64,000 nt of DNA from Dyella sp. 2HG41-7. GTDB taxonomy: Bacteria; Pseudomonadota; Gammaproteobacteria; Xanthomonadales; Rhodanobacteraceae. Below the pieces are notes generated by a model. It saw only the letters and a program-made list of their open reading frames with translations, had not been told where the DNA came from and made no database searches. The first letter of the stretch is position 1. Every line of letters starts with the position of its first letter. The stretch is taken from the NCBI RefSeq assembly GCF_021390675.1, contig NZ_JAJEJV010000004.1:1-64000 (forward strand), given 5' to 3'. This document shows, one piece after another, positions 1 through 64,000 of this stretch. A program made the position numbers and the translations under genes.

Positions 1-14
1 GCCGTCCACCGCAA

Positions 15-141
15 GGCGCCCACACAAGTCACCTGCGCACACTGTCAAAGATCAATCACTTGCGACCGTTTCTTCAGTCGCCCCGTCGACGTTTCGTCCC
101 GGGTGAGCCGCCCATTCTACATCCCTTCGTGCTTCCGTCAA
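15..141 (-). promoter_or_regulatory. rRNA operon promoter and antitermination leader
   Basis: Read on the minus strand, a near-consensus sigma70 promoter is present: -35 TTGACG (141-136), a 16-bp spacer, -10 TAGAAT (119-114), then a GC-rich discriminator typical of stringently controlled stable-RNA promoters. About 60 bp downstream is TGATCTTTGACA (54-43), close to boxA (TGCTCTTTAACA), followed by TTGTGTGGGCGCC (27-15), which matches the boxC of rRNA leaders. Together these identify the start of an rRNA operon whose 16S gene should lie just beyond the left edge of the window. The promoter sits directly downstream of tyrS in the same direction. The rRNA genes themselves are not in the window. 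Confidence 0.85.
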
Positions 142-271
142 CACCCTCAGCGATGAATTTTGCTTCGGGAAATTGCCGTGCAAAAGGGGAGCAGCGGCGG
201 GGTGGCGAATACTAGGGAGTGCCTACCGTTTTGGCAAGCGCTTTCTGAAAATTTTTTCGCAGCGAAGCGTT

Positions 272-307
272 TTGCGCTGTCGCGACAACGATGTAGCGAC
301 AGCGCAA
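272..307 (-). terminator. terminator-like hairpin after tyrS
   Basis: A perfect 12-bp stem (272-283 with 296-307) lies 12 bp after the tyrS stop. No U-run follows directly; a short TTTT occurs about 20 nt further on. It plausibly separates tyrS transcription from the rRNA promoter, but intrinsic termination is not certain. Confidence 0.5.
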
Positions 308-318
308 TCGCGTGCGAC

Positions 319-1530
319 TTATGCGCTCGTCAACAACACACGCGCGAAGTTGCGCTTGCCCACTTGCAGCACTGCTTCGAAACCCGGCGAGAAAATGCGC
401 TGCGCATCTTCCACAACTTCGGCGTCGATGCGCACAGCGCGTTCCTTGAGTTTGCGATTCGCTTCCGAATTGCTGGACGTGAGTCCCGCCGCCGTGAGCA
501 ACGCTGGCAGACGCAGTCCTTCCGCAGGCACTGCAATTTCGGTGAGCGGCAGCAAACTCGTATCGCCTTCGCCGCGCACAACCGCGTGCCAACCTGCAAT
601 GGCCTGCTCCGCCGCCGCCGCGTCGTGGAAACGCGTAGCAAGCTCTCGCGCAAGACGCAGCTTGGCGTCGCGCGGATTGAGCGCGCCGCTCGCCACATCG
701 CGTTTCATCTGCGCGAGTTCGTCCAGCGATACATCGAAGCTCAACAATTCGAACCAGCGCCACATCAGTTCGTCGCCGATCTTCAGCGTCTTGGTGACAA
801 TGTCGATAGCCGGCTCGTTGATGCCGATGTAGTTGCCCAGCGACTTGGACATCTTGTTGACGCCATCGAGGCCTTCGAGCAGCGGCATGGTCAGCACGAT
901 CTGCGGCGGTTGGCCGTGATGCTCCTGCAAGGCGCGACCCATCAGCAGGTTGAACTTCTGATCGGTGCCGCCCAGCTCCACATCGCACCTGAGCGCGACG
1001 GAGTCGTAGCCCTGCACGAGCGGATATAAGAACTCGTGGATCGCGATCGGCTGCTGCGAGGCGTAGCGCTTGGCGAAATCGTCGCGCTCGAGCATGCGCG
1101 CGACTGTGTGCTGCGCGGCGAGCTTGATCATATCGGCCGCGGTCATTTTGCCGAACCACTCGGAATTGAAGCGCAATTCGGTCTTTTCGCGATCCAGCAC
1201 CTTGAAAACTTGCTCGGCGTACGTTTCGGCGTTCGCCAGCACATCCTCGCGGCTCAACGGCTTGCGCGTGACGTTCTTGCCCGTGGGATCGCCGATCATG
1301 CCGGTGAAATCGCCGATCAAGAAGATCACGGTATGCCCCAGACCCTGGAACTGGCGCATCTTGTTGAGCAGTACGGTGTGGCCCACATGCAGATCCGGCG
1401 CGGTGGGGTCGAAGCCCGCCTTGATGCGCAGCGGTCGTCCGAGTTTGAGCCGCTCGGCCAACTCTTCTTGCTTGATGATTTCGTCGGCGCCGCGCGCAAT
1501 GGTGGCTAACGCCTGCTCAAGCTCGTTCAT
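319..1530 (-). CDS. tyrS: tyrosyl-tRNA synthetase
   Basis: This cytoplasmic enzyme charges tRNA-Tyr with tyrosine at the expense of ATP. The 403-residue protein has the class I signatures HVGH (residues 48-51) and KMSKS (226-230), and a C-terminal S4-type RNA-binding region that includes [13 protein letters not shown]. Length and N-terminus fit the TyrZ-like subfamily common in Xanthomonadales. The ATG is preceded by AGAGGA at good spacing. It lies divergent from the M23 peptidase gene and immediately upstream of an rRNA operon promoter in the same orientation, so it forms part of a translation-related neighbourhood. No T-box or attenuator was seen in its leader. Confidence 0.97.
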
Positions 1531-1643
1531 GTGATCCTCTTCGAATGTGATTGCCTAGGCAGCCAATAAAGTGATGACCGCCGTGAATGGCGTTAATTGT
1601 GCGTTAACTGAAAATCTCGCGCAAACCCTTGATCGAAAAGGCA

Positions 1644-1673
1644 TTGACGCACTTTGCACAAGGTCGTTATGGT
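1644..1673 (+). promoter_or_regulatory. candidate sigma70 promoter for the M23 peptidase gene
   Basis: TTGACG (1644-1649), an 18-bp spacer and TATGGT (1668-1673) stand about 70 bp ahead of the M23 peptidase start and point towards it. The assignment rests on hexamer match and position only. Confidence 0.45.
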
Positions 1674-1745
1674 ACGCGGCAATTGATACTTTGTACCGCG
1701 GGGGGCGCGGTTCGTAATGAATAATAAGAAGAAGGCTTTTTAGCG

Positions 1746-3197
1746 ATGGCCCAGAATAAGCAAGACCCGCGCATCGCACGCAAACTGGCCATCCGCCGTA
1801 AGGCACAACGCCGACACTCGCACTTCTATCAACGCTGCGCCCACTGGTCGTTCAATCGTGCGACGGGTGGCGAGCAGCCGCCGATGCATTGGTATCGCGA
1901 ACGTTGGATGCTCGCCGCCACGGCGTTGCTGATCACCGTGCTTTCCGGTTTTCTGATTCCCGCATGGGCCACGGCGATGAAGCCCGTCGCCGTGCAACCC
2001 GAAGCGCACACCTTGTTACCGCTTGCATTGCCGAAGATCGAAGCCCCCACGCTCAAGGCGCCTGCAGTGGAAGATTGGCGCGTGGTGCAAGTACGTCCCG
2101 GTCAAACGCTCTCCGATATTTTCCAAGATCAAGGATTGAGCCTTACCGACGTGCAACACGTGGTCGACAATGCGGGCGATGCCAAGGCAGCGCTGCATCA
2201 TATTCATCCCGGTCAGGAGTTCGATTTTCTGATCGGTCGCAATGGAAGTCTCGAAGGCATTCGCTTCGACAAAGACGAATCCACGCGCGCCATCATTCGC
2301 CTCGATAACGCTGCGCCGAGCATGAGCACCGTCGCGCGCTCGGTGGAAACGCGCGAACAAATCGCGCATGGCGTGATCGACGATTCGCTCTTCGCCGCCG
2401 CCAACAAAGCGGGCCTGAGCAACGCGATGGTGATCAAGCTCGCCGACTTGTTCAAATACGACATCGACTTCGTGCAGGACCTGCGCGAAGGCGACAGCTT
2501 CACGGTGATCTACGACACGGTGTATCGCGACGGCGGCTATTTGCACGAAGGCGATATCGTCGCTGCCGAATTCGTCAACCAAGGTCATCGTTACACGGCA
2601 TATCGCTTCAAGCGCGCGGACGGCAGCATCGGCTGGTTCAGCGAAGATGGTCGTCCGATCCAAAAATCCTTCTTGCGCATTCCGGTCGATTTCACGCGCA
2701 TCTCGTCGCCGTTCAGCGCTGCGCGCATGCATCCGATTCTCGGTTTGATGCGCGCACACAAAGGCGTCGACTATGCGGCGCCCACCGGCACTCCGATTCA
2801 TGCCGCGGGCGATGGCGTCATCAAATTCCGCGGCTGGATGAACGGTTACGGCAATTTCGTGATCATCCAGCACAACTCGCAAATCAGCACGGCGTATGGC
2901 CATATGTCGCGTTTCGCCACGGAACGCGTGGGCCAACACGTGCATCAGGGCGATGTCATCGGTTATGTCGGCATGACGGGATTGGCTACCGGCCCCCACC
3001 TGCATTACGAATTCCGCGTCGACGGCGTGCAGCGTAATCCGCAAACCGTCACGCTGCCCAAACCGGAGCCTCTGCCCGGCGCGCAGATGGCGTTGTTCAA
3101 GAACTCGGTGGTGAACCCGCAGTTGGCGCGCATCGCGGAAATCGATAGCAACTACAAGCTCGCGCGCGCCCAGTCCACCAAGCGCAGCGATGACTGA
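1746..3197 (+). CDS. M23 family murein endopeptidase, membrane-anchored
   Basis: Predicted zinc endopeptidase that cuts peptide cross-links in the cell wall, resembling the MepM/YebA family. A basic cytoplasmic N-terminus of about 55 residues leads into one membrane segment (about 56-78). A LysM/OapA-like region follows (VRPGQTLSDIFQDQGLS), and the C-terminal M23 domain carries the zinc ligands in HKGVDYAAPTGTP and HLHYEFRVDG. The ATG at 1746 follows a GAAGAAGG-like ribosome site. Its end overlaps the start of anmK by 8 bp, so the two are probably co-transcribed. That pairing links wall cleavage with recycling of the anhydromuropeptide sugars that turnover releases. 483 residues is normal for the family. 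Confidence 0.92.
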   Translation: MAQNKQDPRIARKLAIRRKAQRRHSHFYQRCAHWSFNRATGGEQPPMHWYRERWMLAATALLITVLSGFLIPAWATAMKPVAVQPEAHTLLPLALPKIEAPTLKAPAVEDWRVVQVRPGQTLSDIFQDQGLSLTDVQHVVDNAGDAKAALHHIHPGQEFDFLIGRNGSLEGIRFDKDESTRAIIRLDNAAPSMSTVARSVETREQIAHGVIDDSLFAAANKAGLSNAMVIKLADLFKYDIDFVQDLREGDSFTVIYDTVYRDGGYLHEGDIVAAEFVNQGHRYTAYRFKRADGSIGWFSEDGRPIQKSFLRIPVDFTRISSPFSAARMHPILGLMRAHKGVDYAAPTGTPIHAAGDGVIKFRGWMNGYGNFVIIQHNSQISTAYGHMSRFATERVGQHVHQGDVIGYVGMTGLATGPHLHYEFRVDGVQRNPQTVTLPKPEPLPGAQMALFKNSVVNPQLARIAEIDSNYKLARAQSTKRSDD

Positions 3198-4335
3198 ACA
3201 GCGGCGTGCGGATGACGCTTCGGCGCTTTATATCGGCCTGATTTCCGGCACCAGCGCAGACGGCATCGACGCCGCGCTGGTGCGGTTCGAACAAGACAAA
3301 CCGCAATTGGTCCACGCGTTGACGCACGCATGGCCAGAAGCGTTGCGCAGGCAGATCCTGCGTGTGGCGCAAGACGAAGAGAAGCTTGATCTCGACGCTT
3401 ACGGGCGCCTAGATACCGCCGTCGGTCAAACGTTCGCCCACGCTGTCCATGCGCTGCTCGCGCAAAGCGGTGCGTCTGCTTCGTCGGTTAGCGCTGTGGG
3501 CTCTCACGGTCAAACGATTCGCCATCGCCCGTTCGGGGAACATCCGTTCACGCTGCAAATCGGTAACGCGAGCGTGATTGCGGAGAACACGGGCATCGAT
3601 GTCGTTGCGGATTTCCGCAGCGCCGATGTCGCCGCCGGTGGGCAAGGCGCGCCGCTACTGCCTGCCGTGCACGCGATGCTGCTGCATGCGCCCGGTCAAA
3701 CACGCGTGGTGCTCAATCTTGGTGGCATCGCCAATATCACGGTGCTATCGGCGAACGGGCAGGTTTTCGGATTCGACACCGGCCCCGCGAACGGCTTGAT
3801 GGATGCATGGTGTCTTCGTCATCGCGGCGAAGCGTTCGATCGCGACGGTGCGTTTGCGGCTAGCGGTCGCGTCAACGACGCACTACTCGCCACGTTGCTG
3901 AGCGACGCCTACTTCGCGCTGCCGCCACCCAAGAGCACGGGGCGCGAACATTTCCATCTTGGCTGGCTGGATGCGCGATTGCCATCGGCACTGGCGTCGA
4001 CCGCCGATGTACAAGCCACTTTGCTGGAGTTGACGGCGCGCAGCATCGCCGAGGCGATCCACACGCATGCCAACGACGCGGCCGACGTTCTTCTCTGCGG
4101 CGGCGGCGTACATAACCCTGTGTTGGTTAGGCGCTTGCAGGCGCTGATGCATGCGCGCGACGTGCGCAGCACGGCCAGTTACGGCGTCGATCCTGACCAT
4201 TTAGAAGCCACCGCGTTTGCGTGGCTTGCGCGACAGCGCTTGCTTGGGTTGCCAGGCAATTTGCCGGCCGTCACGGGCGCGAAGGGATATCGCGTACTCG
4301 GCGCGCTCTATCCCGCGCCGCGCGCGGAAGATTGA
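3190..4335 (+). CDS. anmK: anhydro-N-acetylmuramic acid kinase
   Basis: AnmK opens and phosphorylates 1,6-anhydro-MurNAc to MurNAc-6-phosphate in cytoplasmic peptidoglycan recycling. The 381-residue protein starts with the family signature GLISGTSADGIDAALV (about residues 16-31), has LNLGGIANITVL and FDTGPANGLMD in the middle, and LLCGGGVHNP near the C-terminus. The start codon overlaps the end of the M23 peptidase gene, indicating translational coupling. Its 3' end overlaps by 28 bp the convergent small ribbon-helix-helix-like gene. A recycling permease (AmpG type) lies 0.5 kb further on. Confidence 0.96.
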   Translation: MTEQRRADDASALYIGLISGTSADGIDAALVRFEQDKPQLVHALTHAWPEALRRQILRVAQDEEKLDLDAYGRLDTAVGQTFAHAVHALLAQSGASASSVSAVGSHGQTIRHRPFGEHPFTLQIGNASVIAENTGIDVVADFRSADVAAGGQGAPLLPAVHAMLLHAPGQTRVVLNLGGIANITVLSANGQVFGFDTGPANGLMDAWCLRHRGEAFDRDGAFAASGRVNDALLATLLSDAYFALPPPKSTGREHFHLGWLDARLPSALASTADVQATLLELTARSIAEAIHTHANDAADVLLCGGGVHNPVLVRRLQALMHARDVRSTASYGVDPDHLEATAFAWLARQRLLGLPGNLPAVTGAKGYRVLGALYPAPRAED

Positions 4336-4637
4336 TCAGCCCGCAGTTCGCCGGACTTGTTGGCTGGAGCAAGTTGCTCCGCACGCGCCACGGAGAGCGC
4401 TTGCATGGCCTCCTGAAACGCAGCGCGTTCGCTGGCATCCCAATGCCCGCCTTCTGAAGCAAGATCGAGCGCCTCGACTTCGCTTTCGGCCTGAACGCCA
4501 CCGGCTTCGGTCACGCCCAAACCGTACCGCAGCGCCTGCAGCACGACGTCGTTGATCGACCATTGACGTTCTTTGGCCAACGACTTGATGCGCTCGGCCA
4601 TGAGTCGATCGATGTGACGAATGACGATATCCGGCAT
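4308..4637 (-). CDS. small protein with ribbon-helix-helix-like N-terminus
   Basis: A 109-residue protein. The first 45 residues (MPDIVIRHIDRLMAERIKSL and onward, ending LQALRYGLG) have the strand-helix-helix pattern of MetJ/Arc-type DNA-binding proteins such as antitoxins. The remainder is acidic and probably disordered. The ATG at 4637 is preferred because GGAG stands 10 nt upstream; a GTG 21 bp earlier is also possible. It converges on anmK and overlaps its last 28 bp. No toxin-like partner is adjacent, so a toxin-antitoxin role is not supported. A transcription regulator is the best guess. Confidence 0.65.
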   Translation of the reverse strand: MPDIVIRHIDRLMAERIKSLAKERQWSINDVVLQALRYGLGVTEAGGVQAESEVEALDLASEGGHWDASERAAFQEAMQALSVARAEQLAPANKSGELRADQSSARGAG

Positions 4638-4779
4638 ATGGCGTTCGCTCCGTGCCACGTAGCCCCTGTGAGCGAATCCTCGCCAACCGTGGCGCCGCTG
4701 ACAATCGTCATCGTTGCGTTCCGTGGATCAGTTCGCACTCGGGGTGTGAACGCGTTTGCGTCGACAAAAAAAGCCGAGA

Positions 4780-6084
4780 TCAAGACGCTGACGATGTCGG
4801 TGATTCGTTGCTGAAACGTCGCCACAAAGCCACGAAAAGCAGCATCGCAGGCAGCACTGAGAAAACCGTAATCACGAAATATCCACCGTAGCCAAGCGCC
4901 ATCACGATGCCGCCCGCAAAAAAACCGAGCACTTTGCCCGACACGTTCACCAGTGAACTCAACAACGCATATTGCGTAGCGGTGTGTTGGCGATTGACCA
5001 GCAGCGAGAGAAACGCCACGGTCGGCGGACCGAGCATGGCTTCAAAGAAATTTTGCCCGGAAATCGCCAGGGTCAGCATCGACAAATGCCCGGGATGAGC
5101 AAGCAGCAACAAGTACAGCAAGTTGCTGATCGCACCGAGCACGATGCATACACCCAGTGATCGCCATGCGCCCCAGCGCGCCACCGCCGCGCCGCCGGCG
5201 AACGCGCCGATAATGCCGATCCAGATGCCGTAAATCTTAGTGACCGCGCCGATTTCCGTATTGCTGAAACCCATGTCGCGATAGAACGGCCCCATGATGC
5301 CGCCGATGATGGCTTGCTCGGGGATCTTGAAGATCAGGATGAACAGCAAGGTGAGCAAAGCGATGGCCCAACCGTACCGACGAAAAAAATCGGTGAACGG
5401 ATCGATCACGCTTTCACGCATCGCCTCCCGCCACGACGATGCCGACAAACGCAGCACATCCGGTTCGCGCATCTTCAACGTGGTGATCATAGGAATAATC
5501 ATCGCCACGGCCATCAACACATAAATCTGCGACCAGCGGATGTGATCGGCCATGATCAGCGCCAAGGCGCCAGATACGAGTAAGCCCAGTCGATAACCCA
5601 GCGAATACGTGGCGACCAAGGCGCCCTGCGCAGAAGGCGGCGCAATTTCGATGCGATACGCATCGATGGCGATGTCTTGCGTGGCGCCCATAAACGCCAC
5701 CCACAGCGTCACCATCACGAACGTCGACAGCTGGCGTGGCGTAACTATCGCCATGCCGATCAGTCCGACCAACACGCCGAGCTGCGCAAACAGCAACCAT
5801 CCGCGACGGCGCCCCAGACGCATGAACAACGGCAGGCGCCCATGATCCAGCAGTGGCGCCCACACGAACTTGAACGCGTACGTCATGCCGGCGCTGGCGA
5901 TCATCGTGATGTCCTTCAGCACGATGTCGTTTTGCTTCAACCAAAACGACAAGGTGTAGGACACCAACAAAAACGGCAGGCCCGAGGAAAATCCCAACAG
6001 ACACATCGTCCATGCGGAAGGCTGTGAGAACGCCTGCCAGATGGACGATTTGCCGGTTGCCGGAACGCGTACCTCAGTCGGCAT
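4780..6084 (-). CDS. ampG: AmpG-type muropeptide permease (MFS)
   Basis: Inner-membrane transporter of the AmpG family, which imports GlcNAc-anhydroMurNAc peptides for wall recycling. The 434-residue protein has about 12 to 14 hydrophobic segments. Family-typical stretches are GFSSGLPFLLVSYTLSFWLK near the N-terminus, FKFVWAPLLDHGRLP and FMGATQDIAIDAYRIEI. Its start overlaps the end of the exonuclease III gene by 11 bp, so it is the second gene of that operon. The nearby murein peptidase and anmK support the recycling role. Substrate is inferred from family and context. Confidence 0.87.
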   Translation of the reverse strand: MPTEVRVPATGKSSIWQAFSQPSAWTMCLLGFSSGLPFLLVSYTLSFWLKQNDIVLKDITMIASAGMTYAFKFVWAPLLDHGRLPLFMRLGRRRGWLLFAQLGVLVGLIGMAIVTPRQLSTFVMVTLWVAFMGATQDIAIDAYRIEIAPPSAQGALVATYSLGYRLGLLVSGALALIMADHIRWSQIYVLMAVAMIIPMITTLKMREPDVLRLSASSWREAMRESVIDPFTDFFRRYGWAIALLTLLFILIFKIPEQAIIGGIMGPFYRDMGFSNTEIGAVTKIYGIWIGIIGAFAGGAAVARWGAWRSLGVCIVLGAISNLLYLLLLAHPGHLSMLTLAISGQNFFEAMLGPPTVAFLSLLVNRQHTATQYALLSSLVNVSGKVLGFFAGGIVMALGYGGYFVITVFSVLPAMLLFVALWRRFSNESPTSSAS

Positions 6085-6844
6085 AGTCGACCGTGTAAGG
6101 CGCGTGATCGGAGAAGCGTTCGTCGCGATAGATCGAGCAATGCTTCAAGCGCTTGCCCAGCGACGGCGTCACGATCTGATAATCGATACGCCACCCCACA
6201 TTGTTCTCGCGCGCGTTTCCGCGATTGGACCACCAGGTGTATTCCACCGCCTCCGGCTTGATGGCGCGGAAACTGTCCACCCAGCCGCGCTTGTCGATCA
6301 TGTCGTTGAGCCAGTCGCGCTCTTCCGGCAGACAACCGGAATTCTTTTGGTTGGAGCGCCAGTTCTTGATGTCCAACTCGCTGCGCACGATGTTCCAATC
6401 GCCGCAGATCACGTAGTCGCGGCCGCTTTTCAGCCACTTGTTGAAGATCGGCGTCAGCCACTCCATCGCCTTGAACTTGAAGGCCTGGCGTTCCTCGCCG
6501 GAGGAACCGGACGGCACGTACAACGACACCACACTGAGATTGCCGAAACGCGCTTCGACGTAGCGGCCTTCATTGTCGAACTCATCCCAGCCCAATTCGG
6601 TCAGCACTTTGTCCGGTTCTTGCTTGGCGTAAATCGCCACGCCGCTGTAGCCCTTCTTGCTGCTGGCGTCGCGATAAAAACAGTGGTGACCATCGGGACG
6701 AAACATGGGATCGGCCAGCTGATCTTCCTGCGCCTTGGTCTCTTGCAGGCAGACCACGTCGGCGCGCTGCTTGCGCAACCAATCGAAAACCCCTTTGTTC
6801 GCGGCGGAGCGGATGCCGTTGGCGTTCAGGCTGATGATGCGCAT
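6074..6844 (-). CDS. xthA: exodeoxyribonuclease III
   Basis: Mg-dependent AP endonuclease/3' exonuclease of base-excision repair, 256 residues. It begins [14 protein letters not shown] and shows the ExoIII/APE1 motifs: QETKAQ (metal-binding Glu), the tyrosine and aspartate of VSLYVPSG and GDWNIV, and SDHAPYTVD at the C-terminus. The ATG at 6844 was chosen because upstream in-frame codons are not conserved-looking. It is divergent from pyrE and followed by the ampG gene with an 11-bp overlap. A symbol such as exoA would be equally acceptable. Confidence 0.95.
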
Positions 6845-6938
6845 GGGCGTTCCTTGTGGGATGGACCATGATAACAACGGTGAGCAAGAAGCGAGGGACG
6901 CGGTACCATGGCCCATCTTGTCCCTTGCAGATCCGGTC

Positions 6939-7586
6939 ATGCACGACTATCAGCGCGACTTCATCGAACTCACCCTGCAACGCGACGTCCTGCGCTTTGG
7001 CGAATTCACGCTCAAGTCGGGTCGCATCAGTCCTTATTTCTTCAACATGGGGCGCATCGATTCCGGCGCGGCGCTTGCGCGGCTCGGGCGCGCGTATGCG
7101 GCGGCTGTGGTGAATTCCGGTCTAGAGGTCGACATGTTGTTCGGCCCCGCTTACAAAGGCATCGCGCTTGCGGCCGCCACCGCCATCGCGCTCGCCGAGC
7201 AGCACGATCGTGATTTGCCGTGGGCCTATAACCGCAAAGAAGCGAAGGATCACGGCGAAGGCGGCGTGCTGGTCGGCGCCCCGCTCAAAGGCCGCGTGCT
7301 GATCGTGGACGATGTGATGACCGCCGGTACCGCCGTGCGCGAGTCCCTCGCATTGATCCAGGCGCACGGCGCCACCGCGGCAGGCGTGTTGATCGCCCTC
7401 GACCGCCAGGAGCGCGGTCAGAGCGAATTGTCGGCGGCGCAGGAAGTAAACCGCGACTACGGCATCCCGGTCGTCGCCATCACCAGTTTCGGCGATGTGC
7501 TGGCGTATGCCGGCGAGCGCCCGGACCTGGCCGCGGAGCATCAGCGCATGCTGGCCTATCGAGAGCGCTACGGCGTTAGCCATTGA
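6939..7586 (+). CDS. pyrE: orotate phosphoribosyltransferase
   Basis: Converts orotate and PRPP to OMP in pyrimidine synthesis. At 215 residues it is the usual length. It starts [21 protein letters not shown]. It contains the catalytic-loop lysines in [13 protein letters not shown] and the PRPP-binding signature [16 protein letters not shown]. The ATG at 6939 fits the family N-terminus; the reading frame is open much further upstream, but that part overlaps the divergent xthA. It appears to be a single-gene unit. Confidence 0.96.
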
Positions 7587-7690
7587 GCGTGCCTCTGAGT
7601 GCTGTCGCAGTCGTGAATTCAGTCACGCGGGCGCGTTCTTGTAAGCCAGTCTTTGGAAACCCGCGGCTATACTGAACCGAGGAGGGAGTC

Positions 7691-8332
7691 ATGCGTCGAA
7701 TCGTGTTCAGTATTTTGTCGTTGAGTCTTGCGGGTCTGGTGACGGCTCAAACCACCCCGAGCGCCATGCATTACCGCTGGGTGGACGGTAGCGGCTTGCC
7801 GCACTTTAGCGACAGTTTGACTCAGGACGCCGTGAAATACGGCTACGACGTCATCAATGCCAATGGCATGGTCGTGTCGCATGTGCAACGCCAGTTGTCG
7901 CCGACGGAACGCGCCGCTGCCGACAAGCAAGCCGCCGACGAAGCCGCCCGGCAGCACGCGATCGAGGAAAAGAAGCGCCACGACATCGAGCTTCTCAATA
8001 CCTATCCCGACGAAGACTCGCTCAAAATCGAGCAGCAGCAAGTCTTGGAAAATCTGGATTCGCAGATGAACACCACGCGCGTCAACCTGCACAGCCAGGA
8101 CGCCGCGCTGACTGATTTGCTCAACCGCGCCGCCGACGAAGAACGCGCGAAGAAGCCGGTTCCGAAATATCTAACCGACCAGATCGCTACGCAGCGTAAC
8201 GTGGTCGCGAACGAGCGCGCCTTGCTTGAGCATCAAAAGACGCATCGCGATGAATTGGTGCAGCAGCAAGCGCAGGAGCTGCAGCATTTCCGCGAATTGA
8301 AAGCGTCCGAAAAGGACAATCGCGGGTATTGA
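7691..8332 (+). CDS. secreted DUF4124-type protein
   Basis: A 213-residue protein with a signal peptide (cleavage near VTAQ). A short DUF4124-like module, HYRWVDGSGLPHFSDSLTQD, is followed by a long charged helical region (about 70-210) rich in Gln, Glu, Lys and Ala that is likely coiled coil. GAGGGAG precedes the ATG. Proteins of this type are common periplasmic proteins of unknown function in Xanthomonadales. It faces algC, with a GC-rich hairpin between. Confidence 0.82.
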   Translation: MRRIVFSILSLSLAGLVTAQTTPSAMHYRWVDGSGLPHFSDSLTQDAVKYGYDVINANGMVVSHVQRQLSPTERAAADKQAADEAARQHAIEEKKRHDIELLNTYPDEDSLKIEQQQVLENLDSQMNTTRVNLHSQDAALTDLLNRAADEERAKKPVPKYLTDQIATQRNVVANERALLEHQKTHRDELVQQQAQELQHFRELKASEKDNRGY

Positions 8333-8349
8333 TCGCCTTGGGATCGACG

Positions 8350-8372
8350 GTGCCGCGCGTAACGCGCGGCAC
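8350..8372. terminator. hairpin between convergent genes
   Basis: A perfect 10-bp GC-rich stem with a 3-nt loop (8350-8359 with 8363-8372) sits between the DUF4124 gene and algC, which converge here. There is no U-run on either strand, so it may serve as a weak bidirectional terminator. Confidence 0.45.
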
Positions 8373-8440
8373 TGCATCGTCGCTTTCGAATTCGAAGCGT
8401 TCGGCCTACGTCGAGCGCTTCGTTTCGTTGTTCGCTCTGC

Positions 8441-10750
8441 TTAGAACGGCAACTTCAAGCTGGGGTCGACCGCCAGCAACTGCTTACGGAACGTTTGCTT
8501 GATGCGCGCGAGCGCTTCCTCGTTGTCCGCATCGAAGCGCAGCACCAGGATCGGCGTGGTGTTGGACGGACGCACGAGACCCCAGCCGTCCGGCCAATCG
8601 GCGCGCACGCCATCGATGGTGACCAGCGTGGCATCGTCGAACCGCGCGGTCTCGCGGAATTTTTCGATAAAGCGATAGTGCTCGCCTTCGGCCATTTCCA
8701 CCTTGAGTTCGGGCGTGGAAACGCCTTTCGGGCAGGTGTCGAAGATCTCTTCCGGCGTGCGGTCTTCCAAATCGCCCGCCAAAATTTCCAACAGGCGCGC
8801 GCCGGCATAAATGCCATCGTCAAAGCCGTACCAGCGTTCTTTGAAGAAGAAGTGGCCGCTCATCTCGCCCGCCAACTCGGCGCCGGTCTCGCGCATCTTG
8901 GCCTTGATCAGCGAGTGACCGGTGCGCCACATCAGCGGACTGCCGCCGGCGTCGAGAATCTGGCCTTTCAGATGGCCGGTGCATTTGACGTCGTAGATGA
9001 TCGTCGCACCCGGCTGACGCGAAAGCACATCGCGCGCGAACAACATGAGCGTGCGATCGGGGAAGATGATTTCGCCGCTGCGCGTGACCACGCCCAGACG
9101 ATCGCCATCGCCGTCGAAGGCGACGCCGAGATCCGCGCCCGTCTGCTTCACGGAGAGAATCAGATCTTCCAGATTGTGCGGATCGGACGGATCGGGATGG
9201 TGATTGGGGAAATTGCCGTCCACATCGCAATACAACGGAATCACATCGCAGCCGATGCCTTCCAGCACCTGTGGCGCCACCGCGCCGGGAATGCCGTTGC
9301 CGCAGTCGACGACGATCTTCAGGCGACGCTCGGTTTGTACATCCGATGTAATGCGCTCGATGTAGTCGGGCACTACATCGATCGAGCGGAAGCTGCCGCC
9401 GCCATCGGATTCGAGTTCACCGCTGACGATGCGCTTGTAGAGATCCTGGATCGCGCCCTCCGACAGCGTTTCGCCACCCACGACGATCTTGAAGCCGTTG
9501 TAGTCCGGCGGGTTGTGGCTGCCGGTTACCGCGACGCCGCAACCGGTGTTGAAACGGTACGCCGCGTAATACACAACAGGAGTCGGCACAGCGCCGATGT
9601 CGATCACATCGATACCGGCGACACGCAGGCCATCGGCCAGCGCACCCGCCAATTCAGGACCGGACAGGCGGCCATCGCGCCCAACGACCATTTCGCGCAA
9701 CCCTTTCTCGCGCATCACGGTGCCGATCGACTGCCCGAGCAGCTTGGCAAACTCCGGCGTCAGGCTCTTACCCACGACGCCGCGTATGTCGTACGCGCGA
9801 AAAATCGCCGGATCGACCGTGACTGGCTCGGGCTTGGATATGGCTACCGCCGCCGGACGAGCCGCCGGTTTCACCGGCTCAGGGGCGGGCTGGGACTGTG
9901 CTAAATCCGACAACGTTTTTTCCTCAACAGGTTCTGCGCCAGGTTTGGACAGGCGCATAAACAACCAGAACAGGCCGATACCGCCACCCAGGCAGACCAG
10001 CGTTATCAAAGCCACGAACGGCCAGATGGGCGGAAGCACGATGTACGCGCCCGGCAAGACCGCCGTGATGTTGAAATTGGTGCCGGCGACGGGTTTGCCC
10101 GTCGGTTCGGCATCCACCGCGCTCGAACTGCCTTGCGACATCAACTGAAGGTTCCCGCCACGATCGCTGCTTTGATAAAACAGCAGCCGCCCATCGCTGA
10201 CCGACAGTTCGTTGAAGCGTTGCGCGATAGGCGCGAAGGGCAACTCGATCCACGCCCAGGCAAGCGGCTTCTGCCGCGAACCCAGCGGCGCCACCACGGT
10301 CAGGCGACGATCGCCCACACCCTTGAGCTCTTCTTCAAAAGGAAGCGCACCTTCGGCGTCCGGTGCGGACATCAATTGCGCCGCCTTCGCATAACCGAAT
10401 TCGCGGTAGTTGGCGTGCAGCACTTCATCCAACCCGCCGGTGTAAAGCTCGATGTTCTGGGCTTGCGGCAATCGTTGCTTCAGCGTCGCCAACACCTGCG
10501 GGGACGTCTGCGGCAGTCCGCTGGCATCGATGCCGCTAACCGCCTGGTTCACCTGATCGCGCTCTTTGGCGATTTCGGCGGCAAGCGTCTGCACGGCTTG
10601 GTCTTGCGCCGTATGCAACCGTTCCACAGCGCTGCCCTGATCGGCGATCAACCATGTCTGCCATGCGCAAAATGCGGCAGCAGCCAGCAACAGGGTGCCG
10701 CAAGCCAGTATCAGCAGTCGCCCCCATTGGACGTGCACGCTCTTCGCCAT
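8441..10750 (-). CDS. algC: membrane-anchored phosphomannomutase/phosphoglucomutase
   Basis: Interconverts the 1- and 6-phosphates of mannose and glucose for LPS and exopolysaccharide precursors. The 769-residue protein is far longer than the roughly 460-residue enzyme core. Residues 11-31 and about 242-265 are membrane segments that enclose a periplasmic domain of about 210 residues. A proline/alanine-rich linker leads to the catalytic part: FRAYDIRGVVG, the phosphoserine loop TGSHNPPDYNG, the metal loop DGDGDRLGV, sugar loop GEMSGHFFF and phosphate loop RPSNTTP. It follows dut by 16 bp in the order coaBC-dut-algC, as in Pseudomonas. The ATG at 10750 gives the clean MAKSVHVQWG N-terminus. 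Confidence 0.93.
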   Translation of the reverse strand: MAKSVHVQWGRLLILACGTLLLAAAAFCAWQTWLIADQGSAVERLHTAQDQAVQTLAAEIAKERDQVNQAVSGIDASGLPQTSPQVLATLKQRLPQAQNIELYTGGLDEVLHANYREFGYAKAAQLMSAPDAEGALPFEEELKGVGDRRLTVVAPLGSRQKPLAWAWIELPFAPIAQRFNELSVSDGRLLFYQSSDRGGNLQLMSQGSSSAVDAEPTGKPVAGTNFNITAVLPGAYIVLPPIWPFVALITLVCLGGGIGLFWLFMRLSKPGAEPVEEKTLSDLAQSQPAPEPVKPAARPAAVAISKPEPVTVDPAIFRAYDIRGVVGKSLTPEFAKLLGQSIGTVMREKGLREMVVGRDGRLSGPELAGALADGLRVAGIDVIDIGAVPTPVVYYAAYRFNTGCGVAVTGSHNPPDYNGFKIVVGGETLSEGAIQDLYKRIVSGELESDGGGSFRSIDVVPDYIERITSDVQTERRLKIVVDCGNGIPGAVAPQVLEGIGCDVIPLYCDVDGNFPNHHPDPSDPHNLEDLILSVKQTGADLGVAFDGDGDRLGVVTRSGEIIFPDRTLMLFARDVLSRQPGATIIYDVKCTGHLKGQILDAGGSPLMWRTGHSLIKAKMRETGAELAGEMSGHFFFKERWYGFDDGIYAGARLLEILAGDLEDRTPEEIFDTCPKGVSTPELKVEMAEGEHYRFIEKFRETARFDDATLVTIDGVRADWPDGWGLVRPSNTTPILVLRFDADNEEALARIKQTFRKQLLAVDPSLKLPF

Positions 10751-10766
10751 GCCCCATTTCCCCGAA

Positions 10767-11222
10767 TTAGTGTTTTCCCGTGGAACCGAAACCGCCCTCA
10801 CCCCGTTCCGAAGGCACGAAATCGTCGACAACCCGCAACCGCGCCTGCCCCACCGGCACCAGCAACAACTGCGCGACGCGCTCGCCGACGGCAATGGTGT
10901 ACGGCTGCGTGCCGCGATTCCAGCAGGAGATCATCAGCGGGCCCTGATAGTCGGCATCGATCACCCCGACCAGATTGCCCATGACCAGCCCGTGCTTATG
11001 GCCGAGCCCCGAGCGCGGCACGATCAACGCGCACCAGCCCGGATCGCCGATATGGATGGCCATACCGCTGGGCACCAAAGCGCTTTCGCCCGGCGCCAAC
11101 GTGAGTGGCTCTTGCACGGCGGCGCGCAAATCCATGCCCGCGCTGCCAGCTGTTGCGGCTTGGGGCAGCGGAATGCTGTCGCCCAGGCGCGGATCGAGAA
11201 TCTTCAGTTCGACGTCGATCAT
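10767..11222 (-). CDS. dut: dUTP diphosphatase
   Basis: Hydrolyses dUTP to dUMP and pyrophosphate, keeping uracil out of DNA and supplying dTMP synthesis. It has 151 residues and all five trimeric dUTPase motifs in order: [26 protein letters not shown] (catalytic Asp), GERVAQLL and [10 protein letters not shown]. The ATG at 11222 overlaps the coaBC stop by 4 bp, indicating coupling. It is followed by algC. Confidence 0.97.
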
Positions 11223-12424
11223 CCGCGCACCGTCTTGTAACGGCTGGCGATGCACTCGATCAGCTGACGCGCCAACGCGGTCTTATCCGTGCGCGGCAAT
11301 TCCAACGCGCCGTCGGCCCAGTACAGCGTGATGGCGTTGTCGGCGGTTTCGAAGCCAAGACCTTCGCCAACCTGATTGGCGGCGATCATGTCCAAGCCTT
11401 TGCGTTGCAGTTTGTCGCGCGCATAGGTCTCCACGTTCTGCGTTTCGGCGGCAAAACCCACCAGGAACGGATGCGACGGTTTGGCCGAGAGGCTGGCCAG
11501 AATGTCCGGATTTTCCGCCAGCTGCAGCGTGAGATCGGCGCCATCGTGTTTCTTGAGTTTGTGCGCTGCCGCCGCGTTCGGACGGTAATCGCCCACCGCC
11601 GCCGAACCGATGTAGATATCGGCGCCGGCTGCTGCGTCAGTCACCGCCGCATGCATCTGTGCGGCGCTGCGCACGTCGACGCGCTTGGCGATGCCTTGCG
11701 GCGTAGCGAGGGTGACCGGTCCCGCCACCAAGATCACTTGCGCGCCTGCTTGCGCCGCCGCTTCGGCGACGGCAAAACCCATGCGTCCGGAGCTGCGGTT
11801 GCCAATAAAGCGCACCGGATCGATGTCTTCGTACGTCGGGCCTGCACTAACGACGACTTTTTTGCCGAGCAAAACCTGACTGCCGAACGAGGCGACGATC
11901 GCCGCGCGCAATTCATGCGGTTCCAGCATGCGACCGGAACCGACTTCGCCACACGCTTGATCGCCTGCTGCCGGTCCCAGGATCTGCACGCCGCGCGCGC
12001 GCAATGTGGCGAGGTTCGCCTGCACGGCTGCGTGCGCCCACATCTGCTGATTCATCGCCGGGGCAAGATAGACAGGCGCCGCCGTCGCGAGGCACAACGT
12101 GGTCAGCAAATCGTCGGCATGACCGTGCGCGAGACGCGCCATCACATCGGCGCTCGCCGGCGCGATCAACACGCGCTCGGCCCAACGCGCGAGCTCGATG
12201 TGTCCCATCGCCGCCTCTGCCGATTCGTCCCACAAGCTCACGCGCACCGGTTCGCCGGACAGGGCCTGAAACGTGGTCGGGGTGACAAAACGCGTGGCGT
12301 TCTCGGTCATCACCACCCGCACCAGCGCGCCCAGGTCACGCAGTCTGCGCACCAGCTCGCACGACTTGTAGGCGGCGATGCCGCCCGACACTCCCAGCAC
12401 AATCCGGCGTTGGGCAAGACTCAT
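11219..12424 (-). CDS. coaBC: bifunctional phosphopantothenoylcysteine decarboxylase/synthetase
   Basis: Makes 4'-phosphopantetheine from 4'-phosphopantothenate in two steps of coenzyme A synthesis. The N-terminal CoaC flavoprotein half has [33 protein letters not shown] and the [10 protein letters not shown] loop with the catalytic Cys. The C-terminal CoaB half starts near [12 protein letters not shown] and contains [11 protein letters not shown] and KLKKHD. 401 residues is standard. The ATG at 12424 was chosen because it gives [12 protein letters not shown]; two upstream in-frame ATGs exist. It is the first gene of the coaBC-dut-algC operon and divergent from radC. Confidence 0.96.
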
Positions 12425-12524
12425 GACGTAAGCGAGGTCCGACGTGTAAACAGATGAGTAGCTTACCGGATTCATGTACGCCAACTGCTGTCCGGGCAGA
12501 CCCTTGGAACGGGATGCTGGTCAC

Positions 12525-13196
12525 ATGAGCATTCGAGAATGGCCGGAAGGCGAACGACCCCGAGAAAAATTGCTTGCCCATGGCAGCGGCGCGCTCTCCG
12601 ACGCGGAGCTGCTGGCCGTGTTGCTCGGCAGCGGCGTGCGCGGCAAAGACGCCATCGCGCTCGGGCGCGAACTGCTGATCCAGGCCGGCAGCCTCAACGC
12701 GCTGCTCGGTCGTCAGGATCGGGATATCCGCGCCGTCGGCTTGGGGCCGGCCAAGAGGGCACGCATCGTGGCGGCGCTCGAATTGGCGCGCCGCAGCTTG
12801 GGCGAGCAACTTGCCGATCGGCCGTCGCTGAGCAATCCGACTGAAAGCGGCGATTACCTCAGCGCTCGGCTGCGTCATCTCCCGTATGAAGTGTTCGCCT
12901 GTCTTTATCTGGACAATCGAAACCGAGTGTTGGCGTTCGAAGAGTTATTTCGAGGAACGGTGGACGGCGCCAGCGTCCATCCGCGCGAGGTGGTGCGCGC
13001 CTGCCTGAAGCACAACGCCGCTGCGGTAATTTTTGCCCATAACCATCCCAGTGGCGTGGCGGAGCCCAGTTCGGCCGACCAGGCGATCACTCGTGAACTG
13101 GGCCAGGCGCTGCGACTGGTCGGCGTGCGGGTGCTGGATCACCTGGTGATCGGTCACGCCGAACCGGTGTCGATGGCGGCGCGCGGCTTGCTCTGA
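12525..13196 (+). CDS. radC: RadC family JAB-domain protein
   Basis: A 223-residue protein. The N-terminal helix-hairpin-helix-like region begins IREWPEGERPREKLL and includes LSDAELLAVLLGSG. The C-terminal MPN/JAB domain has the metal-binding motif HNHPSGVAEPSSAD. RadC proteins were once linked to DNA repair, but their biochemical role is still unclear. The ATG at 12525 gives the typical N-terminus. It is divergent from coaBC, an arrangement shared with other gammaproteobacteria. No U-tailed terminator follows on its own strand. Confidence 0.94.
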   Translation: MSIREWPEGERPREKLLAHGSGALSDAELLAVLLGSGVRGKDAIALGRELLIQAGSLNALLGRQDRDIRAVGLGPAKRARIVAALELARRSLGEQLADRPSLSNPTESGDYLSARLRHLPYEVFACLYLDNRNRVLAFEELFRGTVDGASVHPREVVRACLKHNAAAVIFAHNHPSGVAEPSSADQAITRELGQALRLVGVRVLDHLVIGHAEPVSMAARGLL

Positions 13197-13207
13197 AGGG
13201 TCCAGAT

Positions 13208-13320
13208 AAAAAAACGGCGCGACCGGGAGGACGCGCCGGGAGCCGCATGAGGGGAGGGTATAGAGGGATGCGGCAGTCCCGTATCGATCCAACGGGGGAG
13301 ACGTCGGGGATACCTGATTA
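13208..13320 (-). ncRNA. candidate small RNA with C-rich loops and intrinsic terminator
   Basis: The 507-bp radC-argS gap holds no convincing gene, but the minus strand shows three consecutive hairpins. These are CCCGT/ACGGG (13296-13292 with 13282-13278), a 7-bp stem 13274-13268 with 13248-13242 around a 19-nt pyrimidine loop containing CCCUCCCC, and a terminator (13237-13232 with 13221-13216, loop UCCUCCCGGU) followed by seven U (13214-13208). CUCCCCC lies single-stranded just upstream of the first. The exposed CCUCC motifs are complementary to Shine-Dalgarno sequences, as in C-rich-loop riboregulators such as Xanthomonas sX13. The 5' end is uncertain and no clear promoter was recognised. 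Confidence 0.5.
13216..13237 (-). terminator. intrinsic terminator of the minus-strand small RNA candidate
   Basis: The 6-bp stem (GGCGCG/CGCGCC) with a 10-nt C-rich loop is followed on the minus strand by G and seven U. No protein gene on that strand ends here, which implies a non-coding or antisense transcript. Confidence 0.7.
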
Positions 13321-13703
13321 TTGTCGCGATGCGTCATGACGCGCGTATGACATCGTTGGCCACCTCGGTCACAAATCGAGGTTGAGCGCCGCTGGCAAGA
13401 CTTATGCACACAGCGCCCCAAAGGCCACTTAGGGGCATATCGCTGAAAAGCACATCAACTTCACATTTTAAATAATTGATTTAAAACGGTTAGCTGCATG
13501 ACAAAGTGATTTCCGCCAGCTTTTTACGCTGCGCCGCCTTTCCCCCCTTTACTTTCCCCACAGACTTATCCACAGCTCGATCCACTGCACCGCAGCAGCC
13601 CCCTGAGGCGCCGATCGACGACATCGATAGCGCGCCTGGAAAACACGGCTCGGACGCGACTGTCTGTTACGATGCGCGGTTCCATCCCGATTGAACCCCT
13701 CCT

Positions 13704-15395
13704 GTGAAACAAGCGCTGCGCGAACTGGTCCTCCAGGCGATCCGGACCCTTCAGGGCGAGGGCGTCCTGCCCGCCGACATGGAACTGCCGAGCTTCGTGA
13801 TGGAGCGGGCGCGTAGCCGCGAACATGGCGATTTCGCCACCAACGCGGCGATGCTGATGGCCAAGCCGGCGCGCGCCAAGCCACGCGACCTGGCCGAAAA
13901 GCTGGTCGCCGCCCTGCCCGCCAATGCGTTGGTGGCCAAGGTGGAAATCGCCGGCCCCGGGTTCATCAATTTCTTCCTGGCGCCGGCGGCCTACCACGCT
14001 GAAGCCGGCCGGATTTTGTCGGATGGCGAAGCCTACGGCCGCAACGCCAGCGGCAACGGCGTGACGGCTGGCGTGGAATTCGTCTCGGCCAACCCGACCG
14101 GCCCGCTGCATGTGGGTCACGGCCGCAACGCTGTGCTGGGCGATTGCATCGCGCGTTTGCTCGGCGCCACCGGTTGGAACGTGAAGCGCGAGTTCTACTA
14201 CAACGACGCCGGCGTGCAGATCCACAACCTGGCGATCTCGACGCAGGCCCGGGCGCGCGGCATCACGCCGAATGACGCCGGCTGGCCGGAAGACGGCTAT
14301 CGCGGCGACTACATCGCCGACGTGGCGCAGGCCTACTTGAACGGCGACAGCGTGGAAGTCGAAGGTCACGTGGTGACCGGCGCGAAGAACGTCGACGACC
14401 TGGAAGCCATCCGCCATTTCGCCGTGGCCTATTTGCGCCGCGAGCAGGACCTCGACCTCAAAGCTTTCGGCGTCGGCTTCGACGTGTACTACCTCGAATC
14501 CTCGCTCTACGGCGACCACAAGGTTGAAGAGACCGTACGCGAACTCGTCGCCCACGGTCACACCTACGAGGAAGGCGGCGCGCTCTGGTTGCGCTCCACC
14601 GATTTCGGCGACGACAAGGACCGCGTGATGCGCAAGTCCGACGGCACCTACACGTATTTCGTGCCGGACGTCGCCTATCACCTAAGCAAGTGGCAGCGCG
14701 GCTATGTCGATGCCGTGACCGTGCTCGGCTCCGACCACCACGGCTCGCTGGCGCGCGTAAAAGCCGGCCTGCAAGCGTTGGACGTGGGCATCCCCAAGGG
14801 CTATCCGAACTACGTGCTGTACCAGATGGTGACGGTGATGCGCGGCGGCGAAGAGGTAAAGCTCTCCAAACGCGCGGGCAGCTACCTCACCTTGCGCGAT
14901 CTGATCGACGAAGCCGGCCGCGACGCCACGCGCTACTTCCTGATCGCGCGCAAAGCCGACTCGCAACTGGTGTTCGACATCGACCTCGCCCGCTCACAAA
15001 GCAACGACAACCCGGTCTATTACATTCAGTACGCTCATGCGCGTGTGTGCCGCGTCCTGGAAGAATTGGCCGAGCGCGGTCTGCCGCCAGTCGACACGCA
15101 GAAGGGCATCGTGCAGATGACCCGGCTCGATTCGGAGCCCGAGCAGATTCTGCTCACGGAACTCTCGCGCTACCCCGAAGTGGTCGAGGCCGCGGCCAGC
15201 AATCTGGAACCGCACCTGATCGCGCAATATCTGCGCGAACTGGCCGGCGCGCTTCACAGCTACTATCACGAGCACAAATGGATCGTGGACGATGCCGAGC
15301 TGCGCCATGCACGCATCACGCTCGCCCTCGTCACGCGTCAGGTGATACGAAACGGTTTGGATTTACTGGGACTCAGCGCCCCGGAGAAGATGTAA
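13704..15395 (+). CDS. argS: arginyl-tRNA synthetase
   Basis: Charges tRNA-Arg. The 563-residue class I synthetase has the N-terminal Arg-tRNA additional domain (about 1-110), the HIGH-type motif [12 protein letters not shown] after [20 protein letters not shown] in the catalytic core, and a C-terminal anticodon-binding domain ending [10 protein letters not shown]. The start is GTG at 13704 with a poor ribosome site. An extended -10-like TGTTACGAT near 13666 may belong to its promoter. Its stop codon is followed directly by the ATG of the SPOR protein gene. Confidence 0.96.
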
Positions 15396-16094
15396 ATGGC
15401 GACACGCAAAGGCAAAGGCCGGCAGGCCGTTCGCAACAAAAGCGGCGGGTTTCCAGCCTGGGCCGGCATCCTCGTCGGCATCATGATCGGCGCGCTGGTG
15501 GTGGTGGTGCTGATGCGCCATTCGCTCGTGCCGATGGCCCCCAAGGGTCCGCAACCCAACCCCGCAGCCACCCCGCAACCGGGCAGCGACGAAGGCCTTG
15601 CGCCGGCCACCACCAACACCGCGCCGAAGAAACCGCAGTACGACTTCTACTCCGTGCTGTCGGAGAAGGAAGTGCGCATTCCGGATTCGGAAATCAACGC
15701 GCAGGCCAAGGCGGAACAACAGCAGTCCGCGCAACAGAAGCAGCAAGCGGCGCAGCCCGCGCCACCGTTGCCGGCGAACGCACCGCGTGCCGAAACGCAG
15801 AACATCACCGCCGCGCCGCCGTCGGCCGTGGCGCCACCGCCCGCCGCAGGCCCGGCGCAGACCGGCTATCTGTTGCAGGTCGGCGCGTTCCCGAGCGCGT
15901 CGGATGCGGAAACGCTCAAGGCCAAGCTCGCGCTGCAAGGCTTTGTCGCCAACGTGCAATCGGTCAGCGTCGGCGGCCAGACCTACCACCGCGTGCGCCT
16001 GGGGCCGTTCCATTCGGCCACCGATCTGGAGTCGACCAAGCAGCGGCTCTCATCGGCCGGCTTCCCCGCGATCGCACTGAAAGCGGGCACCTGA
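15396..16094 (+). CDS. SPOR-domain membrane protein, FtsN-like
   Basis: A 232-residue bitopic inner-membrane protein. It has a basic cytoplasmic tail, a membrane helix (about 22-42), a Pro/Gln/Ala-rich periplasmic linker, and a C-terminal SPOR domain (about 158-230: GYLLQVGAFPSASDAETLKA to the end). SPOR domains bind denuded glycan strands at the division septum, so a role in division like FtsN is likely. It begins immediately after argS, a neighbourhood also seen in other gammaproteobacteria. Confidence 0.85.
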   Translation: MATRKGKGRQAVRNKSGGFPAWAGILVGIMIGALVVVVLMRHSLVPMAPKGPQPNPAATPQPGSDEGLAPATTNTAPKKPQYDFYSVLSEKEVRIPDSEINAQAKAEQQQSAQQKQQAAQPAPPLPANAPRAETQNITAAPPSAVAPPPAAGPAQTGYLLQVGAFPSASDAETLKAKLALQGFVANVQSVSVGGQTYHRVRLGPFHSATDLESTKQRLSSAGFPAIALKAGT

Positions 16095-16104
16095 TCAAAA
16101 GCGA

Positions 16105-16133
16105 AGGGCGCCTGAGGCGCCCTTGGTTTTTTA
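16105..16133 (+). terminator. intrinsic terminator after argS-SPOR operon
   Basis: A 9-bp stem AAGGGCGCC/GGCGCCCTT with a TGA loop is followed by GG and six T, 10 bp after the SPOR gene stop. Confidence 0.9.
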
Positions 16134-16245
16134 GGCGATGGAATTCCCATCGCCCCCATTGCGCGCATAATGCGCGAGCCGCCCGTGTCGGAAGCACCAG
16201 GGGAACCCACTCACTCCTAGGGTATTGCCCTCAAGAGAGGTTCTT

Positions 16246-17016
16246 ATGAAGAACGTCACGGCATGGCTCGCGCTGGCCCTGATTTTGGGCTCAGCCGCAC
16301 AGGCGGCGGATAAACCGGCCACGAAGGTCGCACGCGTTTACAACGATATCGTCGCACCGGCAGATCAGCAGGCTTACGAAGCGGGCGTCAAAAGCTTCAA
16401 CCAATGCCTGCAAAAACACGGTTTCAAATACACCTGGACCGCGTGGTCGCACGAAACGGGTGATACATACAGCTATTCGTATACGTCCGCCCCAATGCCG
16501 TGGAGCGGCTTCGACGATATGGATGCGGCAGGCAAAGCCTGCGATGCGACGTTGCGCTCGGACGTGAATCCGCACCTGAAAAGCGAAACGAGCGCGTTCC
16601 TGCAGACTTCGCCCGATATGAGTCATGTCGCCAACGTCGCAGACCCGCCGCCCAAGCTGATGGAAGTGACGTTCTTCCGGCTCAGACCCGGTCACGAAGC
16701 GTCTGAGTCGTTCGCTGCGAATGCGAAAAAAATCGCCGCAGCCGCCGATAAATCGAAATGGCCGTATTACTTTCAGATGGCGCGCGTCATCGATGCCGGT
16801 GACGGCGCACCGGACTTCATCTTGATATCGACGTCCAAGAGCTGGGCGGAATTCGGCGCCGATCCTGATCCGGACGTTTGGAAAATGATCGAAGGCGTGT
16901 ACGGAAAAACCGAAGCAACGGCGATTCGCAAGGCGATCAACGACGACATCAAGGAAGTGACCGCGCATGTCGACAGCTACAACGCGGATCTGACTTACAC
17001 CGCACCCGAGAAGTGA
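16246..17016 (+). CDS. secreted protein of unknown function
   Basis: A 256-residue protein with a signal peptide (MKNVTAWLALALILGSAAQA, cleavage before ADKPA). The ATG at 16246 is preceded by AGAGAGG. The mature part has two similar-sized halves: a Cys-containing region (Cys about 51 and 88) and a region with VTFFRLRPGHE and FILISTSKSWAEFG, suggestive of a ferredoxin-like dimeric alpha/beta fold as in NIPSNAP/EthD-like proteins. That fold guess is weak. It is a single-gene unit ending in a bidirectional terminator. Confidence 0.75.
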   Translation: MKNVTAWLALALILGSAAQAADKPATKVARVYNDIVAPADQQAYEAGVKSFNQCLQKHGFKYTWTAWSHETGDTYSYSYTSAPMPWSGFDDMDAAGKACDATLRSDVNPHLKSETSAFLQTSPDMSHVANVADPPPKLMEVTFFRLRPGHEASESFAANAKKIAAAADKSKWPYYFQMARVIDAGDGAPDFILISTSKSWAEFGADPDPDVWKMIEGVYGKTEATAIRKAINDDIKEVTAHVDSYNADLTYTAPEK

Positions 17017-17028
17017 CGATCGCAACGA

Positions 17029-17058
17029 AAACAGGCGGCTCATCATGGCCGCCTGTTT
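17029..17058. terminator. bidirectional terminator
   Basis: An 11-bp stem AAACAGGCGGC/GCCGCCTGTTT (17029-17039 with 17048-17058) lies between two convergent genes. The A/T flanks give a short U-run in both directions. Confidence 0.75.
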
Positions 17059-17073
17059 CTCGTTTCGTGGGTT

Positions 17074-17937
17074 TCAATGTTTGCGCTTGAGGCGAATCAA
17101 CCCGGAGATGTCGTCATCACCATGCCCTTGGCGCATCAGCTCGGCGTAATCGGCGAGCGAACGTTCGATCACCGTGCGATCGGTGCCGACGCCTTCGGCG
17201 ATGCCGCGCACGATGCCTAGATCTTTATGCAACAGCGCCAGCTTGAAGCCGACGCTGAACTGATTGTTTAACATGGTCGCGCCGCGTTTTTCCAGAAACC
17301 AATTTCCAGCGGCGCCAGCGCTCAAGGTTGGAATAAGACGTTCCGGATCGAGACCGAGCGCTTCGCCCAGCGCAAGACCTTCGCACACCGCCTGCGCGAT
17401 GCCCGCGACCAGCACCTGATTCACCGCCTTGGTCGCCTGCCCCGCACCGACGTCGCCCAGATGCGTGATGCGCAACGCATACGCTTCCAACACCGGACGC
17501 GCGCGTTCGAGCACGGTGGCATCGCCGCCCACCATCACGGAAAGCTTGCCGTTCTTCGCGCCTTCCACGCCGCCCGAAACAGGCGCATCGAGAAAATATG
17601 CGCCGACCTTTTGAAGTCGTGCAGCCGCCTGTTTAGCGGTATCGGGAGCGACGGTGGAATGATCGATCACGATCGCAGCGGGTTTCAGATGCGGCGCAAG
17701 CGCATCGACCGTGCTCAGCACATCCGCATCGGCGGTGACGCACAGCGCGATCACATCGCATTGCGCAGCAAGCTCAGCTAGCGTCGCCGGCGCGTCGACG
17801 CCAAGCGTGCGAGCGACAGCTTCGGCTTTGGCATGGGTGCGGTTCGCGACGGCATGCAGCAAACCGTGTTGCTTCAAATGTCCCGCCATGGGTTCGCCCA
17901 TGGCGCCGAGGCCGATGAATGCTGCCTTGAGTGTCAT
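17074..17937 (-). CDS. NAD(P)-dependent 3-hydroxyisobutyrate dehydrogenase-like oxidoreductase
   Basis: A 287-residue beta-hydroxyacid dehydrogenase with an N-terminal Rossmann fold (FIGLGAMGEPMAGHL), substrate-site DAPVSGGVEGA and the catalytic-lysine region GQATKAVNQVLVAG. The family acts on 3-hydroxyisobutyrate, tartronate semialdehyde or small aldehydes, and the exact substrate cannot be read here. The ATG at 17937 gives MTLKAAFIGLGAMG. It lies 17 bp after the patatin gene and is the last gene of a ketone-body-type operon, which favours a short-chain hydroxyacid substrate. Confidence 0.88.
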   Translation of the reverse strand: MTLKAAFIGLGAMGEPMAGHLKQHGLLHAVANRTHAKAEAVARTLGVDAPATLAELAAQCDVIALCVTADADVLSTVDALAPHLKPAAIVIDHSTVAPDTAKQAAARLQKVGAYFLDAPVSGGVEGAKNGKLSVMVGGDATVLERARPVLEAYALRITHLGDVGAGQATKAVNQVLVAGIAQAVCEGLALGEALGLDPERLIPTLSAGAAGNWFLEKRGATMLNNQFSVGFKLALLHKDLGIVRGIAEGVGTDRTVIERSLADYAELMRQGHGDDDISGLIRLKRKH

Positions 17938-17954
17938 GCTGGGTCCTTCAAAAA

Positions 17955-19145
17955 TCAGGATTCCGTGCTGAGCACACGATGCACGTCGTGCGTCACGAAC
18001 GGTTTGTCCGGTGTCGGTGGATCGAGCCAGTGCGGGCGGCTTAGCGTATGACGCATGTCGGTCAATCCGCTTTGCCAATGCTCGTGCATGGTTTCCGCGC
18101 TGAATTCGTAATCTTTGTAATGCCCTTCGTAGGGCTTGTCACGATAAATGAGATGGATCAAGTTGGTAAGCGCCCCGTTGGCATAACGCTCGGCGCGATG
18201 AAACGCCGGATTATCGCGTTTGTCTTCCGGCACCAGCGCCATCAGCTCGTGCAGCAAGCGTTGCTGTTCGCGCGTTTGATGCATGTATTCGGTGACCAGG
18301 CGCGTGCGGCTTGAGTATTGAATGTCTTTCGCGCGTTCGGCCACCGTGCCCATGTCGCGCGGCAGCGCACCGACGGCGCTCCATAGATCGACCTGGAATA
18401 TCAGCGAATCATGATGCGGGCGCTCGCTCAGCACTTTGTACAGCGGCGTATTGGACACCATGCCGCCATCCCAGTAGTACTCGCCATCGATCTCGACGGC
18501 GGGAAAGCCGGGCGGCAACGCGCCGGACGCCATGAAATGCTCCGGGCGCAACGTGTCGCTGCGATTGTCGAAATACGCAAAATTGCCGGTGCGCACATTT
18601 ACCGCGCCGACCGATACGCGCACGCAACTGGGATGATTGATGCGGTCGAAATCGGCCAGGCGCATCAAGGTTTCGCGCAACGGCGCGGTGTCGTACCAGC
18701 TCGCGGTATCGGGCGTGCCATGCCATTGCAGAATCGGCGGCGGCATGCGCGGCTGGAAAAATCCCCACTGCCCTTCCGTCATCGCGCGCCATGCCGCCAG
18801 CGTGTTCATGCCGTCGCGAAAGATCTGCGGCAACGCCATGCCGTCGGGCCACGCAAAACCGGGACGACCCGGCCACATGGCCGATTTGCAGATGGTTTCC
18901 CAAAACTCGGTCAGTCGTTCGACGCGATGTTCGGGCGCATTGCCCGCGATGATAGCTGCGTTCAACGCACCAATCGAAATGCCGGCGATCCAGTTCGGAT
19001 GCAATCCGGCTTCCGCCAGCGCTTCGTACACGCCGGCCTGATACGCGCCGAGCGCGCCACCGCCTTGCAACACGAGCGCGGTGATTTTGTAAGCGCTTTG
19101 CACCGGATGTTGCGCAGCGTGGGCCGATGATTTGTTCGCAGCCAT
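17955..19145 (-). CDS. patatin-like phospholipase
   Basis: A 396-residue serine lipase. The patatin signatures are the oxyanion loop LQGGGALGAYQAG (about 27-39), the nucleophile elbow GISIG (Ser57) and the dyad aspartate in YYWDGGMVSNTPL. The C-terminal third matches the extra domain (DUF3734 type) of patatins found next to 3-hydroxybutyrate dehydrogenase genes. No signal peptide is seen, so it probably acts in the cytoplasm. Only 8 bp separate it from the upstream acetoacetate decarboxylase gene. A role in freeing acyl chains or handling storage-polymer inclusions is possible but inferred. Confidence 0.9.
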   Translation of the reverse strand: MAANKSSAHAAQHPVQSAYKITALVLQGGGALGAYQAGVYEALAEAGLHPNWIAGISIGALNAAIIAGNAPEHRVERLTEFWETICKSAMWPGRPGFAWPDGMALPQIFRDGMNTLAAWRAMTEGQWGFFQPRMPPPILQWHGTPDTASWYDTAPLRETLMRLADFDRINHPSCVRVSVGAVNVRTGNFAYFDNRSDTLRPEHFMASGALPPGFPAVEIDGEYYWDGGMVSNTPLYKVLSERPHHDSLIFQVDLWSAVGALPRDMGTVAERAKDIQYSSRTRLVTEYMHQTREQQRLLHELMALVPEDKRDNPAFHRAERYANGALTNLIHLIYRDKPYEGHYKDYEFSAETMHEHWQSGLTDMRHTLSRPHWLDPPTPDKPFVTHDVHRVLSTES

Positions 19146-19153
19146 AGCGGCTC

Positions 19154-19903
19154 CTAGTCGTTCTTCTCGTCGAGATAGTCGTAAACCACCGTGCCCAGAT
19201 CGAGCGTGAGATCGGTGATGTAGTGCAGCGCCGATTCCACTTTCAACACCGGCAAATCGGCGACCGGCGCCAGCGCGTGCGGATGCAGCTCCAGCGATGC
19301 CGGCCCGGTCCATGCGCCCTTCAGCGTGACATGCGTCGTGTAGTAACGCACCAGCTCGCAGATGCGCGGCGTGCCGTCGACGTGCGGAATGATCTTCAAC
19401 AGATAACTGGGCGCCGCCAGACCCGCGAGTATCGCCTGGCGATCCGCTTCGCGATGCTTGAAGCCCATAGTTGCTTTGGCGACGCGCACTTTGCCGTAGT
19501 CGAGCGTGCCCACCAGCGTATCGATTTCCGTTTCCAGAATCGGCGTCGCAAGTTTTTTGGGAAAACCCCACAGCTCGCGTCCGCCGGCAATCGGCGGGTG
19601 ATCGTTGAGATACATCGCATGCACGTAGCCGCCAGGCTCGCCGCGAAACGTAACCGGAATCACCTGGCCCGATTCGGTGTAATCGCCGAAACCGGTCGAG
19701 TCGGGCATGCGAATGAATTCGTACTTCACCAGCGGCTCGGTGACTTCGAGCGGTTCGGGCACGACGGCGCGCAAGGCGTCCATATCCGTACGATAGGTGA
19801 TAACCAGAAATTCCCGATTGACGAAACGATACGGCCCCTTGGGAAACGCGGGGCTCGTCAGCGGCATGGCGAAAGCGTTCGCCTTGACGTCAGCGATGTT
19901 CAT
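19154..19903 (-). CDS. adc: acetoacetate decarboxylase
   Basis: Converts acetoacetate to acetone and CO2 through a Schiff base. The 249-residue protein has the family core [13 protein letters not shown] with the paired lysines (K116/K117 by count) that correspond to the Schiff-base lysine and its neighbour, plus VPEPLEV near the N-terminus and [10 protein letters not shown]. It follows bdhA and precedes the patatin gene with 8 bp spacing. An inverted repeat lies between bdhA and adc. Some family members act on other beta-ketoacids. Confidence 0.92.
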
Positions 19904-19956
19904 GGACGCGTCCTTTTGAAAGTTCTGCGTGACACCGAATACGGCACATCGTCATC

Positions 19957-19987
19957 CGCTCCCTCTCGCGTTTGCAAAGAGGGAGCG
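19957..19987 (-). repeat. inverted repeat between bdhA and adc
   Basis: A 10-bp arm CGCTCCCTCT (19957-19966) pairs with AGAGGGAGCG (19978-19987). It has no U-tail, so it is better read as an mRNA-processing or stabilising hairpin, or a weak terminator inside the operon. Confidence 0.5.
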
Positions 19988-19996
19988 CGCGAGGAT

Positions 19997-20782
19997 TTAC
20001 TGCATGTACCAGCCGTGGCTGACGACGACGCTTTGACCGGTCAACGCCGCACTCGGGAACGCGGCGAGGAACAGCGCCGTCTGCGCGATGTCTTCCACCG
20101 TAGTGAACACGCCGTCGACCGTGTCTTTCAGCATCACGTTCTTGATAACGTCCGCTTCGCTGATGCCAAGCTCCTTGGCTTGCTCGGGAATCTGTTTTTC
20201 CACCAGCGGCGTACGCACGAAACCGGGGCAGATCACATGCGAACGCACGTTATGCGCCGCGCCTTCTTTCGCCAGCGTGCGCGCCAAACCGAGCAGACCG
20301 TGTTTCGCCGTAACGTAGGCCGATTTCAACTTGGACGCTTCGTGCGAATGCACCGAACCCATGTAAATCACCGTGCCGCCACGGTTGTCTTTGTACATGT
20401 ACTTGAGCGCAGCCTTGGTGGTGAGAAAGCCGCCATCCAGATGGATCGCCAGCATCTTTTTCCAATCGGCGAAGGCGAATTGATCGATCGGATTGATGAT
20501 CTGCACGCCGGCGTTGGAGATCAAAATGTCCACGCCGCCGAAAGCCGCCGCGACTTTGTCGGTGCCGGCGTTCACGGCGTCTTCGTTGGTGACATCCATC
20601 TCGATGCCGATGGCTTTGCCGCCGGCGGCGTTGATTTCCGCCGCGGCAGCGTCGGCGGCCTGCTGATTGATATCGGCGATCGCCACCGCCGCGCCGTTCT
20701 TTGCGTAAAGCTCCGCGATAGCTTTACCCAGGCCGCTTGCCGCGCCTGTGATCAGTGCAACCTTGCCGTCGAGACTTGCCAT
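19997..20782 (-). CDS. bdhA: 3-hydroxybutyrate dehydrogenase
   Basis: A 261-residue short-chain dehydrogenase that oxidises D-3-hydroxybutyrate to acetoacetate with NAD. It has the cofactor motif [15 protein letters not shown] at ISNAGVQ, catalytic YxxxK in SAYVTAKHG, and the ending [13 protein letters not shown] that is characteristic of bacterial BdhA. The ATG at 20782 is preceded by an AGGAGTG ribosome site. It is the first gene of the operon bdhA-adc-patatin-HIBADH, so its acetoacetate product is the substrate of the next gene. Confidence 0.93.
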
Positions 20783-20881
20783 GTGCCACTCCTGCGATGG
20801 GGTAAGGGGAACGCCGGGGCAGCACATCGGTTCGCCACAGCCTGTTTCGACGCGCGGTCGAAACAGGCCTAGGCCATGTCG

Positions 20882-22771
20882 CTAACGCACGCCCTCGGAG
20901 AGGTAGGTATAGCCGGTCAGCCCTTCATTCAATGTTACAAACAGGCTCTCGGCTTGATCGCCGTCTATACCGGCTGCCGAAATCCGTTCACGATAACTAC
21001 GGCGTAGCGCTTCCAGGTCGTAGCCGACGTAGTCCAGCATCAGATCGGTGGTATCGCCACGGCGCTTGTGCGCGAACAGATAGTTGCCGCCATCCACACG
21101 CACGTTCACGGCATCGGTATCGCCGAATAGATTGTGGATATCGCCGAGCGTCTCCTGATACGCGCCGACCATAAAGATGCCCAGGCGATACGCCTCGCCT
21201 TCGTTCAACGCGTGCAACGGTAGACTCACGTCGACGCCTTCGGCATCCACGTAATGATCGATGCGGCCGTCGGAATCGCAGGTGAGATCCACCAGCACGC
21301 CGCGCCGCGCCGGCAGTTCGTTCAAACGCGCGATCGGCGCAATGGGGAATATCTGATCGATCGCCCACACATCCGGTATCGATTCGAACACCGAGAAATT
21401 GACAAAGTATTTGTCGACCAATTTTTCGTCGAGCTCGTCCAATGCATGACGATGCGCACGCTCGGCCGGCAGCAAGCGCGCACGCACGGCGTTGACGATG
21501 GCGTAATACAACTCGTCCAGACGCGCACGGTCCGCCAGCGACAGCTGACCCAACGCGTAAAGCGCCTGACCTTCGCTCAAGTGATGTTGCGCTTCGTGGA
21601 ACAGTTCCAGCGGCGGGCGCGTATCCAGTTCGTCGTGCACTTCGCGCAGATGACGCAGCACAGCGGGCTCGTCGCTTTCGACAGGCGGCAAGCTACCGGC
21701 CGGCACCGATTCCACTTCGCTCACATTCACCACCATCACCGCGTGATGCGCGGTCATCGCGCGCCCCGCTTCGGTGATGATGTGCGGCGCTTTCAAACCT
21801 TCCGCCTCCACGGCTTCGGCCAGCGATTGCACGATGGTGGCGGCGTATTGGTCGATCGAGTAGTTGATCGAATTGTGGCTGCGCGAACGCGAGCCTTCGT
21901 AGTCCACACCCAGGCCGCCGCCGACGTCGACGATGTCCAACGGAACACCCAAATGCCTGAGTTCGACGAAGTAACGCGTCGCTTCGCGCATGCCGTTGGC
22001 GATGTCGCGCACGTTGGAAATCTGCGAACCCATATGGAAGTGCTGTAATTTCAGCGTGTGCTTCAAGCCCGCTTGATCCAGACGCTCGACCAAGGTCAGC
22101 ACCTGCGCCGGCGACAAACCGAATTTGCCTTTGTCGCCGCCGGTGTTCTGCCATTTGCCTGCGCCGATCGACGCCAAGCGCACGCGCACGCCGAGCAGAG
22201 GTTCCACGCCGAGCGCTTTTGCTTCGGCGATCACATGATCGAGCTCGGACAATTTTTCGATCACGATATGAATGCGCAGACCCAGCTTGCGTCCGATCAG
22301 CGCAAGACGGATGTACTCGCGATCCTTATAGCCGTTGCAGATGACGATGGATTCGGGCCGCGCCATCGCCAGCACCGCCATCAACTCCGGCTTGGAGCCG
22401 GCTTCGAGGCCAAAACCATGCGCGCCTGCCGCTACCAACTCGGCGACCACGCCGCGCTGCTGATTCACTTTGATCGGATAGACGGCCGTGTAGCCGCCGC
22501 CGTAATTCCATGCGCCGATCGCTTTGGCGAACGCGCCCTGCAAGCGCGCGAGACGATCGGCGAGGATGTCCGGAAAGCGCACCAACAACGGCAAGCGCAA
22601 ACCTTCGCCGCGCGCGCGCTCCACGATGTCTGGCAGAGAAAAACCCGGGCCGCTCGGCCCGTGCGGGCGGATCACGATATGACCGGCGTCGTTGATATCG
22701 ACATAACCGTCGCCCCAATAGGGCACGGCATAGGTATGTCGGGCGGCATCAATATTCCAGGCGTTCGCCAT
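20882..22771 (-). CDS. speA: biosynthetic arginine decarboxylase
   Basis: A PLP enzyme that makes agmatine from arginine, the entry to putrescine. It has 629 residues, the usual size. The PLP lysine lies in YPIKVNQQRGVV. HGFGLEAGSKPELM, the pyridoxal-phosphate glycine loop VDVGGGLGVDYEGS, TEAGRAMTAHHAV and the C-terminal VGAYQETLGDIHNLFGDTDA are all typical. The ATG at 22771 gives MANAWNIDAARHTYAVPYWG. It is divergent from spermidine synthase, with a 190-bp palindromic repeat between them. Confidence 0.96.
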   Translation of the reverse strand: MANAWNIDAARHTYAVPYWGDGYVDINDAGHIVIRPHGPSGPGFSLPDIVERARGEGLRLPLLVRFPDILADRLARLQGAFAKAIGAWNYGGGYTAVYPIKVNQQRGVVAELVAAGAHGFGLEAGSKPELMAVLAMARPESIVICNGYKDREYIRLALIGRKLGLRIHIVIEKLSELDHVIAEAKALGVEPLLGVRVRLASIGAGKWQNTGGDKGKFGLSPAQVLTLVERLDQAGLKHTLKLQHFHMGSQISNVRDIANGMREATRYFVELRHLGVPLDIVDVGGGLGVDYEGSRSRSHNSINYSIDQYAATIVQSLAEAVEAEGLKAPHIITEAGRAMTAHHAVMVVNVSEVESVPAGSLPPVESDEPAVLRHLREVHDELDTRPPLELFHEAQHHLSEGQALYALGQLSLADRARLDELYYAIVNAVRARLLPAERAHRHALDELDEKLVDKYFVNFSVFESIPDVWAIDQIFPIAPIARLNELPARRGVLVDLTCDSDGRIDHYVDAEGVDVSLPLHALNEGEAYRLGIFMVGAYQETLGDIHNLFGDTDAVNVRVDGGNYLFAHKRRGDTTDLMLDYVGYDLEALRRSYRERISAAGIDGDQAESLFVTLNEGLTGYTYLSEGVR

Positions 22772-22830
22772 GTGACGGAATCTCCTTGTATGGGTCGGCA
22801 AGACCTCAGGGGGATGACGTCGTCGCAGCG

Positions 22831-23020
22831 GCGAGCCTTGACGAACACTTGGGATGCTCTGATCCATTTTGCGTACGTGTCACCGGCAATGTCCGTTTGC
22901 AGGACACAGGACCAACGGCGAAGGCAGACTGGCGGTCTGTCGAGACGTTGGGCCAAAGGCCTGCGGACGGACATTGCCGGTGATGCATGCGCAAAATGGA
23001 TCAGAACATCCCTGGCTCGC
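22831..23020. repeat. 190-bp imperfect palindrome between speA and speE
   Basis: The element is bounded by GCGAGCC (22831-22837) and GGCTCGC (23014-23020) and folds around a central hairpin GGCAGAC/GTCTGTC (22923-22929 with 22935-22941). The arms contain matching blocks: GATCCATTTTGCG (22861-22873) against its complement (22990-23002), and CACCGGCAATGTCCG against CGGACATTGCCGGTG. A 12-13-bp insertion is present in the left arm only. Such length and symmetry suggest a MITE-like or dispersed intergenic element rather than an operator. No transposase gene is present. Confidence 0.8.
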
Positions 23021-23226
23021 CGGCCGGAAGCCTTGCACGCCGCGGGGCCGGAGGAGCTTGGGGGCCGCCAAATCGACAGCCCGAACGCATATTGTAACGG
23101 GCAGCTGCGACAATTTGAGGTCATCCGAGCGCGCGGGGCGATTCCGTGCCCTCGCTAACGGCACGGCATGGGTCGTTGCCGCTACAATTGCGTCTCTTTA
23201 TTCACGTCCCGCAGGATTCTCCGGTC

Positions 23227-24078
23227 ATGTCGCAGCTCTCCTGGTTCACCGAAGCCCATCAGGCTTCCGGTTCCTCCATCGGTTATCGCGTTGAAAAGCT
23301 GCTGCATGCCGAGAAAACCCCGTTCCAGACGATCGAGATCTACCAGACCACCGACTGGGGCAACCTGATGGTGATCGACGGCTGCGTGATGCTCACCAGC
23401 CGCGACAATTTCCTCTATCACGAGATGATGACCCACCCGGCGCTGTTCACCCATGCGCGCGCCAAGCGCGTGGTGATCATCGGCGGCGGCGATTGCGGCA
23501 CGCTGCGCGAAGTGCTCAAGCATGAAGAGGTCGAGCACGCCGCTCAGGTGGAAATCGACGAGCGCGTGACGCGTCTGGCCGAGCAGTACTTCCCCGAGCT
23601 GTGCGAATCCAATAACGATCCGCGCGCGGAGCTGCTCTTTATCGACGGCATCAAATACATGGCCGAAGCGGAGCCGGAATCGCTGGATCTAGTGATCGTG
23701 GATTCGACCGATCCGGTCGGTCCGGCCGAAGGCCTGTTCAATGCCGCGTTCTACACCAGCTGCTTCAAGGCGCTGCGTCACGGCGGCATTCTGGTGCAGC
23801 AGAGCGAATCGCCGATCGCGCATCTTGAGTTGATCAAGTCGATGCGCTCCGCCATGCGCACCGCCGGTTTCAGCGCCGTGAAAACCCTGCCGTTCCCGCA
23901 GCCGTGCTATCCCACGGGCTGGTGGAGCTGCACGATGGCGCGCAAGGGCGGCGATCTGGCCGGCTTCCGCGAGCGTGGCGCGATCAGCAAGAACTTCCCC
24001 ACGCGCTACTACAACGCGGACACCCATAAGGGCGCACTGGCGACGCCGGAATTCATGCGCGAAGCGTTGGGCGACTAA
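23227..24078 (+). CDS. speE: spermidine synthase
   Basis: Transfers aminopropyl from decarboxylated S-adenosylmethionine to putrescine. The 283-residue protein has the methyltransferase-like fold with HEMMTHPALFTHARAKRVVI, the nucleotide loop IGGGDCGTLREVLKH, and the catalytic-site DSTDPVGPAEGLF. The ATG at 23227 gives MSQLSWFTEAHQ. It pairs functionally with the divergent speA 0.45 kb away. A hairpin follows the stop. Confidence 0.96.
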   Translation: MSQLSWFTEAHQASGSSIGYRVEKLLHAEKTPFQTIEIYQTTDWGNLMVIDGCVMLTSRDNFLYHEMMTHPALFTHARAKRVVIIGGGDCGTLREVLKHEEVEHAAQVEIDERVTRLAEQYFPELCESNNDPRAELLFIDGIKYMAEAEPESLDLVIVDSTDPVGPAEGLFNAAFYTSCFKALRHGGILVQQSESPIAHLELIKSMRSAMRTAGFSAVKTLPFPQPCYPTGWWSCTMARKGGDLAGFRERGAISKNFPTRYYNADTHKGALATPEFMREALGD

Positions 24079-24084
24079 AGCCTG

Positions 24085-24107
24085 CGTCCGACTCGTCGAG
24101 TCGGACG
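24085..24107. terminator. hairpin between convergent genes
   Basis: A 10-bp stem CGTCCGACTC/GAGTCGGACG with a 3-nt loop lies directly after speE and faces the small membrane-protein gene. It lacks a long U-run. Confidence 0.5.
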
Positions 24108-24112
24108 GCGCA

Positions 24113-24310
24113 TTAGAAAATCCGAGAGCGCACCTTCGGCATCACCACGATGGCGAGGGTGGCGAGTGGGCCGAACACCAGCGAGAGCAGGAACCACACC
24201 AGACCGTTGCGATTCTTGCCTTGCGCCAGACCGGCATTGATCAAGGCTAGCGTGCCCCATCCGGCAAACCATGGGGCGGCCCCCTGAGCCAAATTCGAAA
24301 ACTGCTCCAC
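24113..24310 (-). CDS. small two-helix membrane protein
   Basis: A 65-residue protein from a GTG start at 24310, chosen because AGGAG stands 6 nt upstream. The upstream in-frame extension looks non-coding. Two hydrophobic segments (about 12-29 and 37-55: GLVWFLLSLVFGPLATLAIV) suggest an inner-membrane hairpin. The phrase WFLLSLVFGPLATL resembles that of small phage-shock-like or antitoxin-size membrane proteins, but no function can be assigned. Confidence 0.65.
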   Translation of the reverse strand: MEQFSNLAQGAAPWFAGWGTLALINAGLAQGKNRNGLVWFLLSLVFGPLATLAIVVMPKVRSRIF

Positions 24311-24474
24311 AGCGGTCTCCTGCGTACAAGGTGGGCGGGCGGTCCTGCATGCTACAGGAGCTTGGCCCGGCGTGACCATGCTGGAACTTCTTCGAAAGTG
24401 CCTGAATCGTCGTTCAGAACCCCACCATTCCGCCCCGTTATGCTGGCGGCTTTATGATGGTCGGAGTTCCCTCC

Positions 24475-25500
24475 ATGCGTGGTTGGCGCGTCTTAGCTTT
24501 CACCCTGGCCTGTGCGCTGAGCGCAACCGCGGCCGCTGCCCAGGCTCAGGCAGACACCCCCAAAAACGATATCAAAGCGGCGCAGGCACGCCAAAAAGCG
24601 CTAATCAGCTTTCAAACCGACCTGATCAACGTGCTCGCTCCGAGCGGCGATGCCGATCGCCTGCTGGCTGCGGCCCTGATGGCGCGTCCGCTTCCGAATC
24701 CGGGCAAGCTGAATAACTTTCACACCCTGATCGAACGCGCCGCGCATGTGGACGGCGCCGGCCCCGCCGTGAGCTGGGCGCGTCTGGCCGATTGCGATGC
24801 GAACGCCCACAGCTGTCCCAACAGCGCCGCGCTGGACCAATTGGTGCAGCAAGCGCCGGACAACGCCGCGGTCTGGCTGGTCAAACTCAGCCAGGACGTG
24901 AACACCTTAAAGAAGGACGACGCCCGGCAGGATCTGGCCAAAGCCGCATCCGCCCAGCTGTATGACGACTACAGCGGTATCGCACTCAAAGTACTGGCCA
25001 ATGCGGCCACCATGCTGCCGCCGCCCAGCGCCACGCTCGATCCGAATTCCAACGCGGGCGTGAATGGCGTGCAGACGCTGATCGTGTTCAGTTCGGCCGT
25101 TTCCATGCCGCAGCCGGCCTTACGCGACGCCGCCACCTACTGCGAACAGCAGGCGCCCAACGATGCCTCGGTCAAAGACGACTGCCTGAAACTCGGCAAA
25201 GTTTTGGAATGGGGCTCCAGTCCGTTGGCCCGTTCGCTCGGCTTGCATCTGCGCGAAGTGCTCAACGGCGACGCGTCCCAGCAGCAAGATGCGCAAAACG
25301 CGCGCCGCAACCTGGTGTGGCAGGTGCAGAACTTCGCCCAGCTTTCCTTGCGCGCTCAGAACGACAAAGCGCAATCGCAACACCTGCTGGCGCTCGCGCG
25401 CAGCGGCGGCACGCAAATGAGCCTGGTGCTGGCGGCGCTGCATGACACTGGCATTCCGACCGATGCCCCGGCCGATTGGCAGCCGCAGAAAGCCGAATGA
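24475..25500 (+). CDS. secreted protein of unknown function
   Basis: A 341-residue protein with a signal peptide (MRGWRVLAFTLACALSATAAAAQA). The rest is alanine-rich, mostly helical, with a repeat-like organisation (for example LPNPGKLNNFHTLIERAAHV and DNAAVWLVKLSQDV) reminiscent of TPR/Sel1-type solenoids. Four cysteines around residues 113-250 may form disulphides. The ATG at 24475 follows GGAG at 8 nt. It ends at a strong terminator, so it is monocistronic. Function is unknown. Confidence 0.78.
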   Translation: MRGWRVLAFTLACALSATAAAAQAQADTPKNDIKAAQARQKALISFQTDLINVLAPSGDADRLLAAALMARPLPNPGKLNNFHTLIERAAHVDGAGPAVSWARLADCDANAHSCPNSAALDQLVQQAPDNAAVWLVKLSQDVNTLKKDDARQDLAKAASAQLYDDYSGIALKVLANAATMLPPPSATLDPNSNAGVNGVQTLIVFSSAVSMPQPALRDAATYCEQQAPNDASVKDDCLKLGKVLEWGSSPLARSLGLHLREVLNGDASQQQDAQNARRNLVWQVQNFAQLSLRAQNDKAQSQHLLALARSGGTQMSLVLAALHDTGIPTDAPADWQPQKAE

Positions 25501-25503
25501 TCG

Positions 25504-25529
25504 AAAAGGGGCCGATGGCCCCTTTTTTT
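25504..25529 (+). terminator. intrinsic terminator
   Basis: A 10-bp stem AAAAGGGGCC/GGCCCCTTTT (25504-25513 with 25517-25526) with a 3-nt loop runs into a seven-T run (25523-25529). It ends the preceding gene. Confidence 0.92.
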
Positions 25530-25597
25530 ACCCTGTTCCCTAAATCCCCATTCCCCCGCTAACCTTGACCCCACCTCAGGGCCATAAGGGGTACCCG

Positions 25598-26230
25598 ATG
25601 CTTACGGTGTTGGTAGCAAGCAGCAAAGGCGGTTGCGGCAAGAGCACGCTAGTGACGCAGCTCGCCTCACATTGGGCGCAGGACGGAAAACGCACCGCTA
25701 TCGTCGATAGCGATCCGCAGGGCTCCAGCTATCGCTGGGCGACCTTGCGTCCGGACAACGTGCCAGGCGTGCTGGCGGTCGAAGGCGGTCGCCGGGCGTT
25801 GGACAAACTGCCCGAAGACACGGAACGCGTGCTGATCGACACCGCGGCCGGCTCGCACGAAAAAGAGCTCGAACCGTATCTGGAGAAGGCCGACGTCATC
25901 CTGGTGCCGGTGCTTCCTTCGTCCTTCGATCTGCACGCCACACTCGGTTTTCTCACTCACCTGCGTAGCATTAGCCGCATCAAGCGCGGCAAGTTGCCCG
26001 TGGCCTTGGTTGGCAATCGCCTCAAACCGTGGACGCACGCCAGCCAGGAAGCCGTCGCGCAACTAGCCGAAGAGGCGCCGTTCCCGGTGGTGGCGCAGTT
26101 GCGCGACACCCAGGCGTACGTGCTGCTAACGTCGCTCGGCAAGGGCATTTTCGATTACGGGTCCGAGCAAGTACGCGGACATCAACAGGATTGGACGCCA
26201 CTGCTTCGTTGGATCAAGAGGCACCAATGA
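25598..26230 (+). CDS. ParA/MinD-family ATPase (orphan)
   Basis: A 210-residue deviant-Walker ATPase. The P-loop SSKGGCGKST (about 8-17) has the ParA-type second lysine, and SDPQGSS and LIDTAAGS follow. Length matches the short ParA proteins that lack a DNA-binding N-terminal domain. There is no ParB or parS-like site nearby, so it is not a chromosome-partition pair. Such orphans often position cellular machines such as chemoreceptor, pilus or cellulose complexes. The gene is followed by a SixA-like phosphatase 50 bp downstream, and no cargo gene is adjacent. Confidence 0.87.
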   Translation: MLTVLVASSKGGCGKSTLVTQLASHWAQDGKRTAIVDSDPQGSSYRWATLRPDNVPGVLAVEGGRRALDKLPEDTERVLIDTAAGSHEKELEPYLEKADVILVPVLPSSFDLHATLGFLTHLRSISRIKRGKLPVALVGNRLKPWTHASQEAVAQLAEEAPFPVVAQLRDTQAYVLLTSLGKGIFDYGSEQVRGHQQDWTPLLRWIKRHQ

Positions 26231-26280
26231 AGGTGTTCAGCATCCATGAACCAGAACACTCTTCAGGAGAACTCACGACC

Positions 26281-26754
26281 ATGCACGAACTGATTCTGCT
26301 ACGACACGCCGAAGCCCAACCCGCCTCGCCCGGCGGTGAAGATACGGTGCGTCGACTCAGCGGTCGTGGCGAACAGGAAGCGCGCGCCGCCGGCGCGTGG
26401 CTGAAGGCGCACGGCAAGCGGCCCGATCGCGTGCTTTGCTCACCGTCCGAGCGCACCTGCGCCACGGCCACGCTGGCGCTGTCTGCCATCGACCGCAGCC
26501 CTTCGCCGCAAACGGCGTCGGAAATCTACAACGCGACGCCCGGCGAATTGCTGGCGCTGCTCGATCAGCATGGCGATGCGCACACCGTCATGCTGGTGGG
26601 CCACAACCCCGGTATCGAGCGGCTGGTCGCCTTGTTGGTCGAAGGGCGTTCGGACGAATTTCGTGGCATGCCGCCGGCCGGATTGGCCGTGCTTCACCTG
26701 GATGGCCCGCTGGAACCGGGCAACGCACGACTGGATGCGTTCTGGTCGCCATGA
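26281..26754 (+). CDS. sixA: SixA-type histidine phosphatase
   Basis: A 157-residue histidine-phosphatase-superfamily protein with the catalytic LLRHAEAQ at residues 5-12, the conserved Arg in CSPSERTCATA, and VMLVGHNPGIERLV with the second histidine. SixA removes phosphate from histidines of phosphotransfer domains, including PTSNtr. The start at 26281 follows AGGAG; an in-frame ATG 54 bp upstream overlaps the parA stop. The 3' end overlaps the YceI gene (ATGA), so the two are coupled. Confidence 0.87.
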   Translation: MHELILLRHAEAQPASPGGEDTVRRLSGRGEQEARAAGAWLKAHGKRPDRVLCSPSERTCATATLALSAIDRSPSPQTASEIYNATPGELLALLDQHGDAHTVMLVGHNPGIERLVALLVEGRSDEFRGMPPAGLAVLHLDGPLEPGNARLDAFWSP

Positions 26755-27350
26755 TGCGTTGTTTGCGCATTTTGCGTAAACAGCCATGGAGGCGCACTGC
26801 ATCATTGTTACTTCTATCGTTGCCGCTACTCGCCGCTGCGAAGGGCACCGATTACCGCATCGATCCCGATACATCCGTAGCCGTATTCCGCGTGCGCTTG
26901 TTCTGGTTCGATAACGTCAACGGACATTTCACGCACGTCGACGGCGATGTCTCGCCGGGCCCGCGTCCCGGCAGCCTGGTAGTGGACGCCACCGTTCCCG
27001 TGGAAAGCGTGTCGATGCCAACGCGACGCATGCGTCAATGGGTACTCGCGCCGGCGTTCTTCGACGCCGGGCATCACCCGACCATTCACTTCGTATCCAA
27101 TCCCGTTGCACAAAGCGATTTGGAGCGCGGCGGCACCTTGACCGGATTCATCACGCTGCGCGGCATCACCGCACCGATCGCGTTCACCGTCGACCCCGAG
27201 CAATGCGAGCCGTCGGCGATAACGTCCTGCAAAATCGTACTGCGCGGCATCCTTCAACGCAGCACGTTCGGCATGACCAGCGACCGCCTGGCGATCTCCG
27301 ACAACGTCGACCTGAACCTGAGCATCACGCTGCAACGCGAAACGCGCTGA
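26751..27350 (+). CDS. YceI family periplasmic protein
   Basis: A 199-residue protein with a basic N-terminus and signal peptide (cleavage near LLAAAKG), then a YceI lipocalin-like barrel: YRIDPDTSVAVFRVRLF, GHFTHVDGDV, FFDAGHHPTIHFVS, LTGFITLRGITAPIAF and STFGMTSDRLAISDNVDL. YceI proteins bind polyprenoid lipids in the periplasm. Two cysteines (in EQCEPSAITSCK) may form a disulphide. The start overlaps the sixA stop. Confidence 0.92.
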   Translation: MMRCLRILRKQPWRRTASLLLLSLPLLAAAKGTDYRIDPDTSVAVFRVRLFWFDNVNGHFTHVDGDVSPGPRPGSLVVDATVPVESVSMPTRRMRQWVLAPAFFDAGHHPTIHFVSNPVAQSDLERGGTLTGFITLRGITAPIAFTVDPEQCEPSAITSCKIVLRGILQRSTFGMTSDRLAISDNVDLNLSITLQRETR

Positions 27351-27524
27351 AGCGCAGCTATGATGGGTTCGCTTGATACTCGCTTCCATGCAGGAAACGT
27401 CGGCGTGCCAACCGGGAATGTGAAATGTATGTGGCGAGATGAGCGGCCCATGGCAGCGATCCATCGTCCGTCTCCGCGTAGTTCGCGCGGGCAACGATCG
27501 CGTATGCATTGAGCGACATCCCGC

Positions 27525-29417
27525 ATGCTCATGCGCTGCCGCCCCCTGTTGATTCTGTTGTTGTCGAGCGTCCTGCTGCAGGGCTGCACGTTGACGCACG
27601 CGCAAATCAAGCGAGCCGATACCGTCGTCACCGCACGCATGGATCGCGACACGACATGCGACCGCGACGACCATTGCGCCACGCCTTCGCCCTTGCTCGA
27701 CGCAGCGGACAAAGCGCTGGCCGATTCCACGCCCGATAAACCCGAACACGTCGTCACCTTGCTCGACGACAGCCAAGCAGCCATGGTGGCGCGCATCAAT
27801 CTGATTCGCGCCGCGAAAAAGTCGATCGATGTGCAGACCTACATCTGGGACCAGGACGACATCGGCGAGCTGGCGCTCAGCGAACTGATTGGCGCCGCGC
27901 GACGTGGCGTGCAAGTACGCATTCTCGCCGACCAGCTTTTTTCGTTCGAAGATCCCAACCTGCTCGCGCAGTTGGCATTAGTCAGTCCGAATCTACAGAT
28001 TCGGTTGTACAACCCCACGTTCCACAATTCGCAAACACCGCCGCTCGAATTTGCCGCCGGCATCGTGTGCTGCTTTATGAAATTCAACCAGCGCATGCAC
28101 AACAAACTGTTGCTGGTGGACGACGCCATCGGCATCACGGGCGGGCGCAATTACCAGGATCGCTACTTCAACTGGGATAACGATTTCGATTACGTCGACC
28201 GCGACGTAATGGTCGGCGGCCCCGTTGCAAACGATATGGCGACAAGTTTCAACCTGTTCTGGAATCACAAACGCGCCGTGCCGTTGACGCATCTGCGCGA
28301 CGTGAATCGACTGATCGTGCGCGATCCTCCACCGCAGGCTTGGCCCGGTCCGCACTATGTCTATCCCGCGCGAGTCGCCGTTACGCAGCAAGAAGCGGAA
28401 GACAACGATTGGCTCACCGAGCATCTGCTCGACGACAGCATGTCCGTCAGCAAGGTGGAGTTTTTCAGCGACCTTCCCGCCAAGACCGAAGAGCCTTCGC
28501 GACGCGAATCGCGCGAATTCACCGCGCATCTGATGCACCTGGTAGACAACGCCAAGAAAGAGGTGATTCTGCAAACGCCGTATCTGGTGATGAGTCGTCG
28601 TGCGGAAAAGATCTTCAAGCAACTGCATCGCGACAACCCTTCGCCGCAAATCGTCGTTTCTACCAACTCGTTGGCGTCCACCGACGCGTTTGCGGTTTAC
28701 GCGCTTTCCTATAAGCGCCGCAGAACCTATCTGACGAAGTTCGGTTTCGATATCTACGAAATGAAACCGCGCGCCGAGTTTGCGAACGACGCCTATCTGC
28801 AAGCCAACGTCGACGATGAAGAACAAGGGCCACCGAGCACCGCCGGCAGCACCGGAAAATCGCATAAACGATTCCCGGGCACCGATCGCCGTCCCGGCTT
28901 TTTCGGCAGCATGGGCCGCCGCAATCGCCCCGCCCCGCTGATCAGCCCCGGTCGCCGCTTCGGCCTTCACGCCAAATCGCTGGTGGTGGACGACGACTTG
29001 GCGATGGTCGGTTCGCACAACTTCGATCCGCGCTCCGATCACTACAACACCGAAGCGGGCGTGATCGTCTACGACCACGGCTTTGCGTCGGAACTGCGCG
29101 ATTCCATTCTTGAAGCGACGCAACCGCAAAATGCGTGGACCATCGCGCCGCGCAAGCCGACCATTCCGATACTCGGCCAAATCAGCCAAGTCATCAGCGC
29201 CGTCTCCGACAAGCTTCCGTTGTTCGACATCTGGCCGTTCCGCTACGCCACCAGTTACGAACTCAAGCCCGATTGCCCGCCGATGCAGCCGTCCAATCCG
29301 GATTTCACGCGCTGCTATGCGCCCGTGGGCGATTTCCCGGATGTCGCCATTTCACCGAAGCTGATTTACACACGGTTGATCACGGCGTTTGGCGCGGGCG
29401 TGCAAGGCGTGCTCTGA
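27525..29417 (+). CDS. phospholipase D-family lipoprotein (cardiolipin synthase-like)
   Basis: A 630-residue protein with a lipoprotein signal (LLLSSVLLQGC, lipidated Cys about 21) and two HKD motifs: HNKLLLVDDAIGITGGRNYQ and HAKSLVVDDDLAMVGSHNF. Both keep His, Lys and Asp, so the enzyme should be active as a phosphatidyltransferase or phospholipase D. Architecture resembles ClsC/YmdC-type cardiolipin synthases but with a lipid anchor. A low-complexity linker (about 425-465) sits just before the second motif. It has a weak ribosome site and no operon partner upstream. Confidence 0.88.
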   Translation: MLMRCRPLLILLLSSVLLQGCTLTHAQIKRADTVVTARMDRDTTCDRDDHCATPSPLLDAADKALADSTPDKPEHVVTLLDDSQAAMVARINLIRAAKKSIDVQTYIWDQDDIGELALSELIGAARRGVQVRILADQLFSFEDPNLLAQLALVSPNLQIRLYNPTFHNSQTPPLEFAAGIVCCFMKFNQRMHNKLLLVDDAIGITGGRNYQDRYFNWDNDFDYVDRDVMVGGPVANDMATSFNLFWNHKRAVPLTHLRDVNRLIVRDPPPQAWPGPHYVYPARVAVTQQEAEDNDWLTEHLLDDSMSVSKVEFFSDLPAKTEEPSRRESREFTAHLMHLVDNAKKEVILQTPYLVMSRRAEKIFKQLHRDNPSPQIVVSTNSLASTDAFAVYALSYKRRRTYLTKFGFDIYEMKPRAEFANDAYLQANVDDEEQGPPSTAGSTGKSHKRFPGTDRRPGFFGSMGRRNRPAPLISPGRRFGLHAKSLVVDDDLAMVGSHNFDPRSDHYNTEAGVIVYDHGFASELRDSILEATQPQNAWTIAPRKPTIPILGQISQVISAVSDKLPLFDIWPFRYATSYELKPDCPPMQPSNPDFTRCYAPVGDFPDVAISPKLIYTRLITAFGAGVQGVL

Positions 29418-29430
29418 GCGGGAATCGCAT

Positions 29431-29883
29431 TCAGAGCATCTGCTCATACATAAAATAGTGGCACTGCTCCATGCCGAGATCTCGATACGTGTTCTGCGCG
29501 CGCACGTTCTCGGTTTCCACATACAACCGTAAACCCACTGCGCCTGCTTGCTTCGCGCGCTGTGATACATCGCGATACATCGCACGAAACACACCGCTGC
29601 GGCGCGCTTCGGGCGCCACGTACACGCTCTGGATCCACCAGAAATCGCCGTTGCGCCAATCGCTCCATTCGTACGTCACCATCAAGCAACCGGCCGCGCG
29701 TCCGTCAAGCTCCGCCACCAAATAGAAGCCGCGGCGCGGCTCGTCCATCACGGCGGTGACACCGCGCAACAACACCTGCGGATCGAGCCGCTTTTGCTCG
29801 GTTTCCCACGCCATCGCGGCGTTCCACTCGGCCACGATGGCAATATCCCCGCGCTGCGCAGGGCGTACGTTCAATGTCGACAC
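29431..29883 (-). CDS. GNAT family N-acetyltransferase
   Basis: A 150-residue acetyltransferase. STLNVRPAQRGDIAIVAEWN at the start, WWIQSVYVAPEARRSGVFRA as the acetyl-CoA-binding motif A, and RLYVETENVRAQNTYRDLGM at the C-terminus are typical GNAT elements. The start is GTG at 29883. It lies 15 bp after ntrC on the same strand and may be its operon tail. The substrate is unknown. Confidence 0.88.
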   Translation of the reverse strand: MSTLNVRPAQRGDIAIVAEWNAAMAWETEQKRLDPQVLLRGVTAVMDEPRRGFYLVAELDGRAAGCLMVTYEWSDWRNGDFWWIQSVYVAPEARRSGVFRAMYRDVSQRAKQAGAVGLRLYVETENVRAQNTYRDLGMEQCHYFMYEQML

Positions 29884-29898
29884 GCTTCGAACCTCATT

Positions 29899-31293
29899 TC
29901 AAGTTTTGCGCCGCGCGCGCGAGGCGCCCAGCTTGCGAGTAAGCGTATTGCGTCCGACGCCCAGTGCCGCCGCGGCATGCTGACGATGACCATCGTTGGC
30001 AGCCAACGCCGCCTCCATTAATACGCGATCCAACGCCTCGCGTGCGCGCGTGTGGATATCCGCCTCGCCATGCTCCAGCGCGCGATCGGCCCAGTCGCGC
30101 AGCGCATCCGTCCAATCGCCGCGCTGCGTATCGATGGATTTACCCAGATCGGTCGGCAGAATTTCCGAACCGGCAGCGATCACCGACAGACGTCGACAGA
30201 GATTTTCCAGCTCGCGCACGTTGCCCGGAAAATCGCGCTGCAAAATCGCCTTGAGCGCCGCCTTGGAAAAACGCTTGGGCGGAAGCTTGAGTTCTTGCAC
30301 GGCGCTGGCGAGAAAGTGTTGCGCCAGTTGCGGAATATCGCTGCGTCGTTGCCGCAATGGCGGCAGTTCGATCCGCACCACGTCGAGACGATGCTTCAGG
30401 TCGGCGCGAAACTGCCCCGCCGCCACGCGCGCATCCAAATCCTGGTGCGTGGCCGCGATGATGCGCACGTTGCAGCGAATCAACTCGCGCCCGCCGACGC
30501 GATAGAATTCGCCGCCAGCCAATACACGCAGCAGACGTGTCTGCAGAATTAGCGGCATATCGCCGATTTCGTCGAGAAACAGCGTGCCGCCTTCCGCCTG
30601 CTCGAAGCGGCCCGAAACACGCCGCGTCGCACCCGTGAACGCGCCGGCTTCATGGCCGAACAATTCGCTTTCCAGCAATTCGCTCGGAATCGCCGCGGTA
30701 TTCAATGCAACAAAAGGTTTGCCGCGCCGCGCGCTTTCTTCATGCAGCGCGCGCGCCACTAATTCTTTGCCGGTGCCGGTTTCGCCGGTGACCAGCGCGT
30801 TGAGGTCACTGGCGGCCACGCGACCGATCAGCCGAAACACCTCGCGCATCTGCACGCTTTCGCCAAGCAGCGCGTGCGCTGCCGTGGCGGCGACGGCAGG
30901 CGCAATCTCCGCATGCGGCGCATCCGCCAACGCACGCTGCACAGAAGCGAGCGCCTGATCCAGATCGAACGGCTTGGCAAGATAATCCACCGCGCCGGCG
31001 CGATACGCGGCGGCGGTGGTCGCCACATCGGTATAGGCGCTCATCACGATCACGGGACCGATGTTTTGCGCGCGCAATTCGTCGAGCAGCGCCAAGCCAC
31101 CTTCGCCAGGCATGCGTACATCGGTAATCACTAGCGCCGGCGTCGTATCGCGCAATGCTTTGCGCGCACTGGCGGCATCTTCGAATTCGCGCACGTCCAA
31201 ATCGGCATCGCGTAATGCTTCGGCCAATACAAAGCGCACGCCGCGATCGTCGTCGATAATCCAGATGCCGGCTCGATCATTCGATTTAGCCAT
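29899..31293 (-). CDS. ntrC: nitrogen regulation response regulator NtrC
   Basis: A sigma54 enhancer-binding response regulator of 464 residues. The receiver domain has phosphoacceptor Asp58 (VITDVRMPG) and conserved Lys in YLAKPFD. The AAA+ domain has Walker A GETGTGKE (170-177) and an intact GAFTGA loop (217-222), so it should contact sigma54. The Fis-type HTH (AAAALGVGRNTLTRKL) ends the protein. The ATG overlaps the ntrB stop by 8 bp. NtrB phosphorylates it under nitrogen limitation to activate glutamine synthetase and transport genes. Confidence 0.95.
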   Translation of the reverse strand: MAKSNDRAGIWIIDDDRGVRFVLAEALRDADLDVREFEDAASARKALRDTTPALVITDVRMPGEGGLALLDELRAQNIGPVIVMSAYTDVATTAAAYRAGAVDYLAKPFDLDQALASVQRALADAPHAEIAPAVAATAAHALLGESVQMREVFRLIGRVAASDLNALVTGETGTGKELVARALHEESARRGKPFVALNTAAIPSELLESELFGHEAGAFTGATRRVSGRFEQAEGGTLFLDEIGDMPLILQTRLLRVLAGGEFYRVGGRELIRCNVRIIAATHQDLDARVAAGQFRADLKHRLDVVRIELPPLRQRRSDIPQLAQHFLASAVQELKLPPKRFSKAALKAILQRDFPGNVRELENLCRRLSVIAAGSEILPTDLGKSIDTQRGDWTDALRDWADRALEHGEADIHTRAREALDRVLMEAALAANDGHRQHAAAALGVGRNTLTRKLGASRARRKT

Positions 31294-32323
31294 GAGCACG
31301 CCCCGTCGTTGCCGCGACGCCGGTGCGCGGCGGCAAGGGTAAATAGAGAGAAAACACGGTTTCGCCAGGACGACTGACGTAGCGCAATTCGCCGCCATGC
31401 TCGTGCGCGATTTCCCGCGACAACGCCAAGCCCAGTCCGGTGCCATCCGCACGTCCCGACACCAGCGGCTCGAACAAGGTTTCGCGCAACGCGGCGGGAA
31501 CGCCCGGACCGTCGTCGATCACATCCAGGCGCAACGCGCTACGAAACATGCGCTCGCCCAAACGCACGCCGTGTTCGACGCGGCTGCGTAACGTCAATGT
31601 TTTCGCGCCCGCTTCAATCGCGTTGCGTGCAAGGTTGAGCATCACCTGCTGCAGACGATCAGCATCGCCTTCGATGTCCGGCAAGCTGGGATCGTAGTCG
31701 TGACGCAAGCGTGGTGACGAAGGTTCGGCACGAATCAATTCGCCGAGCCGATCGAACAATTGATGCAAGTTCACCGGGCCCAAGCGCGGCGCGCCATCGT
31801 GATGCAGCAAACGATTCGCCAGATCGGCGAGTCGATCCGCCTCTGCGATCACCATGCCGGCGAGCGCCTGCATATCCGCATCGTCCAACCGACGCTGCAG
31901 CAATTGCGCCGCACCACGCAAACCCGCGAGCGGATTTTTGACCTCGTGCGCAAAACCACGCAACGTCGCCGACAACGGCGACACGGCCAAAGGCGTTTCC
32001 GCCAGCGCATGCACTTCCACCAACAACGTGCCGGCTTCGAGCGGCTGCAACGACACATCCACACGTTGATTGCCTTGTCCGCCGGGCAACAACACTGCGC
32101 GACATTGCACCGATCGCTGCTCCGCCAAACTCCGTGCCGCCTGCTCGGCGACTTCGACGTCCTGCAGCACCGCGATCAACGGCTGACCTTGCGCATGGCG
32201 CAAACCCAGCCCCAACAATTCCGCCAGCGCCGGATTGATCCACTGGACGCGCAAGCCCTCGTCGACCACCGCCAAACCGGTCGACATCTGTTCCGCCCAG
32301 CTTTTGGACTGCAGGTCGCTCAT
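31286..32323 (-). CDS. ntrB: nitrogen regulation sensor kinase NtrB
   Basis: A 345-residue soluble histidine kinase with an N-terminal PAS domain (about 10-110), phosphoacceptor His126 in GFAHEVKNPLAGLRGAAQLL, N-box NLARNAIEAG, and G-boxes DDGPGVP and GTGLGLALS. It phosphorylates or dephosphorylates NtrC according to PII protein signals. Two NtrC-like sites overlap and precede its ATG (32323), suggesting that ntrBC is autoregulated. Divergent from the alpha/beta hydrolase gene. Confidence 0.95.
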   Translation of the reverse strand: MSDLQSKSWAEQMSTGLAVVDEGLRVQWINPALAELLGLGLRHAQGQPLIAVLQDVEVAEQAARSLAEQRSVQCRAVLLPGGQGNQRVDVSLQPLEAGTLLVEVHALAETPLAVSPLSATLRGFAHEVKNPLAGLRGAAQLLQRRLDDADMQALAGMVIAEADRLADLANRLLHHDGAPRLGPVNLHQLFDRLGELIRAEPSSPRLRHDYDPSLPDIEGDADRLQQVMLNLARNAIEAGAKTLTLRSRVEHGVRLGERMFRSALRLDVIDDGPGVPAALRETLFEPLVSGRADGTGLGLALSREIAHEHGGELRYVSRPGETVFSLYLPLPPRTGVAATTGRAHG

Positions 32324-32358
32324 TGCACCAATAATGGACAATGCGCCGGGTTGGTGCA
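32324..32358. promoter_or_regulatory. two NtrC-like binding sites upstream of ntrB
   Basis: TGCGCCG-GGT-TGGTGCA (32342-32358) matches the NtrC consensus TGCACCA-N3-TGGTGCA in 12 of 14 arm positions. TGCACCA-ATA-ATGGACA (32324-32340) has a perfect left half and a poor right half. They adjoin the ntrB start codon, so NtrC bound there would repress its own operon. Confidence 0.55.
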
Positions 32359-32402
32359 AATTGCCAGAAGGCAATAGAGCCGAACAGGGTCTGCCTATTA
32401 TT

Positions 32403-32448
32403 GACTACACGCGTAGTTACGAGTTAGCGTGACTACACGTGTAGTCAC
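32403..32448. promoter_or_regulatory. tandem palindromic operator upstream of the hydrolase gene
   Basis: GTGACTACACGTGTAGTCAC (32429-32448) is a perfect 20-bp palindrome. A second, imperfect copy (GACTACACGCGTAGTTAC, 32403-32420) lies 28 bp upstream. The pair ends just before the GGAG ribosome site of the hydrolase gene, so a bound repressor would block its transcription. No adjacent gene encodes an obvious dedicated regulator. Confidence 0.75.
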
Positions 32449-32458
32449 GGAGTGAGCG

Positions 32459-33604
32459 ATGTCGACAATATGCAGGGCGTGGGTAGCAGTCATCCTTGGC
32501 GTGGCCTCCATGCATGCGGCTTCAGGGGCCACAGCTTGTTCGGCTACCGGCTCGACTTTCCAGGCGGAAAGCATCAGCTACCACCGGCAATTTGTTCCAG
32601 TGGCAGATGGCGTGCGGCTGGAAGTGCTCGATTGGGGCGGAACCGGGCGGCCACTGGTGCTCTTGTCGGGACTTGGCAATACGGCGCATGTGTTCGATTC
32701 GATCGCTCCGGAACTTGCGCACCATTTTCACGTTTATGGCATCACCAGACGCGGTTTCGGAGCATCGTCCGTGCCCAAGAGCGGCTATGGCGCGAACCGG
32801 TTGGCCGATGACGTCATGGCCGTCGTCAAAGCACTCGACATTCATCGCCCCATCCTCGCCGGTCATTCAATCGCCGGCGAGGAATTAAGCGCGATAGGGG
32901 CACATTATCAAGACAAAATTGCTGGATTGATCTACCTTGATGCCGCGCACGAATATGCGATCTACGATCAGGAACGCGGAGCCTATCTTCCTGACTTGAG
33001 TCATCTGGCCACGCAGATATCGCGCATACACGATGATCCGACAGACAAGTCGCAGATGACTAAGCTGTTGAATGAAGTCTCTGCGCTGCAACGAAGTCTT
33101 GGAAGCGAACTTGCGGCGATAGCCACGGATGACGCAAGCACAGCCGGGGCTGGGCCGTCTGGACCTACGCCCGAAGATCTGGCCAGTTTTCCCGCGTTTC
33201 GTTGTTTCGTCTCTGCGCAACTCGGGGGAGTGATTCCTGAAGATGAGATACGTCAGACGTTTGCGGCAAGCGTCACGGGTGGCGTCGGAAAGCAGAAAGC
33301 ACCGGCGTTCGTTTACAACGCCATCCTTGAAGGCGAAGAGCGCTTCCACGCGCCCGACGTGCCCATACTCTCCATCGTCCCCGTCCCACGTGCGTCAGAT
33401 CTTCCGGTCGGCAGTGATGCGGCGAAGCGCCAGGCGGCGGATGCGATGCACACTCGAGTGCAGGAGCAAGAGATCGCTACGCTTCAGCGTCAACAACCAT
33501 CAGCAAAGATCGTGCGGATACCGCACGGCCATCACTTTGTGTTCCTGTCCAATCCCGCTGATGTAGTGAGTGCCATGACCAGGTTTGGAGAGCAGTTACC
33601 TTAG
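32459..33604 (+). CDS. secreted alpha/beta hydrolase
   Basis: A 381-residue protein with an N-terminal signal peptide (about 1-24) and an alpha/beta hydrolase fold. The oxyanion region is LVLLSGLGNTAHVF, nucleophile elbow AGHSIAGEE (Ser137 by position), DAAHEYAIYD follows strand 6, and the catalytic-His region is IPHGHHFVFLSNP at the C-terminus. Substrate cannot be told; relatives include esterases and haloperoxidase-like enzymes. GGAG lies 6 nt before the ATG, and two palindromes lie upstream, indicating tight repression. Confidence 0.85.
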   Translation: MSTICRAWVAVILGVASMHAASGATACSATGSTFQAESISYHRQFVPVADGVRLEVLDWGGTGRPLVLLSGLGNTAHVFDSIAPELAHHFHVYGITRRGFGASSVPKSGYGANRLADDVMAVVKALDIHRPILAGHSIAGEELSAIGAHYQDKIAGLIYLDAAHEYAIYDQERGAYLPDLSHLATQISRIHDDPTDKSQMTKLLNEVSALQRSLGSELAAIATDDASTAGAGPSGPTPEDLASFPAFRCFVSAQLGGVIPEDEIRQTFAASVTGGVGKQKAPAFVYNAILEGEERFHAPDVPILSIVPVPRASDLPVGSDAAKRQAADAMHTRVQEQEIATLQRQQPSAKIVRIPHGHHFVFLSNPADVVSAMTRFGEQLP

Positions 33605-33642
33605 GTCTGCTCCCGGCCGGTTTCGGCGGATGGACCCCCAAA

Positions 33643-33676
33643 TTGGTCATGATGTCGGCGCGCAGAGCATGACCAA
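33643..33676. repeat. inverted repeat between convergent genes
   Basis: TTGGTCATG (33643-33651) pairs with CATGACCAA (33668-33676) between the hydrolase and the DoxX-like gene. It is weak as a terminator because there is no U-run. Confidence 0.4.
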
Positions 33677-33715
33677 ATCCCCCAGCTCGGGAGTCAGGTC
33701 GTAAATCACAACGAC

Positions 33716-34078
33716 CTAATGGGACGGTAACGCTATCCGCTTGCGCCAACTCATCCTGCCGACCACAAGTGACAACGCCGCTGCGACAAGTGGCGGCACT
33801 GCATGCGCGTATTCGCCGTGGACGATGACGGTCGCGAGTGCGGCAAGCATGACAGTGCAGCCGAGCGCCGAACCTAACAGACGACTCGGGACTCGGAAAA
33901 GCAAAACAGCAGCCGTGAACTCCAGCGCGCCCGTCACGAAATGGAACCAACGCGGGTAACCCCATTTCAGGTATTCCTCGTAGATGGAACCCGGGGCGAC
34001 GACGTTGCTGAGTGAACCCACGACGAAGAATGTGGCAAGAGCAAAAGGCAGGGCTTGGCGCCAAGATATTTTGGACAT
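33716..34078 (-). CDS. DoxX-like small membrane protein
   Basis: A 120-residue protein with four predicted membrane helices. The segment YLKWGYPRWFHFVTGALEFTAAVLL is characteristic of the DoxX-like family, whose members often accompany oxidoreductases in stress modules. The first helix starts near residue 9. The gene lies 42 bp after the NmrA-type gene on the same strand, so they are probably co-transcribed under the divergent LysR regulator. Confidence 0.82.
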   Translation of the reverse strand: MSKISWRQALPFALATFFVVGSLSNVVAPGSIYEEYLKWGYPRWFHFVTGALEFTAAVLLFRVPSRLLGSALGCTVMLAALATVIVHGEYAHAVPPLVAAALSLVVGRMSWRKRIALPSH

Positions 34079-34120
34079 AGGTCTAACCTCGGATGATGAG
34101 TCTGATATCGATCCGCAGAC

Positions 34121-34993
34121 CTACGCGACACCGGCCATTTGGGCCGCTGCGAAAACATCGCGAGCCGACGTTGCGCCCGAGACGTGCTCCGTGTCCTCAA
34201 CCCCGATGTCCATGGCTCCGGCGTTCACGGCGTCATACATGGTTTCGGCAGGACCAGATAGGCCGCTCGGAACGCCGAACTGCTCAAACGCTCCCGGCCA
34301 ACCAGCCCGCGGAATCGCAACGGCTTTAACGTCGAGCTTCATCACTTCACTTAACTGTGCCGCGACGTCATCTGCGCTGACCATGGAGCCGAGTTCGATG
34401 GTGCGATGCCCATCCCAAGCCGGTCCGCTTAGAAGTGTTGCGATTTCGGCGCCGATGTCGTCGGTCGCGACCATGGTCGATTTCCGATCTGTCGGGTTGT
34501 AGAAGACGGGCAACGTGCCGCCCTGACCGGCGTGCAGGCCATAAAGGAAGTTTTCGAAAAACCCGCCGGCGCGCACATAGGCGATCGGCAAGTTCAGGTC
34601 GCGAAAACTCTGCTCCATAAGCGACAGCGCCGTGATCAATCCCATCCCGCTGGCTCTGTTCGCGCCCATCGACGAAAGCGCGACGACCCGCGGCACCGAC
34701 ACGTGGGTGAGCGCCTCGACATAGTTCGCGATGACGCCCTTGGCTTCCCTGAAATCCGGCGAGGGGGCCCAGATGGGAGGCAACATGACAAATGCGCCAT
34801 CGACGCCCGTAAGCGCCCGCTTGATGGAGGCCGCGTCGTTCCAGTCGCCTTCAACCAGTTCGGCGCCTTGGTCAGCCCAGCTTGCCGCCTTCGCGCGGTC
34901 ACGGACCAGAGCGCGTACCTTCTTGCCTTGCGCCAGCAAATGAGTTGCGGTCGCACCGCCAACTTTTCCCGTAATTCCCATCACCAAAAACAT
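34121..34993 (-). CDS. NmrA-type NAD(P)-binding protein
   Basis: A 290-residue atypical short-chain dehydrogenase fold. MFLVMGITGKVGGATATHLL carries the TGxxGxxG-type cofactor loop; KKVRALVRDRAKA and ELVEGDWNDAASIKRAL are typical of NmrA/quinone-oxidoreductase-2-like proteins. The catalytic YxxxK is not evident, so it may be a redox sensor or an NAD(P)H:quinone reductase. Divergent from the LysR regulator gene (87-bp gap), which probably controls it. Confidence 0.87.
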   Translation of the reverse strand: MFLVMGITGKVGGATATHLLAQGKKVRALVRDRAKAASWADQGAELVEGDWNDAASIKRALTGVDGAFVMLPPIWAPSPDFREAKGVIANYVEALTHVSVPRVVALSSMGANRASGMGLITALSLMEQSFRDLNLPIAYVRAGGFFENFLYGLHAGQGGTLPVFYNPTDRKSTMVATDDIGAEIATLLSGPAWDGHRTIELGSMVSADDVAAQLSEVMKLDVKAVAIPRAGWPGAFEQFGVPSGLSGPAETMYDAVNAGAMDIGVEDTEHVSGATSARDVFAAAQMAGVA

Positions 34994-35080
34994 GAGCGTT
35001 TGCCTTCGTTAGTTCGAAGGCTCACGGTAGCCCCTGCACTATTATTCGACTACGAGGTACATTCGGAACGGGCCGTATAG

Positions 35081-36034
35081 ATGAACTTAACAATCGCTCG
35101 CACCCATCTGGATGGGCTTGTTATGTTTCTGACCGTGGCGGAGCGCCAAGGCTTCCGAGCGGCGGCACGGCACCTCGGCATCACACCGTCCGCAGTCAGC
35201 CAGGGGATACGCAGCCTTGAGGAACGCGTAGGCGCGCCACTCTTTTCCCGTACGACCCGAAGCGTCAGGCTGACCGAAGCGGGCGAACGTCTGCTGGCCC
35301 ATGCTCGCCCCGCCGTCGACATGCTCACGGCAGGGCTGGACGCCGCGAGCAATTTGGGTGGCCAGATCACCGGCCGACTGCGCATCAATGTGCCCCGGCC
35401 AACGTTGCCACTGCTGGTGAATCGTTTGCTGCCCGACTTTCTCGACGCCCACCCAAACGTCGAACTCGAATTGGTGGGCGAGGATCGACCGATCGACATC
35501 GTCGAAGAAGGTTTCGATGCAGGCATACGTCTTGGAAATTTCGTGCAGATCGACATGGTCGCGATGTGGCTGACACCACCCGAGCGCTTCGTTGTCGTCG
35601 GCTCCCCGGCGCTATTTCAAAAGTATGGCCGGCCAGCGTCGCCGAATGATCTGCAGAACTTCCGTTGCATCCTGCTCCGTCAGTCCGTGCGAGTCCTCGA
35701 TCATTGGCAATTTATCGTCGACGGTAAGCGCATCACGGTGGGTGTCGAGGGGCCCCTTATCATCAACGACATCGAGGCGTGCATTCGCTCAGCACTGAGG
35801 GGCGTTGGGCTCTTTCAGCTGCCGCATTCGCTCGTGATGTCGCATCTTGAACGTGGAGATCTTGAGACTGTGCTCGAACCTTATTATGAAGAGGTTCCCG
35901 GTCTTTCCCTTTACTATCCAAGCCGAAGTCAGTCACTGCCAAAACTTCGCGCCTTTGTCGATTTCGCCACGCAGCGAATGCGAAGGGAGTTCAAGCCGGA
36001 CGATTACCTGCCGAACCCCGCGTCCTACAAATAG
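35081..36034 (+). CDS. LysR-family transcriptional regulator
   Basis: A 317-residue protein with an N-terminal winged HTH (GFRAAARHLGITPSAVSQGIRSLEERVGAPLFSR region, about 23-60) and a periplasmic-binding-like effector domain (GRLRINVPRP, DAGIRLG, VVGSPALFQKYG). It fits the subgroup that controls divergent oxidoreductase genes. Position next to the NmrA-DoxX pair suggests those are its targets. A LysR box was not identified with confidence in the 87-bp gap. Confidence 0.93.
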   Translation: MNLTIARTHLDGLVMFLTVAERQGFRAAARHLGITPSAVSQGIRSLEERVGAPLFSRTTRSVRLTEAGERLLAHARPAVDMLTAGLDAASNLGGQITGRLRINVPRPTLPLLVNRLLPDFLDAHPNVELELVGEDRPIDIVEEGFDAGIRLGNFVQIDMVAMWLTPPERFVVVGSPALFQKYGRPASPNDLQNFRCILLRQSVRVLDHWQFIVDGKRITVGVEGPLIINDIEACIRSALRGVGLFQLPHSLVMSHLERGDLETVLEPYYEEVPGLSLYYPSRSQSLPKLRAFVDFATQRMRREFKPDDYLPNPASYK

Positions 36035-36121
36035 CCAAAGACTCCGGCAGAGCTGGATGACCGAACAAACAATGTCGCTGAGTCGCGCAACGTTCGCGAC
36101 TTCATCCGATCGCCGGCCCGA

Positions 36122-36700
36122 TCAACCCGTTGCCTTCTTTTTGTCGTTGCTCGACAGATTTGTCAGGATCGCGCTCGCGATAACGTGAAAGAGATGATCA
36201 GCCCGCGGCGCAAATGCGGGTTGGCCGGCTAGCCAACCGAACGCTGACATCATGGCAAACAGGTCCTCCCCATCGATATCTGCACGCGCCGTTCCTTCGG
36301 CTTGAGCACGGCGCAGAAGTCGCGCGCCTGCTGCGTGCACTGCTGCGCATGACGCGTGAAGTGCAGAGTCCGGATCCATGTGAGCACTCGCCATCAAGTC
36401 GACCACGCCGCGGTAGGTATGCACGAATGCCACCTCTTCGCGAAGCCAGGATATGAGCGCTTCGTCGGGTGGATTCGACGCTTCGAGTTCCTCTGCTCTC
36501 TGTGTCAGCGCGTCAAGATTCGTGCGCAGCAACGCTTCGAACAAAGCCTCTCGCGTCGGGAAATGGCGAAGCAGCGTGGCCAACCCAACGTCCGCCCGGC
36601 GAGCGATATCCCGCATGGACGCATCGACACCATCCTCGGTGACAACGTCGCGGGCGATGGCAAGTAGGTGGCTGTAATTTTTTCTGGCGTCGGCTCTCAT
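36122..36700 (-). CDS. TetR/AcrR-family repressor
   Basis: A 192-residue protein with an N-terminal HTH (VTEDGVDASMRDIARRADVGLATLLRHFPTREALFEALL region, about 18-58) and a helical ligand domain. An ATG at 36700 gives MRADARKNYSHLL. It is divergent from an SDR gene, and the 153-bp gap holds three copies of a palindrome overlapping the SDR promoter, the normal layout for autorepression and control of the neighbour. Confidence 0.92.
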   Translation of the reverse strand: MRADARKNYSHLLAIARDVVTEDGVDASMRDIARRADVGLATLLRHFPTREALFEALLRTNLDALTQRAEELEASNPPDEALISWLREEVAFVHTYRGVVDLMASAHMDPDSALHASCAAVHAAGARLLRRAQAEGTARADIDGEDLFAMMSAFGWLAGQPAFAPRADHLFHVIASAILTNLSSNDKKKATG

Positions 36701-36708
36701 AGGCTGCC

Positions 36709-36785
36709 TTGACAAACGGATCACTGATCCATATATTTGGATCAGTGATCCGGATGCTGCAAATCAGTATCTGGATCGGTGATCC
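36709..36785 (+). promoter_or_regulatory. SDR promoter with three TetR-type operators
   Basis: A near-perfect sigma70 promoter, TTGACA (36709-36714), 17-bp spacer, TATATT (36732-36737), points to the SDR gene. Three copies of the palindromic word GGATCA(C/G)TGATCC lie at 36718-36730, 36739-36751 and, with one change, 36773-36785. The first two are 21 bp apart, two helical turns, and mirror each other exactly around the -10. Occupancy would block polymerase. This is the probable target of the divergent TetR protein. Confidence 0.88.
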
Positions 36786-36853
36786 ACAAGATACAGCGCC
36801 CTTGTATCGATGGAAACAGAGACGCTGTCCGACACGACGTAAGGTGAAAAGTC

Positions 36854-37588
36854 ATGGGAAAGCTTGAAGGTAAGGTTGCAGTCATCACGGGCGGATCGAG
36901 CGGCATGGCGCTGGCGAGCGCCAAGCGATTCGTAGAAGAAGGCGCGTACGTTTTCATCACGGGTCGGAGGCAGGACGCGCTCGATGAGGCCGTCAAACTG
37001 ATCGGCCGGAACGTAACCGCCGTGCGCGGCGATGCAGCCAACCTCGACGACCTCGACCGCCTGTTCGATACCGTCAAACGGGAAAAGGGCAAGATCGACG
37101 TCCTATACGCGAGCGCTGGCACCGGCGAAGCCATCCCACTGGGCGAGATCACCGAGCAGCACTTCGATGCGACATTCGGCCTGAATACGCGCGGCACGGT
37201 GTTTACGGTTCAAAAGGCTTTGCCGCTGTTCAACGATGGCGGATCGATCTTCATGACCGGCTCGGTTGCTTCGGTAAAAGGTTTTCCCGGTTACGGCGTG
37301 TATGCGGCGAGCAAGGCGGCGTTGCGCTCATTCGCACGCACATGGCTCAACGAACTAAAGGGCAGGAATATCCGGGTGAACGTGCTGAGCCCGGGGCCGA
37401 TTGCCACGCCGATGCAAGACCAAGTTCTCACCGAGGAGGCGAAACGGATGTTCGAGTCCTTGATCCCGCGGGGAACGATGGGACGTCCTGAGGAAATTGC
37501 GACGGCCGCGCTGTTTCTCGCTTCAGACGATTCGAGCTTCGTGAATGGAGTGGACTTGTCTGTCGACGGCGGCTTCTCGGCTATCTGA
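36854..37588 (+). CDS. SDR-family oxidoreductase
   Basis: A 244-residue classical short-chain dehydrogenase: cofactor loop ITGGSSGMALASA, ASAG in place of NNAG, catalytic Ser in TGSVASVKG and YxxxK in GVYAASKAALRS, with VNGVDLSVDGGFSAI at the end. Substrate unknown. The promoter carries operators for the divergent TetR repressor, so it is inducible. A reductase-like gene follows 99 bp downstream. Confidence 0.92.
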   Translation: MGKLEGKVAVITGGSSGMALASAKRFVEEGAYVFITGRRQDALDEAVKLIGRNVTAVRGDAANLDDLDRLFDTVKREKGKIDVLYASAGTGEAIPLGEITEQHFDATFGLNTRGTVFTVQKALPLFNDGGSIFMTGSVASVKGFPGYGVYAASKAALRSFARTWLNELKGRNIRVNVLSPGPIATPMQDQVLTEEAKRMFESLIPRGTMGRPEEIATAALFLASDDSSFVNGVDLSVDGGFSAI

Positions 37589-37687
37589 CGTCGCGCCCAA
37601 ACGCGCGTGGTGCCTCGCACTCCGGGAAGACGCGGTCGCAACTGGATCGTTCGTGGCACCAACCTCAACACGAATCGGAACGTCAAC

Positions 37688-38278
37688 ATGAATTACGCAA
37701 TCGTAGGTTTCGGCGCGGTTGGTCAGGCGCTAGCACGTATGTTCGCTCGCAAAGGCATCGAAGTGACAGTCGCAAGCAGGCATCCGCCTGAAGCGCTAGC
37801 GCCGCAGGCAAACGCGATCGGTTCGACGATCGTTCCCAAGATGTTGAAGGATGCGCTCGACGCCGACATCGTTCTACTGGCTGTCCGGTACGAGCAGCAC
37901 CCGGAGGTCGCAAAGGAACGGGAAAGCTGGGAAGGCAAAATCGTGATCGATGTGATGAACACGCTGGATGATTTGGGTGGCGTCCCTTCCTCCGCGGTCG
38001 TAGCTCGTGCCCTGCCCGGTGCGCAGTTGGTGAAGGCGTTTAACCATCTACCTGCCCGCGTGCTTGCACAAGACCCGGCCGTCAACGATGGACGACGGGT
38101 GGTCTTTCTATCGAGCGACGATGAAAGCGCGACCGCAACGGTCGCCGACCTGGTCGAGCGACTCGGCTATGCGCCGGTCAATCTCGGCAAGATCGCGGAG
38201 GGCGGTCAGCTCGTGCAGGCGCGGGATGGGACTTGGGGGCCACTGGTCTTCCAGGACCTGTTCAAGAAGGCGCAGTGA
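37688..38278 (+). CDS. NADP-binding reductase, F420-dependent NADP oxidoreductase-like
   Basis: A 196-residue Rossmann protein: MNYAIVGFGAVGQALARMFA, NADP-preferring VASRHPPEA, VLLAVRYEQHPEV, VIDVMNT and LVKAFNHLPARVL. This matches the NADPH-dependent F420 reductase/NpdG-like family, whose bacterial members often work without F420. The ATG at 37688 fits the fold start. It is downstream of the TetR-controlled SDR gene and may be in the same operon. Confidence 0.85.
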   Translation: MNYAIVGFGAVGQALARMFARKGIEVTVASRHPPEALAPQANAIGSTIVPKMLKDALDADIVLLAVRYEQHPEVAKERESWEGKIVIDVMNTLDDLGGVPSSAVVARALPGAQLVKAFNHLPARVLAQDPAVNDGRRVVFLSSDDESATATVADLVERLGYAPVNLGKIAEGGQLVQARDGTWGPLVFQDLFKKAQ

Positions 38279-38471
38279 CCGAAGTACACGTGACATCGGA
38301 CGAGGGCTTTTCCGGATTTTTTATTGCCGACTCTGTGTCGATGGCTCACTAGACGTACAAACTCGGGACTCTAAAAGGCTCCGAGGATGGCGTTCTATCC
38401 AATAGGTCCGATCGCACTTCTGGACGACCGCGACTCGGACTATGGTGGAAGCTCTGGCCTGGAGAATTTCC

Positions 38472-39005
38472 ATGGCGAAGCTCGTATTCGAATTGAACCA
38501 GTCGCTGGATGGCTACGTCGACCACATGCAATTGGGGCCGCCCAGCCCGGCGCTCGCGCTTCACTTCCTTGAGCGCGTACGTAGCCTGACGGGCATGGTG
38601 TTCGGTCGCAATATGTACGAGATCATGCGCTATTGGGACGAAGACCAGCCCGACTGGGACGCGGGAGACCACGACTTCGCCGCGATATGGCGCAGCAAAC
38701 CGAAGTGGGTCGTGTCGAGCTCGCTGACGTCGGTCGGCCCCCAAGCCACCCTAGTCGCCAATGACCTGGAAGCGAAGGTCCGAAAACTGAAGGCCGAGCA
38801 GCCAGGGGAGATCGCAGTCGGCGGACCCGACTTGGCGCGAAGCCTGGGCGACCTTGGCCTGGTCGATGAATATCGCCTCTACATTCAGCCCGTGGTGCTT
38901 GGACACGGCACACCCTTTTTCGCCGGCCCGCGATCGCGGCTCCGCCTCGTCGCCAGCGATGTGATGGGCGACGACGTGATCAGGCTGACGTACGCACCGG
39001 CTTAA
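38472..39005 (+). CDS. dihydrofolate reductase-like protein (RibD C-terminal family)
   Basis: A 177-residue protein. MAKLVFELNQSLDGYVDHM is the usual N-terminus of the family, with VFGRNMYEIMRYW, KWVVSSSL, the cofactor glycine motif IAVGGPDLARSLGDLGLVDEYRL and VLGHGTPFF. Such proteins are NADPH-binding reductases of unknown substrate, not true FolA. The ATG follows GGAG. It stands alone before the small-RNA locus. Confidence 0.87.
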   Translation: MAKLVFELNQSLDGYVDHMQLGPPSPALALHFLERVRSLTGMVFGRNMYEIMRYWDEDQPDWDAGDHDFAAIWRSKPKWVVSSSLTSVGPQATLVANDLEAKVRKLKAEQPGEIAVGGPDLARSLGDLGLVDEYRLYIQPVVLGHGTPFFAGPRSRLRLVASDVMGDDVIRLTYAPA

Positions 39006-39053
39006 TCGCACGACGCCTTCCATCAAGTTACACTTTATTAATGTACCGAGAGG

Positions 39054-39059
39054 TATAGT
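39054..39059 (+). promoter_or_regulatory. candidate -10 element of the plus-strand small RNA
   Basis: TATAGT lies 7 nt before the first predicted hairpin. The -35 region is weak (CACTTT at 39031-39036 with 17-bp spacing). Confidence 0.4.
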
Positions 39060-39065
39060 TATCCC

Positions 39066-39172
39066 ATGTCGAGAGACATCAGTCCCACCGCTTAGCCGGG
39101 CCTCCCCTCCCCGCCAAGCAGCGTAAAGAAGGATGACCCAAAGCCCGCAGGCCTCCCCCTGCGGGCTTTTTT
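39066..39172 (+). ncRNA. candidate small RNA with C-rich loops and strong terminator
   Basis: A 107-nt unit in the 278-bp gap before marR. It contains hairpin 1 ATGTC/GACAT with a GAGA loop (39066-39079), hairpin 2 (39090-39119) with an apical loop CCTCCCCT (39101-39108), and a terminator hairpin whose 11-bp stem AAGCCCGCAGG/CCTGCGGGCTT (39141-39151 with 39158-39168) encloses the loop CCTCCC and ends in six T (39167-39172). A TATAGT -10 stands just upstream. No open frame fits. The exposed CCUCCC loops are complementary to ribosome-binding sites, as in Xanthomonas sX13. Family membership is inference. Confidence 0.6.
39141..39172 (+). terminator. strong intrinsic terminator
   Basis: An 11-bp GC-rich stem with a 6-nt loop is followed by a run of six T. 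The preceding gene's stop is 135 bp upstream, so it most likely ends the small RNA rather than the reductase mRNA. Confidence 0.92.
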
Positions 39173-39238
39173 ATGGCCGGCAGTGGTCTAACGATCCCGG
39201 CTGCCACGCCAAGCTCAGGCGTTCGATCGCCCAATTCA

Positions 39239-39270
39239 CAAGATAAACTTGCAAGATAGACTTCTAATAT
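39239..39270. promoter_or_regulatory. repeat overlapping the marR promoter
   Basis: CAAGATAAACTT (39239-39250) and CAAGATAGACTT (39252-39263) form a 13-bp-spaced direct repeat, and the first is also an inverted repeat (CAAG-N5-CTTG). TAATAT (39265-39270) could be the -10. This is a plausible autoregulatory operator for the MarR protein. Confidence 0.45.
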
Positions 39271-39283
39271 GTAGGGTAGACAC

Positions 39284-39727
39284 ATGTCTCCTGCCCCCGC
39301 ACCGAATGCGTCCGTTGAAACCGCCGTCAGCGAACTCACGGCGGCCGTCAGCCAGCTTTTGCGGCGCCTGCGCACGCACGCCAATCCGAACGAACTCAAC
39401 CTCTCGCAGCTCGGCACCCTCGCGCGACTCGATCAATTCGGCGCGATGACCACCGCGGATCTGGCCCGCGCCGAGTCGATGAAGCCGCAATCGATGGGCA
39501 CCATTCTCGCGAGCCTGGAACAAGAAGGCTTGGTGGAACGACAGCCGCATCCCACCGACGGTCGACAGATTCTTTTCGCGCTCACCGCCGCGGGTGCACA
39601 GATGCGCCGCCAACGCGGCCTCGCCAAGCGCGAATGGTTGATTGCGGCGATGACGAAGCTGGAGCCCACAGAGCTCAAGACCATCATCGATGCGATTCCG
39701 TTGATCAAACATTTGGGCGAGTCGTAG
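39284..39727 (+). CDS. MarR-family transcriptional regulator
   Basis: A 147-residue winged-helix protein: LNLSQLGTLARLDQFGAMTTADLARAESMKPQSMGTILASLEQEGL is the recognition-helix region, and ERQPHPTDGRQILFALT is the wing. It precedes a small membrane protein and an MFS drug pump, the usual layout for a repressor of efflux. A repeat overlaps its promoter. Confidence 0.92.
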   Translation: MSPAPAPNASVETAVSELTAAVSQLLRRLRTHANPNELNLSQLGTLARLDQFGAMTTADLARAESMKPQSMGTILASLEQEGLVERQPHPTDGRQILFALTAAGAQMRRQRGLAKREWLIAAMTKLEPTELKTIIDAIPLIKHLGES

Positions 39728-39811
39728 CGACCAACTCGCCGAACGTTTTCTCGTGCTGGACGTTTCCGTCAGCGCGTCTCTCATGCTGGCTCTAAACAGG
39801 ACGGCAATCTC

Positions 39812-40144
39812 ATGAACTGGCTGCACGATCTCTCTTATTTTTTCGGCGGCATTTTTCTGTCGAACGCCATCCCGCATTTCGTAAGCGGCACGATGGGACG
39901 TCCGTTTCAGTCCCCATTTGCGAAACCGCGCGGAGAAGGTCTTTCGTCGTCGACGGTCAACGTACTTTGGGGCTTCGCCAATTTCGTCCTGGCGTATTTG
40001 TTGATTGTTTGCGTTGGCCAATTCGATATTCATGCCGCGCAAATGATGATCTCACTTGGTCTGGGCGCATTGCTGATCGCTTTGTTCGCCGCAAGGCATT
40101 TTGGCCGCTTCCACGGCGGCAATCTTCACACCGATCACTCATGA
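39812..40144 (+). CDS. small conserved membrane protein
   Basis: A 110-residue protein with three hydrophobic segments (about 7-24, 48-68 and 74-94); NWLHDLSYFFGGIFLSNAIPHF is its most distinctive part. A histidine-rich tail (HFGRFHGGNLHTDH) could bind metal. It overlaps the MFS gene start by 4 bp (ATGA), so it is translationally coupled to that pump. Function unknown. Confidence 0.8.
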   Translation: MNWLHDLSYFFGGIFLSNAIPHFVSGTMGRPFQSPFAKPRGEGLSSSTVNVLWGFANFVLAYLLIVCVGQFDIHAAQMMISLGLGALLIALFAARHFGRFHGGNLHTDHS

Positions 40145-41538
40145 GTGCGGATGCCGCCCATCACGCGGAAGCACACGACCGCCTCCATCCTTCCATTTGG
40201 AAAATCACCGCGGTCGTCGTGCTGGGATCGTTCCTTGCGCAGCTCGATGCGACTGTTGCCAATGTGTCGCTTTCCAGCCTCGCCATCGAATTGCACACGG
40301 GTCTTTCGACGATTCAGTGGGTGACGAGCGGTTACCTGTTGGCGTTGACGCTGGCGTTGCCAATGAGCGGCTGGCTGGTGGATCGCTTCGGCGCAAAAGC
40401 CGTATACGTGTGGTGCTTCGCAGCGTTCACCTTTTCCTCTGCATTGTGCGGACTGGCGTGGTCGGCGACATCGCTGATCGGATTTCGCGTCTTTCAAGGC
40501 ATCAGCGGCGGACTTCTTGCGCCCATGGCGCAGATGATGATGGCGCGCTCCGCTGGCAAGCATATGGCGCGCGTAATCGGCTACGCCGCGGTGCCCGTAT
40601 TGATTGCGCCGATTCTTGGGCCCGTGATCGCGGGCCTGATTTTGCAGCACGCATCATGGCGCTGGTTGTTCCTGGTGAATTTTCCCGTTGGCGTATTGGC
40701 GCTGGTGCTTGCCGTCGTTTTTCTTCCGCACGATCGCGAGCAAGCAAGACCGCGCGAACTCGACTGGATAGGTTTGTTGTTGCTTTCGCCGGGCTTGGCG
40801 ATGTTCCTTTACGCGTCGGACCGCATCGGCGAGCGAATGGGCTTGATCGCCATGACATTATCCGTCGTTTTGCTCGGCCTGTTTTTTTGGAGCGCCAATC
40901 GCAAAGGCGACAAAGCGCTGGTCGACCTGCAACTTTTCAAAGGCGGCGTCTTTCCCGTTTCCGCCGTCACGCAATTTCTCTCCAACGGCGCGATGTTTGC
41001 GGGACAAATGTTGATTCCGATCTATCTAATACGAGACTGTGGCCGTTCGCCCGGCGATATGGGTTGGCTGCTGGCGCCGCTCGGCCTGGGCATGTTGTGC
41101 ACGTATCCGATGATGGGCATGTTGACCAGCCGCTTCGGCATTCGAAACGTTGCAGCAGGCGGCGCATTGCTGGCGTTGATCGGAACGTTGCCGCTCGTCT
41201 ATCTCGCCATTCACACGCTGGCGTTATCGGTTCTCGCCATTGCGTTGTTTATACGCGGCGCGGGCCAGAGCGCGGTCGGCGTACCTTCGATATCGGCTGC
41301 GTACGCCTCGGTAAAGCGAACGGAACTGCCCATGGCGACCACATCGCTCAATATCGTGCAGCGCCTCGGTGGCCCCACCTTCACCACGCTTTGCGCGACG
41401 TTTTTGGGTTGGCGATTGGCGGCGGAGCCGCTACACGATTCGCCGCTCAGCGCGTATGCATGGGCGTTTGTGCTGCTCTGCGTTTTGCATGCAGGTACCG
41501 CTGTCACAGCGTGGCGACTTCCCAAGCCCGCGCTTTAA
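40141..41538 (+). CDS. MFS drug efflux transporter, DHA2 (EmrB-type)
   Basis: A 465-residue proton-driven exporter with about 14 membrane helices. Family motifs are FLAQLDATVANVSLSSLA in helix 1 (motif D1), SGWLVDRFGAKAVY (motif A) and VLIAPILGPVIAGLIL (motif C). There is no EmrA-type adaptor gene beside it. Control by the MarR regulator 0.4 kb upstream is likely. Its 3' end overlaps the convergent aquaporin gene by 4 bp. Confidence 0.92.
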   Translation: MSADAAHHAEAHDRLHPSIWKITAVVVLGSFLAQLDATVANVSLSSLAIELHTGLSTIQWVTSGYLLALTLALPMSGWLVDRFGAKAVYVWCFAAFTFSSALCGLAWSATSLIGFRVFQGISGGLLAPMAQMMMARSAGKHMARVIGYAAVPVLIAPILGPVIAGLILQHASWRWLFLVNFPVGVLALVLAVVFLPHDREQARPRELDWIGLLLLSPGLAMFLYASDRIGERMGLIAMTLSVVLLGLFFWSANRKGDKALVDLQLFKGGVFPVSAVTQFLSNGAMFAGQMLIPIYLIRDCGRSPGDMGWLLAPLGLGMLCTYPMMGMLTSRFGIRNVAAGGALLALIGTLPLVYLAIHTLALSVLAIALFIRGAGQSAVGVPSISAAYASVKRTELPMATTSLNIVQRLGGPTFTTLCATFLGWRLAAEPLHDSPLSAYAWAFVLLCVLHAGTAVTAWRLPKPAL

Positions 41539-42245
41539 GGCTTGCCTAGTTCAATCTGATCCTGACCGACCTGACGCGATTGGACCACTCGTCGCGACAC
41601 TAGAAAATCCGCGACGACATACGCGAGCAACGCACCAACCATCTGCGCAAGCACGAAACCTGCGACATCAATCTGGCGAATACCTGCGAATGTTTGGGTT
41701 AGCGATCGCGCAATCGTGACGGCGGGATTGGCGAATGATGTGCTGGCGGTGAACCAATAAGCTGCGAAGATGTAGCTCGCAACCAATGCGGGAATGGCGG
41801 CGGATCGATGGCGACTGCCGATAAGTATCGTCAGCAGCAGACCGAACGTCGCCAGTCCTTCGCTCAACCATTGCTCGCCGCCGCTGCGCACATGCACGCC
41901 GGGTTGAATGAGCGGCAGTGCAAACATGGCGTGTGCGAGAACAACGCCGGCACAGGCGGCGATGATTTGCACGACGATGTAAACCAACGCTTGCGACGTG
42001 CCGATATCGCCGCGCAGACGTATCACAAGTGTGACCGCAGGATTGAAGTGCGCGCCGGAGATCGGCGCGAACAACACGATCAGCACATAGAGCATGCCGG
42101 CTGTCGCTGCCGCGTTGGCGAGCAAAGCGATGCCCATGTTTCCTGCAGATAAATTCACGCCCATGATGCCCGAGCCCACGACGGTGGCGAGCAAAAGCAA
42201 GGTGCCGATAAATTCGGCCAGGGCCTGGCGGGTGAGGGATGTCAC
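41535..42245 (-). CDS. aquaporin-family channel in arsenic operon
   Basis: A 236-residue MIP-family channel with six membrane helices and the two half-helix motifs HFNPAVT and FANPAVTIARS. The start is GTG at 42245, overlapping the arsC stop by 4 bp. Aquaglyceroporins in this position (AqpS of Sinorhizobium meliloti is the described case) let arsenite made by ArsC flow out down its gradient, replacing an ArsB or Acr3 pump, and none is seen here. Role inferred from operon and family. Confidence 0.87.
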   Translation of the reverse strand: MTSLTRQALAEFIGTLLLLATVVGSGIMGVNLSAGNMGIALLANAAATAGMLYVLIVLFAPISGAHFNPAVTLVIRLRGDIGTSQALVYIVVQIIAACAGVVLAHAMFALPLIQPGVHVRSGGEQWLSEGLATFGLLLTILIGSRHRSAAIPALVASYIFAAYWFTASTSFANPAVTIARSLTQTFAGIRQIDVAGFVLAQMVGALLAYVVADFLVSRRVVQSRQVGQDQIELGKP

Positions 42246-42625
42246 AGGCTCTCCAAAAGATTTTTTACACGCGTGGCGATGTCGTCGCGCACGGCGCGGT
42301 AGCCGTCGTCGTCGAAGTGTTTGGGGTCGGGGAGCGCCCAATCTTCGCGGCGTTTTGCAGGTACCCACGGACAACTGTCCCCGCATCCCATCGTCACCAC
42401 CGCATCGAATTCGCCATCGATCTCGTCGAGAGATTTGGATGCATGCTGATTCAAGTCGTAGCCGACCTCTGACATGAAACGAATGGCTTTGGGATTGATC
42501 TTTCCGGAAGGCGCCGAGCCGGCGCTAAGCGCTTCAACGTTGTCGCCACCGTAGATATGCGCAAAAGCTTCGGCCATCTGGCTGCGGTTGGAGTTTTCGA
42601 TGCAAACAAAAAGAACACGTTTCAT
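42242..42625 (-). CDS. arsC: arsenate reductase, low-molecular-weight phosphatase type
   Basis: A 127-residue protein. FVCIENSNRSQMAEAF carries the nucleophilic Cys and Arg of the LMW-PTP P-loop (CX5R), and MGCGDSCPWVPAKRREDW holds the further cysteines used in thioredoxin-linked arsenate reduction. It reduces arsenate to arsenite in the cytoplasm. It is the second gene of arsR-arsC-aquaporin, 45 bp after arsR. Confidence 0.93.
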   Translation of the reverse strand: MKRVLFVCIENSNRSQMAEAFAHIYGGDNVEALSAGSAPSGKINPKAIRFMSEVGYDLNQHASKSLDEIDGEFDAVVTMGCGDSCPWVPAKRREDWALPDPKHFDDDGYRAVRDDIATRVKNLLESL

Positions 42626-42670
42626 AAAGCGGCGAAGTCATCGAGAAGTTTTTAGTGCGATGGAAGCGAT

Positions 42671-43012
42671 TTACGCCTGACAGTCTTTCGTTGCCGGCGA
42701 GCACATCGCACGTGGTCCGCACGACGCTTCGCCGGCGCAGCAGTTTTCGGTGAGGTAGGCGATCAACGCATTCATCTGCGCATAGCTGGCGCGCACGCGG
42801 ATGACGCGCCCTTCGCGTTCGTCTTCCACCAATCCGGCGACGCGCAATCCGTTGAGATGCGCGGTCAGCGTTGCCGGCGGCAGATCGAGACGTTCGCGCA
42901 ACTCGCCGACGGAAAGTCCTTTGGAGCCGGCCTGAACCAGCTCGCGGAAGGCGGCCAGTCGGGGCTCGTGACTAAGGGCGGATAGCGCGGTTAAAGCGGT
43001 CTGGGTGTCCAT
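42671..43012 (-). CDS. arsR: ArsR-family arsenic-responsive repressor
   Basis: A 113-residue winged-helix repressor: LSHEPRLAAFRELVQAG, LSVGELRERLDLPPATLTAHLNGLRVAGLV as HTH. The cysteine cluster for As(III) is at the C-terminus (ENCCAGEASCGPRAMC), not in the HTH helix as in classic plasmid ArsR. It heads the ars operon; an AT-rich inverted repeat directly upstream is the likely operator. Confidence 0.9.
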   Translation of the reverse strand: MDTQTALTALSALSHEPRLAAFRELVQAGSKGLSVGELRERLDLPPATLTAHLNGLRVAGLVEDEREGRVIRVRASYAQMNALIAYLTENCCAGEASCGPRAMCSPATKDCQA

Positions 43013-43019
43013 GATTCGA

Positions 43020-43041
43020 TAATTCCAAAATTATGGAATTA
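43020..43041. promoter_or_regulatory. ArsR operator
   Basis: TAATTCCA (43020-43027) and TGGAATTA (43034-43041) are perfect 8-bp arms with a 6-bp spacer, 7 bp upstream of the arsR ATG. Position and symmetry fit an autoregulatory ArsR site. Confidence 0.78.
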
Positions 43042-43147
43042 ATTCAAGAACCAAAACAGAGACACCAACGTCTCCCAATTAAGCCACTGATTAAACGAAA
43101 TAAATCGCCATGACCCACGCTCTACGATCGCTTTGCCAAGCTGGGAC

Positions 43148-43176
43148 TTGCACATATATAACTCACGAGTTATAAA
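43148..43176 (+). promoter_or_regulatory. promoter and operator of the second arsR-type operon
   Basis: TTGCAC (43148-43153), 17-bp spacer and TATAAA (43171-43176) form a good sigma70 promoter. The palindrome TATAACTC-AC-GAGTTATA (43157-43174) fills the spacer and part of the -10, so a bound repressor would occlude polymerase. Confidence 0.82.
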
Positions 43177-43206
43177 TGACCCATCACCATCTGGTTATAG
43201 ATCATC

Positions 43207-43530
43207 ATGCCCAATGCCGAAGACATGCTCTTTAGAACGTTGGCCGACCCGACCCGCCGCGCCCTGTTCGAGCGGCTGTGCCGCGAAGGCGAGCAAACCG
43301 TCGGCGCGTTGACGGCGCAGGCCGGCGTTTCGCAGCCGGCCGTGTCGAAACATCTTGGCGTTTTGAAGCAAGCCGGATTGGTGCGCGATCGCCAGGACGG
43401 CCGCCAGATTCATTACAGCGCACAGCGTGAGGCGCTTGGACCGCTGATCGATTGGACCACCCACATGGTCGGATTCTGGGAAGACCGGTTCGACCACCTC
43501 GAAGACCTACTCAAAAGGATGGATCAATGA
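43207..43530 (+). CDS. ArsR-family regulator paired with SRPBCC protein
   Basis: A 107-residue winged-helix protein: FRTLADPTRRALFERLCREG, VSQPAVSKHLGVLKQAGLV as recognition helix, RQDGRQIHYSAQ as wing. It lacks metal-binding cysteines and belongs to the group that pairs with an AHSA1/SRPBCC gene. ATGA overlap with that gene shows coupling. A palindrome in its promoter suggests autorepression. Confidence 0.92.
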   Translation: MPNAEDMLFRTLADPTRRALFERLCREGEQTVGALTAQAGVSQPAVSKHLGVLKQAGLVRDRQDGRQIHYSAQREALGPLIDWTTHMVGFWEDRFDHLEDLLKRMDQ

Positions 43531-43937
43531 ACAACATCGCCACCGAAACGCTCTCTGTCGTTGTCGAACGGGACGTTCCTTTTCCGCCGGAAAAAATCTG
43601 GCGCGCGCTCACGCAACCGCACTTGATCGAAGAGTGGTTGATGAAGAATGACTTCGCCGCATCTATGGGCCACCGTTTTCAATTGCGCGGCGACTGGGGT
43701 TCGGTCGATTGCGAAGTCACGGCGATCGAACCGAACAAAACGCTGTCTTACACGTGGGATGCGATGGGTTTGGAAAGCACCGTAACGTGGACGCTTACGC
43801 CAACCGGCAAAGGCACGCATTTGCGCATGGAGCAAATGGGTTTCCGCCCGGATCAACAGCAGGCGTATCACGGTGCGCAGTATGGATGGCAGAAGTTTAT
43901 GGGGAATTTGGAGCAGCTGTTGGCGCGGGTTGAGTGA
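43527..43937 (+). CDS. SRPBCC (AHSA1-like) ligand-binding protein
   Basis: A 136-residue helix-grip protein: VVERDVPFPPEKIWRALTQP, EWLMKNDFA, GDWGSVDCEVTAIEPNKTLSYTW, and YGWQKFMGNLEQLL in the long C-terminal helix. Such proteins bind small hydrophobic ligands. Coupled to the preceding ArsR regulator gene, they may act as its co-sensor; this is inferred. Confidence 0.88.
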   Translation: MNNIATETLSVVVERDVPFPPEKIWRALTQPHLIEEWLMKNDFAASMGHRFQLRGDWGSVDCEVTAIEPNKTLSYTWDAMGLESTVTWTLTPTGKGTHLRMEQMGFRPDQQQAYHGAQYGWQKFMGNLEQLLARVE

Positions 43938-43984
43938 TGGTGCACGCAAGTCTCTGCTAGCTGACGCGTATCAATTTTCCTCAC

Positions 43985-44064
43985 CGTCATTCCAGCGAAA
44001 GCTGGAATCCAGTGACTTTAGGAAGCGTCAAAGACGCTGGATCCCAGCTTTCGCTGGGATGACG
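43985..44064. repeat. REP-like inverted repeat pair
   Basis: CGTCATTCCAGCGAAAGCTG (43985-44004) and its near-complement CAGCTTTCGCTGGGATGACG (44045-44064) face each other across 40 bp; each arm is itself a hairpin (CCAGC-GAAA-GCTGG). The word is typical of repetitive extragenic palindromes in Xanthomonadales and other proteobacteria. No RAYT transposase gene is nearby. Confidence 0.82.
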
Positions 44065-44483
44065 CTAAGGCGATTTAGACATCGCTGTGTCATTGCCAAA
44101 GCGATGCGCGCACCGCGCGGTCCGATAACTTCCCCATAGCAGCGCCAGTGCATCATTCACGTTAGCGACGCAACGCTGAGGAAACGATGCGTCGTGCGTG
44201 GCGCGCCTTCGATCGCCGGCCCATCGAACGACACTCCGATATCGATTGCACACCAGGCAAAAAGGCGCTTCTTTCTTCCGTCGAAATTTTTGCCGCGCAT
44301 GCACTCACTTATTTTGCACGCGATATCGCATCGCACATTTATATCGTGGCAAATCAAATTCGTTTCACTCGACAACGACGGCAGCGGACCTACGCTGCCG
44401 CGGCCGTTCGGCATCCCTGGGGAGGGAGTTGTTATCGCTTCCTCGATACCTGTCACTGCTACTAACTGAGGGAGTAGCTATCC
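44065..44483. other. leader region without identifiable gene
   Basis: About 420 bp between the repeat and the first S53 peptidase. Several overlapping short frames exist on both strands, none with a convincing start site or protein-like composition. The last 70 bp contain GGGGAGGGAG (44420-44429) and the GGAG ribosome site of the peptidase. Confidence 0.5.
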
Positions 44484-46217
44484 ATGACTACCGATTCGAA
44501 AGGGACACAGGTCTCAAATGGATTTTTCGGCTTCGCGCGCAAGGCGTGCGGGCTCTCGCTCGCCATCGCGATGGCGTTGGGCGTCAACACTGTCGCGCAT
44601 GCCGCGCAGGTTGAGACGCATCACGTGCGCGATGCCGTGCACAGTAACGCAGCGACATTAGTGGGTCGCCTCCCTGCGAACCAATTGATGAGCTTGGACG
44701 TTGTACTGCCGCTGCGCGATCAGGCGGGTCTTGATGCCTTTATCGCGGACGTCACCAATCCCGCCAGTGCGAATTATCAGCACTACCTGACGCCGCAGGA
44801 ATTCACCGCGCGCTTTGGCCCGACGCAAAACGACTACGACACCGTGGTGCAGTACCTCACGCGTTACGGCTTCCAAGTAACCGGCGGCAGCCGCGACGGC
44901 ATGGACATTCAGATTGTCGGTCCGGTTTCCGCGGTGGAAGCGGCGTTCAACGTCACGATGCACACGTACAAGCATCCCACCGAAAACCGCACGTTCTACA
45001 GCCCGGATCGCGAACCAACCACGTCGCTGGCGATTTCGCTGTGGCATGTGTCGGGTCTGGATAATTTCTCCATTCCAAAACCGCTGTATGTAAAGAAGAG
45101 CGATTACGCCGCTGCGCACGGCGTCAGCCCGGATTCCGTGGTGTCGCATGCGACGACGGGCTCCGGTCCCTCCGCATCGTTCCTCGGCAGCGACATGCGC
45201 CACGCCTACTACGGTGGCTCGGCGCTGACGGGCGCTGGCCAGAATCTGGGCTTGCTTGAGTACTACGGCACCGATCTCGCCGACGTCACCACGTATTACA
45301 AGAACGCGCATCAAACCAATACCGTGCCGATCACGCTGTATTCGACCGACGGCACCAGCACCGCATGCACGGCGTCGTCCGGTTGCGACGACACCGAGCA
45401 AACGCTGGATATCACGCAAGCGCTCGGCATGGCGCCGAAGTTGTCGAACCTCACCGTGTACGTCGGTTCGACCGACACCGCCATCATCAGCAAGATGACC
45501 ACGCACAGCCCGCTGCCGACGACCATCGGTTGCTCGTGGGGCTGGACGCCGGCCGATCCGTCGACGCTCGATCCATACTTCAAGAAGATGGCCGCGCAAG
45601 GTCAGACATTCTTCGCGGCATCCGGCGACAGCTCGACGTGGTCCGCCAGCAACGAAGCGTGGCCGGCCGATGATGCGTACGTGATTTCGGTCGGCGGCAC
45701 CGATCTGGTCACAAGCAGCGCGGCCGGTCCGTGGAAATCCGAAACGGCATGGGTCGACAGCGGCGGCGGTATTTCGCCCGACAAGATCGCCATTCCGTCG
45801 TGGCAGAAAATCACCGGCGTGATCAACACCACCAATCATGGTTCCAAGACGTATCGCAACGGCCCCGATGTGTCGGCCAATGCGAACTTCACGTTCTACG
45901 TCTGCGCCGATCAAACCACGTGCACGGCGAACGAATACGGCGGCACCAGTTTCGCAGCGCCGATGTGGGCGGGATTTGTCGCGCTGATCAACCAGCAGCG
46001 CGTGGCGGATCACAAAGCGCGCGTCGGCAACTTCAATGCGACGGTTTATCCGGAGAACGAATCCGGCGGCGTGCTCACCAGCACCTACACCACCGACTTC
46101 CACGACATTCTCAGCGGCAAGTCCGGCAGCTTTACGGCGGTGAAGGGCTACGACCTGGTGACCGGCTGGGGTAGTCCGAAGGCGGGATTGATCACAACCT
46201 TGGTCAACGCTCCATAA
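44484..46217 (+). CDS. secreted S53 (sedolisin) family peptidase
   Basis: A 577-residue acid-active serine-carboxyl protease. The signal peptide ends near AHA (about residue 40). The pro-kumamolisin activation domain (about 48-200) is followed by the catalytic domain with Glu305 and Asp309 (TEQTLDIT), GCSWGW and the serine motif GGTSFAAPMW (Ser489). The catalytic Asp of the oxyanion site is probably in ASGDSS. The calcium site is at the C-terminal DFHDILSGKSG region. GGAG precedes the ATG. It is exported and probably degrades proteins outside the cell. Confidence 0.93.
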   Translation: MTTDSKGTQVSNGFFGFARKACGLSLAIAMALGVNTVAHAAQVETHHVRDAVHSNAATLVGRLPANQLMSLDVVLPLRDQAGLDAFIADVTNPASANYQHYLTPQEFTARFGPTQNDYDTVVQYLTRYGFQVTGGSRDGMDIQIVGPVSAVEAAFNVTMHTYKHPTENRTFYSPDREPTTSLAISLWHVSGLDNFSIPKPLYVKKSDYAAAHGVSPDSVVSHATTGSGPSASFLGSDMRHAYYGGSALTGAGQNLGLLEYYGTDLADVTTYYKNAHQTNTVPITLYSTDGTSTACTASSGCDDTEQTLDITQALGMAPKLSNLTVYVGSTDTAIISKMTTHSPLPTTIGCSWGWTPADPSTLDPYFKKMAAQGQTFFAASGDSSTWSASNEAWPADDAYVISVGGTDLVTSSAAGPWKSETAWVDSGGGISPDKIAIPSWQKITGVINTTNHGSKTYRNGPDVSANANFTFYVCADQTTCTANEYGGTSFAAPMWAGFVALINQQRVADHKARVGNFNATVYPENESGGVLTSTYTTDFHDILSGKSGSFTAVKGYDLVTGWGSPKAGLITTLVNAP

Positions 46218-46240
46218 TTCGTAAGTAGCGATGAACTGAC

Positions 46241-46270
46241 GTGGAGGCCGTACGGCCTCCACTTTTTTTT
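46241..46270 (+). terminator. intrinsic terminator after S53 peptidase
   Basis: A perfect 22-bp palindrome (46241-46262) is followed by eight T (46263-46270), 23 bp after the stop codon. Confidence 0.95.
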
Positions 46271-46555
46271 CGGCGCCGGAATGAGGCGAGTTGACCGCAG
46301 TCGTCGACAACGTCCGCTAGGAGTGGCGCTGAGTCGGGCGCCACCTTTACCTTTCGCCCGCCTCCAGGGGTTTCTGTTAACGCGCCATCGCCACCCGGCG
46401 CGTGCACGCTAACGCCGCACTGAGCTTGCTGAAGAAAAGTTTCGTGCTTGAGCGCTTCCGTATGATCGCCTGACAATTTCTAAACGATCTTTGAACTTCT
46501 CTAAGTTCACATTGAAGGCGTAAGGGGCATCTGCTCAAGCCAAAAGGCGATCGTC
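46271..46555. other. intergenic region with a small inverted repeat
   Basis: No gene was seen here. GAACTT-CTCT-AAGTTC (46493-46508) is a perfect 6-bp inverted repeat about 50 bp before the next start codon and could be an operator. Confidence 0.4.
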
Positions 46556-47188
46556 ATGCGCGGTGGAAGTTTTTCTCGGCTCGTTCCCATGTCGCTGGTG
46601 CTGATGTGGTTGCTGCTGGTTTCGGGACTTGTCCAGGCCGCCGACGCCAACCAGCCCCCGGCCAACGACGAACAAGCGTTCCTCGCCCGCGCCCGGTCGG
46701 ACAACGCCAGCCAGATCGCCATGGCGAAGCTGGCGCTGAGCAAATCCACCAATCCACGCGTCATCGACTTGGCCAACTCGATCATCCAGGAACGGACCGC
46801 GCTGGAGACTCGCCTGGCGCAACTGACGCCGGGTCACGACGAAGGCGCCAATCAGCCCGCCGCCGCCACGTCCATGCTGGCGCGTATGCAAGCGCTCAGC
46901 GGCGACGCCTTCGATAAGACTTTCGCCAGTGCTTCGGTGAAAAGCCATTGCCGAATCATCTCGGCGTACGAAGCGATGAAGCTCTCCTCTTCCGATGTCG
47001 CGCTGAGAGATCTCGCGCACGATGCTATTCCGGCGCTGCGCGGCAATCTGACCGTGGCGCTGTCGGTGTTGCGCTCTTCCGACTGGACGCCCTCACGTCA
47101 TCAGGAAGCGCTAACGGCGGTGGATTCGCACGCGGCGAAGGCACCGGTTTTCTGGGAGCCGATCTCGCTCGTGGCAGCGCCTTGGTAA
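46556..47188 (+). CDS. DUF4142-type periplasmic protein
   Basis: A 210-residue protein with a signal peptide (cleavage near VQAAD). The helical domain with ANDEQAFLARARSDNASQIAMAKLALSKSTNPRVIDLANSIIQE matches the DUF4142 ferritin-like family, related to stress-associated periplasmic proteins. The function is unknown. A terminator follows, so it is monocistronic. Confidence 0.83.
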   Translation: MRGGSFSRLVPMSLVLMWLLLVSGLVQAADANQPPANDEQAFLARARSDNASQIAMAKLALSKSTNPRVIDLANSIIQERTALETRLAQLTPGHDEGANQPAAATSMLARMQALSGDAFDKTFASASVKSHCRIISAYEAMKLSSSDVALRDLAHDAIPALRGNLTVALSVLRSSDWTPSRHQEALTAVDSHAAKAPVFWEPISLVAAPW

Positions 47189-47218
47189 GGCGCCGCTAGT
47201 CGCTCCGTTTCAAACCCG

Positions 47219-47253
47219 CCGCCGCGATCGCAAGATCGCGGCGGTTTCTTTTT
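47219..47253 (+). terminator. intrinsic terminator after DUF4142 gene
   Basis: An 11-bp stem CCGCCGCGATC/GATCGCGGCGG with a GCAA loop is followed by TTTCTTTTT. Confidence 0.85.
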
Positions 47254-47670
47254 CGGTGTCGTCATTGCGCATGACACGCGCGACGCGCTCCGATCACACA
47301 CGAATCGCGCGCCGTGCGCGAAGTCGTGTTTTCCATGTGAATTTCGCGAATGCCGTTGCAATGAATACGTATGCATCCTCTGGTTGCTGCATTGCGATGC
47401 TTCCTACTATCGCCGCACCAGCTGTCCGCATCGCCATGCTTCGCGTTCGTTGCAACACGCAATCGATGGGGAGATCGATTCGGCCTACGGCACGCTGCGG
47501 CAACGCAGGTTATTGCGCCTGCATGCACTTCAGGGATTTACGAGTCGCCAACAAAACGTAACGAGTGGTCGTGCCGGTCACGACCGCCTAGAGGATTTGT
47601 TTGCCGCTGAAACGCAAAGCAAGGCTGTTGAACCTGTCCATCCACGATGCAGGAACGGAGGCATGCCCCG
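47254..47670. other. intergenic leader before isoamylase gene
   Basis: About 400 bp with several short overlapping frames on both strands, none credible. Only the GGAGG ribosome site of the isoamylase gene (47656-47662 region) is clear. Confidence 0.4.
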
Positions 47671-50007
47671 ATGAAGTGTTCGAAAATTCTCGCTGCTTTA
47701 CTGGTTTGCGCCAGTCTGGCCGCAACGCCATGGATGCCAGCGCACGCTGCCATCAATCCCAATACCTTGGGCGCCAGTTACAACGCACAGCAAACGCAGA
47801 TTACCTTCCGCGTGTATTCCGCCAACGCCACCAACATGGTGCTGTATCTGTATAGCGCCGGGTACGGCGTGCAGGAATCGGCGACATATGCGCTCACCAA
47901 CGTCGGCAGCGGCGTATGGCAGGTGGTGGTGCCAGTATCGTCGATCAAAGCCGCCGGTATTAGCGGTTCGGTGTACTACGGCTATCGCGCCTGGGGACCG
48001 AACTGGACGTACAGCTCGAGCTGGACGAAAGGTTCGTCGGTGGGCTACGTGTCCGACGTGGATAGCAACGGCAACCGCTTCAATCCGAACAAATTGCTAA
48101 CCGATCCCTATGCACGCGAACTCAGCCAGGATCCGCTCAACGCGCACAATCAGGACGCCGATATTTTCGCATCGGGCGGCACGGTCGATGCCAACTTCGG
48201 CGTCGCGTATCGCCTGATTGACAGCGGCACGTACGCGCCCAAGGGCATCGTGTTGTTGCCGAGCACGCAGAGCACCGGCACCAAACAGACACGCGCGCAA
48301 AAGGACGACGTGATTTACGAAGTGAACGTGCGTGGCCTGACCAAACAAGATTCGAGCATCGCTTCGCAATATCAAGGCACGTATTACGGCGCGGGTCTCA
48401 AGGCCACTTATCTCGCTAGCCTTGGCGTCACGGCGGTGGAATTTCTGCCGATCCAGGAAACGCAGAACGACGAGAACGACGTCATCCCCAATTCGACGCA
48501 AGACCAGAATTATTGGGGCTACATGACCGAAGACTTCTTCGCGCCCGATCGTCGCTACGCGTACAACCAGTCGCCCGGCGGCCCGACCGCGGAATTTCAG
48601 GCGATGGTGCAGGCATTCCACAATGCCGGCATCAAGGTTTATATGGACGTGGTGTACAACCACACGTCCGAAGGCGGCACGTGGAGCAGTACCGATCCCA
48701 CCGTCGCTACGCTCAACTCGTGGCGCGGTTTGGACAACGCCACGTATTACGAAATGACCACGGGCAATCAGTATTTCTACGACGACACCGGCATCGGCGC
48801 GAATTTCAATACGTACAATCCGGTCGCGTCGCAAATGATCGTCGACTCGCTGTCGTACTGGAGCACGACGATGGGCGTGGACGGCTTCCGCTTCGACGAA
48901 GGCCCGATCCTCGGCAACAATTGTCTCAATCAATCCTACGAAGCGGCCGCACCTAATTGTCCGAACGGCGGCTTCAACTTCGATGCGTCCGATCCCAACG
49001 TAGCGGTCAACAAAATCCTCGCCAATTTGACGGTGCGTCCGGCGGGCGGCGGTAGCGGTTTGGATCTGTTCGCTGAACCGTGGAGCGCCAGCGGCGGCGA
49101 CGAGCAAGGCAAATTTCCGGTGGGTTGGTCCGAATGGAACGGCGTGTTCGAAAACACGTTGCGCCAGGCGCAGAACGAACTCGGCAACATGACCATCTCC
49201 ATCGGTCAGGACGCGCAGGACTTTACCGGTTCGTCGAGTATCTTCCAGGGCAACGGTCGCTCTCCGTGGAACTCGACCAACTATATCGACGTGCACGACG
49301 GATTTACCTTGTTCGACGTGTATTACTGCAACGGCACCAACAACAATCAGGGTTGGCCTTACGGTCCGTCGTCGGGCGGCAACCAGACCAACTACAGCTG
49401 GAATCAGGGTGGCGCCGCGGCGGATCAGCGTCGCGCCGCGCGCACGGGTCTGGCCTTCACCATGCTCTCGGCCGGCACGCCGATGATGGCCGGCGGTGAC
49501 GAATACCTGCGTTCCTTGAACTGCAACAACAATCCGTACAACGTCGACTCCATCGCGAACTGGCTCACCTATTCGTGGACCAGCGATCAATCCAACTTCT
49601 ACAACTTCGCGCAGCGCGCCATCGCATTCCGCAAAGCACATCCCGCGTTGCGTCCGCAGAACTGGTACACGTCGAGCGAAGTGGAATGGTGGGAACCGAG
49701 CGGCGTGCAGGCGACGAGCAGTTACTGGAACAACACCAGCAACTACGCCATCGCGTACACGGTCAACGGTACCGATTTCGGCGACAGCAACTCGATGTAC
49801 ATCGCGTACAACGGGTGGTCCGGGCAGGTCACCTTTACCTTGCCGGCGCCGCCCACCGGCACGAACTGGTATCGCGTGACCGACACCTGCAATTGGAACG
49901 ACGGGTCCAACACTTGGGTGACGCCGGGCAACGAAGCGCTGATCGGCGGCGGCGGCGTCACGTACAACCAATGCGGGCAATCGGTGTTGTTGCTGATCGC
50001 GAAGTAG
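47671..50007 (+). CDS. iso: secreted isoamylase (glycogen/amylopectin debranching enzyme)
   Basis: Hydrolyses alpha-1,6 branch points of glycogen and amylopectin outside the cytoplasm. It has 778 residues. A signal peptide (cleavage at HAA-INP) is followed by an N-terminal CBM48-like domain (LGASYNAQQTQITFRVYS) and a GH13 barrel. Catalytic residues are Asp in GFRFDEGP (about 409), Glu in LDLFAEPW (about 468) and Asp in YIDVHDG (about 543). It closely parallels Pseudomonas amyloderamosa isoamylase over its whole length. The segment after the nucleophile reads EGPILGNN, unlike LASVLGNS in that enzyme. GGAGG precedes the ATG. Confidence 0.95.
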   Translation: MKCSKILAALLVCASLAATPWMPAHAAINPNTLGASYNAQQTQITFRVYSANATNMVLYLYSAGYGVQESATYALTNVGSGVWQVVVPVSSIKAAGISGSVYYGYRAWGPNWTYSSSWTKGSSVGYVSDVDSNGNRFNPNKLLTDPYARELSQDPLNAHNQDADIFASGGTVDANFGVAYRLIDSGTYAPKGIVLLPSTQSTGTKQTRAQKDDVIYEVNVRGLTKQDSSIASQYQGTYYGAGLKATYLASLGVTAVEFLPIQETQNDENDVIPNSTQDQNYWGYMTEDFFAPDRRYAYNQSPGGPTAEFQAMVQAFHNAGIKVYMDVVYNHTSEGGTWSSTDPTVATLNSWRGLDNATYYEMTTGNQYFYDDTGIGANFNTYNPVASQMIVDSLSYWSTTMGVDGFRFDEGPILGNNCLNQSYEAAAPNCPNGGFNFDASDPNVAVNKILANLTVRPAGGGSGLDLFAEPWSASGGDEQGKFPVGWSEWNGVFENTLRQAQNELGNMTISIGQDAQDFTGSSSIFQGNGRSPWNSTNYIDVHDGFTLFDVYYCNGTNNNQGWPYGPSSGGNQTNYSWNQGGAAADQRRAARTGLAFTMLSAGTPMMAGGDEYLRSLNCNNNPYNVDSIANWLTYSWTSDQSNFYNFAQRAIAFRKAHPALRPQNWYTSSEVEWWEPSGVQATSSYWNNTSNYAIAYTVNGTDFGDSNSMYIAYNGWSGQVTFTLPAPPTGTNWYRVTDTCNWNDGSNTWVTPGNEALIGGGGVTYNQCGQSVLLLIAK

Positions 50008-50024
50008 CGCGCTCGTCGACATGC

Positions 50025-50057
50025 GACACCTTCCCCGCCATGGGCGGGGAAGGTGTC
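50025..50057. terminator. long hairpin after isoamylase gene
   Basis: A 15-bp perfect stem (50025-50039 with 50043-50057) with an ATG loop lies between the isoamylase gene and a convergent small gene. It has no U-tract, so termination efficiency is unclear. Confidence 0.6.
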
Positions 50058-50070
50058 GATGCGTTGAAGC

Positions 50071-50277
50071 TTATTGATCGCTGGAACGAATGATCGACAG
50101 CCCGTTGGACGTCAGTTGCAGCTCGGCGCCAGTGCCGGCGACGGCGTGGATTTTCTGCAGCAGGCCCATCGCCCACAGTCGGTCCGCTACGTGCCCGGGC
50201 ACGCTCGCGCCCCGACCGACGGCTACCCTCTCCAGGCCTTCCAGATCGCTGGCTTGAAGTTCGACAGATGCATTCAC
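50071..50277 (-). CDS. small hypothetical protein
   Basis: A possible 68-residue protein from a GTG start at 50277, with GGAG 10 nt upstream. The sequence (NASVELQASDLEGLERVAVG through LTSNGLSIIRSS) is soluble and mixed alpha/beta, without recognisable motif. It lies between the isoamylase gene and the FecI gene on the opposite strand. It could also be a chance frame. Confidence 0.4.
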   Translation of the reverse strand: MNASVELQASDLEGLERVAVGRGASVPGHVADRLWAMGLLQKIHAVAGTGAELQLTSNGLSIIRSSDQ

Positions 50278-50458
50278 AGGGGAAAATCTCCGGTTTGGGG
50301 CAGCTTACCCCAAGCTTGCCTCGGCAACCGTGACAACTTTTTGTCGGACAAGTGAACGACGCAGGCTAGGAATTTCACCGGCTCCTCGGCGATTTGCACG
50401 GAAGCCGGTTTTGGTCCACATTGACTCGAATCTGGGTGGGGTAGGTACGAACTCGGGG

Positions 50459-51040
50459 ATGAATAACAAGCGGGATAGCGCGTCGATGGGGTCGCTACCG
50501 GAGGCCCCGGCCATCGACATGCGCGCCAATGCGCAAGGTTTCGAAGCCTTTCTGCGCAGCCAGTTTCGCGGGCTGCTGCAGTTTCTGCGCGCGCGCACGG
50601 CATCCGAACAAGATGCCGAAGACGCCGCGCAAGAAAGCATGGCCAAGCTGATGCGCTACCGCGAGTCCGAACCGCCGTCAGTCTGGAAACAGCTGCTGTA
50701 CAGGATCGCGGTGAACGTGGCGCACGATCAGCACCGCGTCGCTCAAAGCCATCACAGCAAAGACCACGTGGCGCTGGAAGGTTTGGAGATCGCCGCCTCC
50801 GAACATTCGCCCGAGCAACGCGCGCTTTACGATCAGCAGGTAGCGCGCCTGACCAAGGCCATTCTGGAACTGCCGCCCAAGTGTCAGCGCGTGTACCTGC
50901 TTAAACGCGTGCATGGCTTGAGTCACGCGGATATCGCCAAACGCTGCAATATCTCGGTAAAGATGGTCGAGAAACATTTGGCGACCGCGCTTGCGCAACT
51001 ACGGCGCAAGGTAGGCGATTCGCCCATGGAAACGTTTTAA
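50459..51040 (+). CDS. FecI-type ECF sigma factor
   Basis: A 193-residue extracytoplasmic-function sigma factor. Region 2 is FEAFLRSQFRGLLQFLRARTASEQDAEDAAQESMAKLMRY; region 4 is LPPKCQRVYLLKRVHGLSHADIAKRCNISVKMVEKHLATAL. These match the FecI group. The ATG at 50459 was chosen as the first giving a sigma-like N-terminus. Its stop overlaps the FecR start (TAATG). It should be kept inactive by FecR until the outer-membrane receptor signals. Confidence 0.93.
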   Translation: MNNKRDSASMGSLPEAPAIDMRANAQGFEAFLRSQFRGLLQFLRARTASEQDAEDAAQESMAKLMRYRESEPPSVWKQLLYRIAVNVAHDQHRVAQSHHSKDHVALEGLEIAASEHSPEQRALYDQQVARLTKAILELPPKCQRVYLLKRVHGLSHADIAKRCNISVKMVEKHLATALAQLRRKVGDSPMETF

Positions 51041-52053
51041 TGAGCATGGACAGGCAGAATGCACTTGGGGGAGCGCATCTGGGCTCGGCGGACGAAGCCG
51101 AGTACTGGTTTGCGCGTCTGCTCGACAAGGATTGCCCCGCCGACGCACGCGCCGCGTTCGAACGCTGGCGCGACGCCGATCCGCGCCACGCCGCCGCGTT
51201 TCGCGACGTCGAACAGTTGTGGAAGCGAAGCGCCAATGCCGCACGCGATCCGGCGATCATAGCCGCGGCGCAGAGGGCATTGCGTCAAGAATCGTCGATG
51301 CAGTCATCGCGGCGCTGGATGTTCCCTGCCATGGCCGCAGGTTTGGCCGCGCTGGTGGCGATCGTTGCCCTGCCCCGCTGGCTGTCGACGCAAACCGATC
51401 CAGTCGGCACCGACTACGTCACCGCGCCCGGCGAACAGAAAATCGTGCAGCTTGCGGACGGCTCGTCCATCGTGCTGGATACCGATACCGATGTCGTCGT
51501 GCGCTACAGCGCACGTACGCGTCGTGTCGATCTGTTGCGCGGACAAGCGCAGTTTTCCGTACACGGCAATCGCGAGTGGCCGTTCGTCGTGCATGCCGGT
51601 CACGGCACGGTGACGGCGGTCGGTACCGAGTTCCAAATTCGACTCAATGACGACACCACCGACGTCGCATTGCTGCACGGCAAACTCGCGATTACCGCGC
51701 TGTCGTCGCAAGGCGATGCACAAAACGCGTCGCTGACGGGCGGACAAAGCCTGTCGTTCGATCAGGGCGGGCATATCACGCCCGTGCACGCGCTCGATGC
51801 GCAAAAGACACAGGGCTGGACGCAAGGCAAGTTGTTCGTGCACGACTGGCGTCTGCCGCAATTGCTAGCTGAAATGAATCGTTACAGCACCACGCAGTTG
51901 ACGATTGGCGATCCGGCGCTGCAAGACATCCATATCAGCGGTATTTTCCGCGCGAACGATCAACAAACGTTCTTGCTGCTGCTGCAACAGGGCTGGTCCA
52001 TTCGCGCCCGCCGCGTCAGCGATACGCAAATCGTGCTGCTGCGCGATCGTTGA
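51040..52053 (+). CDS. FecR-family anti-sigma factor/transmembrane signal protein
   Basis: A 337-residue protein. The cytoplasmic N-terminal domain has EAEYWFARLLDKDCPADARAAFERWRDADPRHAAAFRDVE (DUF4880), a membrane helix spans about 92-110 (MFPAMAAGLAALVAIVALP), and the periplasmic FecR domain contains QKIVQLADGSSIVLDTDTDVVVRYS. It carries the receptor signal across the inner membrane to the sigma factor. Translational coupling (TAATG) to the sigma gene. The C-terminal part resembles an STN-like secretin/TonB short domain (MNRYSTTQLTIGDPALQDIHISGIF). Confidence 0.93.
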   Translation: MSMDRQNALGGAHLGSADEAEYWFARLLDKDCPADARAAFERWRDADPRHAAAFRDVEQLWKRSANAARDPAIIAAAQRALRQESSMQSSRRWMFPAMAAGLAALVAIVALPRWLSTQTDPVGTDYVTAPGEQKIVQLADGSSIVLDTDTDVVVRYSARTRRVDLLRGQAQFSVHGNREWPFVVHAGHGTVTAVGTEFQIRLNDDTTDVALLHGKLAITALSSQGDAQNASLTGGQSLSFDQGGHITPVHALDAQKTQGWTQGKLFVHDWRLPQLLAEMNRYSTTQLTIGDPALQDIHISGIFRANDQQTFLLLLQQGWSIRARRVSDTQIVLLRDR

Positions 52054-52385
52054 TCGCGCTTCTCGCTTGCACGCATCATTCACGTCGATGAATGCGCATG
52101 TCATCGAAGCGTGATGTTGCACACCAAATTTTGAATCCCGACTTTTTCCTCTCATCGCGCAGGTAGGGTTGTTGTGTTCGCTCGCGTCTTAATCATCGGC
52201 GACGCTGCAGCACGATCGACGTACAGGGAACGTAGGGGACGTTGATCGCTGAGAAGCGAGGGGCTTCGGGCGCAGCCAGACATCGTTTGTGAATCGATAC
52301 GCCGCGGTGAGCGGTGACAACTATTGCATGGGGCTTGCGAGCCGCATCGGGTTCGTCTGCGCCAAATAATTCTGGGAGTTCACTT
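52054..52385 (+). other. leader between fecR and the second S53 peptidase
   Basis: A 332-bp gap without a credible gene. The TGGGAG ribosome site of the peptidase (52370-52375 region) is the only clear element. The gap is long enough for a separate, sigma-dependent promoter. Confidence 0.4.
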
Positions 52386-54875
52386 ATGTCGCAACGTTTC
52401 AAACTGTCGGGGATTCGTCCATTGCTTTTGCCGGCCGCCTTGTCGCTGGCGATGATGTCGGTGTCGGCGCACGCCGCCGACTCGCGCGCAACGACGCGCA
52501 CGCATGCCGGTATTCAGAACAACGGCGCCAAGCTTTCCACGCTGGTGATGACCGGTCATCCATCGATTGACGCCTCGCAGATCATGCCGCTGGAAGCGAG
52601 CAAGCCGCTGCATGTGGAAGTCAGCCTGAACCTGCGCAATGTCGATCAGCTGCAAGGATTTCTCGCGTCGGTGAATCAACCCGGCAGCGCGAATTACCAT
52701 CAATTTCTGACGCCGGCGCAGTTCAAGGCGCAATACGCGCCGACCGCCGCGCAAGTGCAAGCCGTGGTCGCGCATCTGCAAGCCTCCGGCTTCAAGAACA
52801 TCAGCGTTGCGCCGAACAATTTGCTGGTGTCCGCCGATGGCACGACCGCTAGCGTGAATGCCGCGTTCAGCGCCAACATGAAGACCTTCAGCTTCAAGGG
52901 CAAGCAACATTTCGCGAACGCCGCCGACGTGACGGTGCCGCAATCGCTCGGCGGTATCGTCGACGGCGTGTTGGGTTTGCAGGATTACGTGAAGCCGCAC
53001 GTGATGTCGCATCGCGTGGGCACCAATTCGATCAAGACGCAGGCGACGGCCGGCGCTGTTGGCCACAACCCCACCGACTTTGCGTCGATCTACGACGCCG
53101 GCAGCACGCCGACCGCGTCCAACACCACCGTCGGCATCATCACCTGGGGCGACATGACCCAGACGATCAGCGACTTGAACACCTTTACCAAGAACGCCGG
53201 CATGGCGACAGTCAGCACGAAGACCGTGGCCGGCGGCACCGGCACGCTTGCGAACGATGGCGATCCGTCGGAATGGGATCTGGACAGCCAGGACATCGTC
53301 GGCGTTTCCGGCGGCGTGAAGCAGCTGATCTTTTACGCGGCCGTCAACGGCGATAGCAGCGACAGCCAACTGACCGATGCGTCCATCACGGCGGCGTACA
53401 ACAAAGCCGTCACGGACAACATCGCAAAAGTGATCAACGTGTCGCTCGGCGAAGACGAAACCGCGGCGAACAGCTCCGGCACGCAGGCGGCGGACGACAA
53501 AGTGTTCGCGCAAGCCGTGGCGCAAGGCCAGATCTTCTCCATCGCCGCGGGCGATGCGGGCGTGTATCAGTGGTCCAGCGATCCGACCGAAGGCGCGCCG
53601 GGCTATATCGCCAATTCCAGCGGCACGGTGCAAATCGATCTCAGTCACTACGGCGTGAGCGAACCGGCGACGTCGCCGAACGTTGTCGCCGTCGGTGGCA
53701 CCGCGCTCAGCACCAGCGGCACCACTACGTGGTCCGGCGAAACGGTGTGGAACGAAGGCCTCGCCGCGGTCAATCCGAGCGCTGGCGACAACAACGAGCG
53801 CCTGTGGGCGACCGGCGGCGGCATCAGCTTGTTCGAAGCTGCGCCGGCTTGGCAGACCTCGGTGCTGGGTTCATCGGTGACCAAACGCGAGTTGCCCGAC
53901 GTGGCGTTCGATGCGGCGTCAAGCTCGGGCGCGTTGATCGTGATCAACGGTCAGGCCAATCAACAAGTGGGCGGCACCAGTCTTGCGTCGCCGTTGTTCG
54001 TGGGTATCTGGGCGCGTATCGAATCGGCGAACAACAACTCGCTCGGTTTGCCGACGCAGAACATGTACACGTATTTCTCGAAGGACGCGACACCACTGCA
54101 CGACGTCACCTCCGGCAACAACGGCTACAACGGTTACGGTTACAACGCCGCGGCGGGTTACGACAACACCACCGGCTGGGGTAGCTTGGATATCACCAAG
54201 TTCAACGCGTACGTCACCAAGTATTGGGGAGGCACCGGCACGGGCGGCGGCACGACCACCGGCACGCCGGTCGCCAACTTTACCGACACCGTGAGCGGAC
54301 TGACGGCAAGCTTCACCAACAGCTCCACCGACACCGGCGCGACCATCACGTCGTACGCGTGGAATTTTGGCGATAGCACCACCTCGACCACCGCCAGCCC
54401 GAGCCATACGTATACCGCTGCAGGCACCTACACCGTGACGCTCACGGTGACCGACAGCACCGGCGCAACCAACACCAAGACGGGCTCGGTGACGGTCGCG
54501 AGCAGCAGTGGCGGTGGCGGCACCAGCGGCGTGTTCACCAGCAACAAGCAGGTGGTGATCAACGACAACGCCACCATCACCAGCAGCATCGCGGTGACGG
54601 GCGAGTCAGGCAACGCGCCGGCGACGCTGAAGGTGCACGCCAACATCACGCATAACTGGTCGGGCGACCTGACGATCGAGATCGTCGCGCCGAACGGCGC
54701 CTACGCCGTGCTGCAAAACCCCGACTACAACAACGACGGCAACATCAACACCACCTGGACGGTGAATGCATCCTCCGTGACCGCTAACGGTACGTGGAAG
54801 CTGAAGGTGATCGACAACGACCCGTACTACTACGGCGACTACGGCACCCTCAACAACTGGAGCTTGACGTTCTAA
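52386..54875 (+). CDS. secreted S53 peptidase with PKD and P domains
   Basis: An 829-residue modular sedolisin, like xanthomonalisin. The signal peptide ends near SAHA (about 30). A pro-kumamolisin domain (about 50-190) is followed by a catalytic domain with Glu296/Asp300 (SEWDLDSQD) and GGTSLASP (Ser532). A glycine/threonine linker leads to a PKD domain (about 635-715: YAWNFGDSTTSTTASPSHTY) and a proprotein-convertase P domain (about 720-829: ITHNWSGDLTIEIVAPNG). The added domains suggest binding to protein surfaces. It lies between a FecI-FecR pair and a TonB receptor. Confidence 0.94.
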   Translation: MSQRFKLSGIRPLLLPAALSLAMMSVSAHAADSRATTRTHAGIQNNGAKLSTLVMTGHPSIDASQIMPLEASKPLHVEVSLNLRNVDQLQGFLASVNQPGSANYHQFLTPAQFKAQYAPTAAQVQAVVAHLQASGFKNISVAPNNLLVSADGTTASVNAAFSANMKTFSFKGKQHFANAADVTVPQSLGGIVDGVLGLQDYVKPHVMSHRVGTNSIKTQATAGAVGHNPTDFASIYDAGSTPTASNTTVGIITWGDMTQTISDLNTFTKNAGMATVSTKTVAGGTGTLANDGDPSEWDLDSQDIVGVSGGVKQLIFYAAVNGDSSDSQLTDASITAAYNKAVTDNIAKVINVSLGEDETAANSSGTQAADDKVFAQAVAQGQIFSIAAGDAGVYQWSSDPTEGAPGYIANSSGTVQIDLSHYGVSEPATSPNVVAVGGTALSTSGTTTWSGETVWNEGLAAVNPSAGDNNERLWATGGGISLFEAAPAWQTSVLGSSVTKRELPDVAFDAASSSGALIVINGQANQQVGGTSLASPLFVGIWARIESANNNSLGLPTQNMYTYFSKDATPLHDVTSGNNGYNGYGYNAAAGYDNTTGWGSLDITKFNAYVTKYWGGTGTGGGTTTGTPVANFTDTVSGLTASFTNSSTDTGATITSYAWNFGDSTTSTTASPSHTYTAAGTYTVTLTVTDSTGATNTKTGSVTVASSSGGGGTSGVFTSNKQVVINDNATITSSIAVTGESGNAPATLKVHANITHNWSGDLTIEIVAPNGAYAVLQNPDYNNDGNINTTWTVNASSVTANGTWKLKVIDNDPYYYGDYGTLNNWSLTF

Positions 54876-54916
54876 TCGGGTTTCGGCGCGCAGGGACGCG
54901 TGCCATGGAACCAGAT

Positions 54917-54968
54917 CCTCGCCATGTGGCGAGGCCGGGAGCCTGTCCGCGCCATGGCGGACAGGCTC
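54917..54968 (+). terminator. tandem hairpins after the S53 peptidase
   Basis: CCTCGCC-ATGT-GGCGAGG (54917-54934) is followed by a 12-bp stem GAGCCTGTCCGC/GCGGACAGGCTC (54939-54968) and TTTGGTT. They probably end or attenuate the peptidase transcript before the TonB receptor gene. Confidence 0.65.
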
Positions 54969-55088
54969 TTTGGTTATGAAGATTCGGCGGCACGTTTGGC
55001 CTGCCTTGCCCTATCATCGAATCGCTCGCTGGCATGCGAGCAGGTGTGTGTCCTTGAGGGGGATAGGACGAGGAGGCTGAAGATACGA

Positions 55089-58000
55089 ATGCGCTGGAAT
55101 GGCCGGAGAGGGATGTGGCGGATCGGTTGGCCGCGCATCGTGAAGCATGCCGAGTTTTCGGCATCGCTGCTTCGCTGCGCCGTCGTCCAAGCATTCCCGT
55201 TGAGCCTCGGGCTTTACGGAGCGAGCGCCGTCTTCGCATCACCTTGCGCCTTTGCCGATGAACCGGCGGCCATCACACGCACGTATGCGATCGGCGCCGG
55301 CAATTTACGCAATGCGTTGGATATCTTCGCCGCGCAACGCGATATCCAGATCGTTTACGCACCTGAATTGGTCGCAGGAAAAACCACGCTCGGCGTGTCC
55401 GGGCAATTTACGCCCGCCGATGCGTTGCAACGGTTGCTGGTCGGGACGGGGCTGACGTGGAAAGCGATCGATGCATCCACGTTTGTGCTGGCGCGTACGA
55501 CCGATCTTCCCGCGCTGCCGTCGAAGTCGACGTCTATCGTTATCGACGAAAAACCCAGGGCGCTTAGTGGCGTTACCGTCAGCGGTTCATTGATCGGCAA
55601 CGCGGATATTCAGACCGCAACACCGACCTACACGATTACCGCCGCCGATATCCGCGCGCGCGGCTTCGACAATCTCGCCGACGTCTTGCGCAACTCCGTG
55701 CTTGCCACCGGATCGGTGCAAGGACCGCAAGCAGCCGGCTCCTTCACGCAAGGCGCGCAAACCGTCAGCCTGTTCGGATTGAGCCCGCAATTCACCTTGA
55801 TTCTGCTGGATGGAAAGCCCATCGCCGATTTCGGGCGGCTGTACAACGGCACCATCAATTTCACCAGCATTTCCAATTTCCCCATCGCCATCGTCGACCA
55901 TATCGATGTGATGCCGGGCGGCGCGTCATCGATCTACGGTTCGCAGGCCATCGGTGGCGTGATCAATATCGTGACCAAGTCGCACTGGCATGGCAGCGAA
56001 ATGACCGTGCAAGCCGGCGGTTATTCCGACGGCGGCGGCGCAAATCAACGCATCAGCGGTGTGTACGGAAACGATTTTGGAAAATGGAATGTGCTCGGTG
56101 CGCTGGAGTTCGACAACGCGTCGCCGATCTGGCTTTATCAGCGGCCATCAGCGGCGAATGTCGCTCCGAATCCAATCGGATCGCAACCGAACACGCAAGC
56201 GGCCATCGTCGATTTTGGCGATGCCGCCAACTTCACCGGCAATCCGCAGGGCTATCTTTCGCCACCGAACGGCTGCGCGACGCAACTGTTCGGCGGCAGC
56301 ACGATGCTGGTACCGAGCAAGATGCCCAATCCGCCTGGCAATTATTGCGGTTCGAACAATCTGAATGGCTATACGACGTATAGCAATCAACTGCGCAATC
56401 TGGACGGCATGTTGAAGCTTGCGTATCAGCTCAACGATCACATGGCCCTTTACAGCGACACGATGCTGAACTGGCAACAGCAACGTTGGTTTCCCGGTGT
56501 GTCGGCATGGTTTCCCGACGACTTGCCCGAAGGCGGCGTGGAGGACGCCAGCACCGGTCATTTTCTTTATCTGCAAAAATATTTCGCGCCCGAAGAAATG
56601 CCCGGCGGCGCCGCGGGCCAGATGTATCGGCAAAACGATCTGCTTTATCAGTTCGACCTCGGCGCCAAAGGACTATGGGGCGATTCGGGTTGGAACTGGG
56701 ATATCTATTACCTGCGCAGCGGTGATCACACCGAAGTCGTCGAACCGCTTTCCATTGCGGCGGAGGTGGATGCGTTCTTCGAAAGAAATATTCTTGGACC
56801 GGTGCTCGGCGTCGACCCTCGCTCCGGCCTCAATCTGTATCACCCGAATTACAACGCATTCTTTCAAGCACTCACGCCTGCGCAATACGCCAGCTTTACC
56901 CAAGGCGTGGGGGAATCCAGCCGCACATGGATCAACGACACGCGCGCCACCGTCAGCAATGCTTCGTTATTTACCCTTCCCGGCGGCGATGCGGGGTTCG
57001 CCGTGTTGGTCGAGAGCGGCAACGAAGCGTGGTATGAGCCAGTCAATCCGCTGTTTACGCAAGACCGCGTGTTCGAACATGCAGCGACGGGCGGCGGCGG
57101 ACAACGCTCGCACGCCGCCTCGGCGTTCGAATTGAATTTGCCGTTATTGAAGCCGTTGACGATCGATCTGTCGGGACGCTACGACTACTACGCGCTCGCG
57201 CGCGGCAGCGACAATCGAAAGTTCACTTACAAGGCCGGCGTCGAATATCGCCCGGTCAGCACATTGCTGATTCGCGGCAACTACACCACGTCGTTCAAGG
57301 CGCCGGATCTTTCCTCCATATACCTTGGCCCGACCGACTACTACACCACCGTCACCGATTACTACTTATGCGCTTTGGCGCACAGCAATCCCTGCGGCAA
57401 CGCGTATCTCTACGGCGTTCGCGGCACGACGCTGGCGAATCCGATCTTGCAGCCCACGTCCGCGCAAAGCTGGACGTTTGGTACCGTTTGGTCTCCGACG
57501 GACGATCTGAATTTCAGCGTCGACTATTTGCATATAGCGATTCAAAACGAAGTGGTGCAACAGGATCTGGATTTACTCATGCGTACGGACGCGCAATGTC
57601 TGCTCGATCCAAACAACGCCAACACGCCCGGTTGCCGATCCGCGATCGCTCAGGTACAGCGAGCGGGCTCATCCGGACCGATAACCGGCATCACGACGTA
57701 CTACGCCAATCTCGCCAACGAAGTGACGGAATCCATCATGGGCACGGCGCGCTACCGCTTTGCGTTGTCCCACTTCGGCATGTTGAACGTGCAGCTCGAC
57801 TACAACAACATGCTCAAGCACGATTATCAGATCGCACCCGGCGAGGCGCCCATCAACAGCCTTACCAATTCGCAGTACAGCACGGAATTCAAGAGCGTCA
57901 TCGGCGGAAGCGTTACATGGACCAGCCCAGACGGGCACTGGACCAGCACGCTCTACGGGCATCGTTACGGCCCATCGCCCAATTACCTCGCCACCAACAA

Positions 58001-58241
58001 CGGCATTGGCACGCCAGGCGCCGGTCATGTCTCGCCGTGGATCACATTCAACGGCAGTGCGAGCTATCGCCCTAACCGCAATCTGACGCTGTCCCTGCTC
58101 ATCAACAACATCGCCAATAAAATGCCCCCGCGCGATGCGAGCTTTGTCGTGTACCCGTATTTCAACAACGAGAACTACAACATTTACGGACGTGAAATCG
58201 TTCTGCAAGCGAACTTGCAGTTGAATCGCGCCGGGCAGTAA
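55089..58241 (+). CDS. TonB-dependent receptor with STN signalling domain
   Basis: A FecA-type outer-membrane receptor of about 1050 residues. A long signal region ends near FADEP. The STN domain (about 62-135: TYAIGAGNLRNALDIFAAQR, LLVGTGLTWKAIDASTFVL) would contact FecR. A TonB-box-like LSGVTVSGS is followed by the plug (DVLRNSVLATG, IDVMPGGASSIYGSQAIGGVINIVTK) and a 22-strand barrel. The ATG at 55089 follows GAGGAGG at 12 nt; ATG at 55113 is an alternative. GGGGG at 55058-55062 is a conceivable target for a C-rich small RNA. The imported substrate is unknown. Confidence 0.92.
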   Translation: MRWNGRRGMWRIGWPRIVKHAEFSASLLRCAVVQAFPLSLGLYGASAVFASPCAFADEPAAITRTYAIGAGNLRNALDIFAAQRDIQIVYAPELVAGKTTLGVSGQFTPADALQRLLVGTGLTWKAIDASTFVLARTTDLPALPSKSTSIVIDEKPRALSGVTVSGSLIGNADIQTATPTYTITAADIRARGFDNLADVLRNSVLATGSVQGPQAAGSFTQGAQTVSLFGLSPQFTLILLDGKPIADFGRLYNGTINFTSISNFPIAIVDHIDVMPGGASSIYGSQAIGGVINIVTKSHWHGSEMTVQAGGYSDGGGANQRISGVYGNDFGKWNVLGALEFDNASPIWLYQRPSAANVAPNPIGSQPNTQAAIVDFGDAANFTGNPQGYLSPPNGCATQLFGGSTMLVPSKMPNPPGNYCGSNNLNGYTTYSNQLRNLDGMLKLAYQLNDHMALYSDTMLNWQQQRWFPGVSAWFPDDLPEGGVEDASTGHFLYLQKYFAPEEMPGGAAGQMYRQNDLLYQFDLGAKGLWGDSGWNWDIYYLRSGDHTEVVEPLSIAAEVDAFFERNILGPVLGVDPRSGLNLYHPNYNAFFQALTPAQYASFTQGVGESSRTWINDTRATVSNASLFTLPGGDAGFAVLVESGNEAWYEPVNPLFTQDRVFEHAATGGGGQRSHAASAFELNLPLLKPLTIDLSGRYDYYALARGSDNRKFTYKAGVEYRPVSTLLIRGNYTTSFKAPDLSSIYLGPTDYYTTVTDYYLCALAHSNPCGNAYLYGVRGTTLANPILQPTSAQSWTFGTVWSPTDDLNFSVDYLHIAIQNEVVQQDLDLLMRTDAQCLLDPNNANTPGCRSAIAQVQRAGSSGPITGITTYYANLANEVTESIMGTARYRFALSHFGMLNVQLDYNNMLKHDYQIAPGEAPINSLTNSQYSTEFKSVIGGSVTWTSPDGHWTSTLYGHRYGPSPNYLATNNGIGTPGAGHVSPWITFNGSASYRPNRNLTLSLLINNIANKMPPRDASFVVYPYFNNENYNIYGREIVLQANLQLNRAGQ

Positions 58242-58576
58242 TCGACACGGCACGTCACATGCGTCCGTTTGTACTGCCGTGCGGACGTGAAATCCCGTAA
58301 GACTGCTGACAGCTCGACGATCGGAACGGGCAACTTTCACTTACGTGAAAGTTACTAACGGCCGATTCCGAAGCCCTATGTCTCATTTTTGCAGCACCAA
58401 CAGCACCTTGGCGCGCCCTGAAAGCATTTGGCACGGCCCGTGCAGGGTCCTTATCCGCCAGGGACAGACGCCAGACGATAGCGACATCGGCGGTACGCGT
58501 TTCGGCAACAACCTTTCGCCCCTTTTGTTCGGTGGCGCGATGAGTCATCGCTACATCTTCGAATGAGTGAATCGCC
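58242..58576. other. intergenic region with inverted repeat
   Basis: No gene was seen. AACTTTCAC-TTAC-GTGAAAGTT (58332-58353) is a perfect 9-bp inverted repeat between the TonB receptor and the deacetylase gene; it lacks a U-tail and is operator-like. Confidence 0.6.
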
Positions 58577-59341
58577 ATGCTGCTTTACATCTACCGCCGC
58601 CATTTTGCTGTTTGTGGCCTGCTGCTTATGCTGTTTCTTTATGCGCTGCTATTGAGCGGGCGTGGAATGGAGGCGCCGCGTTTCGCTTTGGACAAGACCC
58701 TGGATCGCATTGCGCGAACCAATGGTAACGGCTTGCGCAGCGTCAGCGACGTGCTCTCCGGACGCAAATATGCGTTATTGACCTTTGACGACGGCCCCTA
58801 CGGGTATGGCTTGGACGAGCAGATCATGCAGACGCTACGCAAGCACCACGCGCATGCGGTATTCTTTCTCGTTTGCAGTCACATCAACGACGCAAATGAG
58901 CACGTGTTGGGTGAAATCGAAAGCGAAGGCAACTTGATCGGGAACCACAGCTACAACCATCAGGTTATGTCAAAGCTTTCAAAACCCGAAATCACGCGTC
59001 AAATCGAAGATTGCAACGAACGCATTGCACAAGTAACGGGCAAGCGCCCCTACTACTTCCGAGCTCCATTCGGAGCGACATCGCCTCTGGTAGCCGACGT
59101 GGTTCGATCATTCGGCATGAAACAGATGTCGTGGAATGCAAACAGCGGTGACGCCTGGTTACAGCAACCTTCTCAAATCCGCGACTTTAGCCTGTCGGAA
59201 GTGGAAGACCAGTCCATCCTTTTGCTTCATGAACGACCGCGTACAGCAGCGGTGCTCGATGAGCTGCTGACCAAGCTGGAAGAGCGCGGCTATCAGTTCG
59301 AACTGCCGGACCAGCAATTCGAAAACACCGCGATCGATTAA
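58577..59341 (+). CDS. polysaccharide deacetylase family protein
   Basis: A 254-residue NodB-domain enzyme with an N-terminal membrane anchor (about 9-28). Catalytic motifs are TFDDGP (69-74), HSYNH (124-128, metal ligands), RAPFGATSP, DAW in GDAWLQQ and LLHE. It would remove acetyl from N-acetylglucosamine polymers or peptidoglycan in the periplasm. It has a weak ribosome site and its stop overlaps by 4 bp a possible convergent small gene. Confidence 0.92.
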   Translation: MLLYIYRRHFAVCGLLLMLFLYALLLSGRGMEAPRFALDKTLDRIARTNGNGLRSVSDVLSGRKYALLTFDDGPYGYGLDEQIMQTLRKHHAHAVFFLVCSHINDANEHVLGEIESEGNLIGNHSYNHQVMSKLSKPEITRQIEDCNERIAQVTGKRPYYFRAPFGATSPLVADVVRSFGMKQMSWNANSGDAWLQQPSQIRDFSLSEVEDQSILLLHERPRTAAVLDELLTKLEERGYQFELPDQQFENTAID

Positions 59342-59520
59342 CGCGGCACTCGCAAAGACGATTCCCGAAGCGCAGCGTCGTGCTGCACTTCGTCGTGCGC
59401 CGCAACCTCTTCCGTGTCCTGAGGACTATGGTGCGGCCCGTGCATGGCGCCGGGCGGCGTCGCGATATCTGCAGCACCATCTTTGTTGATGCTTGCATTC
59501 GTTTGGGATGTGGCGCTCAT
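59338..59520 (-). CDS. possible small hydrophilic protein
   Basis: A possible 60-residue protein starting at ATG 59520, with AAGGA 7-8 nt upstream. It is rich in Ala, Asp, Glu and His (GAMHGPHHSPQDTEEVAAHDEV), lacking hydrophobic core, and probably disordered. It converges on the deacetylase gene with a 4-bp overlap. Only the ribosome site and its fit in the gap support it. Confidence 0.4.
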   Translation of the reverse strand: MSATSQTNASINKDGAADIATPPGAMHGPHHSPQDTEEVAAHDEVQHDAALRESSLRVPR

Positions 59521-59618
59521 GCGAAAGTCCTTGGGCAACGCGCCTATTTCCGCATGCGCCTAACCTTCGTGCAAGCGCCAAGCCTCGGAAACGAAGGCGC
59601 CCTGACCGACCGCAACGG

Positions 59619-60929
59619 CTAATTCGGCCGCACCGCCTGCGTCAGAGCCGTCGCAAATTGGCTCAACGAGCACGGGTATCCCGGTACGGATGTGCTGCAG
59701 CCAGGAATGAAGATAGGCGCGGTCAACGGCGCATGCGCCACGTCCAGAACGGCGCTGGCGCGCATTTGCTGCATGCTTTGGCTGACGTAGTAGGCGCTGA
59801 CTTCGTAGCGGTTTCCGTCGCGATGATAGCGAAGCTCGAATACCAGAGCGCCGCCGACTGATGTCGGATCCGCCGGTTGTTCCGGTAACAACCAATGCAA
59901 CTTGAGCAAACCGGCCAGCGTTTCGATATTCGTGTCGTGACCGATCAGGAACACGATTTTTGTATGGACACCGCCAACGGCATTGGCGTTCTGCATCGAA
60001 TCCGCCGCTTGCTGAAGCGTGGCAAGCACGCGTATTGCAAGCAACGACGCGTAAGCCCGCGCAGCGACCGGCGTGTGCAGTGTCGTATCTGTATAGATCG
60101 AATGCAGCGCAAGCAACTGCCCGAGCTGCGTCGGCGCTACTCGGCCCCATGCCACGCTCGACATCGGCATGCCCTCGACGTATTCCAGATAGAAGTCTTC
60201 GGCCAACGTACTGGCGCTTCGCAACGGCGACTTGATCGTGAGCAGTTCGTCGCCCTCTCCCGGCTCGACGGACGCAGGTTGATCCATTAGCCATTTTTTT
60301 CCCGGTGTTTTGCCTGCACTGCATTGACCAGGCGCGCAGTCCATCAGCACGCCTTGCATCTGTTCGATCAAACCCGCATTGGCCGTCGTCATACGCGTGA
60401 CATCGCCGCCGATGCGGCCGAGCAACGCCGCCTGCGCCTGAGTGCGGATGGCGTCGCTGACACCGGAAACATCATGCGCGAACAAAGCATCCGCGCCCTT
60501 TCTGGGTGCGGCGCTTATGGTTACCGCGCACTGAGGATCGAACCCATCCATCAGTCCGCGCGCGGATTCCATGGTGCGTTGTTCATCGTCGGCTACGACA
60601 TCGAGCGAAGATGCCATGCATCCGGTGGCCGGCAGCAGTCCGGCTTGCGCGTAATGGGTGCGATACCAGCGACCCATGATCGTCATAAGTTGCTTGCCGC
60701 GTGGCGTGAGATAGCCCGGTGGTACCGGCCAAACAGGCCACGCATCGCGCGAATACACATTAAGGCGTGCCGGCTCCGAGGTGGGTGAACGCACGCCGTG
60801 TCGGCTCAACACGATCACCAAACGCAATTCGCCTTGCGATGACGCCGCTTCAGCGTGCAAAACGAACGCAGGCAACCATGCCAGCATCAACATGCTACAG
60901 AGCCTGCCGACGCGAAAGCGATTCTTCAT
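59619..60929 (-). CDS. histidine acid phosphatase (phytase family), secreted
   Basis: A 436-residue branch-2 histidine phosphatase with a signal peptide (cleavage near HAEAAS). The catalytic RHGVRSP (43-49) and the proton-donor HD in LIGHDTNIETLAGLL are both intact, and YLTPRGKQLMTIMGRWYR follows as in AppA/Agp proteins. Cysteines are spaced as in periplasmic AppA-like enzymes. Substrate may be phytate or sugar phosphates. It lies 26 bp downstream of the YncE-like gene and in line with a TonB receptor, suggesting a phosphate- or inositol-phosphate-scavenging operon. Confidence 0.92.
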   Translation of the reverse strand: MKNRFRVGRLCSMLMLAWLPAFVLHAEAASSQGELRLVIVLSRHGVRSPTSEPARLNVYSRDAWPVWPVPPGYLTPRGKQLMTIMGRWYRTHYAQAGLLPATGCMASSLDVVADDEQRTMESARGLMDGFDPQCAVTISAAPRKGADALFAHDVSGVSDAIRTQAQAALLGRIGGDVTRMTTANAGLIEQMQGVLMDCAPGQCSAGKTPGKKWLMDQPASVEPGEGDELLTIKSPLRSASTLAEDFYLEYVEGMPMSSVAWGRVAPTQLGQLLALHSIYTDTTLHTPVAARAYASLLAIRVLATLQQAADSMQNANAVGGVHTKIVFLIGHDTNIETLAGLLKLHWLLPEQPADPTSVGGALVFELRYHRDGNRYEVSAYYVSQSMQQMRASAVLDVAHAPLTAPIFIPGCSTSVPGYPCSLSQFATALTQAVRPN

Positions 60930-60955
60930 GTGCGGCTTCCTCGGAATCGAAACTA

Positions 60956-61933
60956 TCAGGGCGCGCTGACGACCAGCACACCGAAGCCGCCTTGCGCCAC
61001 ATCGGGCGCGGCAAGATAAACGCGATGCGTACGCTCATCGACAGCCAGCGTGCGCGCGCCCTTGGCAGTGACGAGTTGCGCAACCGGCGAGTAGTGGTTC
61101 GCATCATCCTGATGAAAGATCGACAAAGTGCCGTCCGCATTGGAACTGAATACCGTGCCGGTGGTGGAATCGTAGCCGGCGGCGTCCGGGTCGTCGCCGA
61201 TCTTGAGTACGGCGACCTGATGGCCATCGCGCGCGTCGGTCACCACCATGTGCTGATTTGCGCAAGCGGAAAACAGACGCTGGTGTTGCACATCGATCGC
61301 CAAGCCTGTCGGACCTTCGCATGGCGAAAGTGTCCAATTGGCGATGACCTTGCCTGCGCGCGCATCGATTTCGGCCAGATGCGAGGTATCTTCGAGATTG
61401 ACGTAAATATGTCCGTTATCGTCGGTGACGGCGAACTCCGGACGGCCCGGCAGAGTCACCGTGCCGACCTCCTTGTTTTGAGCGGGATCGACGAGGCTGA
61501 TCGTCGAGCTGTGACCGTTAAAGGCCCATAGCTTCGCGCTCGCGACGTCATACAACATGGCGTCCGGATCTTTGCCGCTCAGCGCAATCGCTGGCTGCGA
61601 CGTCAATGTCGTCACGTCAAACGGCATGATGCTGTCGCTGTGCCCGTTGCTGACGAAACCGCGCGATTGATCAGGCAGCAAGACGATACGATGCGCGCCG
61701 ACGGCGCCGTGCACTTCGCCAGCCAACTTGCCCGAGGCCGTATCCATCACCATCACCCGGTCGCCGCGCGCGATATACAGCCGCTGTCCCTTCGCATCGA
61801 GCGTGAGGTAGTCCCATTTCCCGGTGCCGCCCAGAGCGTGGCGCTCGATCACCGCGTAGTTGGTGGTTGCAGCGACCGCGCCCAGCACAGCGATACTCGA
61901 TACGAAAAACATCAGAACAGGAAAACGCTTCAT
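60956..61933 (-). CDS. YncE-like beta-propeller protein, periplasmic
   Basis: A 325-residue protein with a signal peptide (MKRFPVLMFFVSSIAVLGAVAA). Repeating blades such as GQRLYIARGDRVMVMDTASGK, SGKDPDAMLYD and TVTLPGRPEFAVTDDNGHIYVN mark a seven-blade YVTN/YncE propeller. Such proteins often accompany TonB receptors; the ligand is unknown. The ATG at 61933 gives the clean signal peptide. It sits between the TonB receptor and phosphatase genes on the same strand, 90 bp after the receptor. Confidence 0.88.
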   Translation of the reverse strand: MKRFPVLMFFVSSIAVLGAVAATTNYAVIERHALGGTGKWDYLTLDAKGQRLYIARGDRVMVMDTASGKLAGEVHGAVGAHRIVLLPDQSRGFVSNGHSDSIMPFDVTTLTSQPAIALSGKDPDAMLYDVASAKLWAFNGHSSTISLVDPAQNKEVGTVTLPGRPEFAVTDDNGHIYVNLEDTSHLAEIDARAGKVIANWTLSPCEGPTGLAIDVQHQRLFSACANQHMVVTDARDGHQVAVLKIGDDPDAAGYDSTTGTVFSSNADGTLSIFHQDDANHYSPVAQLVTAKGARTLAVDERTHRVYLAAPDVAQGGFGVLVVSAP

Positions 61934-62023
61934 GGTTACGTTCCTTCGGAAAATGGGAGGCGTCATCGCCCAGTCGGTGGCGATGTGAGCGAGAGATGGC
62001 GTTTCGCGATCGCGGTGCGCGCA

Positions 62024-64000
62024 TCACAAATGGATGCGCACACCCGCGGTAAAGGTCTGATCGTAAAATTCTCGCTGGATCGGACGCCCGTTGTTGGACG
62101 TTTCCGTAAAGCGAAGCTTGGTGTTGGTCAGGTTTTTCGCGCCGAAATACACCGAAAAGGTATCGTTGAACGCATAGTTCGCGCCGAAGTCGAGCGACGT
62201 GCGCGCCGATGAATACTGATCGGCATAGATGCTCGATGGCGTACCGTCCGCATTGGTATACAGCGGGCCGCCGAGCGCGAATATGTTCTTGCTCTCGTAA
62301 TACGCGCCAAGATCCAACCGCAGACCCCTGTATTCGTACGTAAACCCTACATTGGCGGTATCGCGCGACGTCGACGGCAACATCGAATACACGCCAGGGT
62401 GGATCTGAATGCGCGAATCGACGTAGGTGAAATTGGTATTGATGCCCAGGCCGCTTAACGCGCCTGGCAACCAGCGGAAGCGATCGACATAAGCCAGCTG
62501 CAATCCGCGCGCGAACGCCGAGGAAATATTTTCATAGCTGCTGAACGTCACCAGCGTACCCGGCGCAAACACATCCAGAATGCCGACGGGATTGTTGATC
62601 GTCTGAATCGACGCCAACGGCACGATGTAGTTGGTCAGCTCCTTGTCGAAGAAGCCCGCGTACGCAAGGCCGCCTTCGGGCAGGTAATACTCGAAAGACG
62701 CATCGATATTGTCGCTATAGGTCGGCTTGAGCGAAGGGTTGCCTTGCGACACCACGTCGTTGACATCGTCCACCTGCGTCGACGGCGTCACCTGTTGGAA
62801 GCCTGGACGCGCAATGGTCTTGGAATACACCACGCGGCCGATCATGTCGGGTTGAAAACTGTACTTCACTTGGAACGACGGAAATACGTTGCCGTAATTT
62901 CGCTGGATGATATTGGGTGAGAAACTGACCAAGTTGCCGTTACTGGTCACGATATTCAGGCCTTCGTAGCGCGCACGCGTCGCTTCGTAACGTACGCCGC
63001 CGAGAATGCTCAGCTTGTCGACCGGTTGGAATTGATATTCGGCGTACCCGGCAAAGATGTTTTCGCGATCGCGCCCATACGACTGCAAGTCGGCCAGGTA
63101 ATCATTCGCCGTATTTTCTACGAAGGCGCTGGGATTGTTGTTGAACAAACCGATGATCTGCTCTGGATTGATCAACGGACCGATGTCGTAATGATTGTCG
63201 TAATAGGTGATCGGACCACCCTGCACAAGATCGGATAGCGCATATGCGGGCGGGTTGTAGTCGAAGTTGTCCTGCGAATTATGGCGGCTGCGCAGTCGAG
63301 CGTTCACGCCGAATTTGAGGAACTCGTCCGTGCTGGTGGAAAACCAATGCGCGGGCACCGTGACGTTGTCGCCGAGATTGTATTCCTGATCGTGATCGTG
63401 CTCGGTGCCATTGCTGAAGTCGCTCAACGTATAACCGCTCGGGTTGGCGGGATTCTGACCCTGTACGATGCTGTAGCTTGGATAGTTGGGTCGCGTGATG
63501 TTGTCGTACGCCACGATCGCTTGGCCGGAGCCGTCGGGATTGCCGGGATTCGGGCTGCCATTGACGAAGTTGGAGTTGTAGTTGTACGGCATGTTGTACG
63601 AACCGATCGACATCGCCAGGTGATAATCGGTGCGCCAGCTGTGGAAATCGTTCTGGCCGCCGATCATCGCCACGCGCGAATCGATCATTTCCTTTTCGTG
63701 CTGATTCGCGCGCTGATACGTGGCGTCATCGATCAGACCGTTGGGATTGTTCGGATCGGCCACCGGCGCGCCGGCGAAATTGAAGATCAGATTGTCGCGA
63801 CTCTTGCGCTCGGTATAGCCGGCGTCGAAGTAGCGCGCAAACCACTTGTTGTCGTCGTCCGGCTGAAAATCGAACTCCACGCCGTAACCATGACGCGTGC
63901 GATGGTAGTTGTAGTAACGCTGATCCAGCGCTGCGAACGCCTTATCCGGCACACCTGCGCCTTGTTGATCGACATAACCCGCTTCGACGTCGTCGATGGC
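62024..64000 (-). CDS. TonB-dependent receptor, N-terminus beyond window
   Basis: The C-terminal 658 residues of an outer-membrane TonB-dependent receptor; the frame stays open to the window edge, so the plug and start lie outside. Barrel features include GVRYEATRARYEGLN, VFPSFQVKYSFQPD, ASFEYYLPEGGLAYAGFFDKEL and FGAKNLTNTKLRF. The type resembles the Xanthomonas/Caulobacter receptors for carbohydrates or other large nutrients. It ends TAGVRIHL, lacking the usual terminal Phe/Trp. It is the first visible gene of the receptor-YncE-phosphatase series. Confidence 0.92.
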   Translation of the reverse strand, partial: AIDDVEAGYVDQQGAGVPDKAFAALDQRYYNYHRTRHGYGVEFDFQPDDDNKWFARYFDAGYTERKSRDNLIFNFAGAPVADPNNPNGLIDDATYQRANQHEKEMIDSRVAMIGGQNDFHSWRTDYHLAMSIGSYNMPYNYNSNFVNGSPNPGNPDGSGQAIVAYDNITRPNYPSYSIVQGQNPANPSGYTLSDFSNGTEHDHDQEYNLGDNVTVPAHWFSTSTDEFLKFGVNARLRSRHNSQDNFDYNPPAYALSDLVQGGPITYYDNHYDIGPLINPEQIIGLFNNNPSAFVENTANDYLADLQSYGRDRENIFAGYAEYQFQPVDKLSILGGVRYEATRARYEGLNIVTSNGNLVSFSPNIIQRNYGNVFPSFQVKYSFQPDMIGRVVYSKTIARPGFQQVTPSTQVDDVNDVVSQGNPSLKPTYSDNIDASFEYYLPEGGLAYAGFFDKELTNYIVPLASIQTINNPVGILDVFAPGTLVTFSSYENISSAFARGLQLAYVDRFRWLPGALSGLGINTNFTYVDSRIQIHPGVYSMLPSTSRDTANVGFTYEYRGLRLDLGAYYESKNIFALGGPLYTNADGTPSSIYADQYSSARTSLDFGANYAFNDTFSVYFGAKNLTNTKLRFTETSNNGRPIQREFYDQTFTAGVRIHL

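Follow-up and report, generated by a model that had tools for sequence, protein, structure and literature searches.

A conserved small RNA candidate with anti-Shine-Dalgarno loops and a changing genomic place in Dyella and its relatives

The Locus and Its Predicted RNA

We analyzed a window of 64,000 nt of Dyella sp. 2HG41-7 (NZ_JAJEJV010000004.1) in which a RibD_C-domain gene (ending at 39005) and a MarR-family gene (starting at 39284) lie on the same strand and flank a gap (39006-39283, plus strand) holding a -10 element, three hairpins and a terminator. The initial annotation had described here a plus-strand small RNA (sRNA) candidate with a promoter-like -10, three hairpins, a strong terminator and two loops complementary to ribosome-binding sites (RBS). 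All of these parts are present, at the following positions:

39027-39046, plus strand: upstream box kept in relatives, reading GTTACAnnnnATTAATGTAC in this genome and standing in for a consensus -35
39053-39061, plus strand: -10 region GTATAGTTA, hexamer TATAGT at 39054-39059; mean identity 0.86 over 30 rows
39065-39172, plus strand: predicted sRNA transcript; 31-sequence alignment A2 with 44 invariant columns; covariance model R1
39066-39079, plus strand: hairpin 1, GNRA tetraloop GAGA (GTGA or GCGA in relatives)
39083-39089, plus strand: UCCC (39083-39086, invariant) followed by ACC
39090-39119, plus strand: hairpin 2, C-rich anti-Shine-Dalgarno loop CCTCCCCT at 39101-39108 (CCUCCCCU in RNA letters)
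39127-39133, plus strand: linker motif AGAnGGA, invariant columns of A2; GAnGGA invariant in genus g11 too
39140-39172, plus strand: intrinsic terminator, 12-bp stem, hairpin 39140-39169 and T run to 39172
39152-39157, plus strand: terminator loop CCTCCC, the second anti-Shine-Dalgarno loop

The transcript would start at 39065-39067, 6-8 nt past the -10, and end in the U run. Model R1 scores 116.2 bits at this locus (39065-39171). The stretch 39066-39173 folds with an energy of -38.8 kcal/mol (z -3.4), which none of 200 shuffled sequences matched, and the fold computation gives mean unpaired probabilities of 0.96 for loop 2 and 1.0 for the terminator loop. The UCC of 39083-39086 may also pair with GGA at 39131-39133 and close a multiloop; this pairing appears in minimum free energy folds and in the separate fold of alignment A3 and is absent from the predicted fold of A2.

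The upstream box consists of GTTACA, four variable bases, ATTAAy, two bases and AC. At the usual distance from the -10 it is poor as a sigma-70 -35 element, and it is probably a contact region for an activator or for RNA polymerase. A simple sigma-70 scan called no promoter at the 5′ end of the sRNA and only one at 39235; the -10 is nonetheless conserved. The box pattern TTACNNNNNATTAAYNNAC occurs once in the genome, at the sRNA locus, and without a second copy we rejected a regulon defined by this promoter box. Also rejected as genes were two mechanically called minus-strand frames (112 aa, 39079-39417; 268 aa, 39236-40042), which had no Pfam matches at E ≤ 1. A 9-codon frame starting ATGTCGAGA was discarded as a conserved short peptide because TGA closes it at codon 3 in the GTGA-loop variants.

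Conservation, Covariation and Distribution Among Relatives

Sequence conservation spans the promoter box to the terminator and drops on both sides. Over 30 rows, mean identity rises from 0.35 upstream of the box (38998-39022) to 0.77 in the box (39023-39046). The spacer (0.47), the -10 region (0.86) and the RNA (0.76-0.93) follow, and beyond the RNA identity falls to 0.44. A Mycobacterium stretch (L062) and a copy cut by a contig end (L046) were excluded from this profile, from A2 and from the multi-genus neighborhood comparison described below; two decayed copies (L019 and L020) were excluded from the latter two. Across the 31 sequences and 44 invariant columns of A2, the loop-2 segment UCCCCUCC (39103-39110) is invariant in every row, and standard pairs fill 95.7% of the 741 pair cells. 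Two-sided changes occupy 72 cells compared to 25.2 in shuffled alignments (0 of 500 as high) and 2-14 in six slid controls. Two other measures are weak: 10 of 24 pairs show a two-sided change where shuffles give 7.3 (a count reached in 15 of 500), and there are 24 further pair types where shuffles give 23.5 (reached in 254 of 500). In hairpin 2, five of the eight pairs show two-sided change, and its outer helix is paired in 87.1% of cells.

Aligning the gap across relatives, the check proposed with the initial annotation, thus revealed compensatory changes in all three hairpins, and hairpins beyond the terminator are kept across the 31 sequences. These comparisons identify the locus, as first annotated, as a predicted sRNA gene rather than a bare terminator, because a plain terminator would not give conservation from box to terminator together with covariation. 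Lying between two same-strand genes, the element could also be merely a terminator or 3′ untranslated region belonging to the gene before it, or a leader to the gene after it. Yet the unit is kept with its own promoter box in 13 neighborhoods in 14 genomes, and we consider such a reading very improbable.

A DNA search of 61 genomes matched 16 of them: 14 of the 16 genomes of the same genus, one of genus g20 (nearly full-length, 75% identity) and G023, in which only the terminator matched. Scanning one genome per species (84,980 species) with a pattern retrieved 29 stretches, 14 in Dyella, 11 in Rhodanobacter and one each in a Rhodanobacteraceae genome, a Lysobacterales bin, a Candidatus Eremiobacteraeota bin and Mycobacterium, the last (L062) without alignment outside the pattern. 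The contig labeled Candidatus Eremiobacteraeota (L050) carries the sRNA, and its label is probably wrong. Among 233 genomes of the family, R1 found matches at E ≤ 0.01 in 70 and of at least 40 bits in 58, distributed over Dyella (g1; 14 genomes, of 16 in the genus) and genera g14 (8), g18 (22), g11 (12), g7 (1) and g20 (1). The Dyella sp. 2HG41-7 genome has a single copy; three copies of at least 40 bits were found in G012 and two each in G011, G201, G021 and G136. Twelve genomes fell under 40 bits and four of these were read: G148 (34.1 bits) holds a family member, and the weak matches L262, L263 and L264 were set aside as unrelated bare terminators.

UCCCA, the loop core UCCCCU and GAnGGA are present in every one of the 14 homologues read from the distant genus g11. 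In hairpin 1 the stem letters are exchanged and a GNRA-type loop is kept, and a GTATAnT -10 is recognizable in nine of the 14. Among the papers listed in literature searches, judged by titles and abstract openings, none dealt with an sRNA from Dyella, Luteibacter or Rhodanobacter, which is no proof of absence.

Relation to sX13 and Other Known RNA Families

No Rfam family reached its gathering cut-off in the 64,000-nt window. The nearest was the alphaproteobacterial ar14 (RF02344), with 29.5 bits against a cut-off of 58.8 (E 0.0013 in a 601-base search). The genome as a whole has no ar14 match at E ≤ 0.001, and only one of 20 homologue loci had one at E ≤ 0.5 (27.4 bits), in a 62-kb search that is thus stricter. 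The alpha-r14/NfeR1 family (RF02344) is, we presume, the 'cuckoo' RNA. Like it, the Dyella sRNA carries CCUCC anti-Shine-Dalgarno motifs in two places, one hairpin loop and the loop of the terminator. Silencing by anti-Shine-Dalgarno pairing around the translation start is the action of ar14, and the window sRNA may work in a like manner. The definition of ar14, however, requires CCUCCUCCC to be unpaired in all three of its hairpins (PMC10746234), and the Dyella RNA lacks this motif in its three loops, which read GAGA, CCUCCCCU and CCUCCC.

As a separate observation, a genome of the same order (G054) has three ar14 matches (109.7, 93.7 and 88.3 bits, at L030 and two other places) far above the cut-off, which is unexpected for a family named alphaproteobacterial. 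In G037, G043, G049, G053 and G058, weak ar14 matches (32.8-43.6 bits) are found no more than 300 bases from the polA match, which suggests that in other families of the order this model recovers RNAs resembling sX13.

The initial annotation had proposed a member or a functional analogue of the Xanthomonas sRNA sX13. Membership did not hold: the sX13 model (RF02232) was not listed for 38800-39400 at E ≤ 5, and a separate, real sX13 lies downstream of polA in the same genome (L071, 2800-2912; 51.3 bits vs. the RF02232 cut-off of 50). An sX13 was also found at the polA site in four of the 19 other polA loci scanned. Model R1 scores the sX13 of Dyella sp. 2HG41-7 at 10.4 bits (E 0.21). In the 2013 description, sX13 is always downstream of polA and is recorded in Xanthomonas, Xylella, Stenotrophomonas and Pseudoxanthomonas (PMC3771888); the true sX13 found here is in a Dyella genome.

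Both RNAs are compact, of about 110 nt, with three hairpins and exposed C-rich loops, and G-rich motifs near the start are the targets of sX13 (PMC3771888). The two differ, however, in several respects. The window sRNA has no significant sequence match to sX13, scoring under the 50 bits of RF02232, and its gene sits between the RibD_C-domain and MarR-family genes instead of downstream of polA. Whereas the sX13 loops carry 4C, 4C and 5C, loop 1 of the window sRNA is GAGA, GTGA or GCGA, a GNRA and not a CCCC loop. Its position also varies, unlike that of sX13, fixed at polA according to the same paper (PMC3771888). C-rich loops and a similar length might still suggest sX13 itself, moved to a new site; the genuine sX13 that this genome has beside polA and the lack of a significant cross-match between the two models refute this, and we give it practically no credence. 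Since a separate sX13 occupies the polA site, this genome carries two unlinked C-rich RNAs, the window RNA being the second. It may work like sX13, which represses G-rich targets without Hfq, though it is not sX13; the likeness seen here is one of complementarity.

The pairing of a C-rich loop with a G-rich leader also recalls HPnc5490 of Helicobacter and the UCCC-loop RNAs of Staphylococcus, e.g., RNAIII, as portrayed in PMC3771888, a likeness by description and not by sequence between unrelated hosts. Its exposed, conserved, RBS-complementary loops place the RNA in the functional class of C-rich anti-Shine-Dalgarno sRNAs, by complementarity and not by activity. In our view the RNA forms a new family, though of a known kind, without an Rfam match at cut-off and with an unusual change of genomic place.

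A Self-Contained Unit at Changing Genomic Places

We compared neighborhoods through the frames in the 1400-base flanks of the best copy in each of 14 congeneric genomes, trimming 100 bases per edge. The synteny controls were only two genes, hppA and polA, both strongly conserved; polA was compared on its downstream side only, as its upstream flank lies inside the gene. The sRNA occupied 13 neighborhood groups in the 14 genomes and shared a neighbor in 1 of 91 pairs, compared to a single group for the 13 hppA loci (63 of 78 pairs). Restricted to the downstream side, the counts were 13 groups for the sRNA (1 of 91 pairs), three for hppA (39 of 78) and three for polA (11 loci, 36 of 55). Across several genera, 30 loci fell into 23 groups, the flank of some loci being short at one end. 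The sRNA gene is a self-contained unit of about 150 bp found at different genomic places in different species.

Genome G005 keeps the SDR-F420-RibD_C gene row of Dyella sp. 2HG41-7 and has a decayed sRNA copy between the second and third genes; in Dyella sp. 2HG41-7 the intact copy follows the third gene. A decayed copy lies 3.9 kb from the intact one in G002, and two copies are 2.6 kb apart in G012. Set against the decayed copy L020, the segment 38277-38461 that separates the F420-domain gene from the RibD_C gene shows a T-rich stretch that resembles the terminator tail and is possibly an older remnant of the sRNA. A mobile vehicle was sought in plasmid, phage and viral collections (the viral scan being one exact pattern) and gave no match.

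Tentatively, and with more doubt than confidence, these patterns could reflect a riboregulator family, absent from Rfam, that wanders within one bacterial family as a cassette of about 150 bp that reaches from the promoter box to the terminator. Such a cassette would relocate, duplicate and decay, keep its promoter and loops, and tune TonB-receptor synthesis beside a fixed sX13. The changing address is unusual, and the locus lends itself, as a small system, to studying how sRNA genes relocate as whole units, promoter to terminator.

Candidate Targets and Proposed Mechanism

TonB receptors are outer-membrane proteins and are numerous in Dyella sp. 2HG41-7, with 39 Plug-domain matches. We compared these 39 genes with 240 others drawn from the window and sixteen 20-kb samples, receptors removed. 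The comparison followed the sight of three receptors in a pattern search and the idea of the initial annotation and was therefore not blind, start codons were chosen crudely and the receptors are paralogues; with these limits, 7 of 39 receptors and 0 of 240 other genes carry, in their ribosome-binding zone, a stretch of ≥8 nt complementary to loop 2; for ≥7 nt the counts are 13 of 39 and 2 of 240. Of 1000 shuffled loops, 5 equalled the real loop 2 at ≥8 nt, as did 10 when the threshold was ≥7 nt. Examples of the receptor sites are GGGAGGGGAG (L165), GGGGAGGGG (L160) and GAGGGGAGG (L174). The 16S anti-Shine-Dalgarno showed no excess in receptors (4/39 vs. 28/240 at ≥6), and the terminator loop had complements in 0 of 39 at ≥8 nt and in 4/39 vs. 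4/240 at ≥7. Loop 2 of sX13 was enriched as well (4/39 vs. 0/240 at ≥8 nt). The part of the initial proposal that stands is therefore the functional analogue, which the enrichment of loop-2 complements at receptor RBS makes plausible. Its picture of sX13 pairing with G-rich start regions, TonB-receptor mRNAs included, agrees with the published report as to the G-rich regions and departs from it for the receptor XCV3572, whose level is lower in the sX13 mutant, so that it is no repressed target there (PMC3771888).

Taking the computed conservation, structure, loop exposure and complementarity together, we favor (with a probability of about 0.6) a trans-acting sRNA of about 108 nt with its own promoter and terminator, whose loops would block G-rich RBS, TonB-receptor mRNAs being the best target class. 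We infer transcription, pairing in the cell and repression along the following lines. Transcription would start from the sRNA's own promoter (conserved box plus -10), presumably with a dedicated activator at the upstream box, and is predicted to end at its own terminator. The GNRA-capped hairpin 1 would shield the 5′ end. Two loops, CCUCCCCU in hairpin 2 and CCUCCC in the terminator, would stay single-stranded and pair with purine-rich RBS. Pairing would then block translation of the target mRNA, and TonB-dependent receptor mRNAs would be reached through loop 2. Most likely, the sRNA acts through loop 2 to repress mRNAs with G-rich RBS. To a genome that bears sX13, the sRNA would add a second, unlinked C-rich regulator with a clear candidate target class in the TonB receptors.

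The presence of a true sX13 in the same genome, and the enrichment of both its loop 2 and loop 2 of the window sRNA against TonB-receptor RBS, would also fit a competitor or sponge, whose C-rich loops, by mimicking those of sX13, vie for its G-rich mRNAs or cross-regulate them, or whose hairpins titrate an RNA-binding protein instead of pairing with mRNA. We find this unlikely, for loop 2 of the window sRNA fits the receptors better than any sX13 loop (7/39 vs. at most 4/39 at ≥8 nt), and the invariance of UCCCCUCC in 31 sequences is what pairing would lead one to expect.

Returning to the trans-acting repressor, we compared receptor sites in genomes with and without it. Complements of at least 8 nt were found in 20 of 122 receptors in four genomes with the sRNA and in 8 of 96 in four without it, across three genera (p 0.058). 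The difference came from Dyella (14/67 vs. 2/42, p 0.017), with no difference in g14 (3/27 vs. 3/28) or g18 (3/28 vs. 3/26). Complements of sX13 loop 2 were also commoner in the sRNA-bearing genomes (36/122 vs. 17/96 at ≥7), and the altered loop of g11 was matched in 2 of 30 receptor genes. The genomes without the sRNA and the g11 result weaken the receptor signature as proof of targeting. Because genomes without the sRNA also show such sites, TonB receptors are leading candidates, not demonstrated targets, and the signature would be older than the window sRNA or shared with it. As an observation on the receptors themselves, their RBS often read AGGGGAG or GGGAGGGGAG in several genera (G000, G010, G110, G202, G009, G028 and G032), a type unlike that of the other genes sampled in Dyella sp. 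2HG41-7.

That the signature occurs without the sRNA, and that hppA and further genes match too, would suit a real sRNA with another regulon (ABC transporters or a two-component system, for example, as for NfeR1), the receptor matches reflecting nothing but their G-rich RBS. The sampled non-receptor genes argue against it, with 0 of 240 at ≥8 nt and 2 of 240 at ≥7 nt in a sample covering a minority of the genome's genes; we consider this reading less likely than not.

Two further leads were followed and dropped. The strongest single loop complement (11 nt) is in hppA, which we rejected as a prime target since GGGGAGG-type sites are general in the 30 hppA loci read, including genomes without the sRNA. 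The motif GGAGGGGAG occurs 56 times in the genome vs. 12 for the reversed pattern; as a count of targets this too was rejected, because most occurrences are a palindromic repeat: 30 of the 56 loci were read, and in 23 of them the motif is preceded by CCC and followed by AG. The repeat, CCCCTCACCCC..CCCTCTCCCCGGAGGGGAGAGGGAG (e.g., L102, L107, L113 and L122), contains a segment exactly complementary to a portion of loop 2, and copies that are transcribed and stay unfolded might serve as decoys.
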